Counted from the first letter of the stretch, positions 1 to 64,000 are shown. The stretch: DNA of 64,000 nucleotides from Solidesulfovibrio fructosivorans JJ] (GCF_000179555.1 NZ_AECZ01000002.1:1-64000); one strand, 5' to 3'. Translations and numbers: made by a program. Notes: generated by a model from the sequence alone, not told the origin.

Positions 1-50
1 TTGAAGGGGGGTCCGGGGGGAAACTTTTTTCAAAAAGTTTCCCCCCGGCC
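1..50. repeat. Hairpin repeat, family D, copy 1
   Basis: A perfect 15-bp inverted repeat (15-29 with 32-46) in which a G6A3CT5 arm is followed after two bases by its complement A5GT3C6. It is preceded by the GGGGTCCGGGG-type motif shared with copies near 10.85, 27.5, 49.3 and 59.5 kb. It lies just downstream of the stop of the minus-strand dehydrogenase. The A/T-rich tip and GC-rich base suggest a bidirectional terminator-like element, but there is no T-run after the stem. Confidence 0.7.
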
Positions 51-72
51 GCCGGAGGCGTCCCACCTCCTC

Positions 73-1284
73 CTACCTTAAATCGAACGCCACCTTGACG
101 CTGCCTGTGGCGCGCTTGTCGAAGGCGGTGCGAAAGGCGTCGGCGTAGGCTTCCAGGCGGAAGGTGTGGGTGAGCAGGCCCTCGGTCGGGTAGCGGCCCG
201 AGGCGAGAAGTTCGAGGGCCAGGGCGTAGGTGCGCACGCGCTGCCCGGGGCGGCGCGGATCGGGCGCTTCGGCGCAGCCCGACGACCCGGCCACGGTCAG
301 CTCCCGGAACCACAGGCTGGAAATATCCACATCCTTCAGGCGCGCCCCGGCTCCGACCATGACGTATTTGCCGCCGGCGCGAAGGGCCAGCAGCCCGGTC
401 TCGAAGGTGGACGACGCGCCCACGCAGTCGAAGACCATGTCCACGCCGCCCTCGATGTTGCCGCCGCCGAGGCTCGTGGCCACGAAGCGCCCGTCGACGG
501 CCGCGGCCAGATCCTTTTTGTTTTTCGCCCGAACGATGGCGTCCGCGCCGCCGGCCTCGGCCAGGGCCGCCTGCGCGGGATGGCGCGCCGTGACCAGCAC
601 TTTGGCGTCGCTGCCGAGCCCGCGCAGGCAGCGCACCACATGCTGGCCCAAGATGCCCGCGCCCATGACCAGCACCGTCGCCCCCGGGGCCGGGAAATGC
701 TCGAGCACGGGCTGGAGCGCCGAGGCCAGGGAGTCGGTCAGCACCGCCTCCTCGTCGGAGAGTCCGTCCGGCACCGGCAGGATGCGCGAAGGATGCGCGG
801 CCGTGCGTTCGGCCATGGCCCCGCCGGCGCGGCGGGTAAAGCCCAGAAACGACCCCGGCGGCAGGTCGCCGTCGAGAAAACGCTCGCAGCGGTTGTAATG
901 CCCCTGGCTGCACGGTCCGCACGGGGGCAATCCCCGCACGGCGCAGGGGAGTCCCGGCTCGACCACCACCCGCGCCCCGGCGGCAAGGCCGATTTCCGGC
1001 GCGTCCTCGGCCAGACCGGCCACCATCTCGTGGCCCAAAATGAAGGGCAGGCTGGCGTAGGGTTCGAGCAGCGGCGATTCCTTGCCGCGCAAGAGCCCGA
1101 GGTCCGAGCCGCAGATGCCGCACATCCGGGGAACAAGCGGCAGCCAGCCCTTGGGCGGATCGAAGGGCACGGTGGCCAGGCCCAGCGGGGCCAGCCAGGG
1201 AAAAAAGCGCCTGGGCGCGATCCGCGAGGCGGCGGCGCAGGCGAGATAGCGCGCGACGCTGCGGCGATAGACCAATGCCTTCAT
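73..1284 (-). CDS. Zinc-binding alcohol dehydrogenase of the MDR superfamily
   Basis: A 403-residue medium-chain dehydrogenase/reductase. The N-terminal GroES-like domain has the catalytic zinc motif CGICGSD (Cys55, Cys58) and the GHE motif (His85-Glu86). Cys114, Cys122, Cys125 and Cys133 form the structural-zinc lobe, and a Rossmann motif MGAGILG lies near residues 208-213. The family oxidises alcohols or polyols with NAD(P); the substrate cannot be read from sequence. The N-terminus carries an extra stretch of about 35 residues before the first zinc ligand. The ATG at 1284 was chosen because GAAAGGA lies upstream; an in-frame extension to 1344 would run into the divergent promoter region. 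It is transcribed divergently from the CBS-domain gene at 1447. Confidence 0.88.
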   Translation of the reverse strand: MKALVYRRSVARYLACAAASRIAPRRFFPWLAPLGLATVPFDPPKGWLPLVPRMCGICGSDLGLLRGKESPLLEPYASLPFILGHEMVAGLAEDAPEIGLAAGARVVVEPGLPCAVRGLPPCGPCSQGHYNRCERFLDGDLPPGSFLGFTRRAGGAMAERTAAHPSRILPVPDGLSDEEAVLTDSLASALQPVLEHFPAPGATVLVMGAGILGQHVVRCLRGLGSDAKVLVTARHPAQAALAEAGGADAIVRAKNKKDLAAAVDGRFVATSLGGGNIEGGVDMVFDCVGASSTFETGLLALRAGGKYVMVGAGARLKDVDISSLWFRELTVAGSSGCAEAPDPRRPGQRVRTYALALELLASGRYPTEGLLTHTFRLEAYADAFRTAFDKRATGSVKVAFDLR

Positions 1285-1446
1285 GATGGATGGTTTCCTT
1301 TCGTTGCCCGGGAGAGGGGTGAATGGCTTGAAATCACGGCGCAATCACGTATAAGGAAGTGACCGTTGCCGGCGCTTCGCCGCCGCGTGACACCCGGGCC
1401 ATATACCACAAGCGGCCCATCCTCAAGGACCGACAAGGAGACGCAC

Positions 1447-2109
1447 ATGCTGATTAAGGATTGGATGAGCAAATCCCCGGTCACGGCCAAGCCCGCCACC
1501 TCCATCATGAAGGCGGCGAAAATGATGAAGGAAAACGGGTACCATAGGCTGCCCGTCGTGGACGACAACGGCCGGCTGGTCGGCATCGTGTCCGATCGGG
1601 ACATCAAGGAAGCCTCGCCCTCCAAGGCCACGACGCTTGACATGCATGAGCTGTACTACCTGCTTTCCGAAATAAAGATCGGCGACATCATGACCAAGAC
1701 CGTGGTCGCCGTCACGCCGGACGACACCGTGGAAAAGGCGGCCGTGCTGCTTTTGCGCCACAACGTCGGCGGGCTGCCCGTCGTCGACGACGACAACAAA
1801 GTGGTCGGCGTCATCACTGACAGCGACATCTTCAAGGTGCTCGTCAGTATCACCGGCGTCTTGAACGGCGGCCTGCAATTCGCCCTGGACCTGCCCGACA
1901 TCTCGGGCAGCCTCAAAAGCGTGCTCGACGACCTCAAGACCCACGACGTGCGCATCATCAGCATCCTGACGTCCTATGACGAGGCCGCCCCCGGCCGGCG
2001 CACGGTCTACATCCGCGTGCATCCCATCGACGACGCTCAGGCCCAAAGCGTCATCGACCGCCTCGCCGCCAACCACCACCTGCTGTACTGGGCCAAAGAC
2101 AACTTCTAG
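1447..2109 (+). CDS. CBS-domain pair protein with C-terminal ACT-like domain (AcuB type)
   Basis: A 220-residue cytoplasmic protein. Two CBS motifs (about residues 7-60 and 78-135) each carry the NGxxxLPVVDD/DxxxVGIVSDRDI or GGLPVVDDDNKVVGVITDSDI pattern that binds adenosyl nucleotides. Residues 140-220 resemble an ACT fold, as in AcuB-like proteins, so a ligand-sensing regulatory role is likely; the partner is unknown. The ATG at 1447 follows an AAGGAG Shine-Dalgarno at 1436-1440, and upstream in-frame codons are not supported. It appears monocistronic. Confidence 0.87.
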   Translation: MLIKDWMSKSPVTAKPATSIMKAAKMMKENGYHRLPVVDDNGRLVGIVSDRDIKEASPSKATTLDMHELYYLLSEIKIGDIMTKTVVAVTPDDTVEKAAVLLLRHNVGGLPVVDDDNKVVGVITDSDIFKVLVSITGVLNGGLQFALDLPDISGSLKSVLDDLKTHDVRIISILTSYDEAAPGRRTVYIRVHPIDDAQAQSVIDRLAANHHLLYWAKDNF

Positions 2110-2235
2110 TCTTTCGCGTACGCCGTCCGGGCCGCCGACGCGGTCCGGGCGGTTGACGCCCGCCCGATCGTGCCTATTTTCCAGAAAGCTTCCGGCCGTC
2201 CACCCGGCGGCTGATGCGCGCACAAGGAGACGCAG

Positions 2236-2469
2236 ATGCTTGAAGACCGCTATTGCCCGCATTGCGGGGCGAAACTCGAGTCCTGGCTGGGGCCCCCGGA
2301 ATCGGGCTGGGGCGAAATTCTCGTTTGCAACAACAACGAGTGCTCCTTTTATCGCAATTCCCAAAAAGACATTCACTTCAAGGATGAGGACAACAGCCTG
2401 GGTTGCCGCTACGCCGAAAATCCGGACAACGGCTACTCCTCCTTCAACCTCCTCTCCTATTACAAATAG
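2236..2469 (+). CDS. Small zinc-ribbon protein, unknown function
   Basis: 77 residues beginning MLEDRYCPHCGAKLESW, with a CPHC knuckle at residues 7-10 and a second, wider Cys pair CNNNEC around residues 38-43, so one zinc ribbon is likely. The C-terminus is acidic and aromatic with no transmembrane segment. An AAGGAG Shine-Dalgarno lies at 2223-2228, and a strong terminator follows at 2498, so the gene is probably a single unit or the end of the CBS-gene transcript. No function is recognised. Confidence 0.8.
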   Translation: MLEDRYCPHCGAKLESWLGPPESGWGEILVCNNNECSFYRNSQKDIHFKDEDNSLGCRYAENPDNGYSSFNLLSYYK

Positions 2470-2497
2470 CCCGCCATCCCCCCGCTTCATGATCCCG

Positions 2498-2524
2498 ACG
2501 CGCCGGCTCCGCCGGCGCGTTTTT
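2498..2524 (+). terminator. Rho-independent terminator
   Basis: A perfect 10-bp stem ACGCGCCGGC/GCCGGCGCGT with a three-base loop TCC, followed by T5. It ends the zinc-ribbon transcript. Confidence 0.9.
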
Positions 2525-2824
2525 GTTTGCGGCGTTCGGGGGAAGCCTCGCCCCACAACGGGATTTTCCCCGGGCCACCCTCCCAGGATTTTCAATGGCG
2601 ACAGGCTGTTGTCCGCGCCAACCCCTGCCTGCCGGCAAACCCGGGAAAGGGCGCGCGCGAGAGGAATGGACCTTTTCAAGAAGGATTTCTTCACGTTAAC
2701 AATTTGTTTTAAAAGGATTTCATCCAAAATCTCGCTTTGCCTTGCCTGTGACGGCGGCTTTCGACTATTGTGACCGAACGGTCGCGTCGCGGTGACGGGT
2801 GCATCCCAGCCCCGGCCCGGCCCC
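2525..2824. other. Intergenic region before the STAS gene
   Basis: About 300 bases without a convincing gene. The distal part (about 2670-2750) is AT-richer than its surroundings and is the likeliest promoter zone for the STAS gene. Short open frames here have no Shine-Dalgarno or recognisable product. Confidence 0.5.
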
Positions 2825-3211
2825 ATGACCACGGAACAACCGCCATCCATGAGCCGCATCACCCTCACCAACAGCCAGGGCGTCCTGTGGGCCCGAATGG
2901 ACGCCGTGCTCGGCGGCCAGCAGGCCCTGGAACTCGAAGCCGCCATCCTCGAAGCTGCCAGCCTCGGCCGCATCGCCGTCAGCGTGCTGGACTTGAGCCA
3001 GGTCCCGGCCATGGACAGCTGCGGCGTCGGCGCCCTGGTGCGGCTGCAAACCGCCCTGGCCACCAAAGGCCGACGCCTCATCCTCGCCAACCCCGTGCCG
3101 GCCGTGGCCGACGAGCTGCGCCTGCGCGACCTTTACGCCTTCTTCCATATCTCGAGCGACATCCGGCCCGAAATGGACGTCAACCGGCTCCTGCTCGCCC
3201 GCGACGCCTGA
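2825..3211 (+). CDS. STAS-domain protein (anti-sigma factor antagonist type)
   Basis: About 128 residues. The region VSVLDLSQVPAMDSCGVGAL matches the SpoIIAA/STAS switch segment, with Ser (of MDSCG) in the place of the phosphorylated serine. After it comes the usual LVRLQTALATKGRRLILANP helix-strand pair. Such proteins bind and sequester anti-sigma or kinase partners in partner-switching cascades, but no partner kinase or phosphatase is nearby. The start is uncertain: GTG at 2792, ATG at 2825 and ATG at 2849 are in frame and none has a good Shine-Dalgarno; 2825 is a compromise. Confidence 0.8.
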   Translation: MTTEQPPSMSRITLTNSQGVLWARMDAVLGGQQALELEAAILEAASLGRIAVSVLDLSQVPAMDSCGVGALVRLQTALATKGRRLILANPVPAVADELRLRDLYAFFHISSDIRPEMDVNRLLLARDA

Positions 3212-3325
3212 TCCCCGCCGCTTGTTGACCCCGCCGTCGCTTTCGGTCAGACAATAGGCAAGGTCCTTTTTACGCCTGCCCCATGGCAGACGCCCTTGAA
3301 CCATGCGTTGCAAAGGAGCCTCCCC

Positions 3326-3592
3326 ATGTCCGATCCGAAAAAACTGGCCCAGTCCATCGCCTCCCTGTACCCCGAAATAAGCAAACACGGCATCGCCGTG
3401 TCCGTGGCCGAAGACGCGGCCACCGGCGACTGGCTCGTCACCATGACCCACGGCAAGCATACCCTGTCCACCCACCTGTCCAAAAAAGACGCCGACGACT
3501 GCCAAAACGGCATCCAGTGCGTCTCCCTCGGCATCCAGATCGGCCGCTTCGTCGAGGACTACTGCCTCGGCCAGGGCGACTGCCCGGTGTAA
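3326..3592 (+). CDS. Conserved hypothetical protein, 88 aa
   Basis: A small soluble protein starting MSDPKKLAQSIASLYPEISKHG. The middle (SVAEDAATGDWLVTMTHGKHTLSTHLSKKDADDC) looks like a short alpha/beta fold. Cysteines occur near the C-terminus (DDCQNGIQC, YCLGQGDC). There is no signal peptide or membrane helix. The ATG at 3326 is fixed by AAAGGAG at 3313-3319. It is followed by a long repeat-filled gap. No function is recognised. Confidence 0.75.
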   Translation: MSDPKKLAQSIASLYPEISKHGIAVSVAEDAATGDWLVTMTHGKHTLSTHLSKKDADDCQNGIQCVSLGIQIGRFVEDYCLGQGDCPV

Positions 3593-3595
3593 CGG

Positions 3596-4105
3596 GGGGG
3601 CTGCCAGGCCAGGGCTCCGCCCTGGACCCGGCAGGAGAGGCTCCGCCTCTCCTGCACCTCTCCGCCGGGGGGCTTGATGCCCCCCGGACCCCCCTTTACC
3701 GGGTTGGGATGGTAAGGCGGGAGTGGGGTTGGTGGTGTTCGTGTTTGTCTTGTTGCCGCAATCGGCCCGGCGACACGAGGCGCTTCGCGCCTCGACGCCG
3801 GACACGATTGCGGCAACAACCGCGCCAGCGGCGAAGCGCCGCATTTTAAGAAAACAGCTTTCCGAATGTCGCCCCTTTGGGGCGACCGGCGTGGTGGAGT
3901 CGGAATTTGCTTGGGACGAGCCTGCCGCGAAGCGGCGGCAGCGTCCCGACAAATTCCGACTCCATCTTTATCCAGCCGCCCTCTCGCCAGCCAACGTCAT
4001 CCTCGCCAGGCCAGAGCCGAGAAGGGGGGCCCGGGGGGCCCGTGGCCCCTCGGCGGGGTCCGGGGCGGCGCCCCTGCCAGGGTCCGGGGCGGAGCCCCGC
4101 TCCCT
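3596..4105. repeat. Composite structured intergenic repeat, copy 1 (modules A-C-B-A)
   Basis: This gap of more than 500 bases has no credible gene but is full of nested palindromes. Module A (about 3600-3700 and 4025-4105) consists of GC-rich arms of the GGGGTCCGGGGCGGAGCCCCG type. Module C (3750-3850) is a perfect 15-bp inverted repeat TTGTTGCCGCAATCG (3750-3764) / CGATTGCGGCAACAA (3805-3819), followed by GCGGCGAAGCGCCGCATTTTAAG. Module B (3897-3962) pairs GAGTCGGAATTTG with CAAATTCCGACTC around an inner GGGACG/CGTCCC and CTGCCGC/GCGGCAG stem. An inverted full copy lies at 54243-54720 and a partial copy at 48955-49165. Open frames crossing it are read-through of the repeat. Confidence 0.85.
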
Positions 4106-4128
4106 TCCTCCCTTCTTCCCGCCCTCCG

Positions 4129-6579
4129 CTATTCGCCGAGCGGGGCGATGCGCCAGATGTTGCGGGCGTATTCCATGACGGCGCGGTCGCTGGAGAAATA
4201 GCCCATGTTGGCGGTATTGAGGATGGAGGTGCGGGTCCAGGCTTCGGGGTCGAGGTAAAGGGCGTTGACCCGGTCCTGGGCTTCGATGCAGGGGCGGTAG
4301 TCGGCGGTTATGCAGTAGTAGTCGCCGTGGCCCAGCAGATTGTCGACGATGGGGGCGAACAGGTCGGGTTCGTTCGGGACGAAGTAGCCGCGTCCGATCA
4401 TGTCCAGGGCTTCGGCCAGTTCCGGGTCGTCGGCCACGCGGCGGCGCGGGTCGAGGCCCCCGGCCCGGGCGGCTTCGACTTCGGGGGCGGTTAGGCCGAA
4501 GATGAAGATGTTGTCCGCGCCCACTTCCTGCATGATTTCGATGTTGGCCCCGTCGAGGGTGCCGATGGTGAGCGCGCCGTTGAGGGCGAATTTCATGTTT
4601 CCGGTGCCCGAGGCCTCCATGCCGGCGGTGGAGATTTGCTGGGACAGGTCGGCGGCGGGGATGACCTTTTCGGCTTGCGACACGCAGTAGTTGGGCAAAA
4701 AGAGCATGCGCAGCCGGCCTTTCATGGCGTTGTCGGCGTTTATGGTCTCGGCCACGGCGGTGATGAGCCGGATGATGCGCTTGGCCATGAAGTAGCCGGG
4801 AGCGGCCTTGCCGCCGATGAGGATGGTGCGCGGCGGCACGGGAAGCGACGGGTCGCGGCGCAGGCGGTTGTAGAGGGTGACGGCGTGCAGGACGTTTAGG
4901 AGCTGGCGCTTGTATTCGTGCATGCGCTTGACCTGGACGTCGAAGAGCGAGCCGGGGTTGATGCCGAGGCCGATCTTGCGCAGCACGTAGCGGGCGAGGC
5001 GTTTTTTGTTTTCGCGTTTGGCGTCGCGCCAGGCTTTCCGGAAGTCCGGGTCCTCGGCCAGGGGAATCAGCTCGGTCAGGCGCGTGAGTTCCGTGACCCA
5101 GTCCGGCCCGATACGGTCGGTGATGAGCCTTGAAAGCGCCGGATTGGCCTGGAGCAGCCAGCGGCGCGGGGTGATGCCGTTGGTGACGTTGGTGAATTTG
5201 CCGGGGTAGAAGGCGTCGAAGTCGGGGAAGACCTTTTCGCGCAGGATGTCGGAGTGGAGCTTGGCCACGCCGTTGACGGCGTGGCTGCCGACGATGGCCA
5301 GGTTGGCCATGCGCACGCGCGAGGAGCCCCGGTCGATGATGGCCATGCGCCAGATCTTGCCCTCGTCGCCGGGGTACTTGGCCCGGATTTCCTCCTGAAA
5401 CCGGCGGTCGATCTCGGCGATGATTTCCACATGGCGGGGCAGCACGCGTCCCATGAGGTCGAGCGGCCAGGTTTCCAGCGCTTCGGGCAGGACGGTGTGG
5501 TTGGTGTAGGCGAAGGTGCGCCGGCAGATGTCCCAGGCCTCTTCCCAGGGCAGGAACTCCTCGTCCACGAGGATGCGCATGAGTTCGGCCACGGCGATGG
5601 TGGGGTGGGTGTCGTTGAGCTGGATGGCCACCTGGTCGGCGAAGGCGTCGAAGGACGGGCCGGATTTCTTGTGGCGGCGCAGGATGTCGCGCAAGGTGGC
5701 GGCGACCAGGAAGTATTGCTGCTTGAGGCGCAGTTCCTTGCCGGCCACGGGCTCGTCGTTGGGGTAGAGGACCTTGGAGATGTTTTCGGACAGGATCTTG
5801 GCCTGCATGGCCCCGACGAAATCGCCCTGGTTGAAATCGCGCAGGGAGAAGCCCTGGGACGAGGCGGCGGCCCAAAGGCGCATGTTGGTGACGTGTTTGC
5901 CGTCGTGGCCCGGGATGAGGATGTCGCAGGGCATGGCCATGACCGTGTCCGCGTCGACCCAGCGGTAGCGCAGGTTGCCCTTGTCGTCGTGGTAGGCTTC
6001 GCTTTTGCCGTTGAAGCGCACTTCGTAGAGGTGCTCCACCCGGTCGATGACCCAGGGGCTGCCGTGGCGTCGCCAGTTGTCGGCCCTTTCCTCCTGCCAG
6101 CCGCCCACGATGGTCTGATGGAACAGGCCGTAGTCGTAGAGGATGCCGTAGCCGTAGCCGGGGATGCGCATGGTGGCGATGGAGTCCATGTAGCAGGAGG
6201 CCAACCGCCCGAGCCCGCCGTTGCCAAGCCCGGCGTCGCGCTCCTCCTCGGCCAGGTCCTCGAGCCTGTAGCCCAAAGCCTCGGCTGTTTTGCGGCAGCC
6301 GTCCTCCAGGCCCATGTTGGTGACGTAGTTCATGAGGAACCGGCCGGGGAGGAACTCCATGGACAGGTAATAGACCCGCTTGGACATGGTGTCGTAGTAG
6401 GTCGCCTGGGTGGCGAGCCACATGCGGATGAGGCGGTCGCGGATGGCGTAGGCCAGGCCGGTGAAATAGCGGAACGGGTCGGGGGGATAGATGTCGTTGC
6501 CGAGGTTGGACAGGATATGGCGGCGGATATCATCGCCAAGGGACTCCAGGTGGAGGTCCGGAGTGGCGTCGGCTGGCAT
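4129..6579 (-). CDS. glgP: Glycogen/alpha-glucan phosphorylase
   Basis: 816 residues, the usual length for the GT35 family. The enzyme releases glucose-1-phosphate from alpha-1,4-glucan using pyridoxal phosphate. The cofactor segment GTGNMKFALNG is intact, placing the Schiff-base lysine at about residue 663. The N-terminal hallmark YYLSMEFLPGR, the active-site DAGLGNGGLGRLASCYMDS and NGITPRRW are also present. The ATG at 6579 follows GGAGACG, with a good sigma-70 promoter 50-75 bases upstream. It is probably transcribed alone and works with malQ (57957-59465) in glycogen or maltodextrin turnover. Confidence 0.97.
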   Translation of the reverse strand: MPADATPDLHLESLGDDIRRHILSNLGNDIYPPDPFRYFTGLAYAIRDRLIRMWLATQATYYDTMSKRVYYLSMEFLPGRFLMNYVTNMGLEDGCRKTAEALGYRLEDLAEEERDAGLGNGGLGRLASCYMDSIATMRIPGYGYGILYDYGLFHQTIVGGWQEERADNWRRHGSPWVIDRVEHLYEVRFNGKSEAYHDDKGNLRYRWVDADTVMAMPCDILIPGHDGKHVTNMRLWAAASSQGFSLRDFNQGDFVGAMQAKILSENISKVLYPNDEPVAGKELRLKQQYFLVAATLRDILRRHKKSGPSFDAFADQVAIQLNDTHPTIAVAELMRILVDEEFLPWEEAWDICRRTFAYTNHTVLPEALETWPLDLMGRVLPRHVEIIAEIDRRFQEEIRAKYPGDEGKIWRMAIIDRGSSRVRMANLAIVGSHAVNGVAKLHSDILREKVFPDFDAFYPGKFTNVTNGITPRRWLLQANPALSRLITDRIGPDWVTELTRLTELIPLAEDPDFRKAWRDAKRENKKRLARYVLRKIGLGINPGSLFDVQVKRMHEYKRQLLNVLHAVTLYNRLRRDPSLPVPPRTILIGGKAAPGYFMAKRIIRLITAVAETINADNAMKGRLRMLFLPNYCVSQAEKVIPAADLSQQISTAGMEASGTGNMKFALNGALTIGTLDGANIEIMQEVGADNIFIFGLTAPEVEAARAGGLDPRRRVADDPELAEALDMIGRGYFVPNEPDLFAPIVDNLLGHGDYYCITADYRPCIEAQDRVNALYLDPEAWTRTSILNTANMGYFSSDRAVMEYARNIWRIAPLGE

Positions 6580-6627
6580 GGGCGTCTCCTGGTCCGAGGT
6601 GTGGGCGAAGACGGATCAATCGTATAG

Positions 6628-6656
6628 AATCTACGAAAGGGGCGGGGGAATGTCAA
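6628..6656 (-). promoter_or_regulatory. Sigma-70 promoter of glgP
   Basis: Read on the minus strand, TTGACA (6651-6656), a 17-base spacer and TAGATT (6628-6633). This gives a leader of roughly 40 bases before the glgP start at 6579. Confidence 0.7.
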
Positions 6657-6685
6657 AGCTGGGCGGCCGGAACGCGTTGGGATAG

Positions 6686-6724
6686 AAAAAAGCCGGGGGA
6701 CGCTAGCGGCGGACGTCCCCCGGC
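6686..6724 (-). terminator. Rho-independent terminator of the IscU-like gene
   Basis: On the minus strand an 11-bp stem GCCGGGGGACG/CGTCCCCCGGC with a ten-base loop is followed by T6. It lies about 60 bases after the stop of the IscU-like gene. Confidence 0.88.
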
Positions 6725-6781
6725 TTGCCCCCGACCGCCCGCGTGGGTCAAACGGGCGTCCGGGCGAAGGAAGCGGGGTGC

Positions 6782-7144
6782 CTAGGCCGCTTCCTGAAGG
6801 CGGTAGTTGCGCAGCGCGATGCGAAGCGCGGCCACGGGCCAGTTGTCGCAGCCGAGGTGTTCGACGACGCTGGTCATGCGCGGCTGGAAATCTTCGGTGG
6901 AGACGGCCTGGGCGTCGTAGACGTTCATGCCGATCACGGTGGCGAGCAGGGCGGCGGTGCACTCGCGGGTGAAATTGCAGCTTTCGACCGCCCCGCCGGC
7001 ATCGATGATCACGTCGTTTTCGATGAGCAGCTGCACCTTGATGGCCCGGCCGCAGGGGGAGCATTCGCTCACGCCTTCGACGGTGTACCGGGTCAGGGGG
7101 GCTACGATCGGAAGAACCGTGGTGATGGTTTCGGGAGCGGTCAT
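6782..7144 (-). CDS. IscU/NifU-like iron-sulfur scaffold-type protein
   Basis: 120 residues. The pattern SECSPCGRAIKVQLLIEND, VESCNFTREC and VEHLGCDNWPVAALRIALRNYR follows the IscU/NifU N-terminal fold, with cysteines at all three cluster-ligand positions. The first site reads SPCG rather than PxCGD, so the aspartate next to the ligand is missing, and an extra Cys occurs in ESCNFTREC. It may therefore be a specialised scaffold or carrier. The ATG at 7144 has GGAGACC just upstream. A textbook -24/-12 promoter lies about 70 bases upstream and a sigma-54 activator is encoded divergently, so sigma-54 control is strongly suggested. It is a one-gene unit ending at the 6686-6724 terminator. Confidence 0.78.
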   Translation of the reverse strand: MTAPETITTVLPIVAPLTRYTVEGVSECSPCGRAIKVQLLIENDVIIDAGGAVESCNFTRECTAALLATVIGMNVYDAQAVSTEDFQPRMTSVVEHLGCDNWPVAALRIALRNYRLQEAA

Positions 7145-7210
7145 GGCGGTCTCCTTTATGATTCGGTCCGTTTGCTTTTTTGTTTTGCGTCTTGCGTGTT
7201 GCCTCTCTTT

Positions 7211-7227
7211 AAGCAACCGGTGTGCCA
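7211..7227 (-). promoter_or_regulatory. Sigma-54 (-24/-12) promoter
   Basis: On the minus strand TGGCAC-N5-TTGCTT, matching the TGGCAC-N5-TTGCW consensus at every invariant base. The expected start of transcription is near 7199, giving a leader of about 55 bases for the IscU-like gene. Confidence 0.88.
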
Positions 7228-7304
7228 TGCAGCGTATCATTTTGAAATAATAGATGATTCCTTGTATTGGTCTGATGATCGCACCGAAAGGAATATGGCA
7301 TGTT

Positions 7305-7393
7305 GCAAAAACGCATCCGAGGTTCCGGGGGATTTTTTGCGAAACCAAGGAAAATGAGCCTGTTAGAGGAAAGAAGGGATGTTGCGTTTTTGC
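7305..7393. promoter_or_regulatory. Candidate enhancer (UAS) pair for the sigma-54 activator
   Basis: The 11-mer GCAAAAACGCA occurs at 7305-7315 and as its exact reverse complement at 7383-7393. The sites sit about 100 and 185 bases upstream of the predicted sigma-54 start point, where bacterial enhancer-binding proteins normally bind. The rest of the 329-base gap (7145-7473) contains no gene. Confidence 0.5.
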
Positions 7394-7473
7394 CTCAGGT
7401 TGCGGTATTGCACAAAGGCCAAAGCCGCGGTTTGAGAAAAATGTGACGAAGCCGAGGCAATACGAGGCCAGAC

Positions 7474-8964
7474 TTGAGAAAAAAAGTACAATTGCCGGCT
7501 GACCCTGTGGCCCGCAACCTCGACGCCATCCTCGACAGCATCGAGGACGGCGTGCTCATCACCGACCACGAAGGGTACGCCCTCAAGGTCAACGCCGCCT
7601 ACGAGCAACTCACCGGCATGACCAAGCCCGAACTCGTCGGCAAAAACGTCGAGGAGCTCAAAAAAGCCGGGCTGTTCAACATCGCGCCCATCACCCCCGA
7701 GATCGTGGCCACCGGCCGCCCGGCCTCCTCCATCCAGGTCACGCGCGACAACCGGTCCATGACCATCGACGGCAAGCCGGTGCGCGACCCGGACGGCAAG
7801 GTGAGCCTGGTCGTGCTCTACGCCCGGGACATCACGCTCATGGCCCGCATGCGCGAGCGCATCTCGCGCCAGCAGGAGCTGATCGAGACCTACCAGCACC
7901 AGATGGATTTCTTCATCCGCGAGGGTGGGGGCATCACCAACTTCATCGCCGAGAATTCGTCCATGAAGCGGCTGATGGACCTGCTGCGGCGGGTGGCGGC
8001 CACGGACGCCGTGGCGTTGGTGCTCGGCGAGACGGGGGTGGGCAAGGAGCTTTTCGCCCGCATGATCCACGAGGCGAGCCCCCGGCGCGACAAGCCGTTC
8101 GTCAAGGTGGACTGCGCCTCGATCCCGGAAAATCTCATCGAATCCGAGCTGTTCGGCTATGCCCCGGGCGCCTTTACCGGCGCGCATCCCAAGGGGCGGG
8201 TGGGCTTTTTCGAGATGGCCGAGGCCGGGACGATCTTTCTCGACGAGATCGGCGAGATGCCGCTTCTGCTCCAATCCAAGCTTTTGCGCGTGTTGCAGGA
8301 CCGCGAGGTGATGCCGGTCGGCTCGAGCAAGGCGCGCAAGATCAACGTGCGGGTCATCGCGGCCACCAACCGCAACCTCGAGGCCGAGGCCCGCATGGGC
8401 ACGTTTCGCAGCGACCTTTTTTTCCGGCTGCGGGTGGCGGTGCTGGAAATCCCGCCGCTTCGCGACCGGCCGGACGACATCCTGCCCCTGGCCCGGCTTT
8501 TTCTCCAGCGCTTCGGCTCGCGCTACCGCAAGCGGGCCACGTTGTCCCTCGAGGCCGAGCGGGTGCTGGCCCATTACAACTGGCCGGGCAACGTGCGCGA
8601 GCTGGAAAACCTGATCGAGGGGCTGGTCATCACTTGCGACAGCGAGATCACGGCCGACGACCTGCCGACCCCCATGCGGATCAAGGAATGCCTGCTGCCG
8701 GCGGCGGCGACCGGCGGACCGGTGGTGCCGGCGGCGGCCATGGGCGGCCCGGACGTGCCCGTGCCGGTCGAGGTCCCCACCGGATCGGCCGTGGCCGTGC
8801 CCATGGACTGGGAGCGTCCTTATAAGGAAGTGCTGGCCGTCTTCGAACGCGACTACCTGGAGCGGGCCATCGACCACTTCGGCTCGGTCAACGAGGCGGC
8901 CAAACGCCTCGGCCTCGACCGCACGACCATTTTTCGCAAAATGAAGAAGGCTTGCGGCGAGTAG
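7474..8964 (+). CDS. PAS-domain sigma-54-dependent transcriptional activator
   Basis: 496 residues in the order PAS sensor (about 10-130), AAA+ central domain (about 155-395) and Fis-type helix-turn-helix (about 455-495). The Walker A GETGVGKE (185-192), the sigma-54 contact loop GAFTGA (232-237) and Walker [10 protein letters not shown] (253-261) are all intact. There is no receiver domain, so a small ligand or redox signal is probably read by the PAS domain. An Ala/Pro/Gly/Val-rich linker of about 50 residues precedes the DNA-binding helix pair. The start is TTG at 7474, the only standard start before the PAS domain. It is divergent from the IscU-like gene with its -24/-12 promoter, which is the probable target. 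Confidence 0.92.
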
Positions 8965-9026
8965 GGCGGGGCGATCCGGGAGGAGGTCCTCGCCGTGGAC
9001 GCCGTCCCGTTGGCTACGCCGCCGCG

Positions 9027-10625
9027 TTAGCGCTGCTGGGAAAAGGGCGCGCGCGGCACCGCGCCAAGGCCGAAGAGGTGCAAAACGACCACCACGAACA
9101 GCGCCCCGATGGCCCGCCGCATGGCCGTCAGCCGGGCCTCGCGGTAGGCGCTCATGATCCGCGGCGTATCCTGGGCTGGTATCGCGTGCTTCACCAGAAG
9201 CGCTTCAAAATCGTGGTCGGATTGCAGCTGATACATCTTCACCCGCTGGGCTTCCCGCTTCAGGGCCGGGGTGATCGGCAATTGCTCGATGTTGTATTTG
9301 AAGGCGCCGCTTAAGGAGAAAAGAAGCACCATGCCGATCACGGCGACGCCCAGGGCCTGCCCCACGTTGCGCGTCGAGGCCTGTATGCCGCCCGATTGGG
9401 CGGCGTCGCGGGCATTGACCGCCTGGGCGATGATCATGGAGGACTGGGAGGCGACAAAGCCTTGTCCCGCTCCGAGCAAGAAGAGTCCGACGATGAACCA
9501 GTCGTTTATTCCCTTGATATTCACGCCGATCCACAGGCAGAGACAGCCGAGCCCGGTGATGACGATGCCGCTTTTGCAAATGCTGTGCGGCGAGATGTTG
9601 TAGCACAGCTTCGGGATGCCCATCGAAAACAAAATCATCGGCACGGCCATGGCGATGGTGAGCAGGCCCGAGGCGGTGGGCGTATAGCCGGCGACCAGCT
9701 GCGCCCAGGTGACCACCAGAAATCCCACCGTGCCGAAGCAGATGTACAGATAGCTGGTCAAAAGCAGGCCGTCGCGGACCTGGCTGGTGCTGGTATAGGA
9801 CGAGGGAAGCAGGCACGACTGGTACCGCTTTTCGACATTTCTTTCGAAAAAATACAGCCAGACCAGAAACACCCCCCCGGCCAACACGACGAGCAGGGCC
9901 GGCGACATGCCGAAGACGACAAAGGGCGCGTAGATCGGACGGATCATCCCCCAGACCGAGATTTGCGTGATGCCGTAGATCAGGCCGAGCAGTCCCACGG
10001 CCGCCAGAATCGCCCCACGGTAATCGAGCCTGATCCCGGAATCGGATTTTTTATCCTCCGGGAGGATGACCTGGGCGAGGAGCGCCTCCACGGCGAAGTA
10101 GGCGGCGAGTCCCGCGAAGGCCCAGCGCCAGCCCGCCCCGCTGATGACGTATCCGGCCAGGGGGGGGATGAGAATCGAGGAGAGTCCGGTGGCCGCCCCC
10201 ATGCTGCCGAAGGCCAGCGCCCGATCCTTGCCTTCATAGAGCACGACGCAAAGTCCCAGTATCGAGGGCACAAGCAACGCCGCGCCAAGGCCGCACAACA
10301 CCCTGCTGACCCAGCAAAGAAAAACCATATTGGGCGCGAGGGCGAGAGAGATTTCGCCAACGACCAATATGACTGAACCGATGATGTAATTCTTCTTCCA
10401 GCCGATGGCCAAGCCAAGCATGCCGCCGAACATCATCAGCGCCCCGGTGACGAGCGAATAGATGATATTGGCCAGCTGGATCTGGTTCATTGTCGCCTGG
10501 AACGATCCGATCAAGGCGTTCGTGATCAGGTTCATTGTGGAATTGTCGCCGCAGGTTCCTATTTGAGCCACCATAAGCATGGCCAGCGAACCATACTTGG
10601 CAAATGAAGCGTTCGTATTCTTCAT
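9027..10625 (-). CDS. 14-TM MFS drug/metabolite efflux transporter (DHA2-like)
   Basis: 532 residues with about 14 hydrophobic segments, as in the DHA2 (EmrB/QacA) branch of the major facilitator superfamily. Features include GWKKNYIIGS after helix 2 and the long VLCGLGAALLVPSILGL helix resembling motif C regions. Such proteins export small molecules by proton antiport. The ATG at 10625 has AAAGGA upstream. It follows the radical SAM-ArsM fusion gene on the same strand, and a 9-bp palindrome about 90 bases upstream of the start may be an operator. The substrate is unknown; an organoarsenical or a product of the neighbouring enzyme is one possibility. Confidence 0.85.
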   Translation of the reverse strand: MKNTNASFAKYGSLAMLMVAQIGTCGDNSTMNLITNALIGSFQATMNQIQLANIIYSLVTGALMMFGGMLGLAIGWKKNYIIGSVILVVGEISLALAPNMVFLCWVSRVLCGLGAALLVPSILGLCVVLYEGKDRALAFGSMGAATGLSSILIPPLAGYVISGAGWRWAFAGLAAYFAVEALLAQVILPEDKKSDSGIRLDYRGAILAAVGLLGLIYGITQISVWGMIRPIYAPFVVFGMSPALLVVLAGGVFLVWLYFFERNVEKRYQSCLLPSSYTSTSQVRDGLLLTSYLYICFGTVGFLVVTWAQLVAGYTPTASGLLTIAMAVPMILFSMGIPKLCYNISPHSICKSGIVITGLGCLCLWIGVNIKGINDWFIVGLFLLGAGQGFVASQSSMIIAQAVNARDAAQSGGIQASTRNVGQALGVAVIGMVLLFSLSGAFKYNIEQLPITPALKREAQRVKMYQLQSDHDFEALLVKHAIPAQDTPRIMSAYREARLTAMRRAIGALFVVVVLHLFGLGAVPRAPFSQQR

Positions 10626-10710
10626 GACTCGAATCCTTTCGGACAGCGGGTGGTTTCAGACGACAATTATTGGAACTCGGCGCGGGGTCGCCGGAGAAAC
10701 GAGTATGGAC

Positions 10711-10734
10711 ATAAAGTGCTGTAACGCACTTTAT
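10711..10734. promoter_or_regulatory. Operator-like palindrome upstream of the MFS gene
   Basis: ATAAAGTGC (10711-10719), a six-base spacer and its exact complement GCACTTTAT (10726-10734). It sits 86-109 bases before the MFS start codon, a typical position for a dimeric repressor site. No regulator gene is adjacent. Confidence 0.5.
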
Positions 10735-10778
10735 TCCCGAATTCCATCGCAAAGGTGGCCAGGGATAGTTGTGAGACG

Positions 10779-10829
10779 CTTTTAATCGTGACGGTCTGCT
10801 TGGGAGTAACAGCCCGTCACGATTAAAAG
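10779..10829. repeat. Long perfect inverted repeat
   Basis: CTTTTAATCGTGACGG (10779-10794) and its exact complement (10814-10829) with a 19-base loop. It lies between the radical SAM-ArsM gene and the MFS gene. There is no T-run after the stem on either strand, so it is not a standard terminator. Confidence 0.7.
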
Positions 10830-10847
10830 TCTTTGGAAAGGGGGGCC

Positions 10848-10883
10848 GGGGGGAGTACCTTTCCGCAAGAAAGGTTTCCCCCC
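10848..10883. repeat. Hairpin repeat, family D, copy 2
   Basis: An imperfect stem with a G6 arm and ACCTTTC/GAAAGGT top, related to the copy at 1-50. It sits just after the stop codon of the minus-strand fusion gene at 10900, so it may attenuate or end that transcript. Confidence 0.6.
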
Positions 10884-10899
10884 GGTCGCATCCCGCCCC

Positions 10900-13293
10900 C
10901 TATTGCTGTGCCGGCGGGGCGAGGTTGAATTCGGCGAGTCTGTCGTGGGTGGGGAGCTTTTGCAGCAGCGCGGCGACTTCCTCCGACGGTTCGGCCGGCG
11001 TGCCGCAGCCGCAGGAATTGGTCCCGGCGTCGAATTCCGGATTGGCGATGCGGCCCGCCTCGTCCAACACGAAAATCGCCTCCGCGCGCCGGTCTTCCTC
11101 ATGGAGCGCGATTTCCTTCACCTCGCCCGCCCGCAACACCTCGCCCGAGGCCGTGACGATGGCCCTAAACGGCCCCCGGTAGAGCACCTTGCGCCGCACG
11201 GGCGCGGGCTGCGGCTTTCGCGCCACCACCGTGACCGAGTAGAACTGGTGGTCCTGCACCACGCGATACGGGAAGCGCCGCAGAAAGCGGATGCCGACGA
11301 ACCCGGATTCCTCCAGGATGGCGACGAGGTCCTTTTGCGTCAGCGTCCCGGAGATGCACTCGCCGCGAAGCGTCGGGTCGTTGCAGATGGCGGCCGTGGC
11401 CGGTGTTTCCGTGGCCACGTCGGAAAAGACGATGCGCCCGCCGGGCTTCAAGATGCGGAAAATCTCGGCGTAGAGCCGGCGCTTTCGCGTGGAGAGGTTG
11501 AGCACGCAGTTGGACGTCACGCAATCGGCCGTGGCGTCGGCAAGGGGCATGGCCTCCAGGTAGCCCTGGAAAAAGACCGCGTTGGCATAGCCCAGAACCT
11601 CGGCCGTGGCCCCCGCCGCCGTGCGCGCCCGGGCCAGCATGGCCGGCAGCATGTCCAGGCCGATGACCCGGCCTTTCGCGCCCACCTTTTTGGCGGCGAT
11701 CAGGCATTCCACCCCGGCCCCGCAGCCGAGGTCCACCATGGTCTCGCCAGGGGAGAGCCCGGCGTCGGCGATGGGCGAGCCGCAGCCGTAGCCACGCACC
11801 CGGTAGCGCTCGGGGATATGCTCCACCATGTCCAGCGGATAGTGGACCGGGTTGACGATGTCGCCTTTTTCCACCGCCGCCGCCTCGGTGTAGAAAGCCT
11901 TGATCTGCGACAGGCTGCCGGCGTCGGCGATGGACAGCAGGCAGTTGGTGTGGGCCAGGGCCACCTCGCCGTGGGCATGGCAGCTTTCGTGCATCTCGCC
12001 CATCTTGAGCGCAAGCCCCGGCCGCCCGGCGGGCAGTCGCGGGGAAACGACCCGGGATTCGCGCGCGATCATCCAGGTGGCCAACCGCTCGAGCAGCGGC
12101 TGATAGGGATCATGGCCCGAAAACGTGCCGCTGTGCCGGTAGGAGTGGTCCGGGTCGCCGCCGCCGAGAATGAAGCGCCAGGGCGCGTCGGACGCGGCGC
12201 AGGTGGCCTCGCGCAGGCCGGCCAGCACCGGGCTGCCCCTCCAGGCCGCTTCCAGGCCGCCGGCCGCGTCGCTTATGGGCGTGGCCAGGGCGTCCACGCC
12301 GATGAGCGCCGGGCTGGGGTAGAGCTTGTCGTCCGGCCCCACGGCCACGGACGTGTAGCCGGCGGTGGTGCCGTCGTGGCGCGTGCCGACCGGGGCGAAG
12401 ACCTGGGTGGCCAGGGCTTCGAGATTGTCGATGCCAAGCCCCCGGGCTTCGGCCTGCTCGGCCGCGGCGACCACGCTGCGGTAGAGCGCGTCCAGGTCCG
12501 GCTGGTCGTCGTGTTCCGCCCGGCCCACGGTGAAATGCCACATGAGATGGAGCCCGGCCGCGCCGACGTCCGCCGCCACGGTAACGACCCCCGGCAAGTC
12601 GGCCAGGTTGTCGCGCGTGGGGCAAAAGGAGAGCGTCACGCCGTAGCCGAGGGCGCGGGCCGCGCGGACATCGGCCAGAAGGCGGGTGAACGCGCCGGCG
12701 CCGCGCAGCGCGTCGTGGCGCGCCTGCAAGCCGTCGCAGCTCACCTGGAAATGGAGCCGCTCCCGGGGCCAGCGGGCAAGGCCCGGGGTGGCGTCGCCAA
12801 ATCCCGTGCCGTTGGTGAGCACCACCACATGGGCGGCCGGATCGGCCAGGGCGGCGTCGAGGATGGCCTCGAAGCCGGGGTGGAGAAACGGTTCGCCGCC
12901 GGTCAGCGCGAACACCCGGCAGCCGAGGGCCCTGGCCTGGGCGATGCGCGAAAGCGCCGTCGCCGTGGACAACTCGCGGGTCGCGGCCGGGCCGGAGCAG
13001 AAAAGGCAGTGGCGGCAGGCCAGATTGCACCGGTCCGTGACGTGGAGCCACAGTTCGGCCAGTCCGGTCAGGGGCAGGGCGGCGGCCCGGCCGGCATAGG
13101 GCGCGGGCGGGTTGTCGGGCAGGCGTTCCAGGAAAATAGATGCTTCAATGTCGGGGCGCAGGCCGTCTCCGGCCGCCAGCAAGGCGGCGTCTCCGGCGGC
13201 ATTGGGCACAAACCAGTCCGGCGCGTCGGGGCGCAGGTAGATTGCGGCGTCATCATGGGCAATCCTGGTCCAAAGCGCGGCATCAAACGGCAT
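10900..13293 (-). CDS. Radical SAM - ArsM-type methyltransferase fusion protein
   Basis: 797 residues. The N-terminal half is a radical SAM enzyme: CNLACRHC gives Cys89, Cys93 and Cys96 for the 4Fe-4S cluster (with Cys99 next to it), followed by LTGGEPFLHPGF. From about residue 485 the chain matches arsenite S-adenosylmethionine methyltransferase: VDLGCGAG is the SAM site, and GYGCGSP (Cys504), SNCVLNL (Cys596) and GECISG (Cys646) align with the three arsenic-binding cysteines, 92 and 50 residues apart. A Cys-rich tail SCGCG ends the ArsM-like part. The start at 13293 follows a GAGGG motif. Radical SAM plus ArsM enzymes are known partners in organoarsenical biosynthesis (ArsM-ArsS, ArsM-ArsL); their fusion here, next to an exporter, suggests a related pathway but not a product. 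Confidence 0.85.
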   Translation of the reverse strand: MPFDAALWTRIAHDDAAIYLRPDAPDWFVPNAAGDAALLAAGDGLRPDIEASIFLERLPDNPPAPYAGRAAALPLTGLAELWLHVTDRCNLACRHCLFCSGPAATRELSTATALSRIAQARALGCRVFALTGGEPFLHPGFEAILDAALADPAAHVVVLTNGTGFGDATPGLARWPRERLHFQVSCDGLQARHDALRGAGAFTRLLADVRAARALGYGVTLSFCPTRDNLADLPGVVTVAADVGAAGLHLMWHFTVGRAEHDDQPDLDALYRSVVAAAEQAEARGLGIDNLEALATQVFAPVGTRHDGTTAGYTSVAVGPDDKLYPSPALIGVDALATPISDAAGGLEAAWRGSPVLAGLREATCAASDAPWRFILGGGDPDHSYRHSGTFSGHDPYQPLLERLATWMIARESRVVSPRLPAGRPGLALKMGEMHESCHAHGEVALAHTNCLLSIADAGSLSQIKAFYTEAAAVEKGDIVNPVHYPLDMVEHIPERYRVRGYGCGSPIADAGLSPGETMVDLGCGAGVECLIAAKKVGAKGRVIGLDMLPAMLARARTAAGATAEVLGYANAVFFQGYLEAMPLADATADCVTSNCVLNLSTRKRRLYAEIFRILKPGGRIVFSDVATETPATAAICNDPTLRGECISGTLTQKDLVAILEESGFVGIRFLRRFPYRVVQDHQFYSVTVVARKPQPAPVRRKVLYRGPFRAIVTASGEVLRAGEVKEIALHEEDRRAEAIFVLDEAGRIANPEFDAGTNSCGCGTPAEPSEEVAALLQKLPTHDRLAEFNLAPPAQQ

Positions 13294-13526
13294 AACATCC
13301 CTCGTTTGTAGACGATTTTGGTGTTGTGCACGGAGAAACCCGGCAGGAACTGCGATACGGCCTCATAAGGTAGCCCATGCGTCATATCGAGACAAGGGAA
13401 GCGCCGCAACGAAAGTTGTCACAGTAACCGAGATTGTGTTGGTGACGCCAATATTCTATGGCATGGTGCGTCGCCCGACGCATGTGACCCGCAAAATCAG
13501 CGACCGCCGAAAAACCAGGAGCCTGC

Positions 13527-14699
13527 TTGCCTTCCCTTCTTTCCCTCGCCAAACCGCCCCTCGGCCCCGTGCGTGATCCCATCGACCCGGATGTCTCCGC
13601 GCGCATCGACGTGTTGCGCGCCATCCTCATCGGCCTGATCGTGCTGTGCCACGGCGGCCGGTGGATCGGCGGCAGCGTGCCTCTCGCCTCGCCCGTCGTC
13701 ACCTTCGTCCTGGCCATGATCAACCAGGGCTTGGACTGCGCGGTCATTCCGCTTTTTTTCGCCATCTCGGGTTTTCTGCTTTTGCGCAAGCTCGAGGCGA
13801 CGCCCGCGGCCTATGGCCGGTTGTTGCGCGGCAAGGTCATCGCCATCGGCGTGCCGCTGCTTATTTTCAACGGCATCTGGATCGCCTGGCTGCTGGGCGT
13901 TGGCAGCATTCCGTTTTTCGCTTCCAAAAGCTTCGTTCTCAACGCCGGCATTGTGCAAAAGCTTCTCGGCATCGGCACGCCGCCGCTCAACTATCCGTTG
14001 TGGTTCTTGCGCGACTTGCTTTTTGTCTTTGCGGCCACCCCCCTGTTTTTGGTGTTTTTCCGCTGGCTGCCCCTGGGGGGGCTGGTGTTGCTCGGGCTTT
14101 GGTGGTTTCTGGGCGCGCCGGACCAGGATTACTCCCTGCCGGGGTTTTTCTTCGCCTTTTACGCCGGCGGGCTTTTGGTCAGGATGCGGGTCAACCTGCG
14201 CGATACGGCCGGTTGGGACAGGTATGTGCTGCCTCTGTTCGCCGGTTTTCTCGTCGTGCTCGGATTGCAGCCGTGGCTTGGGCTCGATGCGCCTGCCCAG
14301 GCGGGCCTCAACAAGGCGTACCAAATCGTGGGCGTGGCCGCGTTCTGGTGCATCTCGCGCCAGCGGTGGGTCAAGGGCAGCCGGATGCTGCACCGCATGG
14401 CGGCCATGAGCTTTTTCGTGTTCCTCACCCATGAGCCCACGGTGTCCGTCTCGCAGGCCTTGCTCATGCGGGTGTGGCAACCCGCCTCCACACTGGGCCA
14501 GCTTGTCGCCTATCCCGCGGTCGGGCTTGCGGCCATTGTGGGGCTTTCGCTGCTCGGCTGGGGGCTGGCGCTGTATGTGCCGAGGCTTTTTTCGGTGTTG
14601 ACCGGCGCGCCGTTGCGGCTGCGTTTCGCCAAGCCTTCGCCTGAGCCGCGTGTACGGGCTGGCGACGGCCCCGCCGCCAGCGAACCGGCGAAGCGGTAG
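13527..14699 (+). CDS. Membrane acyltransferase, family 3
   Basis: 390 residues with about ten hydrophobic helices. The family signature at the N-terminus is present: RIDVLRAILIGLIVLCHGGRW, including the catalytic-site histidine, then IPLFFAISGFLLLRK. These enzymes O-acylate sugars or lipids at the cytoplasmic membrane; the acceptor is unknown. The TTG start at 13527 is supported by AGGAG at 13517-13521 and by the position of the first helix. The C-terminal 30 residues are polar and probably cytoplasmic. Confidence 0.85.
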   Translation: MPSLLSLAKPPLGPVRDPIDPDVSARIDVLRAILIGLIVLCHGGRWIGGSVPLASPVVTFVLAMINQGLDCAVIPLFFAISGFLLLRKLEATPAAYGRLLRGKVIAIGVPLLIFNGIWIAWLLGVGSIPFFASKSFVLNAGIVQKLLGIGTPPLNYPLWFLRDLLFVFAATPLFLVFFRWLPLGGLVLLGLWWFLGAPDQDYSLPGFFFAFYAGGLLVRMRVNLRDTAGWDRYVLPLFAGFLVVLGLQPWLGLDAPAQAGLNKAYQIVGVAAFWCISRQRWVKGSRMLHRMAAMSFFVFLTHEPTVSVSQALLMRVWQPASTLGQLVAYPAVGLAAIVGLSLLGWGLALYVPRLFSVLTGAPLRLRFAKPSPEPRVRAGDGPAASEPAKR

Positions 14700-14771
14700 T
14701 CCGGGCGCGCAACTTCCCTTTCCCGCCGGAGCGTTTTGCCAAACGGCTCCATCCTGGTTTACAGGCTGGGT

Positions 14772-15857
14772 ATGACGAAAACCAGCCTGTTTCCGCGTTG
14801 GACGGTGGCGGCTCCGGTCGTTGCCTGGGCGCTTTTGGCCGGGGTGCTGCTTGGCCTTGGCGGCTCCGTCTATGCCGCTGTGCTCATGGCCGGGCTTTTG
14901 TGGAGCGTCTTTGCCGGCGTGCACCATGCCGAGGTCGTGGCCCATCGGGTGGGTGAGCCGTTCGGGTCCCTGGTGCTGGCCGTTGCGGTCACCATCATCG
15001 AGGTGGCGCTCATCGTTTCGCTCATGGTGGCCGGGGGGCCTGAGGCCTCGGGGCTGGCGCGGGACACGGTGTTCGCGGCGGTGATGATCATTTTAAACGC
15101 CATTGTCGGCTTGTGCCTGCTCGAGGGCGGGGTGTTGCACAAGGAGCAGGTCTTTCGCGCCGACGGCGTGCGGGCCGCGCTGACGACGCTCGTCGCCATC
15201 TCCGTTTTGACGCTGATTTTGCCCAACTACACCACGAGCGTGCCCGGCCCGGTCTACAGCAAGGCGCAGCTCGTTTTTATCGCCATTGTCTCGGCGATCC
15301 TCTACGGCACCTTTCTGCTGGTCCAGAATGTGCGGCACCGCTGCTATTTTCTGGCCGAGGGCGATGGCGCGGGCGATGACGTCCATGCCGCGCCGCCGTC
15401 CACGCGAGGCGCGTTTTTCGCCGCCGGGCTGCTTCTCGGATGTCTGGGGGCGGTGGTGCTTTTGGCCAAGGCGCTGGCCCCGACCCTGGAGGCGGTGACG
15501 GAGGCCATCGGCGCGCCCACGTCTTTCGTCGGCGTGATCATCGCGGCCATCGTGCTGCTGCCCGAGGGCACGGCGGCGGTGCGGGCGGCGCACTGCAACC
15601 GGTTGCAGACGAGCCTCAACCTGGCGCTGGGGTCGGCGTTGGCCAGCATCGGCCTGACGATTCCGGCCGTGGCCCTGGTGTCGCTCGTCACCGGCATGCC
15701 GCTGTCGCTCGGCATCGACATGAAGGCGACGGTGCTTTTCATCTTGTCGCTTTTCGTTTCGGTGCTGTCCCTCGGCACCGGGCGCACCACGATTTTGCAG
15801 GGCGCGGTGCTGCTGGTGATTTTCGGGGTCTACGTGCTGACGGCGATTGTTCCGTAA
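14772..15857 (+). CDS. chaA: ChaA-type calcium/sodium:proton antiporter
   Basis: About 361 residues, eleven hydrophobic segments and two internally homologous halves. The repeat regions AVAVTIIEVALIVSLM with downstream ILNAIVGLCLLEGG, and IIAAIVLLPEGTAAVRAA with NLALGSALASIGLTIP, are the alpha-repeats of the CaCA superfamily with the cation-binding glutamates. It would export Ca2+ or Na+ in exchange for protons. ATG at 14772 was preferred over TTG at 14736 because the protein there matches the usual short N-terminus, although neither has a strong Shine-Dalgarno. It lies 72 bases after the acyltransferase. Confidence 0.85.
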   Translation: MTKTSLFPRWTVAAPVVAWALLAGVLLGLGGSVYAAVLMAGLLWSVFAGVHHAEVVAHRVGEPFGSLVLAVAVTIIEVALIVSLMVAGGPEASGLARDTVFAAVMIILNAIVGLCLLEGGVLHKEQVFRADGVRAALTTLVAISVLTLILPNYTTSVPGPVYSKAQLVFIAIVSAILYGTFLLVQNVRHRCYFLAEGDGAGDDVHAAPPSTRGAFFAAGLLLGCLGAVVLLAKALAPTLEAVTEAIGAPTSFVGVIIAAIVLLPEGTAAVRAAHCNRLQTSLNLALGSALASIGLTIPAVALVSLVTGMPLSLGIDMKATVLFILSLFVSVLSLGTGRTTILQGAVLLVIFGVYVLTAIVP

Positions 15858-15948
15858 GGGCGGGGAGATCAAGCTGTCTGAGGGTATCTGCTTAGAATAG
15901 CATGAGAAAATGTGAGGCTATTTGCAAAGGGATTGCAGAGCCCCCCTT

Positions 15949-16557
15949 CTATTTGATGGTTGCTCGTGCGTGATGCGTGCCGTGCTTTTTCCAATTGCGA
16001 GGTATCTTAAAGAGAGGATTTCGTAATACAACTTTATAAGTATTTTGCCTTATAGCCCTCTCACCAATTTCACCGAAAATAGAAGATTGATTTTTCTCTC
16101 CTGATTTTCCGGAATTTATGTTAAGATTATGATCTTTAGATAATGGTATAGAACACTTGCTGTCACAAGGTGTAGAGTTTTCTAGGCAAGTATCAGTGGC
16201 ATTGCCTTGTTGGTAGACATACTTTCCAATGTAACTTCCAAGTGTGTAGAGTTCGAAAAGAAAAAGAAGTTTCATGACAGTCCAGACGCTGTTGCTTATT
16301 GCAGTTGCGTATAAGACAGAAAATAGCATGATGTGTAATGATTTGTATTGAGTGAAAAAAGCGTAGTGAGCTTTATATTTCCACTCTATAGCAGTAGTTG
16401 CCGCTGAGATTAGAATTAAATGGCAAGAAATAATATATAAGAAGTCTGGCAATAGGTGTTCATTCTTGATAAGTTCTTCTGGTAGTAATAAGAGTATCCA
16501 GGATGTGGCGATTGTTGCAGGAATAACTAGACCAGAAGAAAGGCCAAAAAGATGGAT
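15949..16557 (-). CDS. Unknown membrane protein with non-standard start codon
   Basis: The frame is open up to 16608. The stop of the upstream gene is followed directly by GGGGAGGTGA (16565-16574 on the minus strand), a nearly perfect Shine-Dalgarno, yet no ATG, GTG or TTG follows at the right distance. The first in-frame candidates are CTC at 16560 and ATC at 16557; the next standard start is TTG at 16452, which has no Shine-Dalgarno and would delete the first hydrophobic helix (LFGLSSGLVIPATIATSWIL). From 16557 the protein has about 202 residues, three hydrophobic segments and a polar tail with three clustered cysteines (CLENSTPCDSKC). A mutated start making it a pseudogene is possible. It is not recognised. 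Confidence 0.5.
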   Translation of the reverse strand: MHLFGLSSGLVIPATIATSWILLLLPEELIKNEHLLPDFLYIISCHLILISAATTAIEWKYKAHYAFFTQYKSLHIMLFSVLYATAISNSVWTVMKLLFLFELYTLGSYIGKYVYQQGNATDTCLENSTPCDSKCSIPLSKDHNLNINSGKSGEKNQSSIFGEIGERAIRQNTYKVVLRNPLFKIPRNWKKHGTHHARATIK

Positions 16558-16574
16558 GAGACTGTCACCTCCCC

Positions 16575-16946
16575 TTATTGTGTGTTTGCATATTTTTGTC
16601 GATTTTTTTTAAGAAAAGATACTTCCTTGGCTTCCCAAATGGAAATTCGCAATAACGCTCCAAAGATACTGATTAAAGTTGCTTCTGAGACAATTAGGCC
16701 AAGCCATGCAAGTATAGGGAAAAATATACTTGATTTTATTATATAAATTTTCCCAATTGATTGGATAAAAATTGTCGATGAATTCTGTAACGTATTAAAT
16801 ATATCTGATTTTATTCCCAACGCCATGGCCGAAAAAAGGAATGCATGCGAGGACAGAAGCCAACCGAGCCTTCCTGAGAGAAGGTCGTATTCGGATTTGG
16901 TTTCTTGCCTAATACACTTGTATTCTTCTAATTCTGAGAGGGCCAT
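16575..16946 (-). CDS. Unknown two-TM membrane protein
   Basis: 123 residues. A charged N-terminal helix (LSELEEYKCIRQETKSEYDL) is followed by RLGWLLSSHAFLFSAMAL, the style seen in small two-helix membrane proteins, then a second hydrophobic segment FFPILAWLGLIVSEATLISI. The tail is basic. It is the first gene of a tight two-gene unit in the AT-rich island; its stop codon abuts the Shine-Dalgarno of the next gene. No function is assigned; a helper or effector in a defence module would fit the transfer signature but is only a guess. Confidence 0.65.
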   Translation of the reverse strand: MALSELEEYKCIRQETKSEYDLLSGRLGWLLSSHAFLFSAMALGIKSDIFNTLQNSSTIFIQSIGKIYIIKSSIFFPILAWLGLIVSEATLISIFGALLRISIWEAKEVSFLKKNRQKYANTQ

Positions 16947-16984
16947 GCCGAGGCGATAAGATATAACATATTATTTGTTGTCAA

Positions 16985-17020
16985 TAAAAAAGCGGCAGAC
17001 CTCAGGTCTGCCGCTTTTTT
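16985..17020. terminator. Bidirectional rho-independent terminator
   Basis: An AGCGGCAGACC/GGTCTGCCGCT stem of 11-12 bp is flanked by A6 on one side and T6 on the other. It ends leuS on the minus strand. On the plus strand no gene reads into it. Confidence 0.93.
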
Positions 17021-17038
17021 ATTGGAAAAAATAATTCT

Positions 17039-19552
17039 CTACCCGACAACCACGTTGACCAGCTTGCCGGGCACCACGATGACCTTGCGCACGGTCTTGC
17101 CGTCGAGGTGCTTGGCCACGTTGGCGTCGGCCAGCGCCGCCTTTTCCAGGTCCGCCTTGGACGCGTCGCGCGCCACGCACACCTTGCCGCGCAGCTTGCC
17201 GTTGACCTGCACCACCACTTCCACCTCGTCGGTGACCAGGGCGGCCGGATCATGGGTCGGCCAGGGTTGGTCGAGCAGCAGCGTCTTGTGTCCGATTTGC
17301 TGCCACAGCTCCTCGCAGATGTGCGGCGCGATGGGCGAAAGCACGGTCAGAAGCGTGGCCACGGCCGAGGAGACGGCCTTGGCCCCCTTGGGCTCGGATT
17401 TCAGCGTCTCCACGTTGGCATACAGGAAATTGACCAGCTCCATGGCCGCCGCGATGGCGGTGTTGAACTGGAACCGTTCGCGGATGTCCGCCCCGGCCTT
17501 GGCCGCCGTGGCATGCTCGCGACGCCGCAGTTCGGCGAAGAGTTCCGGCAGGCCGCCCTGGCCGAGTTCCCCGGCCGGCGCGCAGGCCGCGACCGGCGAC
17601 AGGACCGCCGCAAGCTCCTCGGTCACCAGCCGCCACAGCCGCGAAAGGAACCGCGACGCGCCCTCGATGCCCGTGTCGCTCCAGTCCAGGTCCTTTTCCG
17701 GCGGCGCGGCGAAAAGGATGAACACCCGCACCGTGTCGGCCCCGTACTTGGCGATCATATCGTCGGGGTCCACCACGTTGCCCTTGGACTTGCTCATTTT
17801 CGAGCCGTCCTTGATGACCATGCCCTGGGTCAGCAGGTTGGCGAAAGGCTCGTCGAAGGTGAGGTAGCCCAGGTCGCGCAGCGCTTTGACGAAAAAGCGC
17901 GAGTAGAGCAGGTGCAAAATGGCGTGCTCGATGCCGCCGATGTACTGGTCCACGGGCAGCCAGTACTTGGTGGCCTCGGGATCGAAGGGCCGGTCCCGGT
18001 CCCTCGCCGAAGCGAAGCGGATGAAATACCACGAGGACTCGAAAAAGGTGTCAAGGGTGTCCGTTTCACGCCGGGCCGGGCCGCCGCAGACCGGGCAGGC
18101 AACGTCGGTAAAGGACTTGGACACCGGAAGCGGCGAGCGGCCGTCGGGCAAAAGCGACAGGTCGCGCGGCAGCTCCACGGGCAGATCCTTTTCCGGCACC
18201 GGCGCCACGCCGCATTTGTCGCAGTAGATGACCGGAATGGGCGCGCCCCAGTAGCGCTGGCGCGAGATGTTCCAGTCGCGAAGCCGGTAGTTGACGCTTT
18301 TGGTGCCGCGTCCGGTTTCGGCCAGCCAGTCGATGATTTTGCCCTTGGCCTCTTCGTTTGGCAGGCCGGTGAACTCGCCGGAATCGACGAGTTTGCCCGG
18401 ATCGCTGTAGGCGGCCTCCATGGCGGCCGGATCGAGGGTTTCGCCCTCGGGCGCGATGACGACCTTAAGCGGCAGGTCGTACTTGCGGGCGAACTCGAAG
18501 TCGCGCTGGTCATGGGCCGGAACGGCCATGACCGCGCCCGTGCCGTAGCCCATGAGCACGAAGTTGGCCACGTAGATGGGGATGGGCTTTCCGGTCGCCG
18601 GGTTGATGCAGGAGGCCCCGGTGAAAACGCCTTCCTTTTCCAGATCGTCGGCCCCGCGCACGATGCGGTCCATGTTGCGCACGGATTCGACGAAGGCGTT
18701 GACCGCCGTTTCCTGGGGCTTGCCCTTGATAAGCTTTTGCACCAGCGGATGCTCGGCGGCCAGGCTCATGAAGGTGGCCCCAAACAGCGTGTCCGGGCGG
18801 GTGGTGAAGACCTTTACGGAATCGGCCCCCTCGACGGGCTCGGCCAGCTTGAAGGTCAGCTCCGCGCCAACCGACTTGCCGATCCAGTTGCGCTGCATGG
18901 TGAGCACGCGCTCGGGCCAGCCGCCGACGAGCTGGGCCAGGTCGTCGAGCAGCTCCTCGGCATAGGCGGTTATGCGCAAAAACCACTGCTCCAGGTCCTT
19001 TTGCACCACCGGCTGGTCGCAGCGCCAGCAGCAGCCGTCGATGACCTGCTCGTTGGCCAGCACCGTGCCGCAGGTCTCGCACCAGTTCTGGGGCGAATAT
19101 TTGCGGTAGACGAGGCCTTTTTCCAAAAGCTTTAGGAAAAAGCGCTGCTCATGGACGTAGTAGTCGGGATGGCAGGTGGCCAGCTCCCGGCGCCAGTCGT
19201 AGGAATAGCCAAGGCGCTTGATCTGCGTGCGCATGGACTCGATGTTGGAGAGCGTCCAGGCGGCGGGGTGCAGCTTGTGCTTGATGGCCGCGTTTTCGGC
19301 CGGCATGCCGAAGGCGTCCCAGCCCATGGGGTGCAGGACGTTGTTGCCTTCCATGCGCTTGAAGCGCGCCACCACGTCGCCAATGCAATAGTTGCGCACA
19401 TGCCCCATGTGGATGCGCCCGGAAGGGTAGGGGAACATTTCGAGGACGTAGTACTTGGGGCGGGAGGGATCGGCCTCCACCTTGAAGTGGCCGCCTTCCT
19501 CCCAGATGGCCTGCCATTTTTTCTCGACGTCCTCGGGCACGTACTTGCTCAT
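17039..19552 (-). CDS. leuS: Leucyl-tRNA synthetase
   Basis: 837 residues, class I synthetase charging tRNA-Leu. It has the HIGH-type motif [15 protein letters not shown] near residue 45, the zinc-ribbon cysteines [15 protein letters not shown], the CP1 editing domain with the [13 protein letters not shown] and [17 protein letters not shown] signatures, and KMSKSKGN in the catalytic core. The C-terminal domain ends [12 protein letters not shown]. An AAGGAG Shine-Dalgarno precedes ATG 19552. It is the last gene of ribBA-ribH-nusB-leuS, with a strong terminator behind it. Confidence 0.98.
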
Positions 19553-19615
19553 GGGGAAATGCTCCTTGGCGTGGGCGCTTGTGGGACACGCACGACGGCG
19601 TGGACGCAGTGCGGG

Positions 19616-20149
19616 TTAGAGGTCCTTGTGGATTTCGAATTCCCCGCTGTCAACGGCCTTGGCGATGGCGTCGAGGATGCCGTTGATGAAGTTGCGGGAG
19701 TTCTCGTCGCCGTAGCGTTTGGCCAGCTCGATGGCTTCGTTTAAGGCCACGCGCAGCGGAATGTCCGACCGGTAGAGGATCTCGTAGACAGCCAGGCGCA
19801 GGATGGTCAGCTCCACCTTGGCGATGCGGGACAGCTTCCAGTTCTTGGAAAAACGCACGATATGCGCGTCCAGTTCCCGCTGGTTGGTCCAGACGCCGGA
19901 GACGAGTTCCCAGGCGAATTCCTGGCCCGAGCCGTCCTCGCCTTCGGCCACGTCGTGGGGACAGCGGGCAAAGACCCGGCGCAGGGACCGCTCGTCGGCG
20001 GCGGATTCGAAAATAAGACCGTAGAGGCACTCGAAGGCCTGCTTGCGCGCCTTGCGGCGGGAAACGGGCTTCTTGTCCCCGTTGTGGGAGGCTTCTTCTG
20101 GCATGGGGGCGGCTTTTTCTGACATGGCGGTTTGGGCGGCGACGGGCAT
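19616..20149 (-). CDS. nusB: Transcription antitermination factor NusB
   Basis: About 177 residues. After a polar, poorly conserved N-terminus, SRRKARKQAFECLYGLIF starts the all-helical NusB fold, and ILRLAVYEILYRSDIPLRVALNEAIELAKRYGDENSRNFINGILDAI is the diagnostic C-terminal segment. With NusE it binds boxA RNA in rRNA antitermination. The start at 20149 lies four bases after the ribH stop; ATG at 20125 is an alternative. The ribH-nusB pair is a very common bacterial arrangement. Confidence 0.93.
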   Translation of the reverse strand: MPVAAQTAMSEKAAPMPEEASHNGDKKPVSRRKARKQAFECLYGLIFESAADERSLRRVFARCPHDVAEGEDGSGQEFAWELVSGVWTNQRELDAHIVRFSKNWKLSRIAKVELTILRLAVYEILYRSDIPLRVALNEAIELAKRYGDENSRNFINGILDAIAKAVDSGEFEIHKDL

Positions 20150-20152
20150 GGG

Positions 20153-20623
20153 TTAGAGTTGCTCCATAACCCGCACCATCTCGAGGACGGCGGCGGAGGC
20201 TTCCACGCCCTTGTTGCCGGCCTTGGAGCCGGCGCGCTCGATGGCCTGCTCCAGGGTGTCCACGGTCAGGACGCCGAATCCCACGGGCACGTTCGTTTCG
20301 AGCATGACGTGGGCGAGCCCCTTGACGCACTCGTTGGCCACGTACTCGAAATGGGGGGTGGCGCCGCGGATGACCGCGCCGAGGCAGATGACGCCGTTGT
20401 ACTTGGCCGAGGCGGCCAGCTTCTTGGCGGCCAGCGGAATCTCGAACGCGCCCGGCACGCGCACGATGGCGATGTCGTCCCGGTCGGCCCCGTGGCGGGT
20501 CAGGTAGTCGATGGCCCCGCCCACGAGGCGGTCGGTGATGAAATCGTTGAAACGGCCGGCGACGATGGCGAATTTGAGGCCTTTGGCGTCAAGCTGGCCT
20601 TCGATGGTGGTCACGTGCTGCAT
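20153..20623 (-). CDS. ribH: 6,7-dimethyl-8-ribityllumazine synthase
   Basis: 156 residues, full length. Signature segments are [34 protein letters not shown], and [17 protein letters not shown] with the catalytic His. It condenses the butanone phosphate made by RibBA with the ribitylamino-uracil to form lumazine, the substrate of RibE. The start at 20623 follows GGGAGAATC. It lies between ribBA and nusB. Confidence 0.97.
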
Positions 20624-20683
20624 GGCGATTCTCCCGGGCGGGGCCGCCCGTTTGGGGATTGCGAAATAACGTCTTCTTCCTGG

Positions 20684-21907
20684 CTACTCGGCCGCCTGCT
20701 GGTCGGGCAGATGGAGCAGATGCCCCATGCGGTCGCGCTTGGTGGTCAGGTAGCAGGTGTTCTCGGCGCAGGGACAGGTCTCGATGGGCACCCGGTCCAC
20801 CACTTCCAGGCCGTAGCCCTCCAGCCCCACGATCTTTTTGGGGTTGTTGGTCATAAGCCGCATCTTGGATACGCCGAGGGCCACCAGAATCTGGGCTCCG
20901 GTGCCGTATTCGCGCAGGTCGGCCTTGAAGCCGAGCTTCAGGTTGGCGTCCACGGTGTCGAGGCCCTGTTCCTGGAGGGCGTAGGCCTTGATCTTGTTGG
21001 CAAGCCCGATGCCCCGGCCTTCCTGGCGCATGTAGAGGATGACGCCCTTGCCCTCGGCCTCGATCATGCGCATGGCCTCGTGGAGCTGGTTGCCGCAGTC
21101 GCAGCGAAGCGACCCGAACACGTCGCCGGTGAGGCACTCGCTGTGCACGCGCACCAGCACGGGTTCATCCGGGTGGATGTCGCCCTTGACCAGGGCGATA
21201 TGGGTCTTGTTGTCCTCGCTGGCATCGAAGGCGATGGCCCGGAAGGTGCCGAAGGCTGTGGGCAATCCGGCTTCGGCCACCTTAGTCACGGCGAGCCGGC
21301 CGTACTTCATGCGGTAACGGATGAGGTCGGCCACGGTGGCGATCTTGATGTTGTGCTTCTCGGCGAATTCCATGAGGTCCGGCATGCGGGCCATGTTGCC
21401 GTCCTCGCGCATGATCTCGCAGATGACGGCGGCGGGCTTGAGTCCGGCGAGCCGGGCCAGGTCCACCGAGCCCTCGGTCTGGCCGGCCCGGTCGAGGACG
21501 CCGCCTTCCTTGGCCCGAAGCGGAAAGATGTGGCCCGGGGTGACGAGGTCGTCGGGACCGGCGCCGTCGGCCACGGCGGCCAGGATGGTGGTGGCCCGGT
21601 CGAAGGCGGAAATGCCCGTGGACACGCCGACCTTGGCCTCGATGGAAACGGTGAACCCGGTGCCAAACGGCGACTTGTTGTCGTTCGTCATCATGGGCAG
21701 CCCGAGCTGGTCGACCATGTCCGGGGCCAGCGACAGGCAGATGAGCCCCCGGCCGTGGGTGGCCATGAAATTGATGGCTTCGGGGGTGACCTTTTCGGCG
21801 GCTATGGTGAGATCGCCTTCGTTTTCGCGGTCTTCGTCGTCGACGAGAACAACCATCCTTCCGGAGCGGATTTCCTCGATGGCTTCCTCGATGGGGCTTA
21901 TGCGCAT
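20684..21907 (-). CDS. ribBA: Bifunctional DHBP synthase / GTP cyclohydrolase II
   Basis: 407 residues. The N-terminal half is RibB (EAIEEIRSGRMVVLVDDEDRENEGDL, then ATHGRGLICLSL) and converts ribulose-5-phosphate to DHBP. The C-terminal half is RibA, with zinc ligands in SECLTGDVFGSLRCDCG and the RQEGRGIGLANKI motif, opening GTP. Both active-site regions look intact, so it should supply both riboflavin precursors. The ATG at 21907 has a GAGG just upstream; the frame extends further but without support. First gene of the rib-nusB-leuS unit. Confidence 0.97.
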   Translation of the reverse strand: MRISPIEEAIEEIRSGRMVVLVDDEDRENEGDLTIAAEKVTPEAINFMATHGRGLICLSLAPDMVDQLGLPMMTNDNKSPFGTGFTVSIEAKVGVSTGISAFDRATTILAAVADGAGPDDLVTPGHIFPLRAKEGGVLDRAGQTEGSVDLARLAGLKPAAVICEIMREDGNMARMPDLMEFAEKHNIKIATVADLIRYRMKYGRLAVTKVAEAGLPTAFGTFRAIAFDASEDNKTHIALVKGDIHPDEPVLVRVHSECLTGDVFGSLRCDCGNQLHEAMRMIEAEGKGVILYMRQEGRGIGLANKIKAYALQEQGLDTVDANLKLGFKADLREYGTGAQILVALGVSKMRLMTNNPKKIVGLEGYGLEVVDRVPIETCPCAENTCYLTTKRDRMGHLLHLPDQQAAE

Positions 21908-22051
21908 TGTGGGTATACCTCGTTGGGGGGCCGTGATCCGGCGCCTGTGGAAAAGACCGAAGACCCGGCCGGGCCGGGTCCAAGGGGGAGATAATCTACG
22001 CGACCGGGGTTGGCAAGGCAAGAAGGCGAAGGCGTCGCGTCGCGAGAGCTC

Positions 22052-22528
22052 CTAGGAGCCGAGGGCGGCGCGCACGAAGGCCGCCGGCATCATCGTGGCC
22101 TTGCCTATGGCCGCTTCGTCCAGACCCGAGGCGGCCATGCGCCGCACCACCGTCTCCATGGGCTCGGCCACCTCGATGATGTGCCCTTCCGGGTCGCGCG
22201 CCCGGAAGCAGCGCTGGCCCCAGGGCTGTTCGGTGACGGCGCAAAGCGGCGCGGTCCGGGCGGCGACCGCCGCATACGCCGCGTCCAGTTCTTCCGTCTC
22301 GAAATAGAGTTCGAAATTGTCCCGGCCAAGGGGCCCCTCCGGCAGGGCCAGGGCGTCCCCGAATATGTGGGTGCCGGCCGTGTCCGCCCGCCACAAGGCA
22401 AACCCGGCGTAGACCACGTAGCCTTCGAGGATCAGGCTCGGCGTCTGGCCCAACACCTCTTCATAAAAGGCGCGGGCGGCCGCCATGTCGCGCACGAACA
22501 CGCAGGGGCTGTGGAAGCGGATGGGCAT
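22052..22528 (-). CDS. VOC/glyoxalase-fold protein
   Basis: 158 residues. The pattern PCVFVRDMAAARAFYEEVLG begins the fold, and RDPEGHIIEVAEPME holds the usual C-terminal metal-ligand glutamate. Metal-dependent isomerases, dioxygenases and antibiotic-binding proteins share this fold, so the reaction is unknown. The C-terminal 35 residues form an extra helical tail. The ATG at 22528 is fixed by AGGAGG directly upstream. It precedes ribBA by about 145 bases on the same strand. Confidence 0.85.
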   Translation of the reverse strand: MPIRFHSPCVFVRDMAAARAFYEEVLGQTPSLILEGYVVYAGFALWRADTAGTHIFGDALALPEGPLGRDNFELYFETEELDAAYAAVAARTAPLCAVTEQPWGQRCFRARDPEGHIIEVAEPMETVVRRMAASGLDEAAIGKATMMPAAFVRAALGS

Positions 22529-22724
22529 GAAACCTCCTGAAGCAACGTGGTGGGGCCCCAATACCGGCTGACGGTCCGGCCGTCCAGCCCCGCCGCGGAA
22601 CCGGCGTCGCAATTGACCGGCGGCCTGGACGTATGCCAGAATGTAAGGATCTGTTGCGGGGGTGTGCTTCGCGCCTGTCGCAAGCGATACGGTTGGCGAC
22701 GGAATGCTGTGCTCTTGAGGTCGG

Positions 22725-23549
22725 ATGGCATTTTCCTTTGACAAGCGGCTTTGCCCCGGGAGTCTGCGGGGTTTTCTTGTAGCCCTTGCCGGCCTTTTCG
22801 TTCTCTTGGCTGTTTGGCAAATTGTCGCAATAGCCATTTCCACCCTGCGTGACGTTCCCTTTCCCACACCGTTGCAGACCGGCCGCCGTCTCCTCGAGCT
22901 GCTCGCCGGCGCGCGACTGAACGGCCACGACATCCTGACCCATGTCCGGGCCAGTCTCGGCCGCTGGCTGGCCGGGCTGGGGATCGCCGCCACGGGCGGT
23001 ATCGCCTACGGGGTGCTAGCGGCGCGGTTTCCGCTGTTCGAGGCCGCCGCCGGCCAGATCCCGCGCCTGTTCCTGCTCGTGCCCGGCCTGGCCTGGATCC
23101 CGGTGGCCATTTTGGCCTTCGGCATCGGCCCGGCGGCCACGGTGTTTATGATCGCGGCCACGGCCTTCGCCCCCATCGCCGTGGGCGTGCTTTCCGGCAT
23201 CCGGGGCGTGGACCCGGCGCTGGTGCGCGCGGCCGGGATGCTCGGAGCCGGGAGAAACGCGCTTTTTTTCCGGGTGCTCCTGCCGGCCGCTCTGCCCATG
23301 GTCATAACCGGCCTGCGCATCGGCTGCGGCACGGGCTGGCGGGTGCTGGTCGCGGCCGAGATGGTCGTCGGCGCGGGCACCGGCCTTGGCTATTCCATCA
23401 TCCAGGCCCGCTGGACCCTCGACTATCTTTCCTCCTTCGCCTGTCTGGTCATCATCTGCGCCATCGGCTTTTTCGTGGAAGGCGTGCTGCTCGGCCGTCT
23501 GGAGGCCGTGACCGTGCGGCGCTGGTCCCTGGACCGGGAGCGGCCGTGA
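22725..23549 (+). CDS. ABC transporter permease (SsuC/TauC type)
   Basis: 274 residues with about six transmembrane helices. The cytoplasmic coupling loop contains AAGMLGAGRNALFFRVLLPAALP, the EAA-type motif of BPD importers of the nitrate/sulfonate/taurine group. The ATG at 22725 has no obvious Shine-Dalgarno. Its last bases overlap the ATPase gene by four bases, so the three-gene importer is translationally coupled. The transported substrate is not known. Confidence 0.9.
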   Translation: MAFSFDKRLCPGSLRGFLVALAGLFVLLAVWQIVAIAISTLRDVPFPTPLQTGRRLLELLAGARLNGHDILTHVRASLGRWLAGLGIAATGGIAYGVLAARFPLFEAAAGQIPRLFLLVPGLAWIPVAILAFGIGPAATVFMIAATAFAPIAVGVLSGIRGVDPALVRAAGMLGAGRNALFFRVLLPAALPMVITGLRIGCGTGWRVLVAAEMVVGAGTGLGYSIIQARWTLDYLSSFACLVIICAIGFFVEGVLLGRLEAVTVRRWSLDRERP

Positions 23550-24349
23550 ACGGGGATGCGCGGGCCGTGGTACGCCTTGAGGCCGTGACCCACTGGTACG
23601 GGGCCGGGGGCAGGCCGGCCCGGCCGGTGCTGGCCGATTTTTCCCTGCTTGCCGCGCCGGGCGAGTGGCTGTGCGTGCTGGGACCGAGCGGCTGCGGCAA
23701 GACCACGCTTTTAAACCTCGTGGCCGGGTTTTTCGCGCCGCGCCGGGGGAAGGTGCTTTGCGGCGGCCGGTCCGTGGCCGGTCCCGGTCCGGACCGGGCC
23801 GTGGTCTTTCAGGAGGCGACGCTTTTTCCGTGGCTGACCGTGGCCGGCAACGTGGGCTTTGGGCTTAAGCGGCAGGGCCTTCGAGGCGAGGCCCACGATG
23901 CGGCCGTTGCCCGGGAGATCGCGCGCATGGGGCTTTCCGGCCATGCCGGCAAGTATCCCCACGCCCTTTCCGGCGGCATGCGCCAGCGGGTGGCCATCGC
24001 CCGGGTGCTGGCCCTGTCCCCGGCCGTGCTGCTTCTCGACGAACCCTTTTCCGCCCTGGACCTGCCCACGCGCGAGCGCTTGCAGGACGAGCTGCTCGCC
24101 ATCTGGGCCGAGACCGGCGCGACCGTGCTCCACGTCACCCACAGCGTGGAAGAGGCGGCCTACTGCGGCGACCGTGTCCTGGTCATGCCGCGCGCCGGCG
24201 GCGGCTGCGTCGAAGAGGTTTCCGTGGACATCCCCCGGCCGCGCGCGCGGCTCGGGCGGGAGGTGATGGGGCTCGAGGCGCGGTTGCGGCACGCGTTGCG
24301 GGCCTGTCTGTTGCAAACGCCGGCCGCGACCGAGGAGGGAAAATCGTGA
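23546..24349 (+). CDS. ABC transporter ATP-binding protein (SsuB/TauB type)
   Basis: 267 residues. Walker A is GPSGCGKTT, the signature is LSGGMRQRVAIARVLA and Walker B is VLLLDEPFSALD, followed by the switch histidine in VLHVTHSVEEA. It powers uptake with the permease at 22725. GTG is the start, overlapping the permease stop in a GTGA arrangement, and its own stop overlaps the next GTG start in the same way. Confidence 0.95.
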   Translation: MNGDARAVVRLEAVTHWYGAGGRPARPVLADFSLLAAPGEWLCVLGPSGCGKTTLLNLVAGFFAPRRGKVLCGGRSVAGPGPDRAVVFQEATLFPWLTVAGNVGFGLKRQGLRGEAHDAAVAREIARMGLSGHAGKYPHALSGGMRQRVAIARVLALSPAVLLLDEPFSALDLPTRERLQDELLAIWAETGATVLHVTHSVEEAAYCGDRVLVMPRAGGGCVEEVSVDIPRPRARLGREVMGLEARLRHALRACLLQTPAATEEGKS

Positions 24350-25290
24350 AACGGGGATGGATGCTGGCGGCGGCGCTTTGGGCGCTGGCCATGAGCATGT
24401 CGTGCGGCGCGGCCCTGGCCGGGGAAGGGCCCGCGTTGCGGCTGGCCTATCAGGACCGCATCGGCAGCGTGATGCCGATCATCGCCCTGCGCGAGGGCTA
24501 TTTCAAGGAAGCCGGGCTCGATTTGACGCCGTTGCAGTTTTCCAGCGGTCCGGCCTGTTCCGAGGCGCTGTATTCCGGCGCGGCGGATGTCGCGGCCATG
24601 GGCGACACGGCGGCGCTGATCATGGCGGCGCGCGCCCCCGGCATGGTGATGCTGGCCAGCCACGCCACGGGCGAGGGACGCCACCGCATCATGGTCCGGG
24701 CCGATTCGCCGCTCAAAACCTTGGCCGATCTCAAGGGCAAGAAGCTCGGCGTCAAAAAGGGCACCTCCACCTACGGCGGGGTGCTGGCGGCGCTCGACAA
24801 GGCGGGCATTCCGGCCGGGTCGGTGGAGATCATCGATCTTTCGCCCTCGACCATGACCGAGGCGCTTTTCGCCGGCTCCATCGACGCCTTTGCCGCCAGC
24901 GAACCCACGCCGTCCGTGGCCGAGACCAAGGGCGCGCGCCAGCTCGTCGACCTGTCCGGGCTCGGCAACGAGTATCCGATCATGATGCTGGCCCGCAAAA
25001 AGTATGTCGCGGCCAACAAGAAGGCCCTGACCCTGTTTTTCGCGGCGCTTAAAAAGGCCGAGGCCTACGCGGCGGCCCATCCCGAGGAGACGGCCCGGAT
25101 CATGGCCGCGCAGACCGGGTTGCCCCTGCCCGCGACCAAGGCGGCGCTGGCCCGGCATATCTACAAGCTGCGCCTGGACGACGGTATCGTGAAAAGCCTG
25201 TCCGCCACGGCGGATTTTCTGGTGCGCGAAAAGGTGCTCCCGGCCGCGCCGGACATGGCCGTGGTCATCGACCGGGAGTTCGTGAACTAA
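24346..25290 (+). CDS. ABC transporter substrate-binding protein (SsuA/NMT1-like)
   Basis: 314 residues with a signal peptide ending about at GAALA (residue 25). The mature part LRLAYQDRIGSVMPIIALREGYFKEAGLDL is the typical start of the NMT1/SsuA family, which binds sulfonates, nitrate, pyrimidine thiamine precursors or riboflavin-like compounds. KGKKLGVKKGTSTYGGVLAAL is the hinge segment. GTG at 24346 overlaps the ATPase stop. The importer sits between ribBA and ribE, which raises, but does not prove, a vitamin-related substrate. Confidence 0.9.
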   Translation: MKRGWMLAAALWALAMSMSCGAALAGEGPALRLAYQDRIGSVMPIIALREGYFKEAGLDLTPLQFSSGPACSEALYSGAADVAAMGDTAALIMAARAPGMVMLASHATGEGRHRIMVRADSPLKTLADLKGKKLGVKKGTSTYGGVLAALDKAGIPAGSVEIIDLSPSTMTEALFAGSIDAFAASEPTPSVAETKGARQLVDLSGLGNEYPIMMLARKKYVAANKKALTLFFAALKKAEAYAAAHPEETARIMAAQTGLPLPATKAALARHIYKLRLDDGIVKSLSATADFLVREKVLPAAPDMAVVIDREFVN

Positions 25291-25293
25291 GCG

Positions 25294-25725
25294 CTAGCGG
25301 ATGAAGTAGCCCACCGCGCGCCAGGTTCCGTCGGCCTGGCGCGCGAAGGTCACGGTCTCGACGGCGCTTTTCTTCTTGGCGAAGCGGGCGTCGAAGGCCA
25401 TGACGACGTACGCGCCGTCCGGAGCGCCGGGCAGGGAGGTCTTGCTCTCGGCCCGGGCGAGGCTGCGGGAGGCGAGGGCGCCGAGGGGCTGGCGAAAGGC
25501 GGTCAGGGCCTTGATCCAGTTTTCTTTCGTGACGGCGGCCTGGAAAAAGGGCGCGGCTTCCTGCCAGCTCTTGCCGTAATCGCCGGCGTCGATGAGTCCG
25601 AGCCAGGCTTTCGCGGCGGTCACGGCCGGTTTCTCCGCGTCGGTCACGGTGGCGTCGGCGGCCGCCAGGGGCGCGGCCCCCAAAAGCAGGATCAGGACGA
25701 GCAAAGAAGCGATACGCGTTTTCAT
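25294..25725 (-). CDS. Exported DUF4019-like protein
   Basis: 143 residues with a clear signal peptide (MKTRIASLLVLILLLGAAPLAAA). The mature domain, including WLGLIDAGDYGKSWQEAAPFFQ and a C-terminal FARQADGTWRAVGYFIR, matches the DUF4019 family of small periplasmic proteins of unknown role. It converges tail to tail with the substrate-binding protein gene, three bases apart, and follows ribE on its own strand by 25 bases. Confidence 0.8.
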   Translation of the reverse strand: MKTRIASLLVLILLLGAAPLAAADATVTDAEKPAVTAAKAWLGLIDAGDYGKSWQEAAPFFQAAVTKENWIKALTAFRQPLGALASRSLARAESKTSLPGAPDGAYVVMAFDARFAKKKSAVETVTFARQADGTWRAVGYFIR

Positions 25726-25750
25726 GAGGTACTCCAGGTGGGTAGGGAGA

Positions 25751-26404
25751 TCAGAATCCGTGTTGTTTCAGGAAGCCTTCCGTGATCTTCGAGGCCTTCC
25801 CGGCCTTGGCCTCCTGCCAGGGCCCGAGCATGCGCAGCACGTATTTCCCCAGCATGTCCGTCTCCATATTGAGGGAGACGCCGGGCTTCCAGGCGGCGAT
25901 GGTGGTCGCGCCCTGGGTCGAGGGAATGACGTTGACCGTGAGAAACCCGTCGCCGCAGTCGTTGACGGTCAGGCTCACCCCGTCGAGGGCCACCGAGCCC
26001 TTGGGCACCACGAACGGGGAAAATTCCTCGGGAAAGGTGATCTTGTAGCGCACAGACTGGCCGAGCCGCGTCACCGACTCCACGGCGGCCAGGCAGTCCA
26101 CGTGCCCGGACACCAGATGCCCGCCGAGGCGGTCGCCAAGGGCCAGGGCGCGTTCCAGGTTGACCTGGCTGCCGGGCTTGAGCTTGCCGAGGCCCGACTT
26201 GGACAGCGTCTCGGCCGAGGCGTAGGCGGTGAATTCCCGGTCCTTGGCCGTCTCCACGGTCAGGCAGGCGCCGTTTACGGCGATGGATTCGCCGATGACG
26301 ATATTGTCCAGGTCGAAAAGCGCCTGGATGCGAAAGCGCGTCTCGTCGCCGCGCGCGTCCATGGCCGCCACGCGGCCAAGTCCCATCACCAGTCCGGTAA
26401 ACAT
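25751..26404 (-). CDS. ribE: Riboflavin synthase, alpha chain
   Basis: 217 residues made of two lumazine-binding repeats: MFTGLVMGLGRVAAM...VNGACLTV and SGHVDCLAAVESV...DGVSLTVND. It disproportionates two lumazines to riboflavin plus the pyrimidine recycled by RibH. MFTG is the universal start of the family; the frame is open upstream to 26833 but that stretch is the reverse-overlap of the next gene. It is separated from ribBA-ribH by the importer operon and a VOC gene. Confidence 0.96.
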   Translation of the reverse strand: MFTGLVMGLGRVAAMDARGDETRFRIQALFDLDNIVIGESIAVNGACLTVETAKDREFTAYASAETLSKSGLGKLKPGSQVNLERALALGDRLGGHLVSGHVDCLAAVESVTRLGQSVRYKITFPEEFSPFVVPKGSVALDGVSLTVNDCGDGFLTVNVIPSTQGATTIAAWKPGVSLNMETDMLGKYVLRMLGPWQEAKAGKASKITEGFLKQHGF

Positions 26405-26447
26405 CGCGTATCCTTGCAAGAAGGCGGCTCGGTCGCCGCCGGGGTCG

Positions 26448-26939
26448 TTAGTTGACGTTGACGGATCGCAGCACCGCGTCGAACCGCTTGATCTTGTGCT
26501 CCAGCCGGCTCTTGCGCATGGCCTGGCGCTTGTCTTCCCGCTCCCGGGGCGTGTCCGGCGGCCAGCCGTAGACGTCGTCCACGAGCTCGATGATTTTGCC
26601 CACGAGGTCGGCGAACGTGTGGTCCTTGGTGTCCTCCACGCCGCTGTCCCGCTTGCCCGCATGGCGCAGCGAGGCGTGGACCTGGAGATTGACCCAGGCG
26701 GCCCGCATGGGTTTGCCCAGGCGCAGATATTCGGCGTCCGACAGATTGGCGGCCAGATCCTCGCGCAGCACCGGCTTGGTCTTTTCCCACAAGGCGACGA
26801 TGTGCTGCTTGTACGTGGCGTCCCCGGGCTCATCCACGGAAAAGGCGGGACGCTCGGCGGCGCATACGGGCCGAAGCCCCAACGAAAGGAGAATGGCGGC
26901 CAACAAAATGGCCAGCCGGCCTCGATGTGCGATGTTCAT
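26448..26939 (-). CDS. Exported hypothetical protein, 163 aa
   Basis: Signal peptide MNIAHRGRLAILLAAILLSLGLRPVCAA, followed by a charged helical domain with many Arg/Glu (DTPREREDKRQAMRKSRLEHKIKRFDAVL). No known domain is recognised; it is probably periplasmic. It lies between ogt and ribE, 43 bases from ribE, all on the minus strand. Confidence 0.72.
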   Translation of the reverse strand: MNIAHRGRLAILLAAILLSLGLRPVCAAERPAFSVDEPGDATYKQHIVALWEKTKPVLREDLAANLSDAEYLRLGKPMRAAWVNLQVHASLRHAGKRDSGVEDTKDHTFADLVGKIIELVDDVYGWPPDTPREREDKRQAMRKSRLEHKIKRFDAVLRSVNVN

Positions 26940-26975
26940 GCCGTGCTCCTTCCGGGGAAACGCGCCCTGCGGCGG

Positions 26976-27452
26976 TCAGGCCCCCTCGCGTTGCAGCAGG
27001 TATTTTTTCATGTCCACGCCCGGGCCGAATCCGACCAGGGCGCCGCTCGATCCCACTACCCGGTGGCAGGGGATGAGCAGCGGAAAGGGGTTGGCGGCCA
27101 TGACCCGGCCCACGGCCCTGGCCGCCTTGGGCCGGCCCACCCGGGCGGCCAGCCAGCCGTAGCTGACTTTTTGCCCCAGGGGAACCCGGGTCAGGGCGTT
27201 AAGCACCTGCCGGGAAAAATCCGATACGCCCCGCCAGGAAAGCGGCAACTCGGGCCAGTCCGGCTCCTTGCCGGCCACATAGCGGCCAAGCGCTGCCTGC
27301 AAGGCCTCGCCGGCCGGGGTGGCAAGCGACGGCTCCTGTCCCTCGGACCACATGAGGCGCAGTTTGAGGACCTCGCCGCCGCCCCACTCGATGCCGAGCG
27401 CCAGCGGTTTCGCCACGCACATTTCGCTCAGGGTGGGGCTGGGGCTGCTCAT
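26976..27452 (-). CDS. ogt: Methylated-DNA--protein-cysteine methyltransferase
   Basis: 158 residues. The suicide acceptor site PCHRVVGS is intact, preceded by VGRVMAANPFPLLI and the DNA-recognition helix GRPKAARAVGR. The protein transfers methyl from O6-methylguanine to its own cysteine. The N-terminal about 70 residues form the small domain seen in Ogt-type proteins, without an Ada sensor. A family D hairpin lies directly upstream of it. Confidence 0.94.
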   Translation of the reverse strand: MSSPSPTLSEMCVAKPLALGIEWGGGEVLKLRLMWSEGQEPSLATPAGEALQAALGRYVAGKEPDWPELPLSWRGVSDFSRQVLNALTRVPLGQKVSYGWLAARVGRPKAARAVGRVMAANPFPLLIPCHRVVGSSGALVGFGPGVDMKKYLLQREGA

Positions 27453-27501
27453 GGTGTGTGCCTCCGGGTGTGGTGGGGGAGGAGGCGGGTGCCTCCGGCG
27501 G

Positions 27502-27537
27502 CCTGGGGGACCTTTTTTGAAAAAAAGGTTCCCCAGG
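27502..27537 (-). repeat. Hairpin repeat, family D, copy 3
   Basis: A 17-bp stem with a single G-T pair: CCTGGGGGACCTTTTTT (27502-27518) with AAAAAAGGTTCCCCAGG (27521-27537). On the minus strand it follows ATGAAAAGTTTTTTGGAGGGG, the same lead sequence as copies 4 and 5. It is downstream of brnA. Confidence 0.75.
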
Positions 27538-27628
27538 ACCCCTCCAAAAAACTTTTCATGGGATGCGACGCTGCCGAACGAGTAATGGGGGAATTATACG
27601 CGATGGCGCCCTGGGACGCCAGGGGACG

Positions 27629-27868
27629 TCAGGGGCGCGGCGTATCCCCATGGTCCTTGAGGGACGCCGCGATGTAGACCTTCAGCAACGATTGCCGGGT
27701 GATGCCGAGGCGCTTTGCCTGCTTGTCCAGGGCTTCCACCATCCACAAGGGAAAATCGACGTTCACCCGCTTGACGGTCTGATTGACGCGACTGGCCTTG
27801 GCAACGTCGAGCAGATCGCCGATATCCTCGCCGCTTTCGAAGAGCGCGTCGAATTCCTTAGCCTTCAT
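27629..27868 (-). CDS. brnA: BrnA-type antitoxin
   Basis: 79 residues. After an acidic N-terminus (MKAKEFDALFESGEDIGDLLD), the segment RVNVDFPLWMVEALDKQAKRLGITRQSLLKVYI is a ribbon-helix-helix DNA-binding fold as in BrnA. It should neutralise BrnT and repress the operon. Its ATG at 27868 lies inside the toxin gene, overlapping its end by 11 bases. Toxin-first order is normal for BrnTA. Confidence 0.88.
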   Translation of the reverse strand: MKAKEFDALFESGEDIGDLLDVAKASRVNQTVKRVNVDFPLWMVEALDKQAKRLGITRQSLLKVYIAASLKDHGDTPRP

Positions 27869-28118
27869 ACAGCAGCACCTCATTTTTCCTGGACCGCCTG
27901 GCGGAGATGATGCGCACCGCTTGGCCCCGAAAGGTGATGACCACGCTCCAATGCTTGCCGGCGATCCGGCCGATGGCGAGAAAACGGGGTTCATCTTCCG
28001 TTTTGGCGGGAATGACCAGTAAATCGGGATCATCCCAGAGCGCCTGAATCTCGATGAAGTCAATGCCGTGCTTGGTGCGGTTGGCGTGGCTTTTGTTCGT
28101 GTCGAATTCAAAACGCAT
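27858..28118 (-). CDS. brnT: BrnT-type ribonuclease toxin
   Basis: 86 residues of the BrnT family (RelE-like fold). FEFDTNKSHANRTKHGIDFIEIQALWDDPD is the conserved N-terminus, and RIISARRSRKNEVLLYE carries the basic catalytic residues at the C-terminus. It cleaves RNA when unchecked by BrnA. The -10 element lies only seven bases before the ATG, so the mRNA looks leaderless; there is no Shine-Dalgarno. Confidence 0.9.
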   Translation of the reverse strand: MRFEFDTNKSHANRTKHGIDFIEIQALWDDPDLLVIPAKTEDEPRFLAIGRIAGKHWSVVITFRGQAVRIISARRSRKNEVLLYEG

Positions 28119-28124
28119 ATAAAA

Positions 28125-28152
28125 ATAGTATAAAAAAAGGAGGGAAAGTCAA
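28125..28152 (-). promoter_or_regulatory. Promoter of brnT-brnA, probably leaderless
   Basis: On the minus strand TTGACT (28147-28152), a 16-base spacer and TACTAT (28125-28130). The predicted start of transcription coincides with the brnT ATG at 28118. The surrounding A/T-rich sequence includes short symmetric stretches that could bind BrnA. Confidence 0.5.
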
Positions 28153-28178
28153 CCGGCGCGGAGTGCGCCGCAGCGGCG

Positions 28179-31339
<3,161 letters not shown>

Positions 31340-31343
<4 letters not shown>

Positions 31344-31810
31344 ACCTGGGCCGCATCGTTTTCTGGGCGCTTTTCACCGTCAGCGGGGTCTGGCTCGAAA
31401 ACGCCATCCCCGGGGTGGACTTTCTGGCCCCTGGCCTTATCCTGGCCATGCAGGAAGAGAAGTGGACGGTGCCCATCTGGCTCGGGCTGGCCTGGCTTTT
31501 CATCCAGGAAGGCACCGGCAGCCTGGCCTTCGGCGCGGGGCTTCTGTGGTACGGCGGACTGGCCGGCCTGTACTTTTTCGGCCACTGGCTGTTCGAAGCC
31601 CGCAATTTCCTTTTCATGTTCATCGTGGGGCTGTGCCTCGGGGTCATGCATTTCGTGCTCGTGAACCTCATGGCCCTGCTTTTGGACTGGAGCGTCCCCC
31701 TGGAGCGGCTGCTCATGGAAAGCGTGATGCAAGCGTTGATCTTCCCCGTCGAATGGGGACTCATCTACCTGATCCACCGTTATCTCCCGGATACCCCCCA
31801 TGCGGCTTGA
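31340..31810 (+). CDS. mreD: MreD-like membrane protein
   Basis: 156 residues with four or five hydrophobic helices, ATGA overlap with mreC and overlap with mrdA. The sequence (DFLAPGLILAMQEEKWTVPIWLGLAWLFIQEG, FIVGLCLGVMHFVLVNLMALLLDW) is the usual weakly conserved MreD style. Position between mreC and mrdA is the main argument. It should act as a membrane adaptor for the elongasome. Confidence 0.85.
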
Positions 31811-33671
31811 CAGCGAAGCGCCCCAGCAACAGGCGCCCCGTTCCGGGCTCGTCCTCATCCAGCTCCTGGTGCTGGGCCTTTTTTGCCTGTTCACCCTGCG
31901 CCTGTGGTATTTGCAAGTCCACAAGGGGGCCAAGTTCGCGGAGATGGCCCGGGACAACCAGCTGCGGCAAGTGCTCATCAATTCTGCCCGTGGCCGCATC
32001 CTGGATAGAAACGGCGTGCCCGTGGCCGTGTCCGAGCCCTCCTTCGCCCTGGGGCTCGTGCGCGAGGACTGCGAGGACGTGCCCGGGACCCTGGCCAAGG
32101 TTTCGGAGTGGACGGGCGTGGACAAGGCGGCGCTGGCCGAGACGTTTCGGCGCGGCAAAAAGCGCGTCAAGCCCTTCGAGCCGCTGATCCTCATCACCGA
32201 CCTGTCCTACGAGGCCCTGGCCCGCATCGAGGCCAACGAGATGTTCTATCCCGGCCTCACCATCGTCATCCGCCAGAAGCGCTCCTATCCCACCGGCCCG
32301 CTCATGGCCCACGTGCTCGGCTACGTGGCCGAGGCCAACGAGCAGGAGCTGGAGAAAAATCCCGAGCTGTCCCTGGGCGATTCCGTGGGCAAGCAGGGCC
32401 TGGAATACGCCCTGGAGGACGTGCTGCGCGGCTCCAAGGGCAAAAAGCAGGTCGAGGTGGACGCCTTCGGCCGCCAGCACAACGAGCAGATCCTGGAGCC
32501 GCCCCAGGCCGGCAAGGACGTGACGCTCTCCATCGACGTCAAGCTCCAGGAGGCCTGCGCCAAGCTCCTGGAGGGCCAGGCCGGGGCGCTTGTCGTCATG
32601 GAGCCCGATACGGGCAAGATCAGGGCCATGGTCAGCGAGCCGAGCTTCGACAACAACCTCTTCGTGCTCGGCGTGCCCACGGACAAGTGGAAGGAACTGC
32701 GCGACGACCCCCGCCACCCCATCCAGAACCGGGTGACCCAGGGCATCTATCCGCCGGGCTCGGTCTTCAAGCTGCTCATGGCCGCGGCCGGCCTGTCCGG
32801 GGGCTACATCAAGCCCGGCGACGTGGTGAGCTGTCCTCCGGCCTACCGGGTCGGCAACCGGGAATTCCACGACTGGAAGAAATCGGGCTTCGGGTCGCTG
32901 GCCATGCGGGACGCCCTGGTCCATTCCTGCGACGTCTATTTCTACAAGCTCGGCGACCGCATCGGCATCGACCGCATCCACGAGTACGCCCTGGCCAGCG
33001 GTTTCGGCAAACGCACCGGCATCGACCTGCCCCACGAGAAGGCGGGCCTCATCCCGTCCAAGGAATGGAAGCGCAGGCGCTTCGGCGCCGCCTGGAACCG
33101 GGGCGAGACGGTCATCGCTTCCATCGGCCAGGGCTACGTGCTGACCTCGCCCCTCCAGATCACCCGCTACGTGGCCGCCCTGGTCAACGGCGGCAAGCTC
33201 ATGAAGCCCGAGCTGGTGGAAACCGAAGCCCCGAGGGTGGACGCCGACTTGCCGCTCAAGGACGCCGACCGCCAGTTCATCGTGGACTCCATGGTCGCCA
33301 CCGTGGAACGGGGCACGGGCAAGTCGCTTTACCGCCCCGATGTCGTCATCGGAGCCAAGTCCGGGACGGCGCAGGTGGTCAAGCTCGTAAACCCCGACGT
33401 GCGCGTCAAGGGCAAGTTCATGCCCTACGAGCAGCGCGACCACGCTTGGCTGGCGAGCTGGGGCAAGAAGGACGACAAGACCTACGTCGTGGTCTGCATC
33501 GTGGAGCATGCCGGCGGGCATGGCGGCGAAATCTGCGGCCCCATCGAGCGCAAGGTCTTCGAGGAGCTTTTCGGCCCCGCCCCGTCCAAAAAGGCCCGCC
33601 CCGCGGCCGCGCCCGAGGCCCCGGCCCCGGAACCCGACCCGACCGCCGCCCCGGGCGAAATCCCGGATTAG
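31800..33671 (+). CDS. mrdA: Penicillin-binding protein 2, peptidoglycan transpeptidase
   Basis: 623 residues. One N-terminal membrane helix (about 17-38) is followed by the dimerisation domain with RGRILDRNGVPVA. The transpeptidase domain has the nucleophile motif SVFK (Ser321), SCD (376-378) in the SxN position, and KSGTA (520-524). It cross-links glycan made by RodA in the elongasome. The tail after residue 590 is Pro/Ala-rich and low in complexity. ATG 31800 overlaps mreD by 11 bases. Confidence 0.97.
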   Translation: MRLDSEAPQQQAPRSGLVLIQLLVLGLFCLFTLRLWYLQVHKGAKFAEMARDNQLRQVLINSARGRILDRNGVPVAVSEPSFALGLVREDCEDVPGTLAKVSEWTGVDKAALAETFRRGKKRVKPFEPLILITDLSYEALARIEANEMFYPGLTIVIRQKRSYPTGPLMAHVLGYVAEANEQELEKNPELSLGDSVGKQGLEYALEDVLRGSKGKKQVEVDAFGRQHNEQILEPPQAGKDVTLSIDVKLQEACAKLLEGQAGALVVMEPDTGKIRAMVSEPSFDNNLFVLGVPTDKWKELRDDPRHPIQNRVTQGIYPPGSVFKLLMAAAGLSGGYIKPGDVVSCPPAYRVGNREFHDWKKSGFGSLAMRDALVHSCDVYFYKLGDRIGIDRIHEYALASGFGKRTGIDLPHEKAGLIPSKEWKRRRFGAAWNRGETVIASIGQGYVLTSPLQITRYVAALVNGGKLMKPELVETEAPRVDADLPLKDADRQFIVDSMVATVERGTGKSLYRPDVVIGAKSGTAQVVKLVNPDVRVKGKFMPYEQRDHAWLASWGKKDDKTYVVVCIVEHAGGHGGEICGPIERKVFEELFGPAPSKKARPAAAPEAPAPEPDPTAAPGEIPD

Positions 33672-33692
33672 ACCGCAAGTCAAGGACGTTTC

Positions 33693-34805
33693 ATGCCGTT
33701 TGACCGCCGTCTGGTTTTTTCCGTCAACTGGCCCCTGCTGGGGCTGACCGCCCTGTTGTTCGGGGTCGGGGTGCTCAACCTCTACTCGGCCAGCGGCTTC
33801 CGCATGGGCGACGAACTGTCCCTGCAGCCCTATTACAACAAGCAGCTCATCTGGGGCCTGGGCGGGCTGTGCTGCATGCTGGCCATGGTGCTTTTCGACT
33901 ACAAGCACCTGGCCACCATCGCCTGGCCCCTGGCCATTTTCGTGGCCGTGCTGCTGGTTATGGTGCTCGTTTTCGGCAAGACCGTGTCCGGGGCCAAACG
34001 CTGGCTGCCCATCGGCGGCTACGCCTTCCAGCCGAGCGAGCTGGCCAAGATCGCCATGCTTCTTCTGGCCGCCAAGATCCTCTCCAAACGCTCGGAGCGC
34101 ATGGGCTGGATCGATCTGGCCGGCATTCTGGCCGTTTCGCTGCCCATGGCCGGGCTCATCATCGTCGAGCCGGACCTTGGCACCGGGCTCAACGTGCTCC
34201 TTTTGGTGTGCGGCCTGATCCTCTACCGGGGGCTCACCGGGCCCGTCTTCAAGACCCTGGCCATCGCCGGGCCGATCCTCATCCCCTGCGGCTGGTTTTT
34301 CCTCAAGCCGTACCAGAAGGGGCGCATCCTGACGCTCTTCGACCCCCAGCGCGATCCGCTCGGCGCGGGCTACCACATCATCCAGTCCCAGATCGCCATC
34401 GGTTCGGGCCAGATGTGGGGCAAGGGCTTTTTGGAGGGCACGCAAAGCCAGCTGCGCTACCTGCCGGAAAAGCACACCGACTTCGCCGTGGCGGTCTTCG
34501 CCGAGGAGTGGGGCTTTATCGGGGCCATCGCCCTGCTGACGCTTTTCTGCCTGTTTCTGCTGCAATTCTACGTCACGGCCAGGAACGCCAAGGACCGTTT
34601 CGGCAGCTATCTGGCGGCCGGGGTCTTCTTCTATTTCTTCTGGCAAATCCTCATCAATATGGGTATGGTGCTCGGCATCATGCCGGTCGTTGGCATCCCC
34701 TTGCCGTTTATCAGCTACGGGGGGAGCGCCACCATCGTGAACTTCACCCTCGTGGGCATCGTCGTCAACGTCTCCATGCGGCGCTTTCTGTTCAAGAAAG
34801 GCTAG
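33693..34805 (+). CDS. rodA: Lipid II polymerase RodA (SEDS family)
   Basis: 370 residues, about ten membrane helices. SEDS signatures include GAKRWLPIGGYAFQPSELAKIAMLL, EPDLGTGLNVLL, and near the end GIMPVVGIPLPFISYGGSATIVNF. It polymerises glycan strands with PBP2. ATG 33693 has AAGGACG upstream, 21 bases after mrdA. Confidence 0.97.
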   Translation: MPFDRRLVFSVNWPLLGLTALLFGVGVLNLYSASGFRMGDELSLQPYYNKQLIWGLGGLCCMLAMVLFDYKHLATIAWPLAIFVAVLLVMVLVFGKTVSGAKRWLPIGGYAFQPSELAKIAMLLLAAKILSKRSERMGWIDLAGILAVSLPMAGLIIVEPDLGTGLNVLLLVCGLILYRGLTGPVFKTLAIAGPILIPCGWFFLKPYQKGRILTLFDPQRDPLGAGYHIIQSQIAIGSGQMWGKGFLEGTQSQLRYLPEKHTDFAVAVFAEEWGFIGAIALLTLFCLFLLQFYVTARNAKDRFGSYLAAGVFFYFFWQILINMGMVLGIMPVVGIPLPFISYGGSATIVNFTLVGIVVNVSMRRFLFKKG

Positions 34806-34864
34806 CGACGGAGACCTTGCGACGCGCGGGGGTGGTCCGTCGCGCCGGCAGCCGGAGGACCACC

Positions 34865-35266
34865 GTGGGCAAGCACGACATCAACGCCTTTTTGGGGGCC
34901 GGAACGTCCTTTGTCGGGCGGCTGGCCTTTGAGGGCGTGGTGCGCATCGACGGGGCGTTCGAGGGCGAAATCGTCTCGTCCGGAACCCTTATCGTGGGCA
35001 AGGGCGCGCGGGTCGCCGGCCGGGTCGAGGTCGGACGGCTGGTGTGCGGCGGCGAGGTCGCGGCCGAGGTCACGGCCACGGTGCTGGTGGCCGTGCACGC
35101 CACCGGGCGCATGGCCGGGACGGTGCGCACGCCGGCCATGTCCCTCGAGGAAGGGGGACGCATCGAGGGCGAGGTGGCCATGGGCGAGGCGAACGATATT
35201 CGCCCGGATCAGGGAAACGGACCGGCGGCGCTGTGCGGCGACGAAGTCGCGCCGCAGGGGGTATGA
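34865..35266 (+). CDS. Bactofilin
   Basis: 133 residues. The body is a right-handed beta-helix of short repeats: FEGVVRIDGAFEGEIVSSGTLIVGKGARVAGRVEVGRLVCGGEV. Bactofilins form nucleotide-free filaments in cell shape, polarity and chromosome positioning. GTG 34865 follows GGAGG (34855-34859). It is 59 bases after rodA and probably the last gene of the shape operon, before the ATP synthase genes. Confidence 0.92.
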   Translation: MGKHDINAFLGAGTSFVGRLAFEGVVRIDGAFEGEIVSSGTLIVGKGARVAGRVEVGRLVCGGEVAAEVTATVLVAVHATGRMAGTVRTPAMSLEEGGRIEGEVAMGEANDIRPDQGNGPAALCGDEVAPQGV

Positions 35267-35409
35267 GGCTGGCATAACAGGCGTTGTGCGGCTTTTCCGT
35301 CGTATCGCGGTTTCCCTTTTTGGCAAAAAGGGCTGGACAGGCCGGCCTAAATCCGCTACTGCCGCTTGCTGACTTTGCAAAAATTTTCACAACCTCCCGG
35401 AGGGTGCCG

Positions 35410-35829
35410 ATGATTGACCTAAACGCAACGTTTTTCGTCCAATTCGTCAATTTTCTGCTCATCCTGATCCTGCTTAACGTCATCCTCATCGGGCCCATCC
35501 GTCGCATGCTCAAAAAGCGTGCGGCATTCATCGCCTCCCAGGTGGACGGCATCGACTCCTTCACCGCCTCCGCCGACACCAAGCTCAAGGACTACGAGGC
35601 CGCCCTCGACGCGGCGCGCCAGGCCGCCACGGCCGAGCGCGTGGCCATGAAGGAAGAAGGCCTGTCCAAGGAAAAAGATCTGCTCGACGCCGCCGCGGCC
35701 GATGCCGCCGCGACGATGAAGGCGGCACGGGGCGACATCGCCGCGCAGACCGAAGCGGCCCAGAAGGCGCTTTCGGCCAAGATATCCGGACTGGCTTCCA
35801 AGGCTGTTGCCAAGGTGCTCGCGGCCTAG
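35410..35829 (+). CDS. ATP synthase F0 subunit b' (AtpF2/AtpX type)
   Basis: 139 residues. One N-terminal helix (MIDLNATFFVQFVNFLLILILLNVILI) and a long helix rich in Ala, Lys and Asp (peripheral stalk). The presence of both b and b' is typical of this lineage. GGAGG precedes ATG 35410. It begins the ATP synthase operon. Confidence 0.9.
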   Translation: MIDLNATFFVQFVNFLLILILLNVILIGPIRRMLKKRAAFIASQVDGIDSFTASADTKLKDYEAALDAARQAATAERVAMKEEGLSKEKDLLDAAAADAAATMKAARGDIAAQTEAAQKALSAKISGLASKAVAKVLAA

Positions 35830-35875
35830 GTTTCGGGGGGTTCACGTGGATTTCTCAAGGAAAGGGAGGGTTCAA

Positions 35876-36460
35876 TTGAAAAAGCTCCACCTCATCGCCG
35901 CCGCTGTCCTGGTGCTCGGCGTGGCCGCCGTGGCCTACGCCTCCGGGGAGGCCGCGCACGGCGCGGAAGCGGCGCATCACGGGCTTAACTGGAAGGATTT
36001 CCTGTTTCGCGTGGTCAACTTCGTGCTGGTCTTCGGCGTGATCGCCAAGCTGGCCGGCAAGAAGATCGTGGGTTTCTTCCGCGGCCGCACGCAGCAGATT
36101 GAAAACCAGCTGTCCGACCTTGACGCGCGCAAGGCCGACGCCGCCAAGCGTCTGGCCGACATCGAGGCCTCGATCAGCAACCTGGCCGCCGAGAAGGCCG
36201 CCATCGAGCAGGAGTATCGCCGTCAGGGCGAGGCGTTGCGCGACTCCATCGTTGCCGCCGCCGAGGCCAAGGCCGTCCAGATCAAGGCTCAGGCCGCCAC
36301 CGCCGCCGAAGCCGAGGCCAGGGTGGCCGTGCAGCAGATCCGGGCCGAGCTGGCCGAGTCCGTGGTGTCCGCCGCGGCCGCCATGCTGGAAAAGAAGCTC
36401 TCGGCCAAGGACCAGGAAAAGCTTGTGGATGAATACTTAACAAAGGTGGTGTTCAATTGA
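35876..36460 (+). CDS. atpF: ATP synthase F0 subunit b
   Basis: 194 residues starting at TTG 35876, supported by GGGAGGG five bases upstream. The first segment (KKLHLIAAAVLVLGVAAVAYASG) looks like a signal peptide before the real anchor FRVVNFVLVFGVIAKLAGKKIV. The rest is a charged helical stalk. The start context GTTCAATTGA is repeated exactly at the atpH start. Confidence 0.92.
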   Translation: MKKLHLIAAAVLVLGVAAVAYASGEAAHGAEAAHHGLNWKDFLFRVVNFVLVFGVIAKLAGKKIVGFFRGRTQQIENQLSDLDARKADAAKRLADIEASISNLAAEKAAIEQEYRRQGEALRDSIVAAAEAKAVQIKAQAATAAEAEARVAVQQIRAELAESVVSAAAAMLEKKLSAKDQEKLVDEYLTKVVFN

Positions 36461-37008
36461 CCGGCAACATCGTCGCGCGCCGTTACGCCAAGGCGCTCTT
36501 CGCGCTGGCCAAGAAAGCCGGCAAGAAGGCCCCGGCGGAGTACGGCAAGGACCTGGAGGCCTTTGCCGCCATCCTTGAGGCGTCTCCGGACCTGCTTAAG
36601 GTCTTCGCCAATCCCGTCATCGCCGCCGAGGACAAGAAGGCGGTGCTGGCCGGCGTGGTGGGCAAGCTTGGCCTTAAGCCCAATGTCGTCAACTTCCTTT
36701 CGCTTCTGGCCGACAAGGAGCGCCTGCCCATCATCCTGGAAGTGGCCGCCTACTACCGGTCGCTTTTGGACGAGACGGAAGGGGTGCTGCGCGGTGAGCT
36801 CGTCACCGCCTACGCCCTGGCCGACACCCGGCAGGACCAGATCAAGACCAAACTCGAAAAGCAATCCGGCAAAAAGCTGGTGCTGTCCTTCGCCGTCGAT
36901 CCCGCCATCCTCGGCGGCGTGCTCCTCAAGGTCGGCGACAAGGTGTTGGACGCGAGCCTTCGCGCCCAACTTGAAATATTGAAAGAACAAATCAAGAGGG
37001 GTGAGTAG
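36457..37008 (+). CDS. atpH: ATP synthase F1 subunit delta
   Basis: 183 residues with the family pattern [17 protein letters not shown] at the N-terminus and [26 protein letters not shown] at the C-terminus. It links the stalk to F1. Start TTG 36457 overlaps the atpF TGA. Confidence 0.95.
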
Positions 37009-37012
37009 GGCC

Positions 37013-38521
<1,509 letters not shown>

Positions 38522-38587
38522 CCGGCGCGTTGATCGAAAACAGAAGCTTGTTTTTGTCAACGTCACGACAGGCCTAAAGGGGGAGCC

Positions 38588-39472
38588 ATGCCTGCGCTCA
38601 AAGACGTCAAGGTTAAGATAACTGCGGTCAAAAAGACCAAGCAGATCACCAAGGCCATGAACATGGTGGCCTCGGCCAAGCTGCGAAGCGCCCAGGCGCG
38701 CATCGAGCGGTTTCGCCCCTACGCCGACAAGTTTTACGAAATGCTCGGCGAACTGGCCAAGGGGGCCGATCCCTCGGTGCATCCGCTGCTCGAAGCCCGC
38801 GAGGAAGTGAAGACCGTGCTTTTGCTCGTCGTCACTTCGGATCGCGGCCTGTGCGGCGCCTTCAACCATAACATCACTTCGGCGGCGCTCAAGCTCGCCA
38901 GGGCCAAGGCCGCCGAAGGCAAGACGGTCAAGATCATGTGCGTCGGCCGCAAGGGGCGCGACACCTTCCGGCATACGGAGTTCGAGACCGTCGCCGCCTA
39001 CGTCAACGAGATGAGTTCCTTCGACTTCACCCTGGCCTCGCGCATCGGCGCCGAGGTCATCGGCGGCTACGTCGGCGGAACCTACGACGAAGTGATCATG
39101 GCCTTCGGCAAGTTCGTAAGCCTTGCCCGGCAGGAAACCACCCTGCTGCCGGTTTTGCCCCTGTCCCCGGCCGAGGCCGGCGAAGAGGCGGCGGAGCCGG
39201 CCGGGCCCAAGGCCGAGTACATCTACGAACCGTCGGTGGAGGGCCTGCTTGCCGAACTCCTGCCCCGGTTCATCAATGTCCAGATCTACCGCGGCCTGCT
39301 CGATACTTCCGCCAGCGAGCACGCTGCCCGCATGCGGTCCATGGACAACGCCACCAGGAACTGCGACGACCTCGTCAGCTCGCTGACCCTGGTCTACAAC
39401 AAGGCCCGGCAGGCGGCCATCACCAAGGAACTGATGGACATCGTCGGCGGTTCCGAAGCACTCAAGGGATAA
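38588..39472 (+). CDS. atpG: ATP synthase F1 subunit gamma
   Basis: 294 residues, central rotor. N-terminal MPALKDVKVKITAVKKTKQITKAMNMVASAKLRSAQ and C-terminal ASEHAARMRSMDNATRNCDDLV are diagnostic. An insertion of about 20 acidic residues (SPAEAGEEAAEPAGPKAE) occurs before the C-terminal helix. GGGGGAG precedes ATG 38588. Confidence 0.98.
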   Translation: MPALKDVKVKITAVKKTKQITKAMNMVASAKLRSAQARIERFRPYADKFYEMLGELAKGADPSVHPLLEAREEVKTVLLLVVTSDRGLCGAFNHNITSAALKLARAKAAEGKTVKIMCVGRKGRDTFRHTEFETVAAYVNEMSSFDFTLASRIGAEVIGGYVGGTYDEVIMAFGKFVSLARQETTLLPVLPLSPAEAGEEAAEPAGPKAEYIYEPSVEGLLAELLPRFINVQIYRGLLDTSASEHAARMRSMDNATRNCDDLVSSLTLVYNKARQAAITKELMDIVGGSEALKG

Positions 39473-40903
<1,431 letters not shown>

Positions 40904-40908
40904 ACGTC

Positions 40909-41334
40909 ATGGCCCAACTTCTCCTTGAAATCGTCACTCCGGACAAGCTCGTCTTGTCCCAGGACGTGGAGTATGTGGGCGCGCCGGGTCTGCTTGGCGA
41001 ATTCGGCGTTATGGCCAACCACATCCCGTTTCTGTCCGCCCTTGGCATCGGTAGCCTGATGTACAAGGCCGGCGGGAAGGCTCACTACATCTTCGTTTCC
41101 GGCGGCTTTGCCGAGGTTTCGGGGAACAAGGTGACCGTCCTTGCCGAGGTGGCCGAGCGCCCCGAGGACATCGATGTGGAACGCGCGCGCAGAGCCCAGG
41201 AACGGGCCAAGCAGCGCCTGGAACGTGAACGCGAGAAGGTCGACTTCGCCCGGGCCCAGGCCGCCATGCAGCGTGCCTTCTACCGGATGAAGGTGCGGGA
41301 GACCGCCGGCTCCTTGGCGTCCACGGCCCACTAG
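40909..41334 (+). CDS. atpC: ATP synthase F1 subunit epsilon
   Basis: 141 residues. N-terminal beta barrel ([42 protein letters not shown]) and C-terminal two helices ([19 protein letters not shown]). It is five bases after atpD and ends with a strong terminator at 41360, so it closes the operon. Confidence 0.97.
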
Positions 41335-41359
41335 TCGCAGACGCGAAACGACATGTAAC

Positions 41360-41394
41360 ACGGGCGCGGCCATTTGGTTGCGCCCGTTTTTTTT
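41360..41394 (+). terminator. Rho-independent terminator of the atp operon
   Basis: ACGGGCGC/GCGCCCGT stem of 8 bp, 12-base loop, T8. It separates atpC from the second epsilon-like gene. Confidence 0.92.
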
Positions 41395-41467
41395 GCCCTC
41401 GCCTCGCCGCTTTTGTCCGGGTGCGTTTCCTGGTAGATTGGCGCCCGTCGGGGGGAAAGGGGAAGGT

Positions 41468-41905
41468 ATGGCGAAATCGCTCTTGCTCGAAATCGTGACG
41501 CCGGACCGGCTGGTGCTGCGGCTTGACGTTGCATCCGTGACCGGGGCCGGCACGGCGGGCGCGTTTACCGCGTTGCCCCTGCATATTCCGTTTCTCACGT
41601 CCTTGACGGTCGGCTACCTGTCCTACCGCGTTGCCGGGGTGGTGAACTCCGTTTTCGTCTCCGGCGGCTTTGCCGATGTCACGTTTGACAAAGTCCTCGT
41701 TTTGGCCGAAGCGGCCGAACTGCCCGAGGAAATCGACGTGGACCGCGCCAGGAAGGCCCGGGAACGCGCTGCGGCCCGCCTCGCCGTCGAACAGCGGGAA
41801 GACATAGATTATGCCCGGGCCAAATCGGCCCTGCAGCGGGCGATCTTGCGCATCAGGCTGCACGAGCTCGGCAAGAGCGGCCTGGGACCACGCACGGGCG
41901 CCTAG
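41468..41905 (+). CDS. Second, diverged ATP synthase epsilon-like protein
   Basis: 145 residues clearly homologous to AtpC just upstream: [24 protein letters not shown] aligns with [24 protein letters not shown], and VSGGFADVTFDKVLVLAEAAELPEEIDVDRARKARERA with the C-terminal helices. The [13 protein letters not shown] loop is changed to GAFTALPLHIPFL. It is behind the atp terminator and has its own Shine-Dalgarno (GGAAGG), so it is likely transcribed separately. A tandem duplication followed by divergence is the simplest reading; a regulatory or alternative epsilon is possible. Confidence 0.85.
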   Translation: MAKSLLLEIVTPDRLVLRLDVASVTGAGTAGAFTALPLHIPFLTSLTVGYLSYRVAGVVNSVFVSGGFADVTFDKVLVLAEAAELPEEIDVDRARKARERAAARLAVEQREDIDYARAKSALQRAILRIRLHELGKSGLGPRTGA

Positions 41906-41990
41906 CGTCGCCGGCCGCGAGCGGCCTGTTTTCGCCCGTGCCTTCCGGCGCGGCGCGTACATTTTTGCCTGACGGCGTTTGGAGATACGC

Positions 41991-43352
41991 ATGAACGAGC
42001 GCATTGGCGCGTTGATTCTGGCGGCGGGAAAGGGGACGCGCATGAAAAGCGACGCCCCGAAAGTGCTCAAGACCCTGCTTGGCGAGCCCATGCTTTGGTA
42101 TGGCGAGCGGGCCATGGCCGCCCTTTTGGGCGAGCGGGTGCTGACCGTCATCGGGCACCGCGCCGAAGCGGTCGAGGCCGCGTTTCCCGACCTCGCCGGC
42201 CGGTTCGTGCTCCAGGCCGAGCAGCTCGGCACCGGCCATGCCCTGTCCGTGGCTATGCCGCGCCTTGTGGACGAAGGCTACACGCATGTGCTGGTGGCCA
42301 ACGGCGACGCGCCGCTGGTGACGGCCGAAAGCCTGGGCGCGTTTATCAAGGAAGCGCTCGACGCGGCGGCGGATGTCGCCTTCGTGTCCATTGAACTGCC
42401 CGATCCCGGCGCGTACGGCCGGGTGGTGCGCCAGGGCGGGGGCGTGCGCATCGTCGAGGCCAAGGATTACGATACGTCGCGTGACGGCCCGGCCACGGGC
42501 GAAATCAACGCCGGCGTGTATTTGCTGCGGCTGGAGGCGATCGCGCCGCTTCTGGCCAAATTGCGTAACGACAACAAAAACGGCGAATATTACATCACCG
42601 ATCTGGTGGCGCTCGGCGCGGAAGCGGGGCTTGCCGTCCTGGCCGTCAACCGGGGCGACGATCCGGCCTATCTCGGCATCAACAGCCCCCGCGAACTGGT
42701 CGCAGCCGAGGAGGCGCTGCGCCGCCGCATCGTCGACGCCCATCTCGACGCCGGCGTGGTCGTCCGGGCGGCGGAGGCGGTGCGCATCGGCCCGCGCGTG
42801 ACCATCGCCCCCGGCGTGGAACTGTGCGGCCCGCTGGAGCTTTACGGCGACACCAGCCTCGCGGCCGGGGTCACGGTCTGGTCACACTGCGTCCTCGCCC
42901 GCGCCGCAATCGGCGAAAACGTCACCTTGCATTCTTTTTGCCACTTGCAGGACGCGCGCGTGGCGGCCGGCTGCCAGGTCGGTCCCTATGCCCGGCTGCG
43001 CCCCGGAGCGCGGCTTCTGGAAGGGGCCAAAATCGGCAATTTCGTGGAAATGAAGAAATCGACCCTGGGGCCGGGCGCCAAGGCCAGCCATCTCACCTAC
43101 CTGGGCGACGCCGACGTCGGGGCCGAAGCCAATATCGGGGCCGGCACCATCACCTGCAATTACGACGGCGTCAACAAACACAAAACCGTCATCGGGGCCC
43201 ATGCCTTCATCGGCTCCAACAGCGCCCTGGTCGCGCCCGTGACCATCGGCGACGGGGCCCTTGTCGGGGCCGGTTCCGTGATTACTTCCAATGTGCCGGA
43301 CGGGGCTTTGGCCCTGGGGCGCGGCAGGCAAGTGACAAAGCCGCGCAAATAA
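41991..43352 (+). CDS. glmU: Bifunctional UDP-GlcNAc pyrophosphorylase / GlcN-1-P acetyltransferase
   Basis: 453 residues. The N-terminal nucleotidyltransferase has LAAGKGTRMKSDAPKVL, the second half a left-handed beta-helix (hexapeptide repeats) ending TYLGDADVGAEANIGAGTITCNYDGVNK with the acetyl-CoA site. It makes UDP-GlcNAc for peptidoglycan and LPS. ATG 41991 follows GGAG. Confidence 0.97.
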   Translation: MNERIGALILAAGKGTRMKSDAPKVLKTLLGEPMLWYGERAMAALLGERVLTVIGHRAEAVEAAFPDLAGRFVLQAEQLGTGHALSVAMPRLVDEGYTHVLVANGDAPLVTAESLGAFIKEALDAAADVAFVSIELPDPGAYGRVVRQGGGVRIVEAKDYDTSRDGPATGEINAGVYLLRLEAIAPLLAKLRNDNKNGEYYITDLVALGAEAGLAVLAVNRGDDPAYLGINSPRELVAAEEALRRRIVDAHLDAGVVVRAAEAVRIGPRVTIAPGVELCGPLELYGDTSLAAGVTVWSHCVLARAAIGENVTLHSFCHLQDARVAAGCQVGPYARLRPGARLLEGAKIGNFVEMKKSTLGPGAKASHLTYLGDADVGAEANIGAGTITCNYDGVNKHKTVIGAHAFIGSNSALVAPVTIGDGALVGAGSVITSNVPDGALALGRGRQVTKPRK

Positions 43353-43387
43353 GATGACGGCTTGATTTTGGGACTGTTCGGGCGTAG

Positions 43388-43576
43388 ATGGAAGCCATGG
43401 ACATTTTCGATACGCTTGAGCAACGCGTGGAAGAGCTTGTGGCCCTCAAGAAGGCCTTGGAAGAAGAGAACGCGACGCTTCGGGCCGAGGTGGCCAGGCT
43501 TTCCGAAGAAAAGAAGGCCGTGGCCGAAAGGATCGACGGACTCCTGGCCAAGCTCCAGGTCGAACTGGAGCCGTAA
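43388..43576 (+). CDS. zapB: ZapB-like coiled-coil division protein
   Basis: 62 residues, almost wholly a coiled coil (DTLEQRVEELVALKKALEEENATLRAEVARLSEEKKAVAERI). Length, composition and location directly before zapA match the ZapB-like DUF904 proteins. ATG 43388 and ATG 43397 are both possible starts. Confidence 0.75.
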   Translation: MEAMDIFDTLEQRVEELVALKKALEEENATLRAEVARLSEEKKAVAERIDGLLAKLQVELEP

Positions 43577-43615
43577 CCTCCCGATCGACGTCATATCAGC
43601 CGGGACGGCTGCGGG

Positions 43616-43879
43616 GTGTCGATGCCCAGTTATAATGTGTCCATTTTGGGCTTTGAGCTGTCTTTCAAGACGGACGCGCGCGAGCGGCGCGTCGAATCCG
43701 CCAGGGAACTGGTGGAGCAACGCTGCAACAACATGTTGAAGGCGGGCGGGAAAACTCTCGGTAAGGAGAAATTGCTGGCCTATGTCGCCTTGGGTCTGGC
43801 CGACGATGTGCTCATGTCTAACCAGCGGCTGACCGACCTCGAAACCCGGGTCGGGGCGCTGCTGACCAAGATAGATTGA
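43616..43879 (+). CDS. zapA: Cell division protein ZapA
   Basis: 87 residues. NVSILGFELSFKTDARERRVESARELVEQRCNNM is the globular head and LAYVALGLADDVLMSNQRLTDLETRV the helix that tetramerises and bundles FtsZ. GTG 43616 or ATG 43622 may start it. It precedes the 6S RNA, as zapA does in many bacteria. Confidence 0.92.
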   Translation: MSMPSYNVSILGFELSFKTDARERRVESARELVEQRCNNMLKAGGKTLGKEKLLAYVALGLADDVLMSNQRLTDLETRVGALLTKID

Positions 43880-43881
43880 TT

Positions 43882-44085
43882 GCCGCCGTGTGGCGGCTGT
43901 TGGAAAGTTCCCTGGAGTGTGCGTGATTGTTGATTTATTTTTGAGCCGATACTCAAAAATAGGATGCCGCGACGTGTGGCTGGTGTGCGTGCCCGGCTGC
44001 GACCGGGTGGCCTGAAGGTCAAACAGGGGCGTCCGCCTTGGTTGCCAAGGTTCAAAAGAATTGACGACACGGCGCTCCGGGGCTT
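43882..44085 (+). ncRNA. ssrS: 6S RNA
   Basis: The gap between zapA and rny folds as 6S RNA. A closing stem CGCCGTGT (43884-43891) pairs with ACACGGCG (44067-44074). Inside, GAGCCGATACTC and the arm GTGCGTGCCCGGCTGCG with CGACCGGGTGGCC correspond to the conserved bulge and flanking arms of the E. coli RNA, and CGCCTTGGTTGCCAAGGTTC to its CCTTGAACCAAGGGTTCAAGG region. It binds sigma-70 RNA polymerase in stationary phase. Ends are approximate; the 3' end could lie a few bases on. Confidence 0.82.
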
Positions 44086-44252
44086 TTACATAAACCAGGC
44101 AAAGCGCGCCGGCGGCGCCCAAAACCGCCCGCAAGCCTCCCTGGAATCGCGCCAAACCCCTTGCGGCACGCTGCGGGCCGTTTCACGGATTTGAAAAAAA
44201 ATCCGATCCCTTGCTTTTCGAGTCCCTTCCTCTCCCCGCTTCGGGAGAACCT

Positions 44253-45812
44253 ATGGAATTCTCGACCATATTCATGGGAATTGTGGGCGTGGGACTCGGT
44301 CTGCCGGCCGGTTACTACCTCGACAAATGGATTTCCCAAAAAACCCTCAACGAGGCCAAAAGCCTGTCCGACCGCATCCTGGACGAAGCCCGCAAGGAAG
44401 CCTCCGCCCATAAGAAGGAAGTCGTTCTGGCCGCCCAGGACGAACTGTTCCGCCAGAAGCAGGAGCTGGAAAAGGAGTTCCGCGACAAGATTGCTTCCGT
44501 GGAGGACAAGGAGGAGCAGGTGCTGCGCCGTCGTGAGCGCCTGGAGGAAAAGCAGGAGCTGATCGTCCAGAAGGAATCCGAAATGCTGGCCACGGAAAAG
44601 CGCCTGACCGCCAAGGAGCGCGAGCTCGACGAGAAGGGCGAGGAACTTTCCCGGCTGGCCGTCGAACACGACAAGCGGCTCCAGGAGATTTCCGGGCTGA
44701 CCATGGAGGAGGCCAAAAAGCGGCTCATGGACGAAATCGAGTCCAAGACCCGCCACGAGGCCGCCCGCATGATCCGCCAGATCGAGACCGAGGCCAAGGA
44801 AACGGCGGACAAAAGCGGCAAGAAGATCCTGGCGCTCGCCATCCAGCGCTATGCCGGCGATTTCGTGGCCGAGCAGACCGTCACCGCCGTGACGCTGCCG
44901 TCCGAAGAGATGAAAGGCCGCATCATCGGCCGCGAGGGCCGCAACATCCGCGCCCTGGAAGCCGCCACCGGCGTGGACCTCATCATCGACGACACGCCCG
45001 AGACCGTCATCCTTTCCGCCTTTTCGCCGCTCAAACGCCAGATCGCCAAGATGGCCCTGGAACGGCTCATCACCGACGGCCGCATCCATCCCGCCCGCAT
45101 CGAGGACATCGTCCACAAGTGCGAGCAGGAACTCGACGTCAAGGTGCGCGAAATCGGTGAGCAGGCCACCTTCGACACCGGCGTCCACGGCATCCATCCC
45201 GAGCTCGTGCGCCTTCTCGGCCAGCTCCAGTACCGCACCAGCTATTCCCAGAACGTGCTCCAGCACTCCCTGGAAGTGGCCTCTCTGGCCGGCATCATGG
45301 CCGCCGAACTGAACCTCGACGTCAAGCGGGCCAAGCGGGCCGGGCTGCTGCACGATATCGGCAAGGCCGTGGACCACGAGATCGAAGGCCCCCATGCCCT
45401 TATCGGCGCGGACCTGGCCAAGAAATACGGCGAACCCGGCGACATCCTCCACGCCATCCAGGCCCACCACGAGGACGTGCCGCCCAAGTCCGTTCTGGCG
45501 ACCCTGGTCCAGGCGGCGGACAGCCTTTCCGGCGCGCGTCCCGGCGCGCGCAAGGAGCTGCTTGAAAGCTACGTCAAGCGCCTGGAGGAGCTCGAGAACC
45601 TGGCCACGGACTTCGACGGCGTGTCCAAGGCCTACGCCATCCAGGCCGGCCGCGAGATCCGGGTCATGGTCGATTCCGAGAACGTGGACGACGACAAGAC
45701 GTTTCTTTTGTGCAAGGACATTGCCAAGCGCATCGAGGACAACCTGACCTACCCCGGCCAGATCCGGGTCACGGTCATCCGCGAGAAGCGGGCTGTCGGC
45801 TTCGCCAAATAG
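44253..45812 (+). CDS. rny: Ribonuclease Y
   Basis: 519 residues. N-terminal membrane anchor ([21 protein letters not shown]), a long coiled coil (about 25-200), a KH domain ([33 protein letters not shown]) and an HD domain ([25 protein letters not shown]). It starts mRNA decay at the membrane. ATG 44253 follows GGGAG. A terminator is found 18 bases after the stop. Confidence 0.97.
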
Positions 45813-45829
45813 GCGGGCTTTTTCGTGTC

Positions 45830-45857
45830 GGGGGCGCGTAAGCGCCCCCTTTGTTTT
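45830..45857 (+). terminator. Rho-independent terminator after rny
   Basis: GGGGGCGC/GCGCCCCC stem with GTAA loop, followed by TTTGTTTT. It may be partial, since ymdB is often co-transcribed with rny. Confidence 0.75.
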
Positions 45858-45981
45858 GCGGCATCGAAAATACGTCGGCAAGCCGCGGTCCATGGACACG
45901 CCCGATCCCCGCGCCCAGGCGGACGCGGCCGGCGTTGCGGGCGAGATTCTCCGACCCCGGCCGAAGGGAGCGGCCCGCCGC

Positions 45982-46758
45982 ATGCGCATTCTTTTTCTGG
46001 GCGATATCGTCGGCCGGCCGGGCAGAAGCATCGTCTTCGAACGGTTGGGCCAGGTCCGGCGCGACCTGTCCCTCGATCTGGTCGTCGCCAACGGCGAAAA
46101 CGCCTCGGGCGGCATCGGACTGACGGCCAAGGCGGCCCGGCAGTTGCTTGACGCCGGCATCGACGTCCTGACCGGCGGCAACCATATCTTCCGCCACAAG
46201 GACATCCTGCCGGTGTTCGCGAGCGAAGACCGCCTGTTGCGTCCGGCGAATTATCCGCCCGGCGCGCCGGGCGTCGGCTGGCGGGTCTACCGGCCGGCCG
46301 GCCTCCCCGCCTTCGCGGTCATAAATCTCCTCGGCCGGGTGTTCATGCCGGCCGTGGACTGTCCCTTCCGCGCCGCCGACGCCATCCTGGCCGAAATCCC
46401 CACGGACGTGACGCTGTGCCTCGTCGATTTCCACGCCGAGGCCACTTCGGAGAAAAAGGCCCTGGCCTACTACCTGGACGGCCGGGTCAGCGCCGTGCTC
46501 GGCACCCACACCCATGTCCAGACCAACGACGCCCAGCTTTTGCCCCGGGGCACGGCCACGCTCACCGACTGCGGCATGACCGGACCGGCCGCCTCGGCCT
46601 TGGGCATGGCCCCCGAAGAGGTCATCGCCCGCTATCTGACCGGGCTGCACCATCGCTTCGTCGTGGCCCGCACGCCGCCGGAAATGCAAGGCGCGCTGCT
46701 GGATGTTGACGCGGCCACGGGCAAGGTCGTAACTATCGCTGCCTGGCGACTGACGTAA
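45982..46758 (+). CDS. ymdB: YmdB-type metallophosphoesterase (TIGR00282)
   Basis: 258 residues. FLGDIVGRPGR, NGENASGGIGLT, GGNHIFRHKDI and GTHTHVQTND are the dimetal-binding motifs. Family members hydrolyse cyclic nucleotides in Bacillus and often sit next to rny. ATG 45982 begins MRILFLGDIVG; upstream extensions lack support. Confidence 0.93.
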   Translation: MRILFLGDIVGRPGRSIVFERLGQVRRDLSLDLVVANGENASGGIGLTAKAARQLLDAGIDVLTGGNHIFRHKDILPVFASEDRLLRPANYPPGAPGVGWRVYRPAGLPAFAVINLLGRVFMPAVDCPFRAADAILAEIPTDVTLCLVDFHAEATSEKKALAYYLDGRVSAVLGTHTHVQTNDAQLLPRGTATLTDCGMTGPAASALGMAPEEVIARYLTGLHHRFVVARTPPEMQGALLDVDAATGKVVTIAAWRLT

Positions 46759-46785
46759 GGGTCGCCGCAAACGGAGGAACCTGCC

Positions 46786-47265
46786 ATGATCCGTCGCCTT
46801 CATGCCGTGGCCCTGGCCGCCGCGTTCGTCGTCCTGGCCGCCGGCGCCGCCCTGGCCGCACCCGAGCGCATGGCCATCTACATGACCGTGGCCGGACCGC
46901 TGGAGCTGGTGCGCGACGGCGCGACCTCCTCCATTCTGCTCGGCGGCAAGGTCATCCACCAGTCCCAGGGCGCGTCCCTGACCGCCCAGTCCTACATGAG
47001 CGTGGGCGATCCGTCCGACGGCTACGACGCGCTCCTGTTGCGCCATGGCGTTGGCGACGCCGAGTGCCCCATCACCTTCGACCTCGTCACCGTGGGGGCC
47101 GACAAGGCCTCCCTCGTCACGCCGAATATCAATAAATGTTCGCGGCTGGTGAGCATCAACGTCGACGGCGACAAGCTCATGCTGGTCACGGAAAAGCAAA
47201 ACGGCCGTACCGAAGTCATCGAATACAACGACGCCAAACGTCGCGGCGGCGGCAAAAAACCATAA
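46786..47265 (+). CDS. Exported hypothetical protein, 159 aa
   Basis: Signal peptide MIRRLHAVALAAAFVVLAAGAALA. The mature part (RMAIYMTVAGPLELVRDGATSSILLGGKV) looks beta-rich with one Cys pair (ECPIT, NKCSR). The tail is basic. No family is recognised; it lies 27 bases after ymdB with GGAGG before its start. Confidence 0.7.
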   Translation: MIRRLHAVALAAAFVVLAAGAALAAPERMAIYMTVAGPLELVRDGATSSILLGGKVIHQSQGASLTAQSYMSVGDPSDGYDALLLRHGVGDAECPITFDLVTVGADKASLVTPNINKCSRLVSINVDGDKLMLVTEKQNGRTEVIEYNDAKRRGGGKKP

Positions 47266-47273
47266 GGATACCC

Positions 47274-47633
47274 ATGCTGCGCATCCTCGTGCTGACGGCT
47301 CTCATTCTTGCCTCGACCCTTTCCGGTTGCGGCGACGAAACGGTCTACGACTGGCAGCGTCCCCACGATACCTATCAGGTCGGCTCGTTCAGCAAATACC
47401 AGAACGCCGAGGCGCTCAAAAGCAAGCTGCAGAAAAACGGCTTCGACTGCCGCATCGAAACCGACATCAAGAACGGGCAGTTTTTTCTCAACGTGCTTGT
47501 CGACGTCTACAACAAGACCCCGGACACGCTGCCGCGGCTCGAACAAATAAGCGGCGTCAAGCCGTATCTGCGCGGTCCCAAGACCGGCGAAACGGCCAAG
47601 CCGGCCGCCCCGATCCCCGGCAAGGACATCTGA
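47274..47633 (+). CDS. SPOR-domain lipoprotein
   Basis: 119 residues. Lipobox LSGC ends the signal sequence at Cys19; then YQVGSFSKYQNAEALKSKLQKNGFDCRIE is a SPOR repeat, which binds denuded septal peptidoglycan. AAGGATA precedes ATG 47274. It is eight bases after the preceding gene and 38 bases before tyrS. Confidence 0.85.
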   Translation: MLRILVLTALILASTLSGCGDETVYDWQRPHDTYQVGSFSKYQNAEALKSKLQKNGFDCRIETDIKNGQFFLNVLVDVYNKTPDTLPRLEQISGVKPYLRGPKTGETAKPAAPIPGKDI

Positions 47634-47671
47634 TTTTCCGCGAGATTTCCGACAACCCAAAAGGACCCGTC

Positions 47672-48946
47672 TTGAACATCTTCGACGAACTCTCCTGGCG
47701 TGGCCTCGTCCACCAGACCTCCGACGACGCCGGATTGCGCGAGCACCTCGAGACTCCGGGCCGCGTGCTCTACTGCGGCTTCGACCCCACGGCCGACAGC
47801 CTGCACATCGGCAACCTGGTGCCGCTTCTGGCCCTGGCCCGCTTCGCCAAGGCCGGGCACAGGCCCCTTTTCCTGCTCGGCGGCGCGACCGGGCTTATCG
47901 GCGACCCCAGCGGCAAGGACAAGGAACGCCAGCTCAAGACCGCCGAGACCATTGCCGCCTCGGCCGAGAAGATAAAGACCCATGCCCTGGCCTTTTTCGC
48001 CCGCGTGGGCGTTGAAGGCGAGGTCACGCCGGCCAATAACCTGGACTGGACCCGGCCCATGTCCGTCATCGAGTTTTTGCGCGACATCGGCAAGCATTTC
48101 ACCATCAACTACATGATGGCCAAGGATTCGGTGAAATCGCGCATCGGCCGCGAGGAGACCGGCATCTCCTACACCGAATTCAGCTACATGATCCTCCAGT
48201 CCATGGACTTCGAGCACTTAAACCGCACCCTCGGCTGCACGCTCCAGATCGGCGGCGGCGACCAGTTCGGCAACATCACCGCCGGCCTGGAACTCATCCG
48301 CCGCAAGACCGGCAACACGGCCTACGGTCTGACCTTTCCGCTGATCACCACCGCCTCGGGCGCGAAATTCGGCAAGAGCGAAAAGGGCGCGATCTTTCTC
48401 AACCCCGAACTGACCTCGCCCTACGCCTTCTACCAGTACTGGATCAACGCCGACGACCGCGACGTCTGCAACTTCCTGCGCTATTTCACGTTCCTGCCCA
48501 AGGAAGAGATCGACGCCCTGGCCGTGGAAACCGCCGAGCGGCCGCATCTGCGCGCCGCCCAGAAGCGTCTGGCCCGCGAAACCACCGCCATGATCCACGG
48601 CGAGGAGGAACTGGCCAAGGTCGAGGCAGTCACGGAAGCGCTCTTCGGCGGCGGCGAGCTCCACGCCGTGGACCCGGGAACCCTCAAGGCCGCCCTGGAA
48701 GCCGCGCCGGGACTCAATTTCGAGGCGCTCCCCGACGTGCCGCCGCTGCCCAAGCTCCTGGCCGATATCGGCCTGTGCCCGTCCAACTCCCAGGCGCGCA
48801 AGGACATCAAGGCCGGCGGCATCTACCTCAACAACGAACGCGTCCCCTCTGAGGACCGGGCCCTCGTTGCCGAAGACTTTCTCGGCGGCGACCTGCTCAT
48901 CCTGCGCAAGGGCAAGAAGAACTACGGCGTCGTGACGTTGGGGTAG
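47672..48946 (+). CDS. tyrS: Tyrosyl-tRNA synthetase
   Basis: 424 residues. HIGH motif in DSLHIGNLVPLLAL, KMSKS in GAKFGKSEKGAIF, an S4-type C-terminal domain (ARKDIKAGGIYLNNERV). TTG start at 47672 is fixed by AAGGA and the family N-terminus NIFDELSWRGLVHQ. A repeat-filled gap follows. Confidence 0.97.
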   Translation: MNIFDELSWRGLVHQTSDDAGLREHLETPGRVLYCGFDPTADSLHIGNLVPLLALARFAKAGHRPLFLLGGATGLIGDPSGKDKERQLKTAETIAASAEKIKTHALAFFARVGVEGEVTPANNLDWTRPMSVIEFLRDIGKHFTINYMMAKDSVKSRIGREETGISYTEFSYMILQSMDFEHLNRTLGCTLQIGGGDQFGNITAGLELIRRKTGNTAYGLTFPLITTASGAKFGKSEKGAIFLNPELTSPYAFYQYWINADDRDVCNFLRYFTFLPKEEIDALAVETAERPHLRAAQKRLARETTAMIHGEEELAKVEAVTEALFGGGELHAVDPGTLKAALEAAPGLNFEALPDVPPLPKLLADIGLCPSNSQARKDIKAGGIYLNNERVPSEDRALVAEDFLGGDLLILRKGKKNYGVVTLG

Positions 48947-48954
48947 TGTAGGGG

Positions 48955-49165
48955 AGGCGGGAAGATGCGGGGCTCCGCCCCTGCACCCCGCCGGGAGGCC
49001 GCGGGCCCCCCGGACCCCCCATCCGGTGCGCTTTGGCCGGGCCGGGGAGGGGATGGCTGGCGTGAAGCCGGAGTGTGAAGATGGAGGCGGAATTTGCCGG
49101 GACGGTGCATGTCGCTTCGCGACAAGCTCGCCCCGGACAAATTCCGTCTCCACCACGCCGTCGCC
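48955..49165. repeat. Composite intergenic repeat, partial copy 2 (modules A and B)
   Basis: Module A (48960-49030) is GGGGCTCCGCCCC...CCCCGCCGGG...GGACCCCCC. Module B (49084-49150) pairs GAGGCGGAATTTG with CAAATTCCGTCTC around GTCGCTTCGCGAC. It lacks module C. This is the same orientation as 54243-54720 and opposite to 3596-4105. No gene lies in the 404-base gap 48947-49350. Confidence 0.8.
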
Positions 49166-49233
49166 CCTGCGGGGCGAAGGGTATCGAATTTTTACTGTGG
49201 AAGCCTCATGAGAGGCTCGTATTGATATCGCCC

Positions 49234-49312
49234 CTTTAAAAGTTTTTGGGGAGGGAGAGGGGGTCCGGGGGAGAGGGAACCCCTTTTTTCAAAAAGGGGT
49301 TCCCTCTCCCCC
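49234..49312 (+). repeat. Hairpin repeat, family D, copy 4
   Basis: A perfect 22-bp inverted repeat, 49267-49288 with 49291-49312, preceded by AAAAGTTTTTGGGGAGGG and GGGGTCCGGGG. It ends 38 bases before the prenyltransferase start and is downstream of tyrS. Confidence 0.85.
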
Positions 49313-49350
49313 GGTTCATCCTCCCGCTCTTCCCCTCCCTTGGAGGCACT

Positions 49351-50199
49351 ATGCTGGGTGCGCTGGCGCGGTTGGTGAAGGTGGAGCATTCGGTCTTCGC
49401 CCTGCCGTTTGCGTATATCGGGCTTTTTGTGGCTGCGGGCGGCTGGCCTGGCTGGCGGGCGTTCGTGCTGCTGACGCTGGCCATGGTGGCGATGCGCTCG
49501 TTTGCCATGGCGGTGAACCGGCTGGCCGACGTGCGTTATGACCGGGTCAATCCGCGCACGAGCCGTCGGGAGCTGGTGACGGGCGAGGTGACGCTGCGCC
49601 AGGCCTGGGTTTTCACGGCCGTGTGCGCGGTGGTTTTCGTCGCGGCCTGCGCGGGGCTCAACGCCTTGTGTCTGGCCCTTGCGCCGGTGGCGCTGGTCTG
49701 GGGCGCGTTTTACAGCGTCACCAAGCGGTTCACCTGGCTGTGCCATTTTGTTTTGGGCTCGGTGCTGGGGCTCGCCCCGGTGGCCGGGTGGCTGGCGGTG
49801 AAGCCGGAATTTTCCCTGGCGCCGATCCTCTTCGGCCTGGGCGTGACCTGCTGGACGGCCGGATTCGACGTGTTGTACGCCTGTCAGGACGTGGATTTCG
49901 ACCGGGAGCAGGGCTTGTGGGCCATGCCGGCGAGATTCGGCGTGGGCACGGCGCTTAAGCTCGCGGCTTTTTCCCATGTCGACGCGGCGCTCTTTTTCCT
50001 TTTGGCCGGCTATGCGGCCGGTCTGTCCTGGATCTATTACGCGTTCTGGGCCGTGTGTTCGCTGGTGCTTTTGATCGAACATCGGCTGTTGTCCGAGGAC
50101 GACCTGTCGCGGATCAACGTGGCCTTTTTCACGCTCAACGGCATTATTGCCGTGCTGCTTGGAATCGGGACGCTGTTGGCGGTATTTCTGGCCCGGTAG
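49351..50199 (+). CDS. UbiA-type polyprenyltransferase
   Basis: 282 residues, about eight membrane helices. The first Asp-rich motif is NRLADVRYDRVNPRTSRRE and the second DVLYACQDVDFDREQGL. It attaches a polyprenyl chain to an aromatic ring; in organisms using the futalosine menaquinone route this would be MqnP rather than UbiA. ATG 49351 follows TGGAGG. Confidence 0.9.
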   Translation: MLGALARLVKVEHSVFALPFAYIGLFVAAGGWPGWRAFVLLTLAMVAMRSFAMAVNRLADVRYDRVNPRTSRRELVTGEVTLRQAWVFTAVCAVVFVAACAGLNALCLALAPVALVWGAFYSVTKRFTWLCHFVLGSVLGLAPVAGWLAVKPEFSLAPILFGLGVTCWTAGFDVLYACQDVDFDREQGLWAMPARFGVGTALKLAAFSHVDAALFFLLAGYAAGLSWIYYAFWAVCSLVLLIEHRLLSEDDLSRINVAFFTLNGIIAVLLGIGTLLAVFLAR

Positions 50200-50211
50200 C
50201 GGGGGGATTCC

Positions 50212-50607
50212 ATGAAGGCGCTGCTGCTGTTCCTGGTCGTATTTTTCCTGCTTTGGGACCTGGGCTGGATGGTGGCGGGCGTGCATCAGATGTTGCCGTG
50301 GCGGTTGCGCCGGCTGCGCGACGAAACCCCTCCCGGGCCGCAGGTGCTCGACGTACGCACCCCGGCCGAATTCGCGCTGTTCCATATTCCCGGCGCGATC
50401 AACAGGCCCGATGCCCTTCTCGCCGATCCGGCCGCACTTGGCCTCGACCCGAAACGTCCGGTGGTGGTCGCCTGCATGACCGGCCACCGGTCGCCCTTTG
50501 TGGCCAAACGGCTGGCCGCCCAGGGCTATGACGCCGCCAACCTCACCTGGGGCATGCTCGGCTGGAAACTCGCCGGCGGCAAATCCGTTTCCGGCGGCAC
50601 ACGGTAG
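50212..50607 (+). CDS. Membrane-anchored rhodanese-domain protein
   Basis: 131 residues. One N-terminal helix (LLLFLVVFFLLWDLGWMVAGV), then a rhodanese domain with LDVRTPAEFALFHIPGAIN and the active-site loop VVACMTGHRSPFVAKRL (Cys). It may carry sulfane sulfur. It is 12 bases after the prenyltransferase and 19 bases before the next gene. Confidence 0.88.
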   Translation: MKALLLFLVVFFLLWDLGWMVAGVHQMLPWRLRRLRDETPPGPQVLDVRTPAEFALFHIPGAINRPDALLADPAALGLDPKRPVVVACMTGHRSPFVAKRLAAQGYDAANLTWGMLGWKLAGGKSVSGGTR

Positions 50608-50626
50608 GACGTTCCACACAACACCC

Positions 50627-52159
50627 ATGGCCCCCATCATCTATCTTTTTCTGGCCGCGCTCGGCCTTTCGCTGCTGTTGACTCCCGTGGCGGGATGGCT
50701 GGGGCGGCGGTTTCGCATCCTGGCCATGCCCCAGGCCCGCACCGTGCACACCACGCCCATGCCCCGAAGCGGCGGGCTGGCGCTTTTTCTGGCGTTTTTC
50801 GGCTGTCTGGCCCTGGCCGGGACGCTGTTGCCGCCTTCCGTGACCGGCATCCTGTTCGACCGGCCCATGCGCTATGTCTACGCCGGGGCGGTGCTGATCT
50901 TCGCGGTGGGATTCGCCGACGACAAATGGACGCTGCCGTCCAAGCTCAAGCTGGCCGCCCAGATCGTGGCCGCCTGCGTGGCCTGTTTCGGCGGGGCGCG
51001 CATCGCCTCCTTCGCCATCCCCGGGCACTTCACCATCCATTTCGATCTGCTGTCCTACGCCGTCACGGTGTTCTGGTTCGTGCTGCTCATTAACGCCATC
51101 AACCTGATCGACGGTCTGGACGGCCTGGCGGCCGGGGTGGTTTTTTTCGCAAGCTCCGTGCAGGCGGTCTTGGCGGGCATGCGGGGCGAGGCGCACACGG
51201 CCGCGCTGTTCGCGGTCATGGCCGGGGCGACGCTCGGGTTTCTGCGCTACAACTTCAATCCGGCGAGCCTTTTTCTCGGCGACGGGGGCAGCTATTTCCT
51301 GGGCTACATGCTGGCCGCGCTTTCGGTTTCGGGCTCGGTCAAGAGCCAGGTCGGCGCGACGCTGCTCATGCCGCTTATCGCCCTCGGCGTGCCGCTGCTC
51401 GACACCATCACCGCGCCGCTACGGCGTTTTCTGCGCGGCCGCGACATGTTCGAGCCGGACAAGCGCCATGTGCACCACAAACTGCTCAGTCGCGGCTGGT
51501 CCCAGCGCAAGGTGGTGCTTTTCATCTACGCCATCACCATCTTCCTGGCTCTTTCCGCGCTGGTGCTGGTCAATTTGCGCAACGCCCCGGCCGGGCTGTT
51601 CCTGCTGGTCGTCGGCGCGGCGCTGGTGCTTCTGGTGCGAAAAGCCGGCTTTTTCAGCTACTTCGCCGTGGACAAGATCCTCGGCTGGCTGCGCGACGTG
51701 TCCGACGACACCGGCATCGCCCGGGAGCGGCGCACGTTTCTCAACCACCAGATCGAGATTTCCCAGGCCCCCGATATCCCCGCTCTTTGGGCACGCATGA
51801 CCGCCGCCCTGGAGCTTTTGCGCTTCGACATGGCCGAGATGGTCCTTTCCGAAAACGGGGCCGGGTCTTGCCGCCTGCTGCCCGCGCCGCCGGGGAGTTC
51901 CCTCGCCGCCGATGCCGCCCCGGATGCCGCCTTTCGCTGGCGTCGGGAGGGCGGTGAAAAGTCGGACCGGGAGCTTTTGTGCTCGCCCGAGGTCATGAAG
52001 CTCGAGCTGCCGCTTCTGGGCAGGGACGGGCATGCCCTCGGGGCCTTGTGGCTGGTCAAGGACCTGGGCGCGGACCCGATCAACGAATTCACGCTGCGCC
52101 GGGTGGAAAACCTGCGCCGCACGGTGACCGCCACCCTGGAAAAGCTGGCCGCGTCATGA
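50627..52159 (+). CDS. WecA/MraY-type undecaprenyl-phosphate sugar-phosphate transferase with C-terminal extension
   Basis: 510 residues. About eleven membrane helices; signatures are PMPRSGGLALFL, GFADDKW, INLIDGLDGLAAG and FLGDGGSYFLGYML. It starts lipid-linked glycan synthesis on the cytoplasmic face. Residues from about 360 on form a soluble domain (WARMTAALELLRFDMAEMVLSE, DGHALGALWLVKDLG) of GAF-like look not found in simple WecA. Its stop overlaps the GT4 gene by four bases. Confidence 0.88.
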   Translation: MAPIIYLFLAALGLSLLLTPVAGWLGRRFRILAMPQARTVHTTPMPRSGGLALFLAFFGCLALAGTLLPPSVTGILFDRPMRYVYAGAVLIFAVGFADDKWTLPSKLKLAAQIVAACVACFGGARIASFAIPGHFTIHFDLLSYAVTVFWFVLLINAINLIDGLDGLAAGVVFFASSVQAVLAGMRGEAHTAALFAVMAGATLGFLRYNFNPASLFLGDGGSYFLGYMLAALSVSGSVKSQVGATLLMPLIALGVPLLDTITAPLRRFLRGRDMFEPDKRHVHHKLLSRGWSQRKVVLFIYAITIFLALSALVLVNLRNAPAGLFLLVVGAALVLLVRKAGFFSYFAVDKILGWLRDVSDDTGIARERRTFLNHQIEISQAPDIPALWARMTAALELLRFDMAEMVLSENGAGSCRLLPAPPGSSLAADAAPDAAFRWRREGGEKSDRELLCSPEVMKLELPLLGRDGHALGALWLVKDLGADPINEFTLRRVENLRRTVTATLEKLAAS

Positions 52160-53274
52160 GGGTGTTGCAGGTCGGGAAGTTCTACCCGCCCGACCCCGGC
52201 GGCGTGGAAACGGCCACGCGACAGGTCGTGGAACAGCTCGCCGCCTTGGGCATGGAGCCGGGCGTGTTGTGCTTCGCCGGCGAGGGCCCCTACGACGACC
52301 TCGGGTTGCCCTGGCCCGTCTGGCGCGCCCCGGCCTTCGCCGCCGTCGCCAGCCAACCCCTGTCCGTCGTTTACGTGCGCCGGCTTGCCGCCCTGGCCCC
52401 CCATTTCGACGCGCTCCACGTCCACCTGCCCAATCCCCTGGCCGCCCTGGCCGTCTTTCTGGCCCGGCCCAAGGCCAGGGTCGTCCTGCACTGGCACAGC
52501 GACGTCATCGGCAAGGGAACCCTTGCCCGTCTGGTCGCGCCGCTCGAAGGCTGGCTGTGCCGCCGGGCCGATCTGGTCATCGGCCCGACCCCGGTGCACC
52601 TTGCCGCCTCCAACCGGGCGGCGGTGATCGCCCCCAAAGGCGCGGTGGTGCCCTTTTGCGTGGACCCGTCCATGCCCTCGCCCGCCGCCGCCGATGCCGC
52701 CCGGGTCGCGGCCCTGCGGCAACGCTTCGGCGGGCGCGGGATCGTTTTTTCCCTGGGACGGCTCGTGCCCTACAAAGGCTTCGACGTGCTCATCGAGGCG
52801 GCCAAGGCGCTTCCCGGCGACGTCCGGGTCGTCATCGGCGGCGGCGGGCCGCAAGCCGAAAGCCTCGCCGCCCGGATCGAGCGGGAAAATCTCGGCGCAA
52901 AGGTCTTTCTGGCCGGCCGCATCCCCGACGCCGCCATGCCCGACTGGCTGGCCGCCTGTGACGTCTTCTGCCTGCCGTCCGTGACCCGGGCCGAAATGTT
53001 CGGCATCGTCCAGCTGGAGGCCATGGCCTTTGGCAAGCCGGTCGTTTCCACGGACATCCCCGGCTCCGGCGTGCCCTGGGTCAATCGCCAGGGCGAAACC
53101 GGCCTTGTCGTGCCGCCGGGCGACGCCGCCAAACTGGCCGAAGCCCTGACCACGGTTCTGGCCGACGCCTCCCTGGCCGAGCGCCTGGGGCAAGGCGGAC
53201 GCGCCGCCGTGGCCGGCCGCTTCTCGCCAAAGGCCGTGCGCCGCGCCCTGGCCGAGGCCTACGCCCGGCTGTAG
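52156..53274 (+). CDS. GT4-family glycosyltransferase
   Basis: 372 residues of GT-B fold. N-terminal VGKFYPPDPGGVETATRQVVE and C-terminal nucleotide domain with GRLVPYKGFDVLIEA and the EMFGIVQLEAMAFGKPVV (E-x7-E) motif. ATGA overlap with the transferase upstream suggests it adds the next sugar to the same lipid carrier. Confidence 0.92.
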   Translation: MRVLQVGKFYPPDPGGVETATRQVVEQLAALGMEPGVLCFAGEGPYDDLGLPWPVWRAPAFAAVASQPLSVVYVRRLAALAPHFDALHVHLPNPLAALAVFLARPKARVVLHWHSDVIGKGTLARLVAPLEGWLCRRADLVIGPTPVHLAASNRAAVIAPKGAVVPFCVDPSMPSPAAADAARVAALRQRFGGRGIVFSLGRLVPYKGFDVLIEAAKALPGDVRVVIGGGGPQAESLAARIERENLGAKVFLAGRIPDAAMPDWLAACDVFCLPSVTRAEMFGIVQLEAMAFGKPVVSTDIPGSGVPWVNRQGETGLVVPPGDAAKLAEALTTVLADASLAERLGQGGRAAVAGRFSPKAVRRALAEAYARL

Positions 53275-53345
53275 AAACGATCGGTCTTCCTTTACAGCCG
53301 CCCATAACCCCGGCTATACCCGAAAAAAACGTAAAGGAGTGCGCC

Positions 53346-53669
53346 ATGTCCGATCAGAAGTGCGGCTGCCCGTGCAGCGCGTTTTCCTCCATGACCTGGG
53401 CCGCCTCGGCTCTCGGGTTGCTCTACGTGATCTTCATGTTCTTCGAGGCCACCACCATCCGCTGGTGGATCATGCTGCCGCTGGCCCTGATCAGCTTCAT
53501 TCTCTTCAATATCCAGCGCGGTCAGACCTCCGGTACGGAGAAAACCTTGTGCGCCTGGGGCTATTGGATCATCCTGATTGCCTTCATCATCCACGACATG
53601 TGCCTTTCCGGCCAGCTTGTGGCCGCCTACCAGCGCCTGACCGCCGCCGGCATTCCGCTGCATGGCTAA
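53346..53669 (+). CDS. Small membrane protein with Cys-rich N-terminus
   Basis: 107 residues. DQKCGCPCSAFS is followed by three or four hydrophobic helices. AAAGGAG precedes ATG 53346. Its stop overlaps the start of the cupin gene. No family is recognised. Confidence 0.75.
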   Translation: MSDQKCGCPCSAFSSMTWAASALGLLYVIFMFFEATTIRWWIMLPLALISFILFNIQRGQTSGTEKTLCAWGYWIILIAFIIHDMCLSGQLVAAYQRLTAAGIPLHG

Positions 53670-54234
53670 GCCCATCAGCCTGAATCTGCGCCGCATCTCG
53701 CCTCTGGCCACCCAGTCCGAACACGACCGGTTCGCCGTGGCGGATGCGGCGCTTTTGGCCCAAAAAGCCCGCGACGCCGCCGCCAATCCCCGCAAACGCG
53801 AGATCCACTGTTTTCACGCCGACAACGCGGCCAGCCTGCACCGCATGATAAACGCACTGCAGCCCGGTACCTACGTGCGGCCGCACCGGCACCTCGATCC
53901 GCCGAAAGACGAGGCCTTCGTGCTGCTCACCGGCAGGTTGGGCTTTATCTGCTTCAAGGATGACGGCGGCTTCGACCGCGAGGACTGCGCCATCCTCGAC
54001 CGCGATCTGGGAACCTACGCCCTGGACGCGCCCGCCGGCGGCTGGCACGCCATCCTGGCCCTCGTCCCGGACACCACCCTCTTCGAAGTCAAACCCGGCC
54101 CCTACAGTCCTGCCTCGGACAAGGACTTCGCGCCCTTCGCCCCGGCCGATACCGACTCTGCCGCCCTGGGCTACCTCCAGGCCACCGAAGACCGCTTTCG
54201 CATGCTGCTGGGGCTTCCGGCCCGAGACTGGTAG
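53662..54234 (+). CDS. wbuC: WbuC-family cupin metalloprotein
   Basis: 190 residues. The cupin box TYVRPHRHLDPPKDEAFVLLTGRLGFICF holds the metal-binding histidines, and GGWHAILAL the third. WbuC proteins occur in surface polysaccharide loci but their activity is unproven. It fits the glycosyltransferase neighbourhood. The start overlaps the preceding gene by eight bases. Confidence 0.85.
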   Translation: MAKPISLNLRRISPLATQSEHDRFAVADAALLAQKARDAAANPRKREIHCFHADNAASLHRMINALQPGTYVRPHRHLDPPKDEAFVLLTGRLGFICFKDDGGFDREDCAILDRDLGTYALDAPAGGWHAILALVPDTTLFEVKPGPYSPASDKDFAPFAPADTDSAALGYLQATEDRFRMLLGLPARDW

Positions 54235-54242
54235 CGAACGGA

Positions 54243-54720
54243 GGGGGCGGGGCTCTGCCCCGAACCCCGCCGGGAGGCCACGGGCCCCCCGGACCCCCCG
54301 TCCGGTGTGCTTTGGCCGGGCGGAGGCGGGGACGGTTGGCGCTCAGGCGGAGTGCGGAGAAGATGGAGGCGGAATTTGTCGGGACGGTGCATGTCGCTTC
54401 GCGACAAGCTCGTCCCAAGCAAATTCCGCCTCCACCACGCCGTCGCCCCTTCGGGGCGAAAAGGGTGGAGAAAGATCACCAGAGCCTTTTGAAAAATCCG
54501 TTCTTAAAATGCGGCGCTTCGCCGCTGGCGTGGTTGTTGCCGCAATCGCGTCCGGCGTCGGGGCGCGAAGCGCCTCGTGTCGCCGGGCCGATTGCGGCAA
54601 CAAGAGCAACCCGACTCGCCCCGCACCGTCCACCTTCCCCGCCACCCACCATCCCAACCCGGTAAAGGGAGGTCCGGAGGGCATAAGCCCTCCGGCGGGG
54701 TCCGGGGCAGAGCCCCGGTT
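54243..54720. repeat. Composite structured intergenic repeat, full inverted copy 3
   Basis: Module A (54245-54300), B (54366-54378 with 54420-54432), C (54503-54604, with TTGTTGCCGCAATCG at 54534-54548 and its complement at 54589-54603) and A again (54660-54720). It matches 3596-4105 in reverse orientation, including the CTTAAAATGCGGCGCTTCGC edge. No gene lies in this 487-base gap. Confidence 0.85.
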
Positions 54721-54721
54721 T

Positions 54722-55390
54722 CTACGACTCCAACATCCCCACCAACTCCCCGACGTTATCCGCCAGATAATCCGGCTTATGCGCGGCCAGTTCCGCGCGG
54801 GGCACGCGGCCGCTGGCCACGCCGGCTGTCAGGGTGCCGGCGGCCTTGCCGGTATCGAGGTCCATGGGGTGGTCGCCGACCATGAGCGACCGGGCCGGGG
54901 TGGCGCACAGGGCGGCGAGGGCGTCGAGGAGATGCCGGGGGTCGGGTTTGACGTGCCGGGCGTCGTCGCGGGCCAGGATGACGCCGACGAAGTCCCGGGC
55001 GTCGGGAAAGATGCGGTTTATGGCGGCCCGGCAGTTGCGGGTGATGATGCCGATCTTGACGCCTTTGCCGGCGAGCCGGGCCAGGGCTTCCCGGGTGTGG
55101 GGGAAGAGGGCGGCCCGGGCGGCGGCTTCGATTTCCTGGTCTTTTATGGCCTGGGCGACCTGGGCCAGGAAGCGGCCGGCGGCTTCGGGGGCGGCGGGGC
55201 GGATGCGGGCGGCGAGGGTGGCGGCGTATTCCAGGGCCGGCAGGCCGTTCGGGGGCGGCACTTCGGCCAGGTAGGGCCGGGCGGCGTCGGCGACACGGGC
55301 TTTCATGGCGGTGAAGTCGAGGACGAGTTCGGCGAGGGTTCCGTCGAAGTCGAAGACGACGGCGTCGGGGAGGGTACGGATGGGCGGCAT
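54722..55390 (-). CDS. HAD-superfamily phosphatase (Gph-like)
   Basis: 222 residues. Motif I is VFDFDGTLAE, a helical cap follows, motif II/III are GIITRNCRAA and KPDPRHLLDAL, and motif IV MVGDHPMDLDTGKAAG. Phosphoglycolate or similar small phosphate esters are the usual substrates. ATG 55390 is a choice; the frame extends to 55477. Confidence 0.88.
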   Translation of the reverse strand: MPPIRTLPDAVVFDFDGTLAELVLDFTAMKARVADAARPYLAEVPPPNGLPALEYAATLAARIRPAAPEAAGRFLAQVAQAIKDQEIEAAARAALFPHTREALARLAGKGVKIGIITRNCRAAINRIFPDARDFVGVILARDDARHVKPDPRHLLDALAALCATPARSLMVGDHPMDLDTGKAAGTLTAGVASGRVPRAELAAHKPDYLADNVGELVGMLES

Positions 55391-55509
55391 GGCGAATGGG
55401 CCTCGCCCCGCATTGCCGTGCGGGGCCGCTGTGGTTATGGTGCTGCAATTTTTAGATGCGGCGGGCCGGTCTGGCAAGTCGTGAAACCCTTTTGCCCCTT
55501 TTTTTTGCC

Positions 55510-56703
55510 ATGAGTGTAACCCACGACGTCGTCATTGTTGGCGCGGGGCCGGCCGGGGCCACGGCGGCCCAGGTGCTGGCCCAGAAGGGCGTGACGGTCC
55601 TTTTGCTGGATAAGGCGGAATTTCCCCGGGACAAGCTGTGCGCCGGGCTCTTGACCTGGAAGGCGGTGGACGTGCTGGAGCGCGTCTACGGCGATACGGC
55701 CGAGGGGCTTTTGGCCTCGGGCGTGTTCGATTCCGCCTCGCCCGGCTATCGCATCCGTTTCCGGGAGCGCACCATCGCTTCCGGGGAGATGTTTTATCCG
55801 TTTCATTTCACCATGCGCCGGGTGTTCGACAAGCATCTGCTCGACCGGGCCGTGCGTTCGGGGGCCCAGGCGCGTCTCGGCGAGGCGGTGACCTTCGTGG
55901 ATCCGGTGACGGGCGTGGTCCGGCTGGCCGGGGGCGAGGCGTTTCGCGCCAGATATATCATCGGCGCGGACGGCGTGGCCAGTGTGGCGCGCCGGGCCTG
56001 TCCGTTCGATATGGCGGCCTGGAAGCACGGCATGGGCGGAGCCATGGAGTTTTACCTGCCTTATGGCGACCCGCGCCTGGCCGGAGCGGTGCACAAGGAC
56101 CTGCGCGCGCCGTTCCCGACGGTCTACGCCGGTTTTCTGCGGGCCGGATATGGCTGGGTGTTCCCGCACAAGGACAAGCTCGCCATCGGCATCGGCGGCC
56201 ACAGCCTGCTTCATGGCAAGGAGTTTCGCGGCAAGTTTCGCGAGTTCCTGGACTTCCTGGGCCTGCCCCGGGAGCTTGCCGACGCGTCCAAGGGGCACGG
56301 ACTCCCCTACGGCAATTATCTGGAAAAGCCCTGGCACGGCCGGGTGCTGCTGGCCGGGGACGCGGCCGGGTTGGTGGAGACGCTTTTCGGCGAGGGTATC
56401 TATTATGCGCTGCGAAGCGGCGAGTTGGCCGGGGCGGCCGTGGCCGACGCTTTGACAAAGGGCCTGGACCCGACGATCCCTTACGGCAAGGGGCTCAAGC
56501 GCGATATCCTGCCGGAGCTTGTCTGGTCGCGCAAACTGCGCCGCGTGCTCTACGCCAGCCAGTCCTGGGGATTTTTGCCGCTTCTGTGCTTTGTCCGGGG
56601 CGGCGGACGGCTGCTCGGCGAGATGGTGCACGGCGTGCGGTCCTACCGTTTGCTGTTGCGCCGGGCCAAGGGGCCTCAGGAGTCGGCGTGGGGCGGGCGA
56701 TGA
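55510..56703 (+). CDS. Geranylgeranyl reductase-family flavoprotein
   Basis: 397 residues. FAD-binding VVIVGAGPAGATAAQVLAQKGV, CAGLLTWKAVDVLE, and GDAAGLVETLFGEGIYYALRSGELAG are the family signatures. Members reduce isoprenoid double bonds of lipids or quinones. Start ATG 55510. Its TGA overlaps the next start (ATGA). Confidence 0.88.
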   Translation: MSVTHDVVIVGAGPAGATAAQVLAQKGVTVLLLDKAEFPRDKLCAGLLTWKAVDVLERVYGDTAEGLLASGVFDSASPGYRIRFRERTIASGEMFYPFHFTMRRVFDKHLLDRAVRSGAQARLGEAVTFVDPVTGVVRLAGGEAFRARYIIGADGVASVARRACPFDMAAWKHGMGGAMEFYLPYGDPRLAGAVHKDLRAPFPTVYAGFLRAGYGWVFPHKDKLAIGIGGHSLLHGKEFRGKFREFLDFLGLPRELADASKGHGLPYGNYLEKPWHGRVLLAGDAAGLVETLFGEGIYYALRSGELAGAAVADALTKGLDPTIPYGKGLKRDILPELVWSRKLRRVLYASQSWGFLPLLCFVRGGGRLLGEMVHGVRSYRLLLRRAKGPQESAWGGR

Positions 56704-57446
56704 TGGGCGCGGGTCGCCCCCGGATCGCGGCCATGGGCCGTGTGCTGCTCGTGGTGGCGCTTATGGCCCTTGCCGTCCTGGCCGGATGCGCCGGCACGGC
56801 GAAGAAGAAGCCAGCGCCCAAGCCCACGGGTTTTTCCTCGGCCGACGAGAAAAGCGTCCACGAGTTCATGACGCGGTATCCGAACGCCGTCATGCGCGGC
56901 GACGTCCAGGAGCTGATGCGCCTTTATACCAACGACGCCAAAATCGTGCCGCTTTTGGGCGGGGTGATCCGTCCGATCCGGGCCGGGGAAATGAAAAAAC
57001 GCCTGCCCGGAGTGGTGGCCGAGGAGCGTCGGGTGGGGCTTCGCGTCGTCTTCCACGAGCCCATGCACATCGAGGTCAAAGGGGAGCGGGCCTCGGTGCG
57101 GCTGGTGGCCTCGCTTTCCTGGAAGGACAAGGGCAAGGAGCACAAGGCGAACCTGAACTGCTTTTTCGGGCTCATCCAGGACGAGCACTACATCTGGCGC
57201 ATCAAGGAGGCCCACGGCGAGCCGGTCAAGCAGGACTTCGTCCTGCCGCGGAAGAAAAAGCCGCTGCCCCCCCGCGATGCCAAACCGCGCCGGCCAAGGA
57301 CAAAGCCGATCGTCATCAAGGGCGAGCCGGAAAACGTGGCGAGACCCGCGCCGCCACAAGAGACGCCCGTCCCAGAAGACACGGGACCGCAGGTTCCGCC
57401 GGCTCCAGCCCCAGACGTCGACAAAGGCCCGCAACCCCTTTTCTGA
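56700..57446 (+). CDS. SnoaL/NTF2-like lipoprotein with proline-rich tail
   Basis: About 248 residues. Lipobox LAGC follows a signal sequence (MGRVLLVVALMALAVLAGC); a cystatin-like SnoaL region with TNDAKIVPLLGGVIRPIRAGEM follows. The tail after about residue 185 is Lys/Arg-rich and then Pro-rich. The last 131 bases overlap the opposite-strand methyltransferase gene. Start could be 56700, 56703 or 56733. Confidence 0.78.
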   Translation: MMGAGRPRIAAMGRVLLVVALMALAVLAGCAGTAKKKPAPKPTGFSSADEKSVHEFMTRYPNAVMRGDVQELMRLYTNDAKIVPLLGGVIRPIRAGEMKKRLPGVVAEERRVGLRVVFHEPMHIEVKGERASVRLVASLSWKDKGKEHKANLNCFFGLIQDEHYIWRIKEAHGEPVKQDFVLPRKKKPLPPRDAKPRRPRTKPIVIKGEPENVARPAPPQETPVPEDTGPQVPPAPAPDVDKGPQPLF

Positions 57447-57960
57447 GCATGAAATCCCTGTAGTTGCGGTAATGCTCCGCCCCGGCCAGACGTTCGGCCA
57501 GGGGCACGAGCAGCCCCGCCATCCCGCCGGTCGTCGCGGCCGTGTAGTCGACCATGAGCAGATGGCCGCCCGGGCGCGTGACCCGCTCCATCTCGCGCGC
57601 CATGGCCAGCCGGTCGGGCTCGGCGTTTTCGTGCAGGGCCAGGGTGATGCAGGCCGCGTCGAAGGTCGCGTCGGCAAAGGCCAGCCGCCGGGCGTCCATG
57701 CGGGCGAAGGGGGAGCGGTCGCCGACCGTTTTGTGGGCCACGGCCAGCATGGCCGGCGAGGCGTCCACGCCAAGGGCGTGCAAGCCCGCCCGGCGCAGCA
57801 TGAGCGTTTGCCGGCCCGTGCCGCAGCATACGTCCAGCACGCGGCCTGCCCCGAGCCGGCGAAGGGCGTCGCGCACCAGCCGGCGGATGGGATCGAGAAA
57901 CAGCGCCGTGGCCGGGTCGTAGCCCAGGGCCATGAGGCGGTAGGGATCGCCGGCGCTCAA
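57316..57960 (-). CDS. SAM-dependent methyltransferase (UbiE-like)
   Basis: 214 residues. GAGRVLDVCCGTGRQTLMLRRAG is the SAM site and DATFDAACITLALHE, RVTRPGGHLLMVDYTA follow. Acceptor unknown. TTG 57960 overlaps the malQ TGA in a TTGA junction and gives the usual DPYRLMALGYDPATALFLDP start; ATG 57933 is the alternative. Its 3' end overlaps the lipoprotein gene. Confidence 0.85.
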   Translation of the reverse strand: MSAGDPYRLMALGYDPATALFLDPIRRLVRDALRRLGAGRVLDVCCGTGRQTLMLRRAGLHALGVDASPAMLAVAHKTVGDRSPFARMDARRLAFADATFDAACITLALHENAEPDRLAMAREMERVTRPGGHLLMVDYTAATTGGMAGLLVPLAERLAGAEHYRNYRDFMLRKGVAGLCRRLGLEPAEPAVPCLLGRASLVAARVSPRFPARP

Positions 57961-59465
57961 TGGTTGCGGCCGAATATCTCGGTCATGGCCCGAAGCCTGG
58001 CCGCGAGTCCGTCCTCGAATTGGTCTTCCGTGGCCCGCCAGCCCCAGTTGCCCTTGGCCACGGACGGCATGTTCATGCGCGCTCCCTCGCCGAGGTTGAG
58101 CAGGTCCTGCATGGGGGTCACGGCCGTTGCCGCCGCGCTGCCCATGACCAGCCGGATAAGCTCCCAGGACGTCTGCTCCGGCGCGATCTCCCGGCCGAGG
58201 TAGGCGAAAAGCGCGCGGAGTCCCTCGGGACCGGCCTCGCCGCCCCGCGCCCAGCCGAGCGTGGTGTTGTTGTCGTGGGTGCCGGTGTAGGCCACGCAGT
58301 TGCGCTCGTAATTGTGCGGCGCGTCCCGGTTGGCGGCGATGCCCGGGCCGAAGGCGAATTGCAGGATCTTCATGCCGGGAAAGCCGAAAGCGGCCATCAA
58401 CTCGCGCACCTCGGCCGTGATGACCCCGAGGTCCTCGGCGATAAGCGGCAGCGACGGGAACCGGCGCAGCATGGCCTTGAAAAGCTCCATCCCCGGCGCC
58501 TTGACCCAGGTGCCGCGCACGGCGGTCGCCTCGCCGGCCGGAATCTCCCAATAGGCCTCGAAGCCCCGGAAATGGTCCAGCCGGATGATGTCGTAGACGT
58601 CGAGGTTGTGGCGCATGCGGTGCATCCACCAGTCGAAGGCGGTGCGCTCATGGGCCGGCCAGTCGTAGACCGGATTGCCCCAGCGCTGGCCCGTCTTGCT
58701 GAAATAGTCCGGCGGCACCCCAGCCACGAAAAGCGGCCGCTTGTCCGCCCCGAGCTTGAAAAGCCCCGGATTGGCCCAGACGTCGGCGCTGTCCTGGGTG
58801 ACGTAGATGGGCATGTCGCCGATGACCTGGATGTCGTTTTCCAAAAGATGCCGGCGCAGCGCCCGCCATTGGGAAAAAGCCAGGTATTGCACGAAGCGCA
58901 GGTACTCGATTTCCTCGGCCTGCCGTTCCCGCACCGCCGATAGCGCCTCGGCCCGGCGGTCGCGCAGCTCCACCGGCCATTCGGCCCAGCCCTGGCCGTC
59001 GCGCTCGCGCTTGATGGCCCGGAAAAGCGCATAATCGTCGAGCCAGTGGTCCGCGTCGTGGCAGAAAACGGCAAAGCCCGCGTCCGCCGCCAACCGCTCC
59101 CGGTTCTCGGCGAAGGCTCGGCGCATGAGCCCGTCCTTGTAGCTCTCCGCGCCCTCGTAGTCGGCCACGTTCGGCCTGTGTTGCGCATAGCCGCCTTCGA
59201 TGTCCGCCTCCGTGAGCCAGCCGTCCGCCGCCATGCGCTCGGGGCTTACCAGCAGCGGATTGATGGCAAAGGCGGAATCGCTGCTGTACGGGGAATTGCC
59301 GATGTAGGTCGAGGTGGGATTGAGCGGCAGGATCTGCCAATAGGACTGGGCCGCCTTGGCCAGAAACCGGGCGAAACGCCTGGCCCCGGGGCCGAAATCG
59401 CCAATGCCGAACCGCGACGGCAATGACGTGATGTGCATCAACACACCACTGGCTCTGCGCTGCAT
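57957..59465 (-). CDS. malQ: 4-alpha-glucanotransferase
   Basis: 502 residues, GH77. N-terminal [19 protein letters not shown], catalytic core [33 protein letters not shown] (nucleophile region) and [15 protein letters not shown]. It transfers glucans between chains, completing maltodextrin degradation with GlgP. AAAGGAG precedes ATG 59465. Confidence 0.95.
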
Positions 59466-59507
59466 GTGGACTCCTTTGCTGGGCGGAGGAGAGGATGGGG
59501 AGAGTGC

Positions 59508-59580
59508 GGGGGAGGGAACCCCTTTTTGCAAAAAGGGGTTCCCTCCCCCGCGCCCCCTCCCACCCCAAAAACTCCTCATG
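59508..59580 (-). repeat. Hairpin repeat, family D, copy 5
   Basis: Perfect 20-bp stem 59508-59527/59530-59549. On the minus strand it follows CATGAGGAGTTTTTGGGG (59561-59580), the conserved lead sequence. It lies just upstream of malQ and downstream of the protease gene. Confidence 0.85.
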
Positions 59581-59653
59581 GGTGCCTAGGTCTTTCACCC
59601 TTACCATGACGGTTTTGCGCTTCGGAGGCAACTTTCGCGGGTGTCCGTTGTTC

Positions 59654-59757
59654 GGTGGGGCGTGCGTCGCCGACCGCCCACGCCCCACCGTATAATGGGG
59701 GTCCGGGGGAGCCGTGCTCCCCCGGCGGGGTCTGGGGCGGAGCCCCGGACCTTGTAG
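59654..59757. repeat. GC-rich repeat (module A) and inverted repeat
   Basis: GGTGGGGCGTG (59654-59664) pairs with CACGCCCCACC (59679-59689). It is followed by GGGGTCCGGGGGAGCC...GGCGGGGTCTGGGGCGGAGCCCCGG (59696-59755), module A of the composite repeat. The gap 59466-59770 contains no gene. Confidence 0.7.
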
Positions 59758-59770
59758 TCGCTCTTCTTCC

Positions 59771-62677
59771 TTACAGCACGTCCAGCCGCGACAGGTTCGG
59801 CACGGACAGGGCGTCGAGGGACGGGGTGGGGCCGAGGACCACGATGGCGGCGTCCTTGGCCGCGGCCTCGAGGGCCTCGCCGAATTCCCGGAACTGCCGG
59901 ATGCTGGCCGAAAGCACCTGGCCGCGCATGGCGGCGCGGATCTCCGGCGTATCGCCCACGAGCCGGCGCACCATGGCCACGTGTCCCTTGGCGTCGGGCA
60001 GCATGTGGGCGTCGATGTCGCCGATGGTGCCGATGACGGCCCGGGTCATCTCCTCGGCGTCCAGGTTCGCCTCCAGGAGGTAGCGCCCGGCCTGGCGGAA
60101 GGTGTCTATCGTGGCGTCGGTATTGGGGTCGCGGTAGGAGACGAAGACGATCTGTCCCGCCAGCCGGTCCAGGGCGCAGAAGGCGCCGTACGCGCCGCCG
60201 CGCACCCGCACGCGGTCCCAGAGATAGGCCATGCGCAGATGGCGGGCGGCCACGAGGTTGGCCCCGTCGAAGGTCCAGCCCGTTTTGGACAGGTCCATGC
60301 CGACGCCGACGTAGTGCACCTGGGCCGGGATGGCGATGCCCTCGGCCGGCGGCACCTCGGGCCGGCTCCAGGCGGCCGGGGCGGGCTTGGCGGCGGGCAG
60401 GCGGTTTAAAAGTCCCGACACGGCGGTTTCCGTGATGGCCATGGCGTCCGGGGAGACGGTCAGGCCGGCGATGGCCCCCTCGCGGGTCAGCACCACGTCG
60501 CGCAGGGTCTCCAGGTCGCGGCGCACGGCGTCGTAATCCGTGTCGATGCGGTCGATGAGTTCGCGCAGATAGAAGAGCTGGGACACGCCGCGCAGGCGTT
60601 CGCCCACGCTTCCGGCCAGGGTGTAGCGGGCCCGCAGCCTCGATCCGGCCGTGGCGTGCCCGGCCGGGGCCAACTGGCGTTCCAGGCGCGATTTGGCCTC
60701 CAGGGCCATCTGGGCGAAGCGTTCCTTGTTGCCGAAGTCCGTGCCGCTGATGAGTTCCTCGAGGATGTCGAGAAACTCCTGCGCTTTTTCCAAGGTGGCC
60801 TTTCCCCGCAGCACCAGCTTGGCCAATGCGTCGTCGGGGCCGGTGCCCACGCGGCTCGCCACCAGCGCCTCGCGGGAGATGCCGCCGGTCTTGGCCGCGA
60901 TGCGCCGGGTGAGGGTCACGGCGTCGGTGCGGTCGGTGCCGAGCTCCAAAAGCGCCCGGCCGAAAAGCGGCACCAGGGGCAAAAGGTGGTCCGGCACGCC
61001 GGAGAGGGGAAAACCCAGGTCGCAATAGACGATGCCCGAGGTCTCCAGGGGATGGAGAAACAGGGAGACCGGGGCGCGTTCCACCATGTCCTCGGGAATG
61101 GGCGTTTCGGCGACCGGCAGGTCGTCCAGGGCGAGGCTCGGAATCGTGGCCAGGTCCTCCGGCGTATCCGGGGTTTCCTGGAGCCGGCGCAGTTCCTCCT
61201 GTGCGTCGGCGATGGCCTTTTTCCCTTTTTCGTCAAGGCCGGCGGCGACGGCGTCCAGGTCGGCCCGTTCCTCGGCCAGCCGTTTGGCGTCGAGTTCGGT
61301 GTCGGGCACCAGCGACAGGGTGACGCGGTGGGGATTGTCCAGAAGGTAGGTGCGGATGGCCTCTTCGAGGACCTTTTCGCCGGCGGCGAGTCTGGTCTTC
61401 AGGCGATCGAGGGGGCCGGAAAAGCGCAGCGGCGAAAGCGGGTCGCCGTCGTGAAGCCAGGTGGTCAGCGTACGCAGCATGAGCGAGAGTCCGCGCGGAA
61501 ACGAGCCGGTGTTGTTTTCCCGCAGCGCGAACTCCAGGGCGTTGACCCCGGCTTCCACGGCGTCGGCCGGCAGCCCGGAATCGGCCAGCCAGGTGAGCGT
61601 GCCCCGGATGAGCTTTTCCACCTCCGGGCTCGTGCCGGTCTTGATGCCTTTGAGGCCCACGGAGAAATACATCTGGCGCAGTTCGGTTTCCAGGCCGCCG
61701 CCGGCCAGGTCCTCGCCCAGGCCGCTGTCGAGCAGCGCCTTTCGCAGCGGCGAGGAGGGCAGGCCGATCAGCACGTGCTCCAGGACTTCCAACGTGAGCA
61801 CGAGGTCCTGGTCCGCGGTCTCGGGCAACAGCCAGTTGACGGTGACGAAGCCCCGGTCGGCCTGGCCGGGCGCGGCGGCGTAGGGCATCTCCTTGTCGCG
61901 GGGGGCGGTGAAGGGGACCTGGACCGCGACGTGGGAATCGACCGGCCGGGCGTCGAAGCTGCTGAAATAGTCGTCCAGGATGCGCAGGCGTTCGTCCGGG
62001 TCGTCGTCGCCGGAGAAAAAGGCCCGGGCGTTGGAAGGATGGTAATAGGTATCGTGGAAGGCCTTGAATTCCTCGTAGGTAAGCGTGGGGATCACCTTGG
62101 GATCGCCGCCGGAATCCACGCCGTAGGTGGTGTCCGGAAAGAGCAGACGCTGGGAGAACTCGCCGAGCACGGAATCGGGCGAGGAGTAGGCGCCCTTCAT
62201 TTCGTTGAAAACCACGCCGCTGCGCGTCAGCTCCTTTGTGGCGTTCCACTCGAAGTGCCAGCCTTCCTGGAGGAAGACGTGTCGTGGAATGCGCGGGTAG
62301 AACACGGCGTCGAGATACACGTCTATTAGGTTGTAGAAGTCCCGCAGATTGGTCGACGCAACGGGATAGCAGGTCTTGTCGGGATAGGTGAAGGCATTGA
62401 GGAAGGTCTGCAGCGACCCCTTGAGCAGCTCCACGAACGGTTCCTTGACGGGGTACTTGCGCGAGCCGCACAGCACCGAGTGCTCGAGGATGTGGGGCAC
62501 GCCAGTGGAATTGGCCGGCGGGGTGCGGAAGCTTATGCCGAAGACCTTGTTGGCGTCGTCGAGGGAAAGCGACAGGACCTGCGCCCCGGTGCGGTCGTGG
62601 CGGGCCAGGACGGCCCTGGCGGCGTATTCGTCGAGGGTCTCGTCGCGAAGGACGGTGAATCCGAAAGTGGGGGACAT
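59771..62677 (-). CDS. M16C-family zinc metalloprotease (presequence-protease type)
   Basis: 968 residues in two M16 halves. The inverted zinc site HILEH (about residues 62-66) and NEMKGAYSSPDSVLGEFSQRLLF with the distal Glu are intact; the second half is catalytically silent as usual. It degrades peptides in an enclosed chamber; no signal peptide, so cytoplasmic. AGGAG precedes ATG 62677. Confidence 0.95.
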   Translation of the reverse strand: MSPTFGFTVLRDETLDEYAARAVLARHDRTGAQVLSLSLDDANKVFGISFRTPPANSTGVPHILEHSVLCGSRKYPVKEPFVELLKGSLQTFLNAFTYPDKTCYPVASTNLRDFYNLIDVYLDAVFYPRIPRHVFLQEGWHFEWNATKELTRSGVVFNEMKGAYSSPDSVLGEFSQRLLFPDTTYGVDSGGDPKVIPTLTYEEFKAFHDTYYHPSNARAFFSGDDDPDERLRILDDYFSSFDARPVDSHVAVQVPFTAPRDKEMPYAAAPGQADRGFVTVNWLLPETADQDLVLTLEVLEHVLIGLPSSPLRKALLDSGLGEDLAGGGLETELRQMYFSVGLKGIKTGTSPEVEKLIRGTLTWLADSGLPADAVEAGVNALEFALRENNTGSFPRGLSLMLRTLTTWLHDGDPLSPLRFSGPLDRLKTRLAAGEKVLEEAIRTYLLDNPHRVTLSLVPDTELDAKRLAEERADLDAVAAGLDEKGKKAIADAQEELRRLQETPDTPEDLATIPSLALDDLPVAETPIPEDMVERAPVSLFLHPLETSGIVYCDLGFPLSGVPDHLLPLVPLFGRALLELGTDRTDAVTLTRRIAAKTGGISREALVASRVGTGPDDALAKLVLRGKATLEKAQEFLDILEELISGTDFGNKERFAQMALEAKSRLERQLAPAGHATAGSRLRARYTLAGSVGERLRGVSQLFYLRELIDRIDTDYDAVRRDLETLRDVVLTREGAIAGLTVSPDAMAITETAVSGLLNRLPAAKPAPAAWSRPEVPPAEGIAIPAQVHYVGVGMDLSKTGWTFDGANLVAARHLRMAYLWDRVRVRGGAYGAFCALDRLAGQIVFVSYRDPNTDATIDTFRQAGRYLLEANLDAEEMTRAVIGTIGDIDAHMLPDAKGHVAMVRRLVGDTPEIRAAMRGQVLSASIRQFREFGEALEAAAKDAAIVVLGPTPSLDALSVPNLSRLDVL

Positions 62678-62822
62678 CGTTTCTCCTGCGTTTTGCGTTG
62701 GGCTCCGGCCGATTTCGAGCCGGACGAATTTTTTCTACACTTTTAAGGGAAAGATGCTATAGCAGGGTCGTGACCGGCCACGGGTCCCGGCCGGTTTGGC
62801 AGGGGAAAAGAGGCGCATCCAC

Positions 62823-62851
62823 TTGCGCTTGCTTGCAAAAAGCACTATACC
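62823..62851 (+). promoter_or_regulatory. Candidate sigma-70 promoter of the VWA/OmpA gene
   Basis: TTGCGC, 17-base spacer, TATACC. This gives a leader of about 165 bases before the start at 63026. Confidence 0.45.
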
Positions 62852-62891
62852 TTTAACCGGAAACCTGAGGGAAGCCACCTGGAATTCGTTT

Positions 62892-63006
62892 TTTCCCAAC
62901 TATTTGGGAAATATCCGGGAGGCGGGGTTCGCGTCCTTTCGCGGGCGGACCCTGTTTTTTGCGACGAAAGAGGGTGTTTTTTTGGCAAAGGTGAATCTCA
63001 TTTCAC
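62892..63006. promoter_or_regulatory. Two palindromes in the leader of the VWA/OmpA gene
   Basis: TTTCCCAA-CTAT-TTGGGAAA (62892-62911) and GTGAA-N6-TTCAC (62991-63006). Both lie downstream of the candidate promoter. They could be RNA hairpins or repressor sites. The 348-base gap 62678-63025 has no credible gene. Confidence 0.4.
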
Positions 63007-63025
63007 TTGCTCCGAGGAGGGAGTT

Positions 63026-64000
63026 ATGAACAAGAAACTTCAGATTTTGCTGGTGGCCGTGGTCACCTTGCTGCTGGGATTCAGCGGCCCGGCCATGGCG
63101 AAGAAGCAGGTTCCCAAGGTCGATAACTTCATCTATTTTATCGACCATTCGAGCTCCATGGCCTTCTCCTACAAGGGGCAGCGCTATGTGCAGTTCGGCG
63201 GTGTCTCTAAGATCATGATGGCCAAGTCCCTGGCCCGTGAGCTCAACAAGATGACCCCCGAGCTCGGCTACAAGGCCGGCCTGTACACCTTCGCCCCGTA
63301 CAAAGAGTACGCCGCGATGGCTCCCTACAGCCAGGCCACCCTGGGCGCCGCTATCGAGAAGATCTCCACCGACTACAGCGTCTACGGCCGCATGACCCCC
63401 ATGGGCCGTGGCCTGGAAGACCTGGACAAGCTGCCGCTGTCCACCCTGTCCGGCAAGACCGGCGTGTTCATCTTCTCTGACGGCGACTCCAACTGCGGCG
63501 TCGACCCGGTTGCCGTTGCCCAGTCCCTGAAGGCCAAATACGGCGACAACCTGTGCTTCTACATCGTCGACCTGTCCGACAGCAAGCATGGCCAGCAGGT
63601 GCTCAAGGCCATCGCCGCCATGGGCAAGTGCAACTGCATCGAGCTCGGCGAAGAGCTGCTGCGCAACGAAGCCGCCCGCGAGCGCTTCCTTGAGTGCGCC
63701 CTGTACGAGTGGATCGAAGACGAAATCGTCGTCTTCCGCAGCATCTACTTCGACTTCGACAAGTACAACATCAAGCCCGAATTCGTGCCCGTCCTCGAGG
63801 AAGGCACCGCCATCATCAAGTCCAAGCCGACCATGAAGGTTATCCTCGAAGGTAACACCGACAGCATCGGCACCCCGCAGTACAACATGAAGCTCGGCCA
63901 GCGCCGCGCCGACTCCGTCAAGGCCTTCTTCGTGAAGAAGGGCATCGACGCCAGCCGCATCGAGGCCATCAGCCTCGGCCTGACCGATCCGGTCGCCACC
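63026..64000 (+). CDS. VWA-OmpA outer-membrane-associated protein (partial)
   Basis: 325 residues to the window edge, no stop. Signal peptide to GPAMA (residue 25). A von Willebrand A-like domain follows (FIYFIDHSSSMAFSYKG: DHSSS instead of the classical DxSxS, MIDAS-like; VFIFSDGDSNCG). After about residue 235 an OmpA domain begins (IYFDFDKYNIKPEF, LEGNTDSIGTPQYNMKLGQRRADSVK) that binds peptidoglycan. GAGGAGG precedes ATG 63026. Codon use is strongly biased to C-ending codons, suggesting high expression. Confidence 0.9.
   Translation, partial: MNKKLQILLVAVVTLLLGFSGPAMAKKQVPKVDNFIYFIDHSSSMAFSYKGQRYVQFGGVSKIMMAKSLARELNKMTPELGYKAGLYTFAPYKEYAAMAPYSQATLGAAIEKISTDYSVYGRMTPMGRGLEDLDKLPLSTLSGKTGVFIFSDGDSNCGVDPVAVAQSLKAKYGDNLCFYIVDLSDSKHGQQVLKAIAAMGKCNCIELGEELLRNEAARERFLECALYEWIEDEIVVFRSIYFDFDKYNIKPEFVPVLEEGTAIIKSKPTMKVILEGNTDSIGTPQYNMKLGQRRADSVKAFFVKKGIDASRIEAISLGLTDPVAT

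What the first reader, a model, noticed from the sequence alone, without database searches (positions are those of the whole stretch)
9027..13293. Radical SAM enzyme fused to an ArsM-type methyltransferase, next to a 14-TM exporter
One chain holds a full radical SAM cluster site and a methyltransferase with all three ArsM arsenic-binding cysteines at the family's spacing. Radical SAM plus ArsM pairs make arsenosugars and arsinothricin, and the arsinothricin cluster is known to encode an exporter too. A fused, exporter-linked version in a sulfate reducer may be an undescribed organoarsenical or other thio-selective methylation pathway.
Basis: partly seen in the sequence, partly recalled or inferred. 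Interest (0 to 1): 0.65.

Follow-up and report, generated by a model that had tools for sequence, protein, structure and literature searches.

The report
Fused radical-SAM and arsenic-methylating enzyme
This sulfate-reducing bacterium carries, in one protein chain, an enzyme half that should methylate arsenic and a half that should make a radical from S-adenosylmethionine; the gene pattern across hundreds of related genomes suggests it replaces the two separate enzymes that start arsenosugar synthesis, while the neighbouring pump is probably just a bystander.

Summary
In detail: ORF 10900-13293 (-), 797 aa, is one chain with a radical-SAM half (C89/C93/C96) and an ArsM-type half (C504/C596/C646, equivalent to CmArsM C72/C174/C224). 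All six cysteines, plus two linker cysteines (C438, C451), are invariant in 40/40 homologues. The predicted fold matches ArsM at Z 27 and the sactipeptide maturase CteB at Z 28.5. The fusion is widespread in Desulfobacterota and found throughout Solidesulfovibrio. Elsewhere it carries a third domain, DUF5714, missing in Solidesulfovibrio. Function is inferred from company: 31/33 fusion genomes have the arsenosugar-associated glycosyltransferase TIGR04283 (15.6 expected), adjacent in several lineages, while only 1/33 has the canonical arsenosugar radical-SAM enzyme ArsS (10 expected). The window's genome has no ArsS and no other ArsM-like hit of comparable strength, but has TIGR04282+TIGR04283 side by side elsewhere. 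Best reading: a fused, non-orthologous replacement of ArsM+ArsS forming methyl-As and adenosyl-As bonds; substrate and product are untested. The exporter link is not supported: the pump is absent from the syntenic site of the closest relative, found at no other fusion locus examined, and separated by strong hairpins.

The parts
10900..13293 (-). Radical SAM-ArsM fusion protein, 797 aa
13114..13293 (-). N-terminal small domain (residues 1-60), fold aligned with the N-terminal part of the sactipeptide maturase CteB (probably a vestigial peptide-recognition-like domain)
   Evidence: CteB 5wgg aligns over model residues 6..416, Z 28.5; StsB family model NF045574 aligns from residue 7 in a relative
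12046..13074 (-). Radical SAM domain with degenerate SPASM-like tail (residues 74-416); auxiliary-cluster cysteines absent
13006..13029 (-). CX3CX2C [4Fe-4S] site, C89/C93/C96
   Evidence: 40/40 conserved
11941..11982 (-). Linker motif CxxHGxVAxxHxNC with C438 and C451
   Evidence: both Cys 40/40 conserved
11209..11847 (-). ArsM-type methyltransferase domain (residues 483-695)
11782..11784 (-). Cys504, equivalent of CmArsM Cys72
11506..11508 (-). Cys596, equivalent of CmArsM Cys174
11356..11358 (-). Cys646, equivalent of CmArsM Cys224
10903..11208 (-). ArsM-like C-terminal part and Cys-containing tail (residues 696-797); most homologues continue here into DUF5714, which is missing in this genus
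10846..10885 (-). Strong hairpin just after the fusion's stop codon
   Evidence: z -2.7; sequence partly shared with L031
10779..10829 (-). Second hairpin, 20-nt arms, between fusion and exporter
   Evidence: z -7.3
9027..10625 (-). MFS (DHA2-like) exporter; neighbour, probably not part of the system

Best explanation
The protein is a bifunctional carbon-arsenic bond-forming enzyme that does the work of the separate ArsM and ArsS proteins. Proposed mechanism: As(III) is held by C504/C596/C646 and methylated with SAM (inferred from family and invariant ligands). The methylated arsenical passes, perhaps via the invariant linker cysteines C438/C451 (speculation), to the radical SAM half, where the [4Fe-4S] cluster on C89/C93/C96 cleaves a second SAM to a 5'-deoxyadenosyl radical that adds to arsenic, giving an adenosyl-arsenical as ArsS does (inferred from replacement of ArsS). 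The product would feed the TIGR04282/TIGR04283 glycosyltransferases towards arsenosugars or arsenolipids. Shown: domain make-up, invariant cysteines, predicted fold, distribution, association with the glycosyltransferases and near-exclusion with ArsS. Inferred: arsenic as substrate, order of steps, adenosyl as the transferred group. The radical SAM half is of RiPP-maturase type with its auxiliary-cluster cysteines lost, not an ArsS relative beyond the common core. The exporter next door is not part of it.
For: MT half: best profile arsenite methyltransferase, fold 217 aa at 2.0 A and 38% identity to CmArsM, Z 27 against about 20-21 for other methyltransferases, ArsM cysteines invariant, clusters among ArsMs. 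Pathway: in 395 genomes of the phylum the fusion is in 33, TIGR04283 in 187, ArsS in 120; fusion and TIGR04283 share 31 genomes (15.6 expected, p 4e-9), fusion and ArsS share 1 (10 expected, p 1e-4; 1e-13 within TIGR04283-positive genomes). TIGR04282/TIGR04283 genes flank the fusion in L056, L102 and others and TIGR04283 lies within 6 kb in 9 of the 25 fusion genomes whose glycosyltransferase position was listed. The window's genome has no ArsS, no other strong ArsM-like match (next 69.8 bits), but has TIGR04282+TIGR04283 adjacent on contig 52. Precedent: SsArsM+SsArsS start arsenosugar synthesis (PMC8552651) and ArsS adenosylates arsenic (PMC12159101).
Against: Not biochemically tested. The MT half scores below NF008823's cut-off. 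The radical SAM half resembles ArsS only in the core (columns 83-223) and lacks ArsS's C-terminal cysteines, so the group transferred may differ. 'Arsenosugar' is NCBI's predicted name for TIGR04282/4283; no evidence seen here shows these proteins acting on arsenic. In Solidesulfovibrio and the second genus of its family the glycosyltransferases are not adjacent. Genomes share ancestry, so the p-values overstate independence. Two fusion genomes lack TIGR04283 and one has both fusion and ArsS. No Acr3 above cut-off in this genome.
Confidence: 0.6

Rival explanations
1. [quoted passage not shown]
For: Second-best MT model is arsinothricin ArsM NF040538, covering also the C-terminal part; ArsL, like this protein, has only the three cluster cysteines conserved (PMC8552651).
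Against: The match is far below that model's 500-bit cut-off; no ArsL model appears among the best 25 families; no ArsQ-type (GntP) permease, the window's pump being MFS; genomic partners are the arsenosugar glycosyltransferases.
Confidence: 0.13
2. A thiophilic-substrate enzyme for another element or cofactor (selenium, antimony, a thiol compound), with arsenic ligands retained by descent.
For: The cysteine triad binds soft ligands generally; sulfate reducers live with sulfide; association with rhodanese, VTT-domain and FAD-disulfide reductase-like genes in some loci.
Against: Near-exclusion with ArsS and co-occurrence with TIGR04283 mirror ArsS itself (114/120 ArsS genomes have TIGR04283).
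Confidence: 0.17
3. A RiPP (peptide) maturase fused to a methyltransferase: the radical SAM half modifies a precursor peptide.
For: Predicted fold best matches CteB including its N-terminal domain; StsB sactipeptide-maturase model aligns from residue 7 in a relative.
Against: No conserved small ORF beside the fusion in the loci examined; SPASM auxiliary cysteines lost; arsenosugar gene company.
Confidence: 0.06
4. One reading: a fusion-exporter pair forming one export-linked organoarsenical pathway.
For: Same strand and adjacency in this genome.
Against: Exporter absent at the syntenic site in G115 and from the other fusion loci examined; only a 31%-identical homologue elsewhere in one of 13 congeners; 274-bp gap with two strong hairpins.
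Confidence: 0.04

Closest known systems
ArsM / AS3MT arsenite S-adenosylmethionine methyltransferases (CmArsM 4fr0, CrArsM 5evj, human AS3MT 8xt7; NF008823)
   Same: Fold, SAM-binding core, three As-binding cysteines, C-terminal small part with cysteine-containing tail
   Different: Fused behind a radical SAM domain; scores below the NF008823 cut-off; single cluster of its own in the tree
ArsS arsenosugar radical SAM (TIGR04167), with separate ArsM
   Same: Same inferred slot in the genome: occurs with TIGR04283 and nearly never together with the fusion; CX3CX2C core
   Different: Only the radical SAM core aligns; ArsS has a cysteine-rich C-terminal part that the fusion lacks; separate protein, in some genomes a selenoprotein
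ArsL/ArsM/ArsQ arsinothricin cluster
   Same: Radical SAM plus ArsM pair making carbon-arsenic bonds; single cluster in ArsL
   Different: Separate genes, GntP-type permease; model scores far below cut-off
CteB / SkfB / SuiB-type RiPP radical SAM maturases
   Same: Architecture and fold of the N-terminal half (Z 24-28)
   Different: Auxiliary Fe-S cysteines lost, no precursor peptide found, fused to ArsM
MbdU / DUF5714 metal-binding (seleno)protein
   Same: C-terminal third domain of most homologues
   Different: Absent from the window's protein and genus

Membership tests
ArsM arsenite methyltransferase | As-binding cysteines at the C72/C174/C224 positions | tested here: met
   C504/C596/C646 align with CmArsM; 40/40 invariant
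ArsM arsenite methyltransferase | ArsM fold and closest sequence relationship | tested here: met
   Z 27 to 4fr0/5evj, above other methyltransferases; best NCBIfam NF008823
ArsM arsenite methyltransferase | Score over the curated cut-off of NF008823 (263 bits) | tested here: not met
   195.7 bits; relative L038 216.3
ArsM arsenite methyltransferase | Methylates arsenite | not testable with these tools
   needs an assay
ArsS (TIGR04167) | Score over curated cut-off (300 bits) | tested here: not met
   53 bits, core only
ArsS (TIGR04167) | Conserved C-terminal cysteines (VMCR, YDCDFNQ, CYGCTAG..SSC) | tested here: not met
   absent in the fusion family
ArsS (TIGR04167) | Genomic company of TIGR04282/TIGR04283 | tested here: met
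   31/33 fusion genomes have TIGR04283; adjacency in several loci
Arsinothricin ArsM (NF040538) | Score over curated cut-off (500 bits) | tested here: not met
   161.7 bits
SPASM-domain RiPP maturase | Auxiliary [4Fe-4S] cysteines of SPASM | tested here: not met
   Cys replaced in the aligned region (YPSAALVG), no conserved Cys there
SPASM-domain RiPP maturase | Adjacent precursor peptide | tested here: not met
   no conserved small ORF within 900 bp; distant precursors not searched
DHA2 MFS exporter (neighbour) | TIGR00711 over cut-off | tested here: not met
   79 of 230 bits; MFS_1 met

The most novel reading that the evidence does not exclude
An unrecognised, phylum-wide family of one-chain enzymes, built from a RiPP-maturase-like radical SAM domain, an ArsM and a metal-binding-type DUF5714 domain, arose independently of ArsS to make adenosyl-arsenicals, so anaerobic sulfur- and metal-reducing bacteria hold a second, separately evolved route to arsenosugar-type compounds.
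Probability: 0.4. Interest if true: 0.75.

Novelty: new variant of a known kind. Interest (0 to 1): 0.6.

Why it matters
If right, it shows that radical carbon-arsenic bond formation was invented more than once, places arsenosugar-type biosynthesis in anaerobic sulfate and metal reducers, and gives a single protein in which transfer between the two SAM-dependent steps can be studied. It also gives DUF5714 (unknown function) a first functional context. The prediction is directly testable with one purified protein and arsenite.

Tried and rejected
Exporter as part of the system: rejected. Viral carriage: none found. RiPP precursor near the fusion: only antisense artefacts of conserved flanking genes. 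DUF5714 elsewhere in Solidesulfovibrio: none in 9 genomes, with two positive controls. Rooted tree of the MT half: the fusions form one cluster (67/95 support) among ArsMs, but the outgroup rows have branches too long to trust, so the exact sister group is unresolved. Literature: no held paper mentions DUF5714 and none found describes such a fusion; the library holds open-access papers only, so an earlier description elsewhere is possible. A primary arsenosugar-pathway paper was not held; the ArsS results are cited through PMC8552651 and PMC12159101.

Full report
OBSERVATION. The 797-aa protein has Radical_SAM at 85-222 and a class I methyltransferase at 514-664. The best curated model for the MT half is arsenite methyltransferase NF008823 (195.7 bits, cut-off 263), followed by other ArsM models. 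The best PDB matches are all ArsMs: CrArsM, CmArsM, human AS3MT (8xt7 is human AS3MT). C504, C596 and C646 sit on CmArsM C72, C174 and C224.

FAMILY. The same fusion occurs in the other Solidesulfovibrio genomes searched (69-92% identity) and in a second genus of the family (45-49%), and in Desulfobacterota generally, with single MAG hits labelled Campylobacterales, Acidobacteria, Myxococcales and Anammoximicrobium that may include binning errors. Outside Solidesulfovibrio nearly all complete members are about 1,020 aa and end in DUF5714 (Pfam PF18978), a domain related to the metal-binding selenoprotein MbdU (MbdU is listed among prokaryotic selenoproteins in PMC13188914). In 395 genomes of the phylum, every fusion genome except the window's own also has DUF5714, in nearly all in the same open frame. 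Nine Solidesulfovibrio genomes lack it altogether. The window's protein is therefore a shortened member of a three-domain family.

CONSERVATION. In 40 diverse members C89, C93, C96 (radical SAM), C438, C451 (linker) and C504, C596, C646 (ArsM) are all 40/40. The region where SPASM cysteines would lie has none conserved.

STRUCTURE. AlphaFold2 on the 40-row alignment gives pLDDT 85, pTM 0.84. The N-terminal half aligns with the sactipeptide maturase CteB over 6..416, Z 28.5; the C-terminal half with CmArsM over 483..736, 217 residues, 2.0 A, 38% identity, Z 27, against about 20-21 for other methyltransferases. The radical SAM half matches the ArsS profile only in the core.

COMPANY. Around fusions of distant bacteria the recurring neighbours are TIGR04282 and TIGR04283 ('arsenosugar biosynthesis glycosyltransferases' in NCBIfam), a VTT-domain membrane protein (11 loci) and a mercuric-reductase-like FAD oxidoreductase. 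In the phylum sample: fusion 33 genomes, TIGR04283 187, ArsS 120. Fusion and TIGR04283 together: 31 (15.6 expected). Fusion and ArsS together: 1 (10 expected). ArsS and TIGR04283 together: 114 of 120. Nine of 25 located glycosyltransferases lie within 6 kb of the fusion. The window's genome has no ArsS, no second strong ArsM-like hit, and TIGR04282 next to TIGR04283 on another contig. All 11 high-quality Solidesulfovibrio genomes have TIGR04283. The simplest reading is that the fusion fills the slot of ArsM plus ArsS. Relatedness among genomes weakens the p-values, but the pattern spans many families.

EXPORTER. In the closest relative (92% identical fusion) the flanking genes are in the same order but the exporter is missing. 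None of the other fusion loci examined has it next to the fusion (some contigs are short), and among 13 other genomes of the genus only one 31%-identical homologue exists, elsewhere. Two strong hairpins lie between fusion and exporter. Its GC content is somewhat lower than its neighbours' (0.60 against 0.64-0.70). It looks like a local insertion.

MECHANISM. Shown by sequence: two SAM-using domains with intact ligand sets in one chain. Inferred: As(III) methylation by the ArsM half, then addition of a SAM-derived radical to the methylated arsenic by the radical SAM half; adenosyl is preferred because the fusion takes the place of ArsS, whose reaction is adenosylation of arsenic (PMC12159101). 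Aminocarboxypropyl transfer as in ArsL (PMC8552651) is the main alternative within arsenic chemistry.

LIMITS. No biochemistry; names of TIGR04282/4283 are predictions; the tree's outgroup is poor; the paper library is open-access only.

Noticed in passing
window 15949-17000: AT-rich island (GC 0.37 against 0.65) between a CaCA-type antiporter gene and leuS with two small ORFs on the minus strand; looks recently acquired.
   Followed up: no
window 6782-8964: A small ORF and a divergent sigma-54-dependent regulator; the regulator family sits beside the fusion in other Solidesulfovibrio (L051, L052) and in a Desulfobacteraceae MAG (L093), so it could control it.
   Followed up: partly
L055:191-1279: A stand-alone ArsM-like methyltransferase lies directly upstream of the fusion, i.e. 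both forms side by side.
   Followed up: no
L098 and L068: Fusion gene appears interrupted or split in these Desulfuromonas MAGs (frameshift or assembly error).
   Followed up: no
own genome C3:177767-178528 and genus scan: The window's genome has no Acr3 arsenite pump above cut-off although 10 of 14 genomes of the genus do; ArsB was not searched.
   Followed up: partly
G227, G374, G407, G324: Some fusion genomes carry a second, stand-alone DUF5714 gene; in G227 it lies directly beside the fusion.
   Followed up: no
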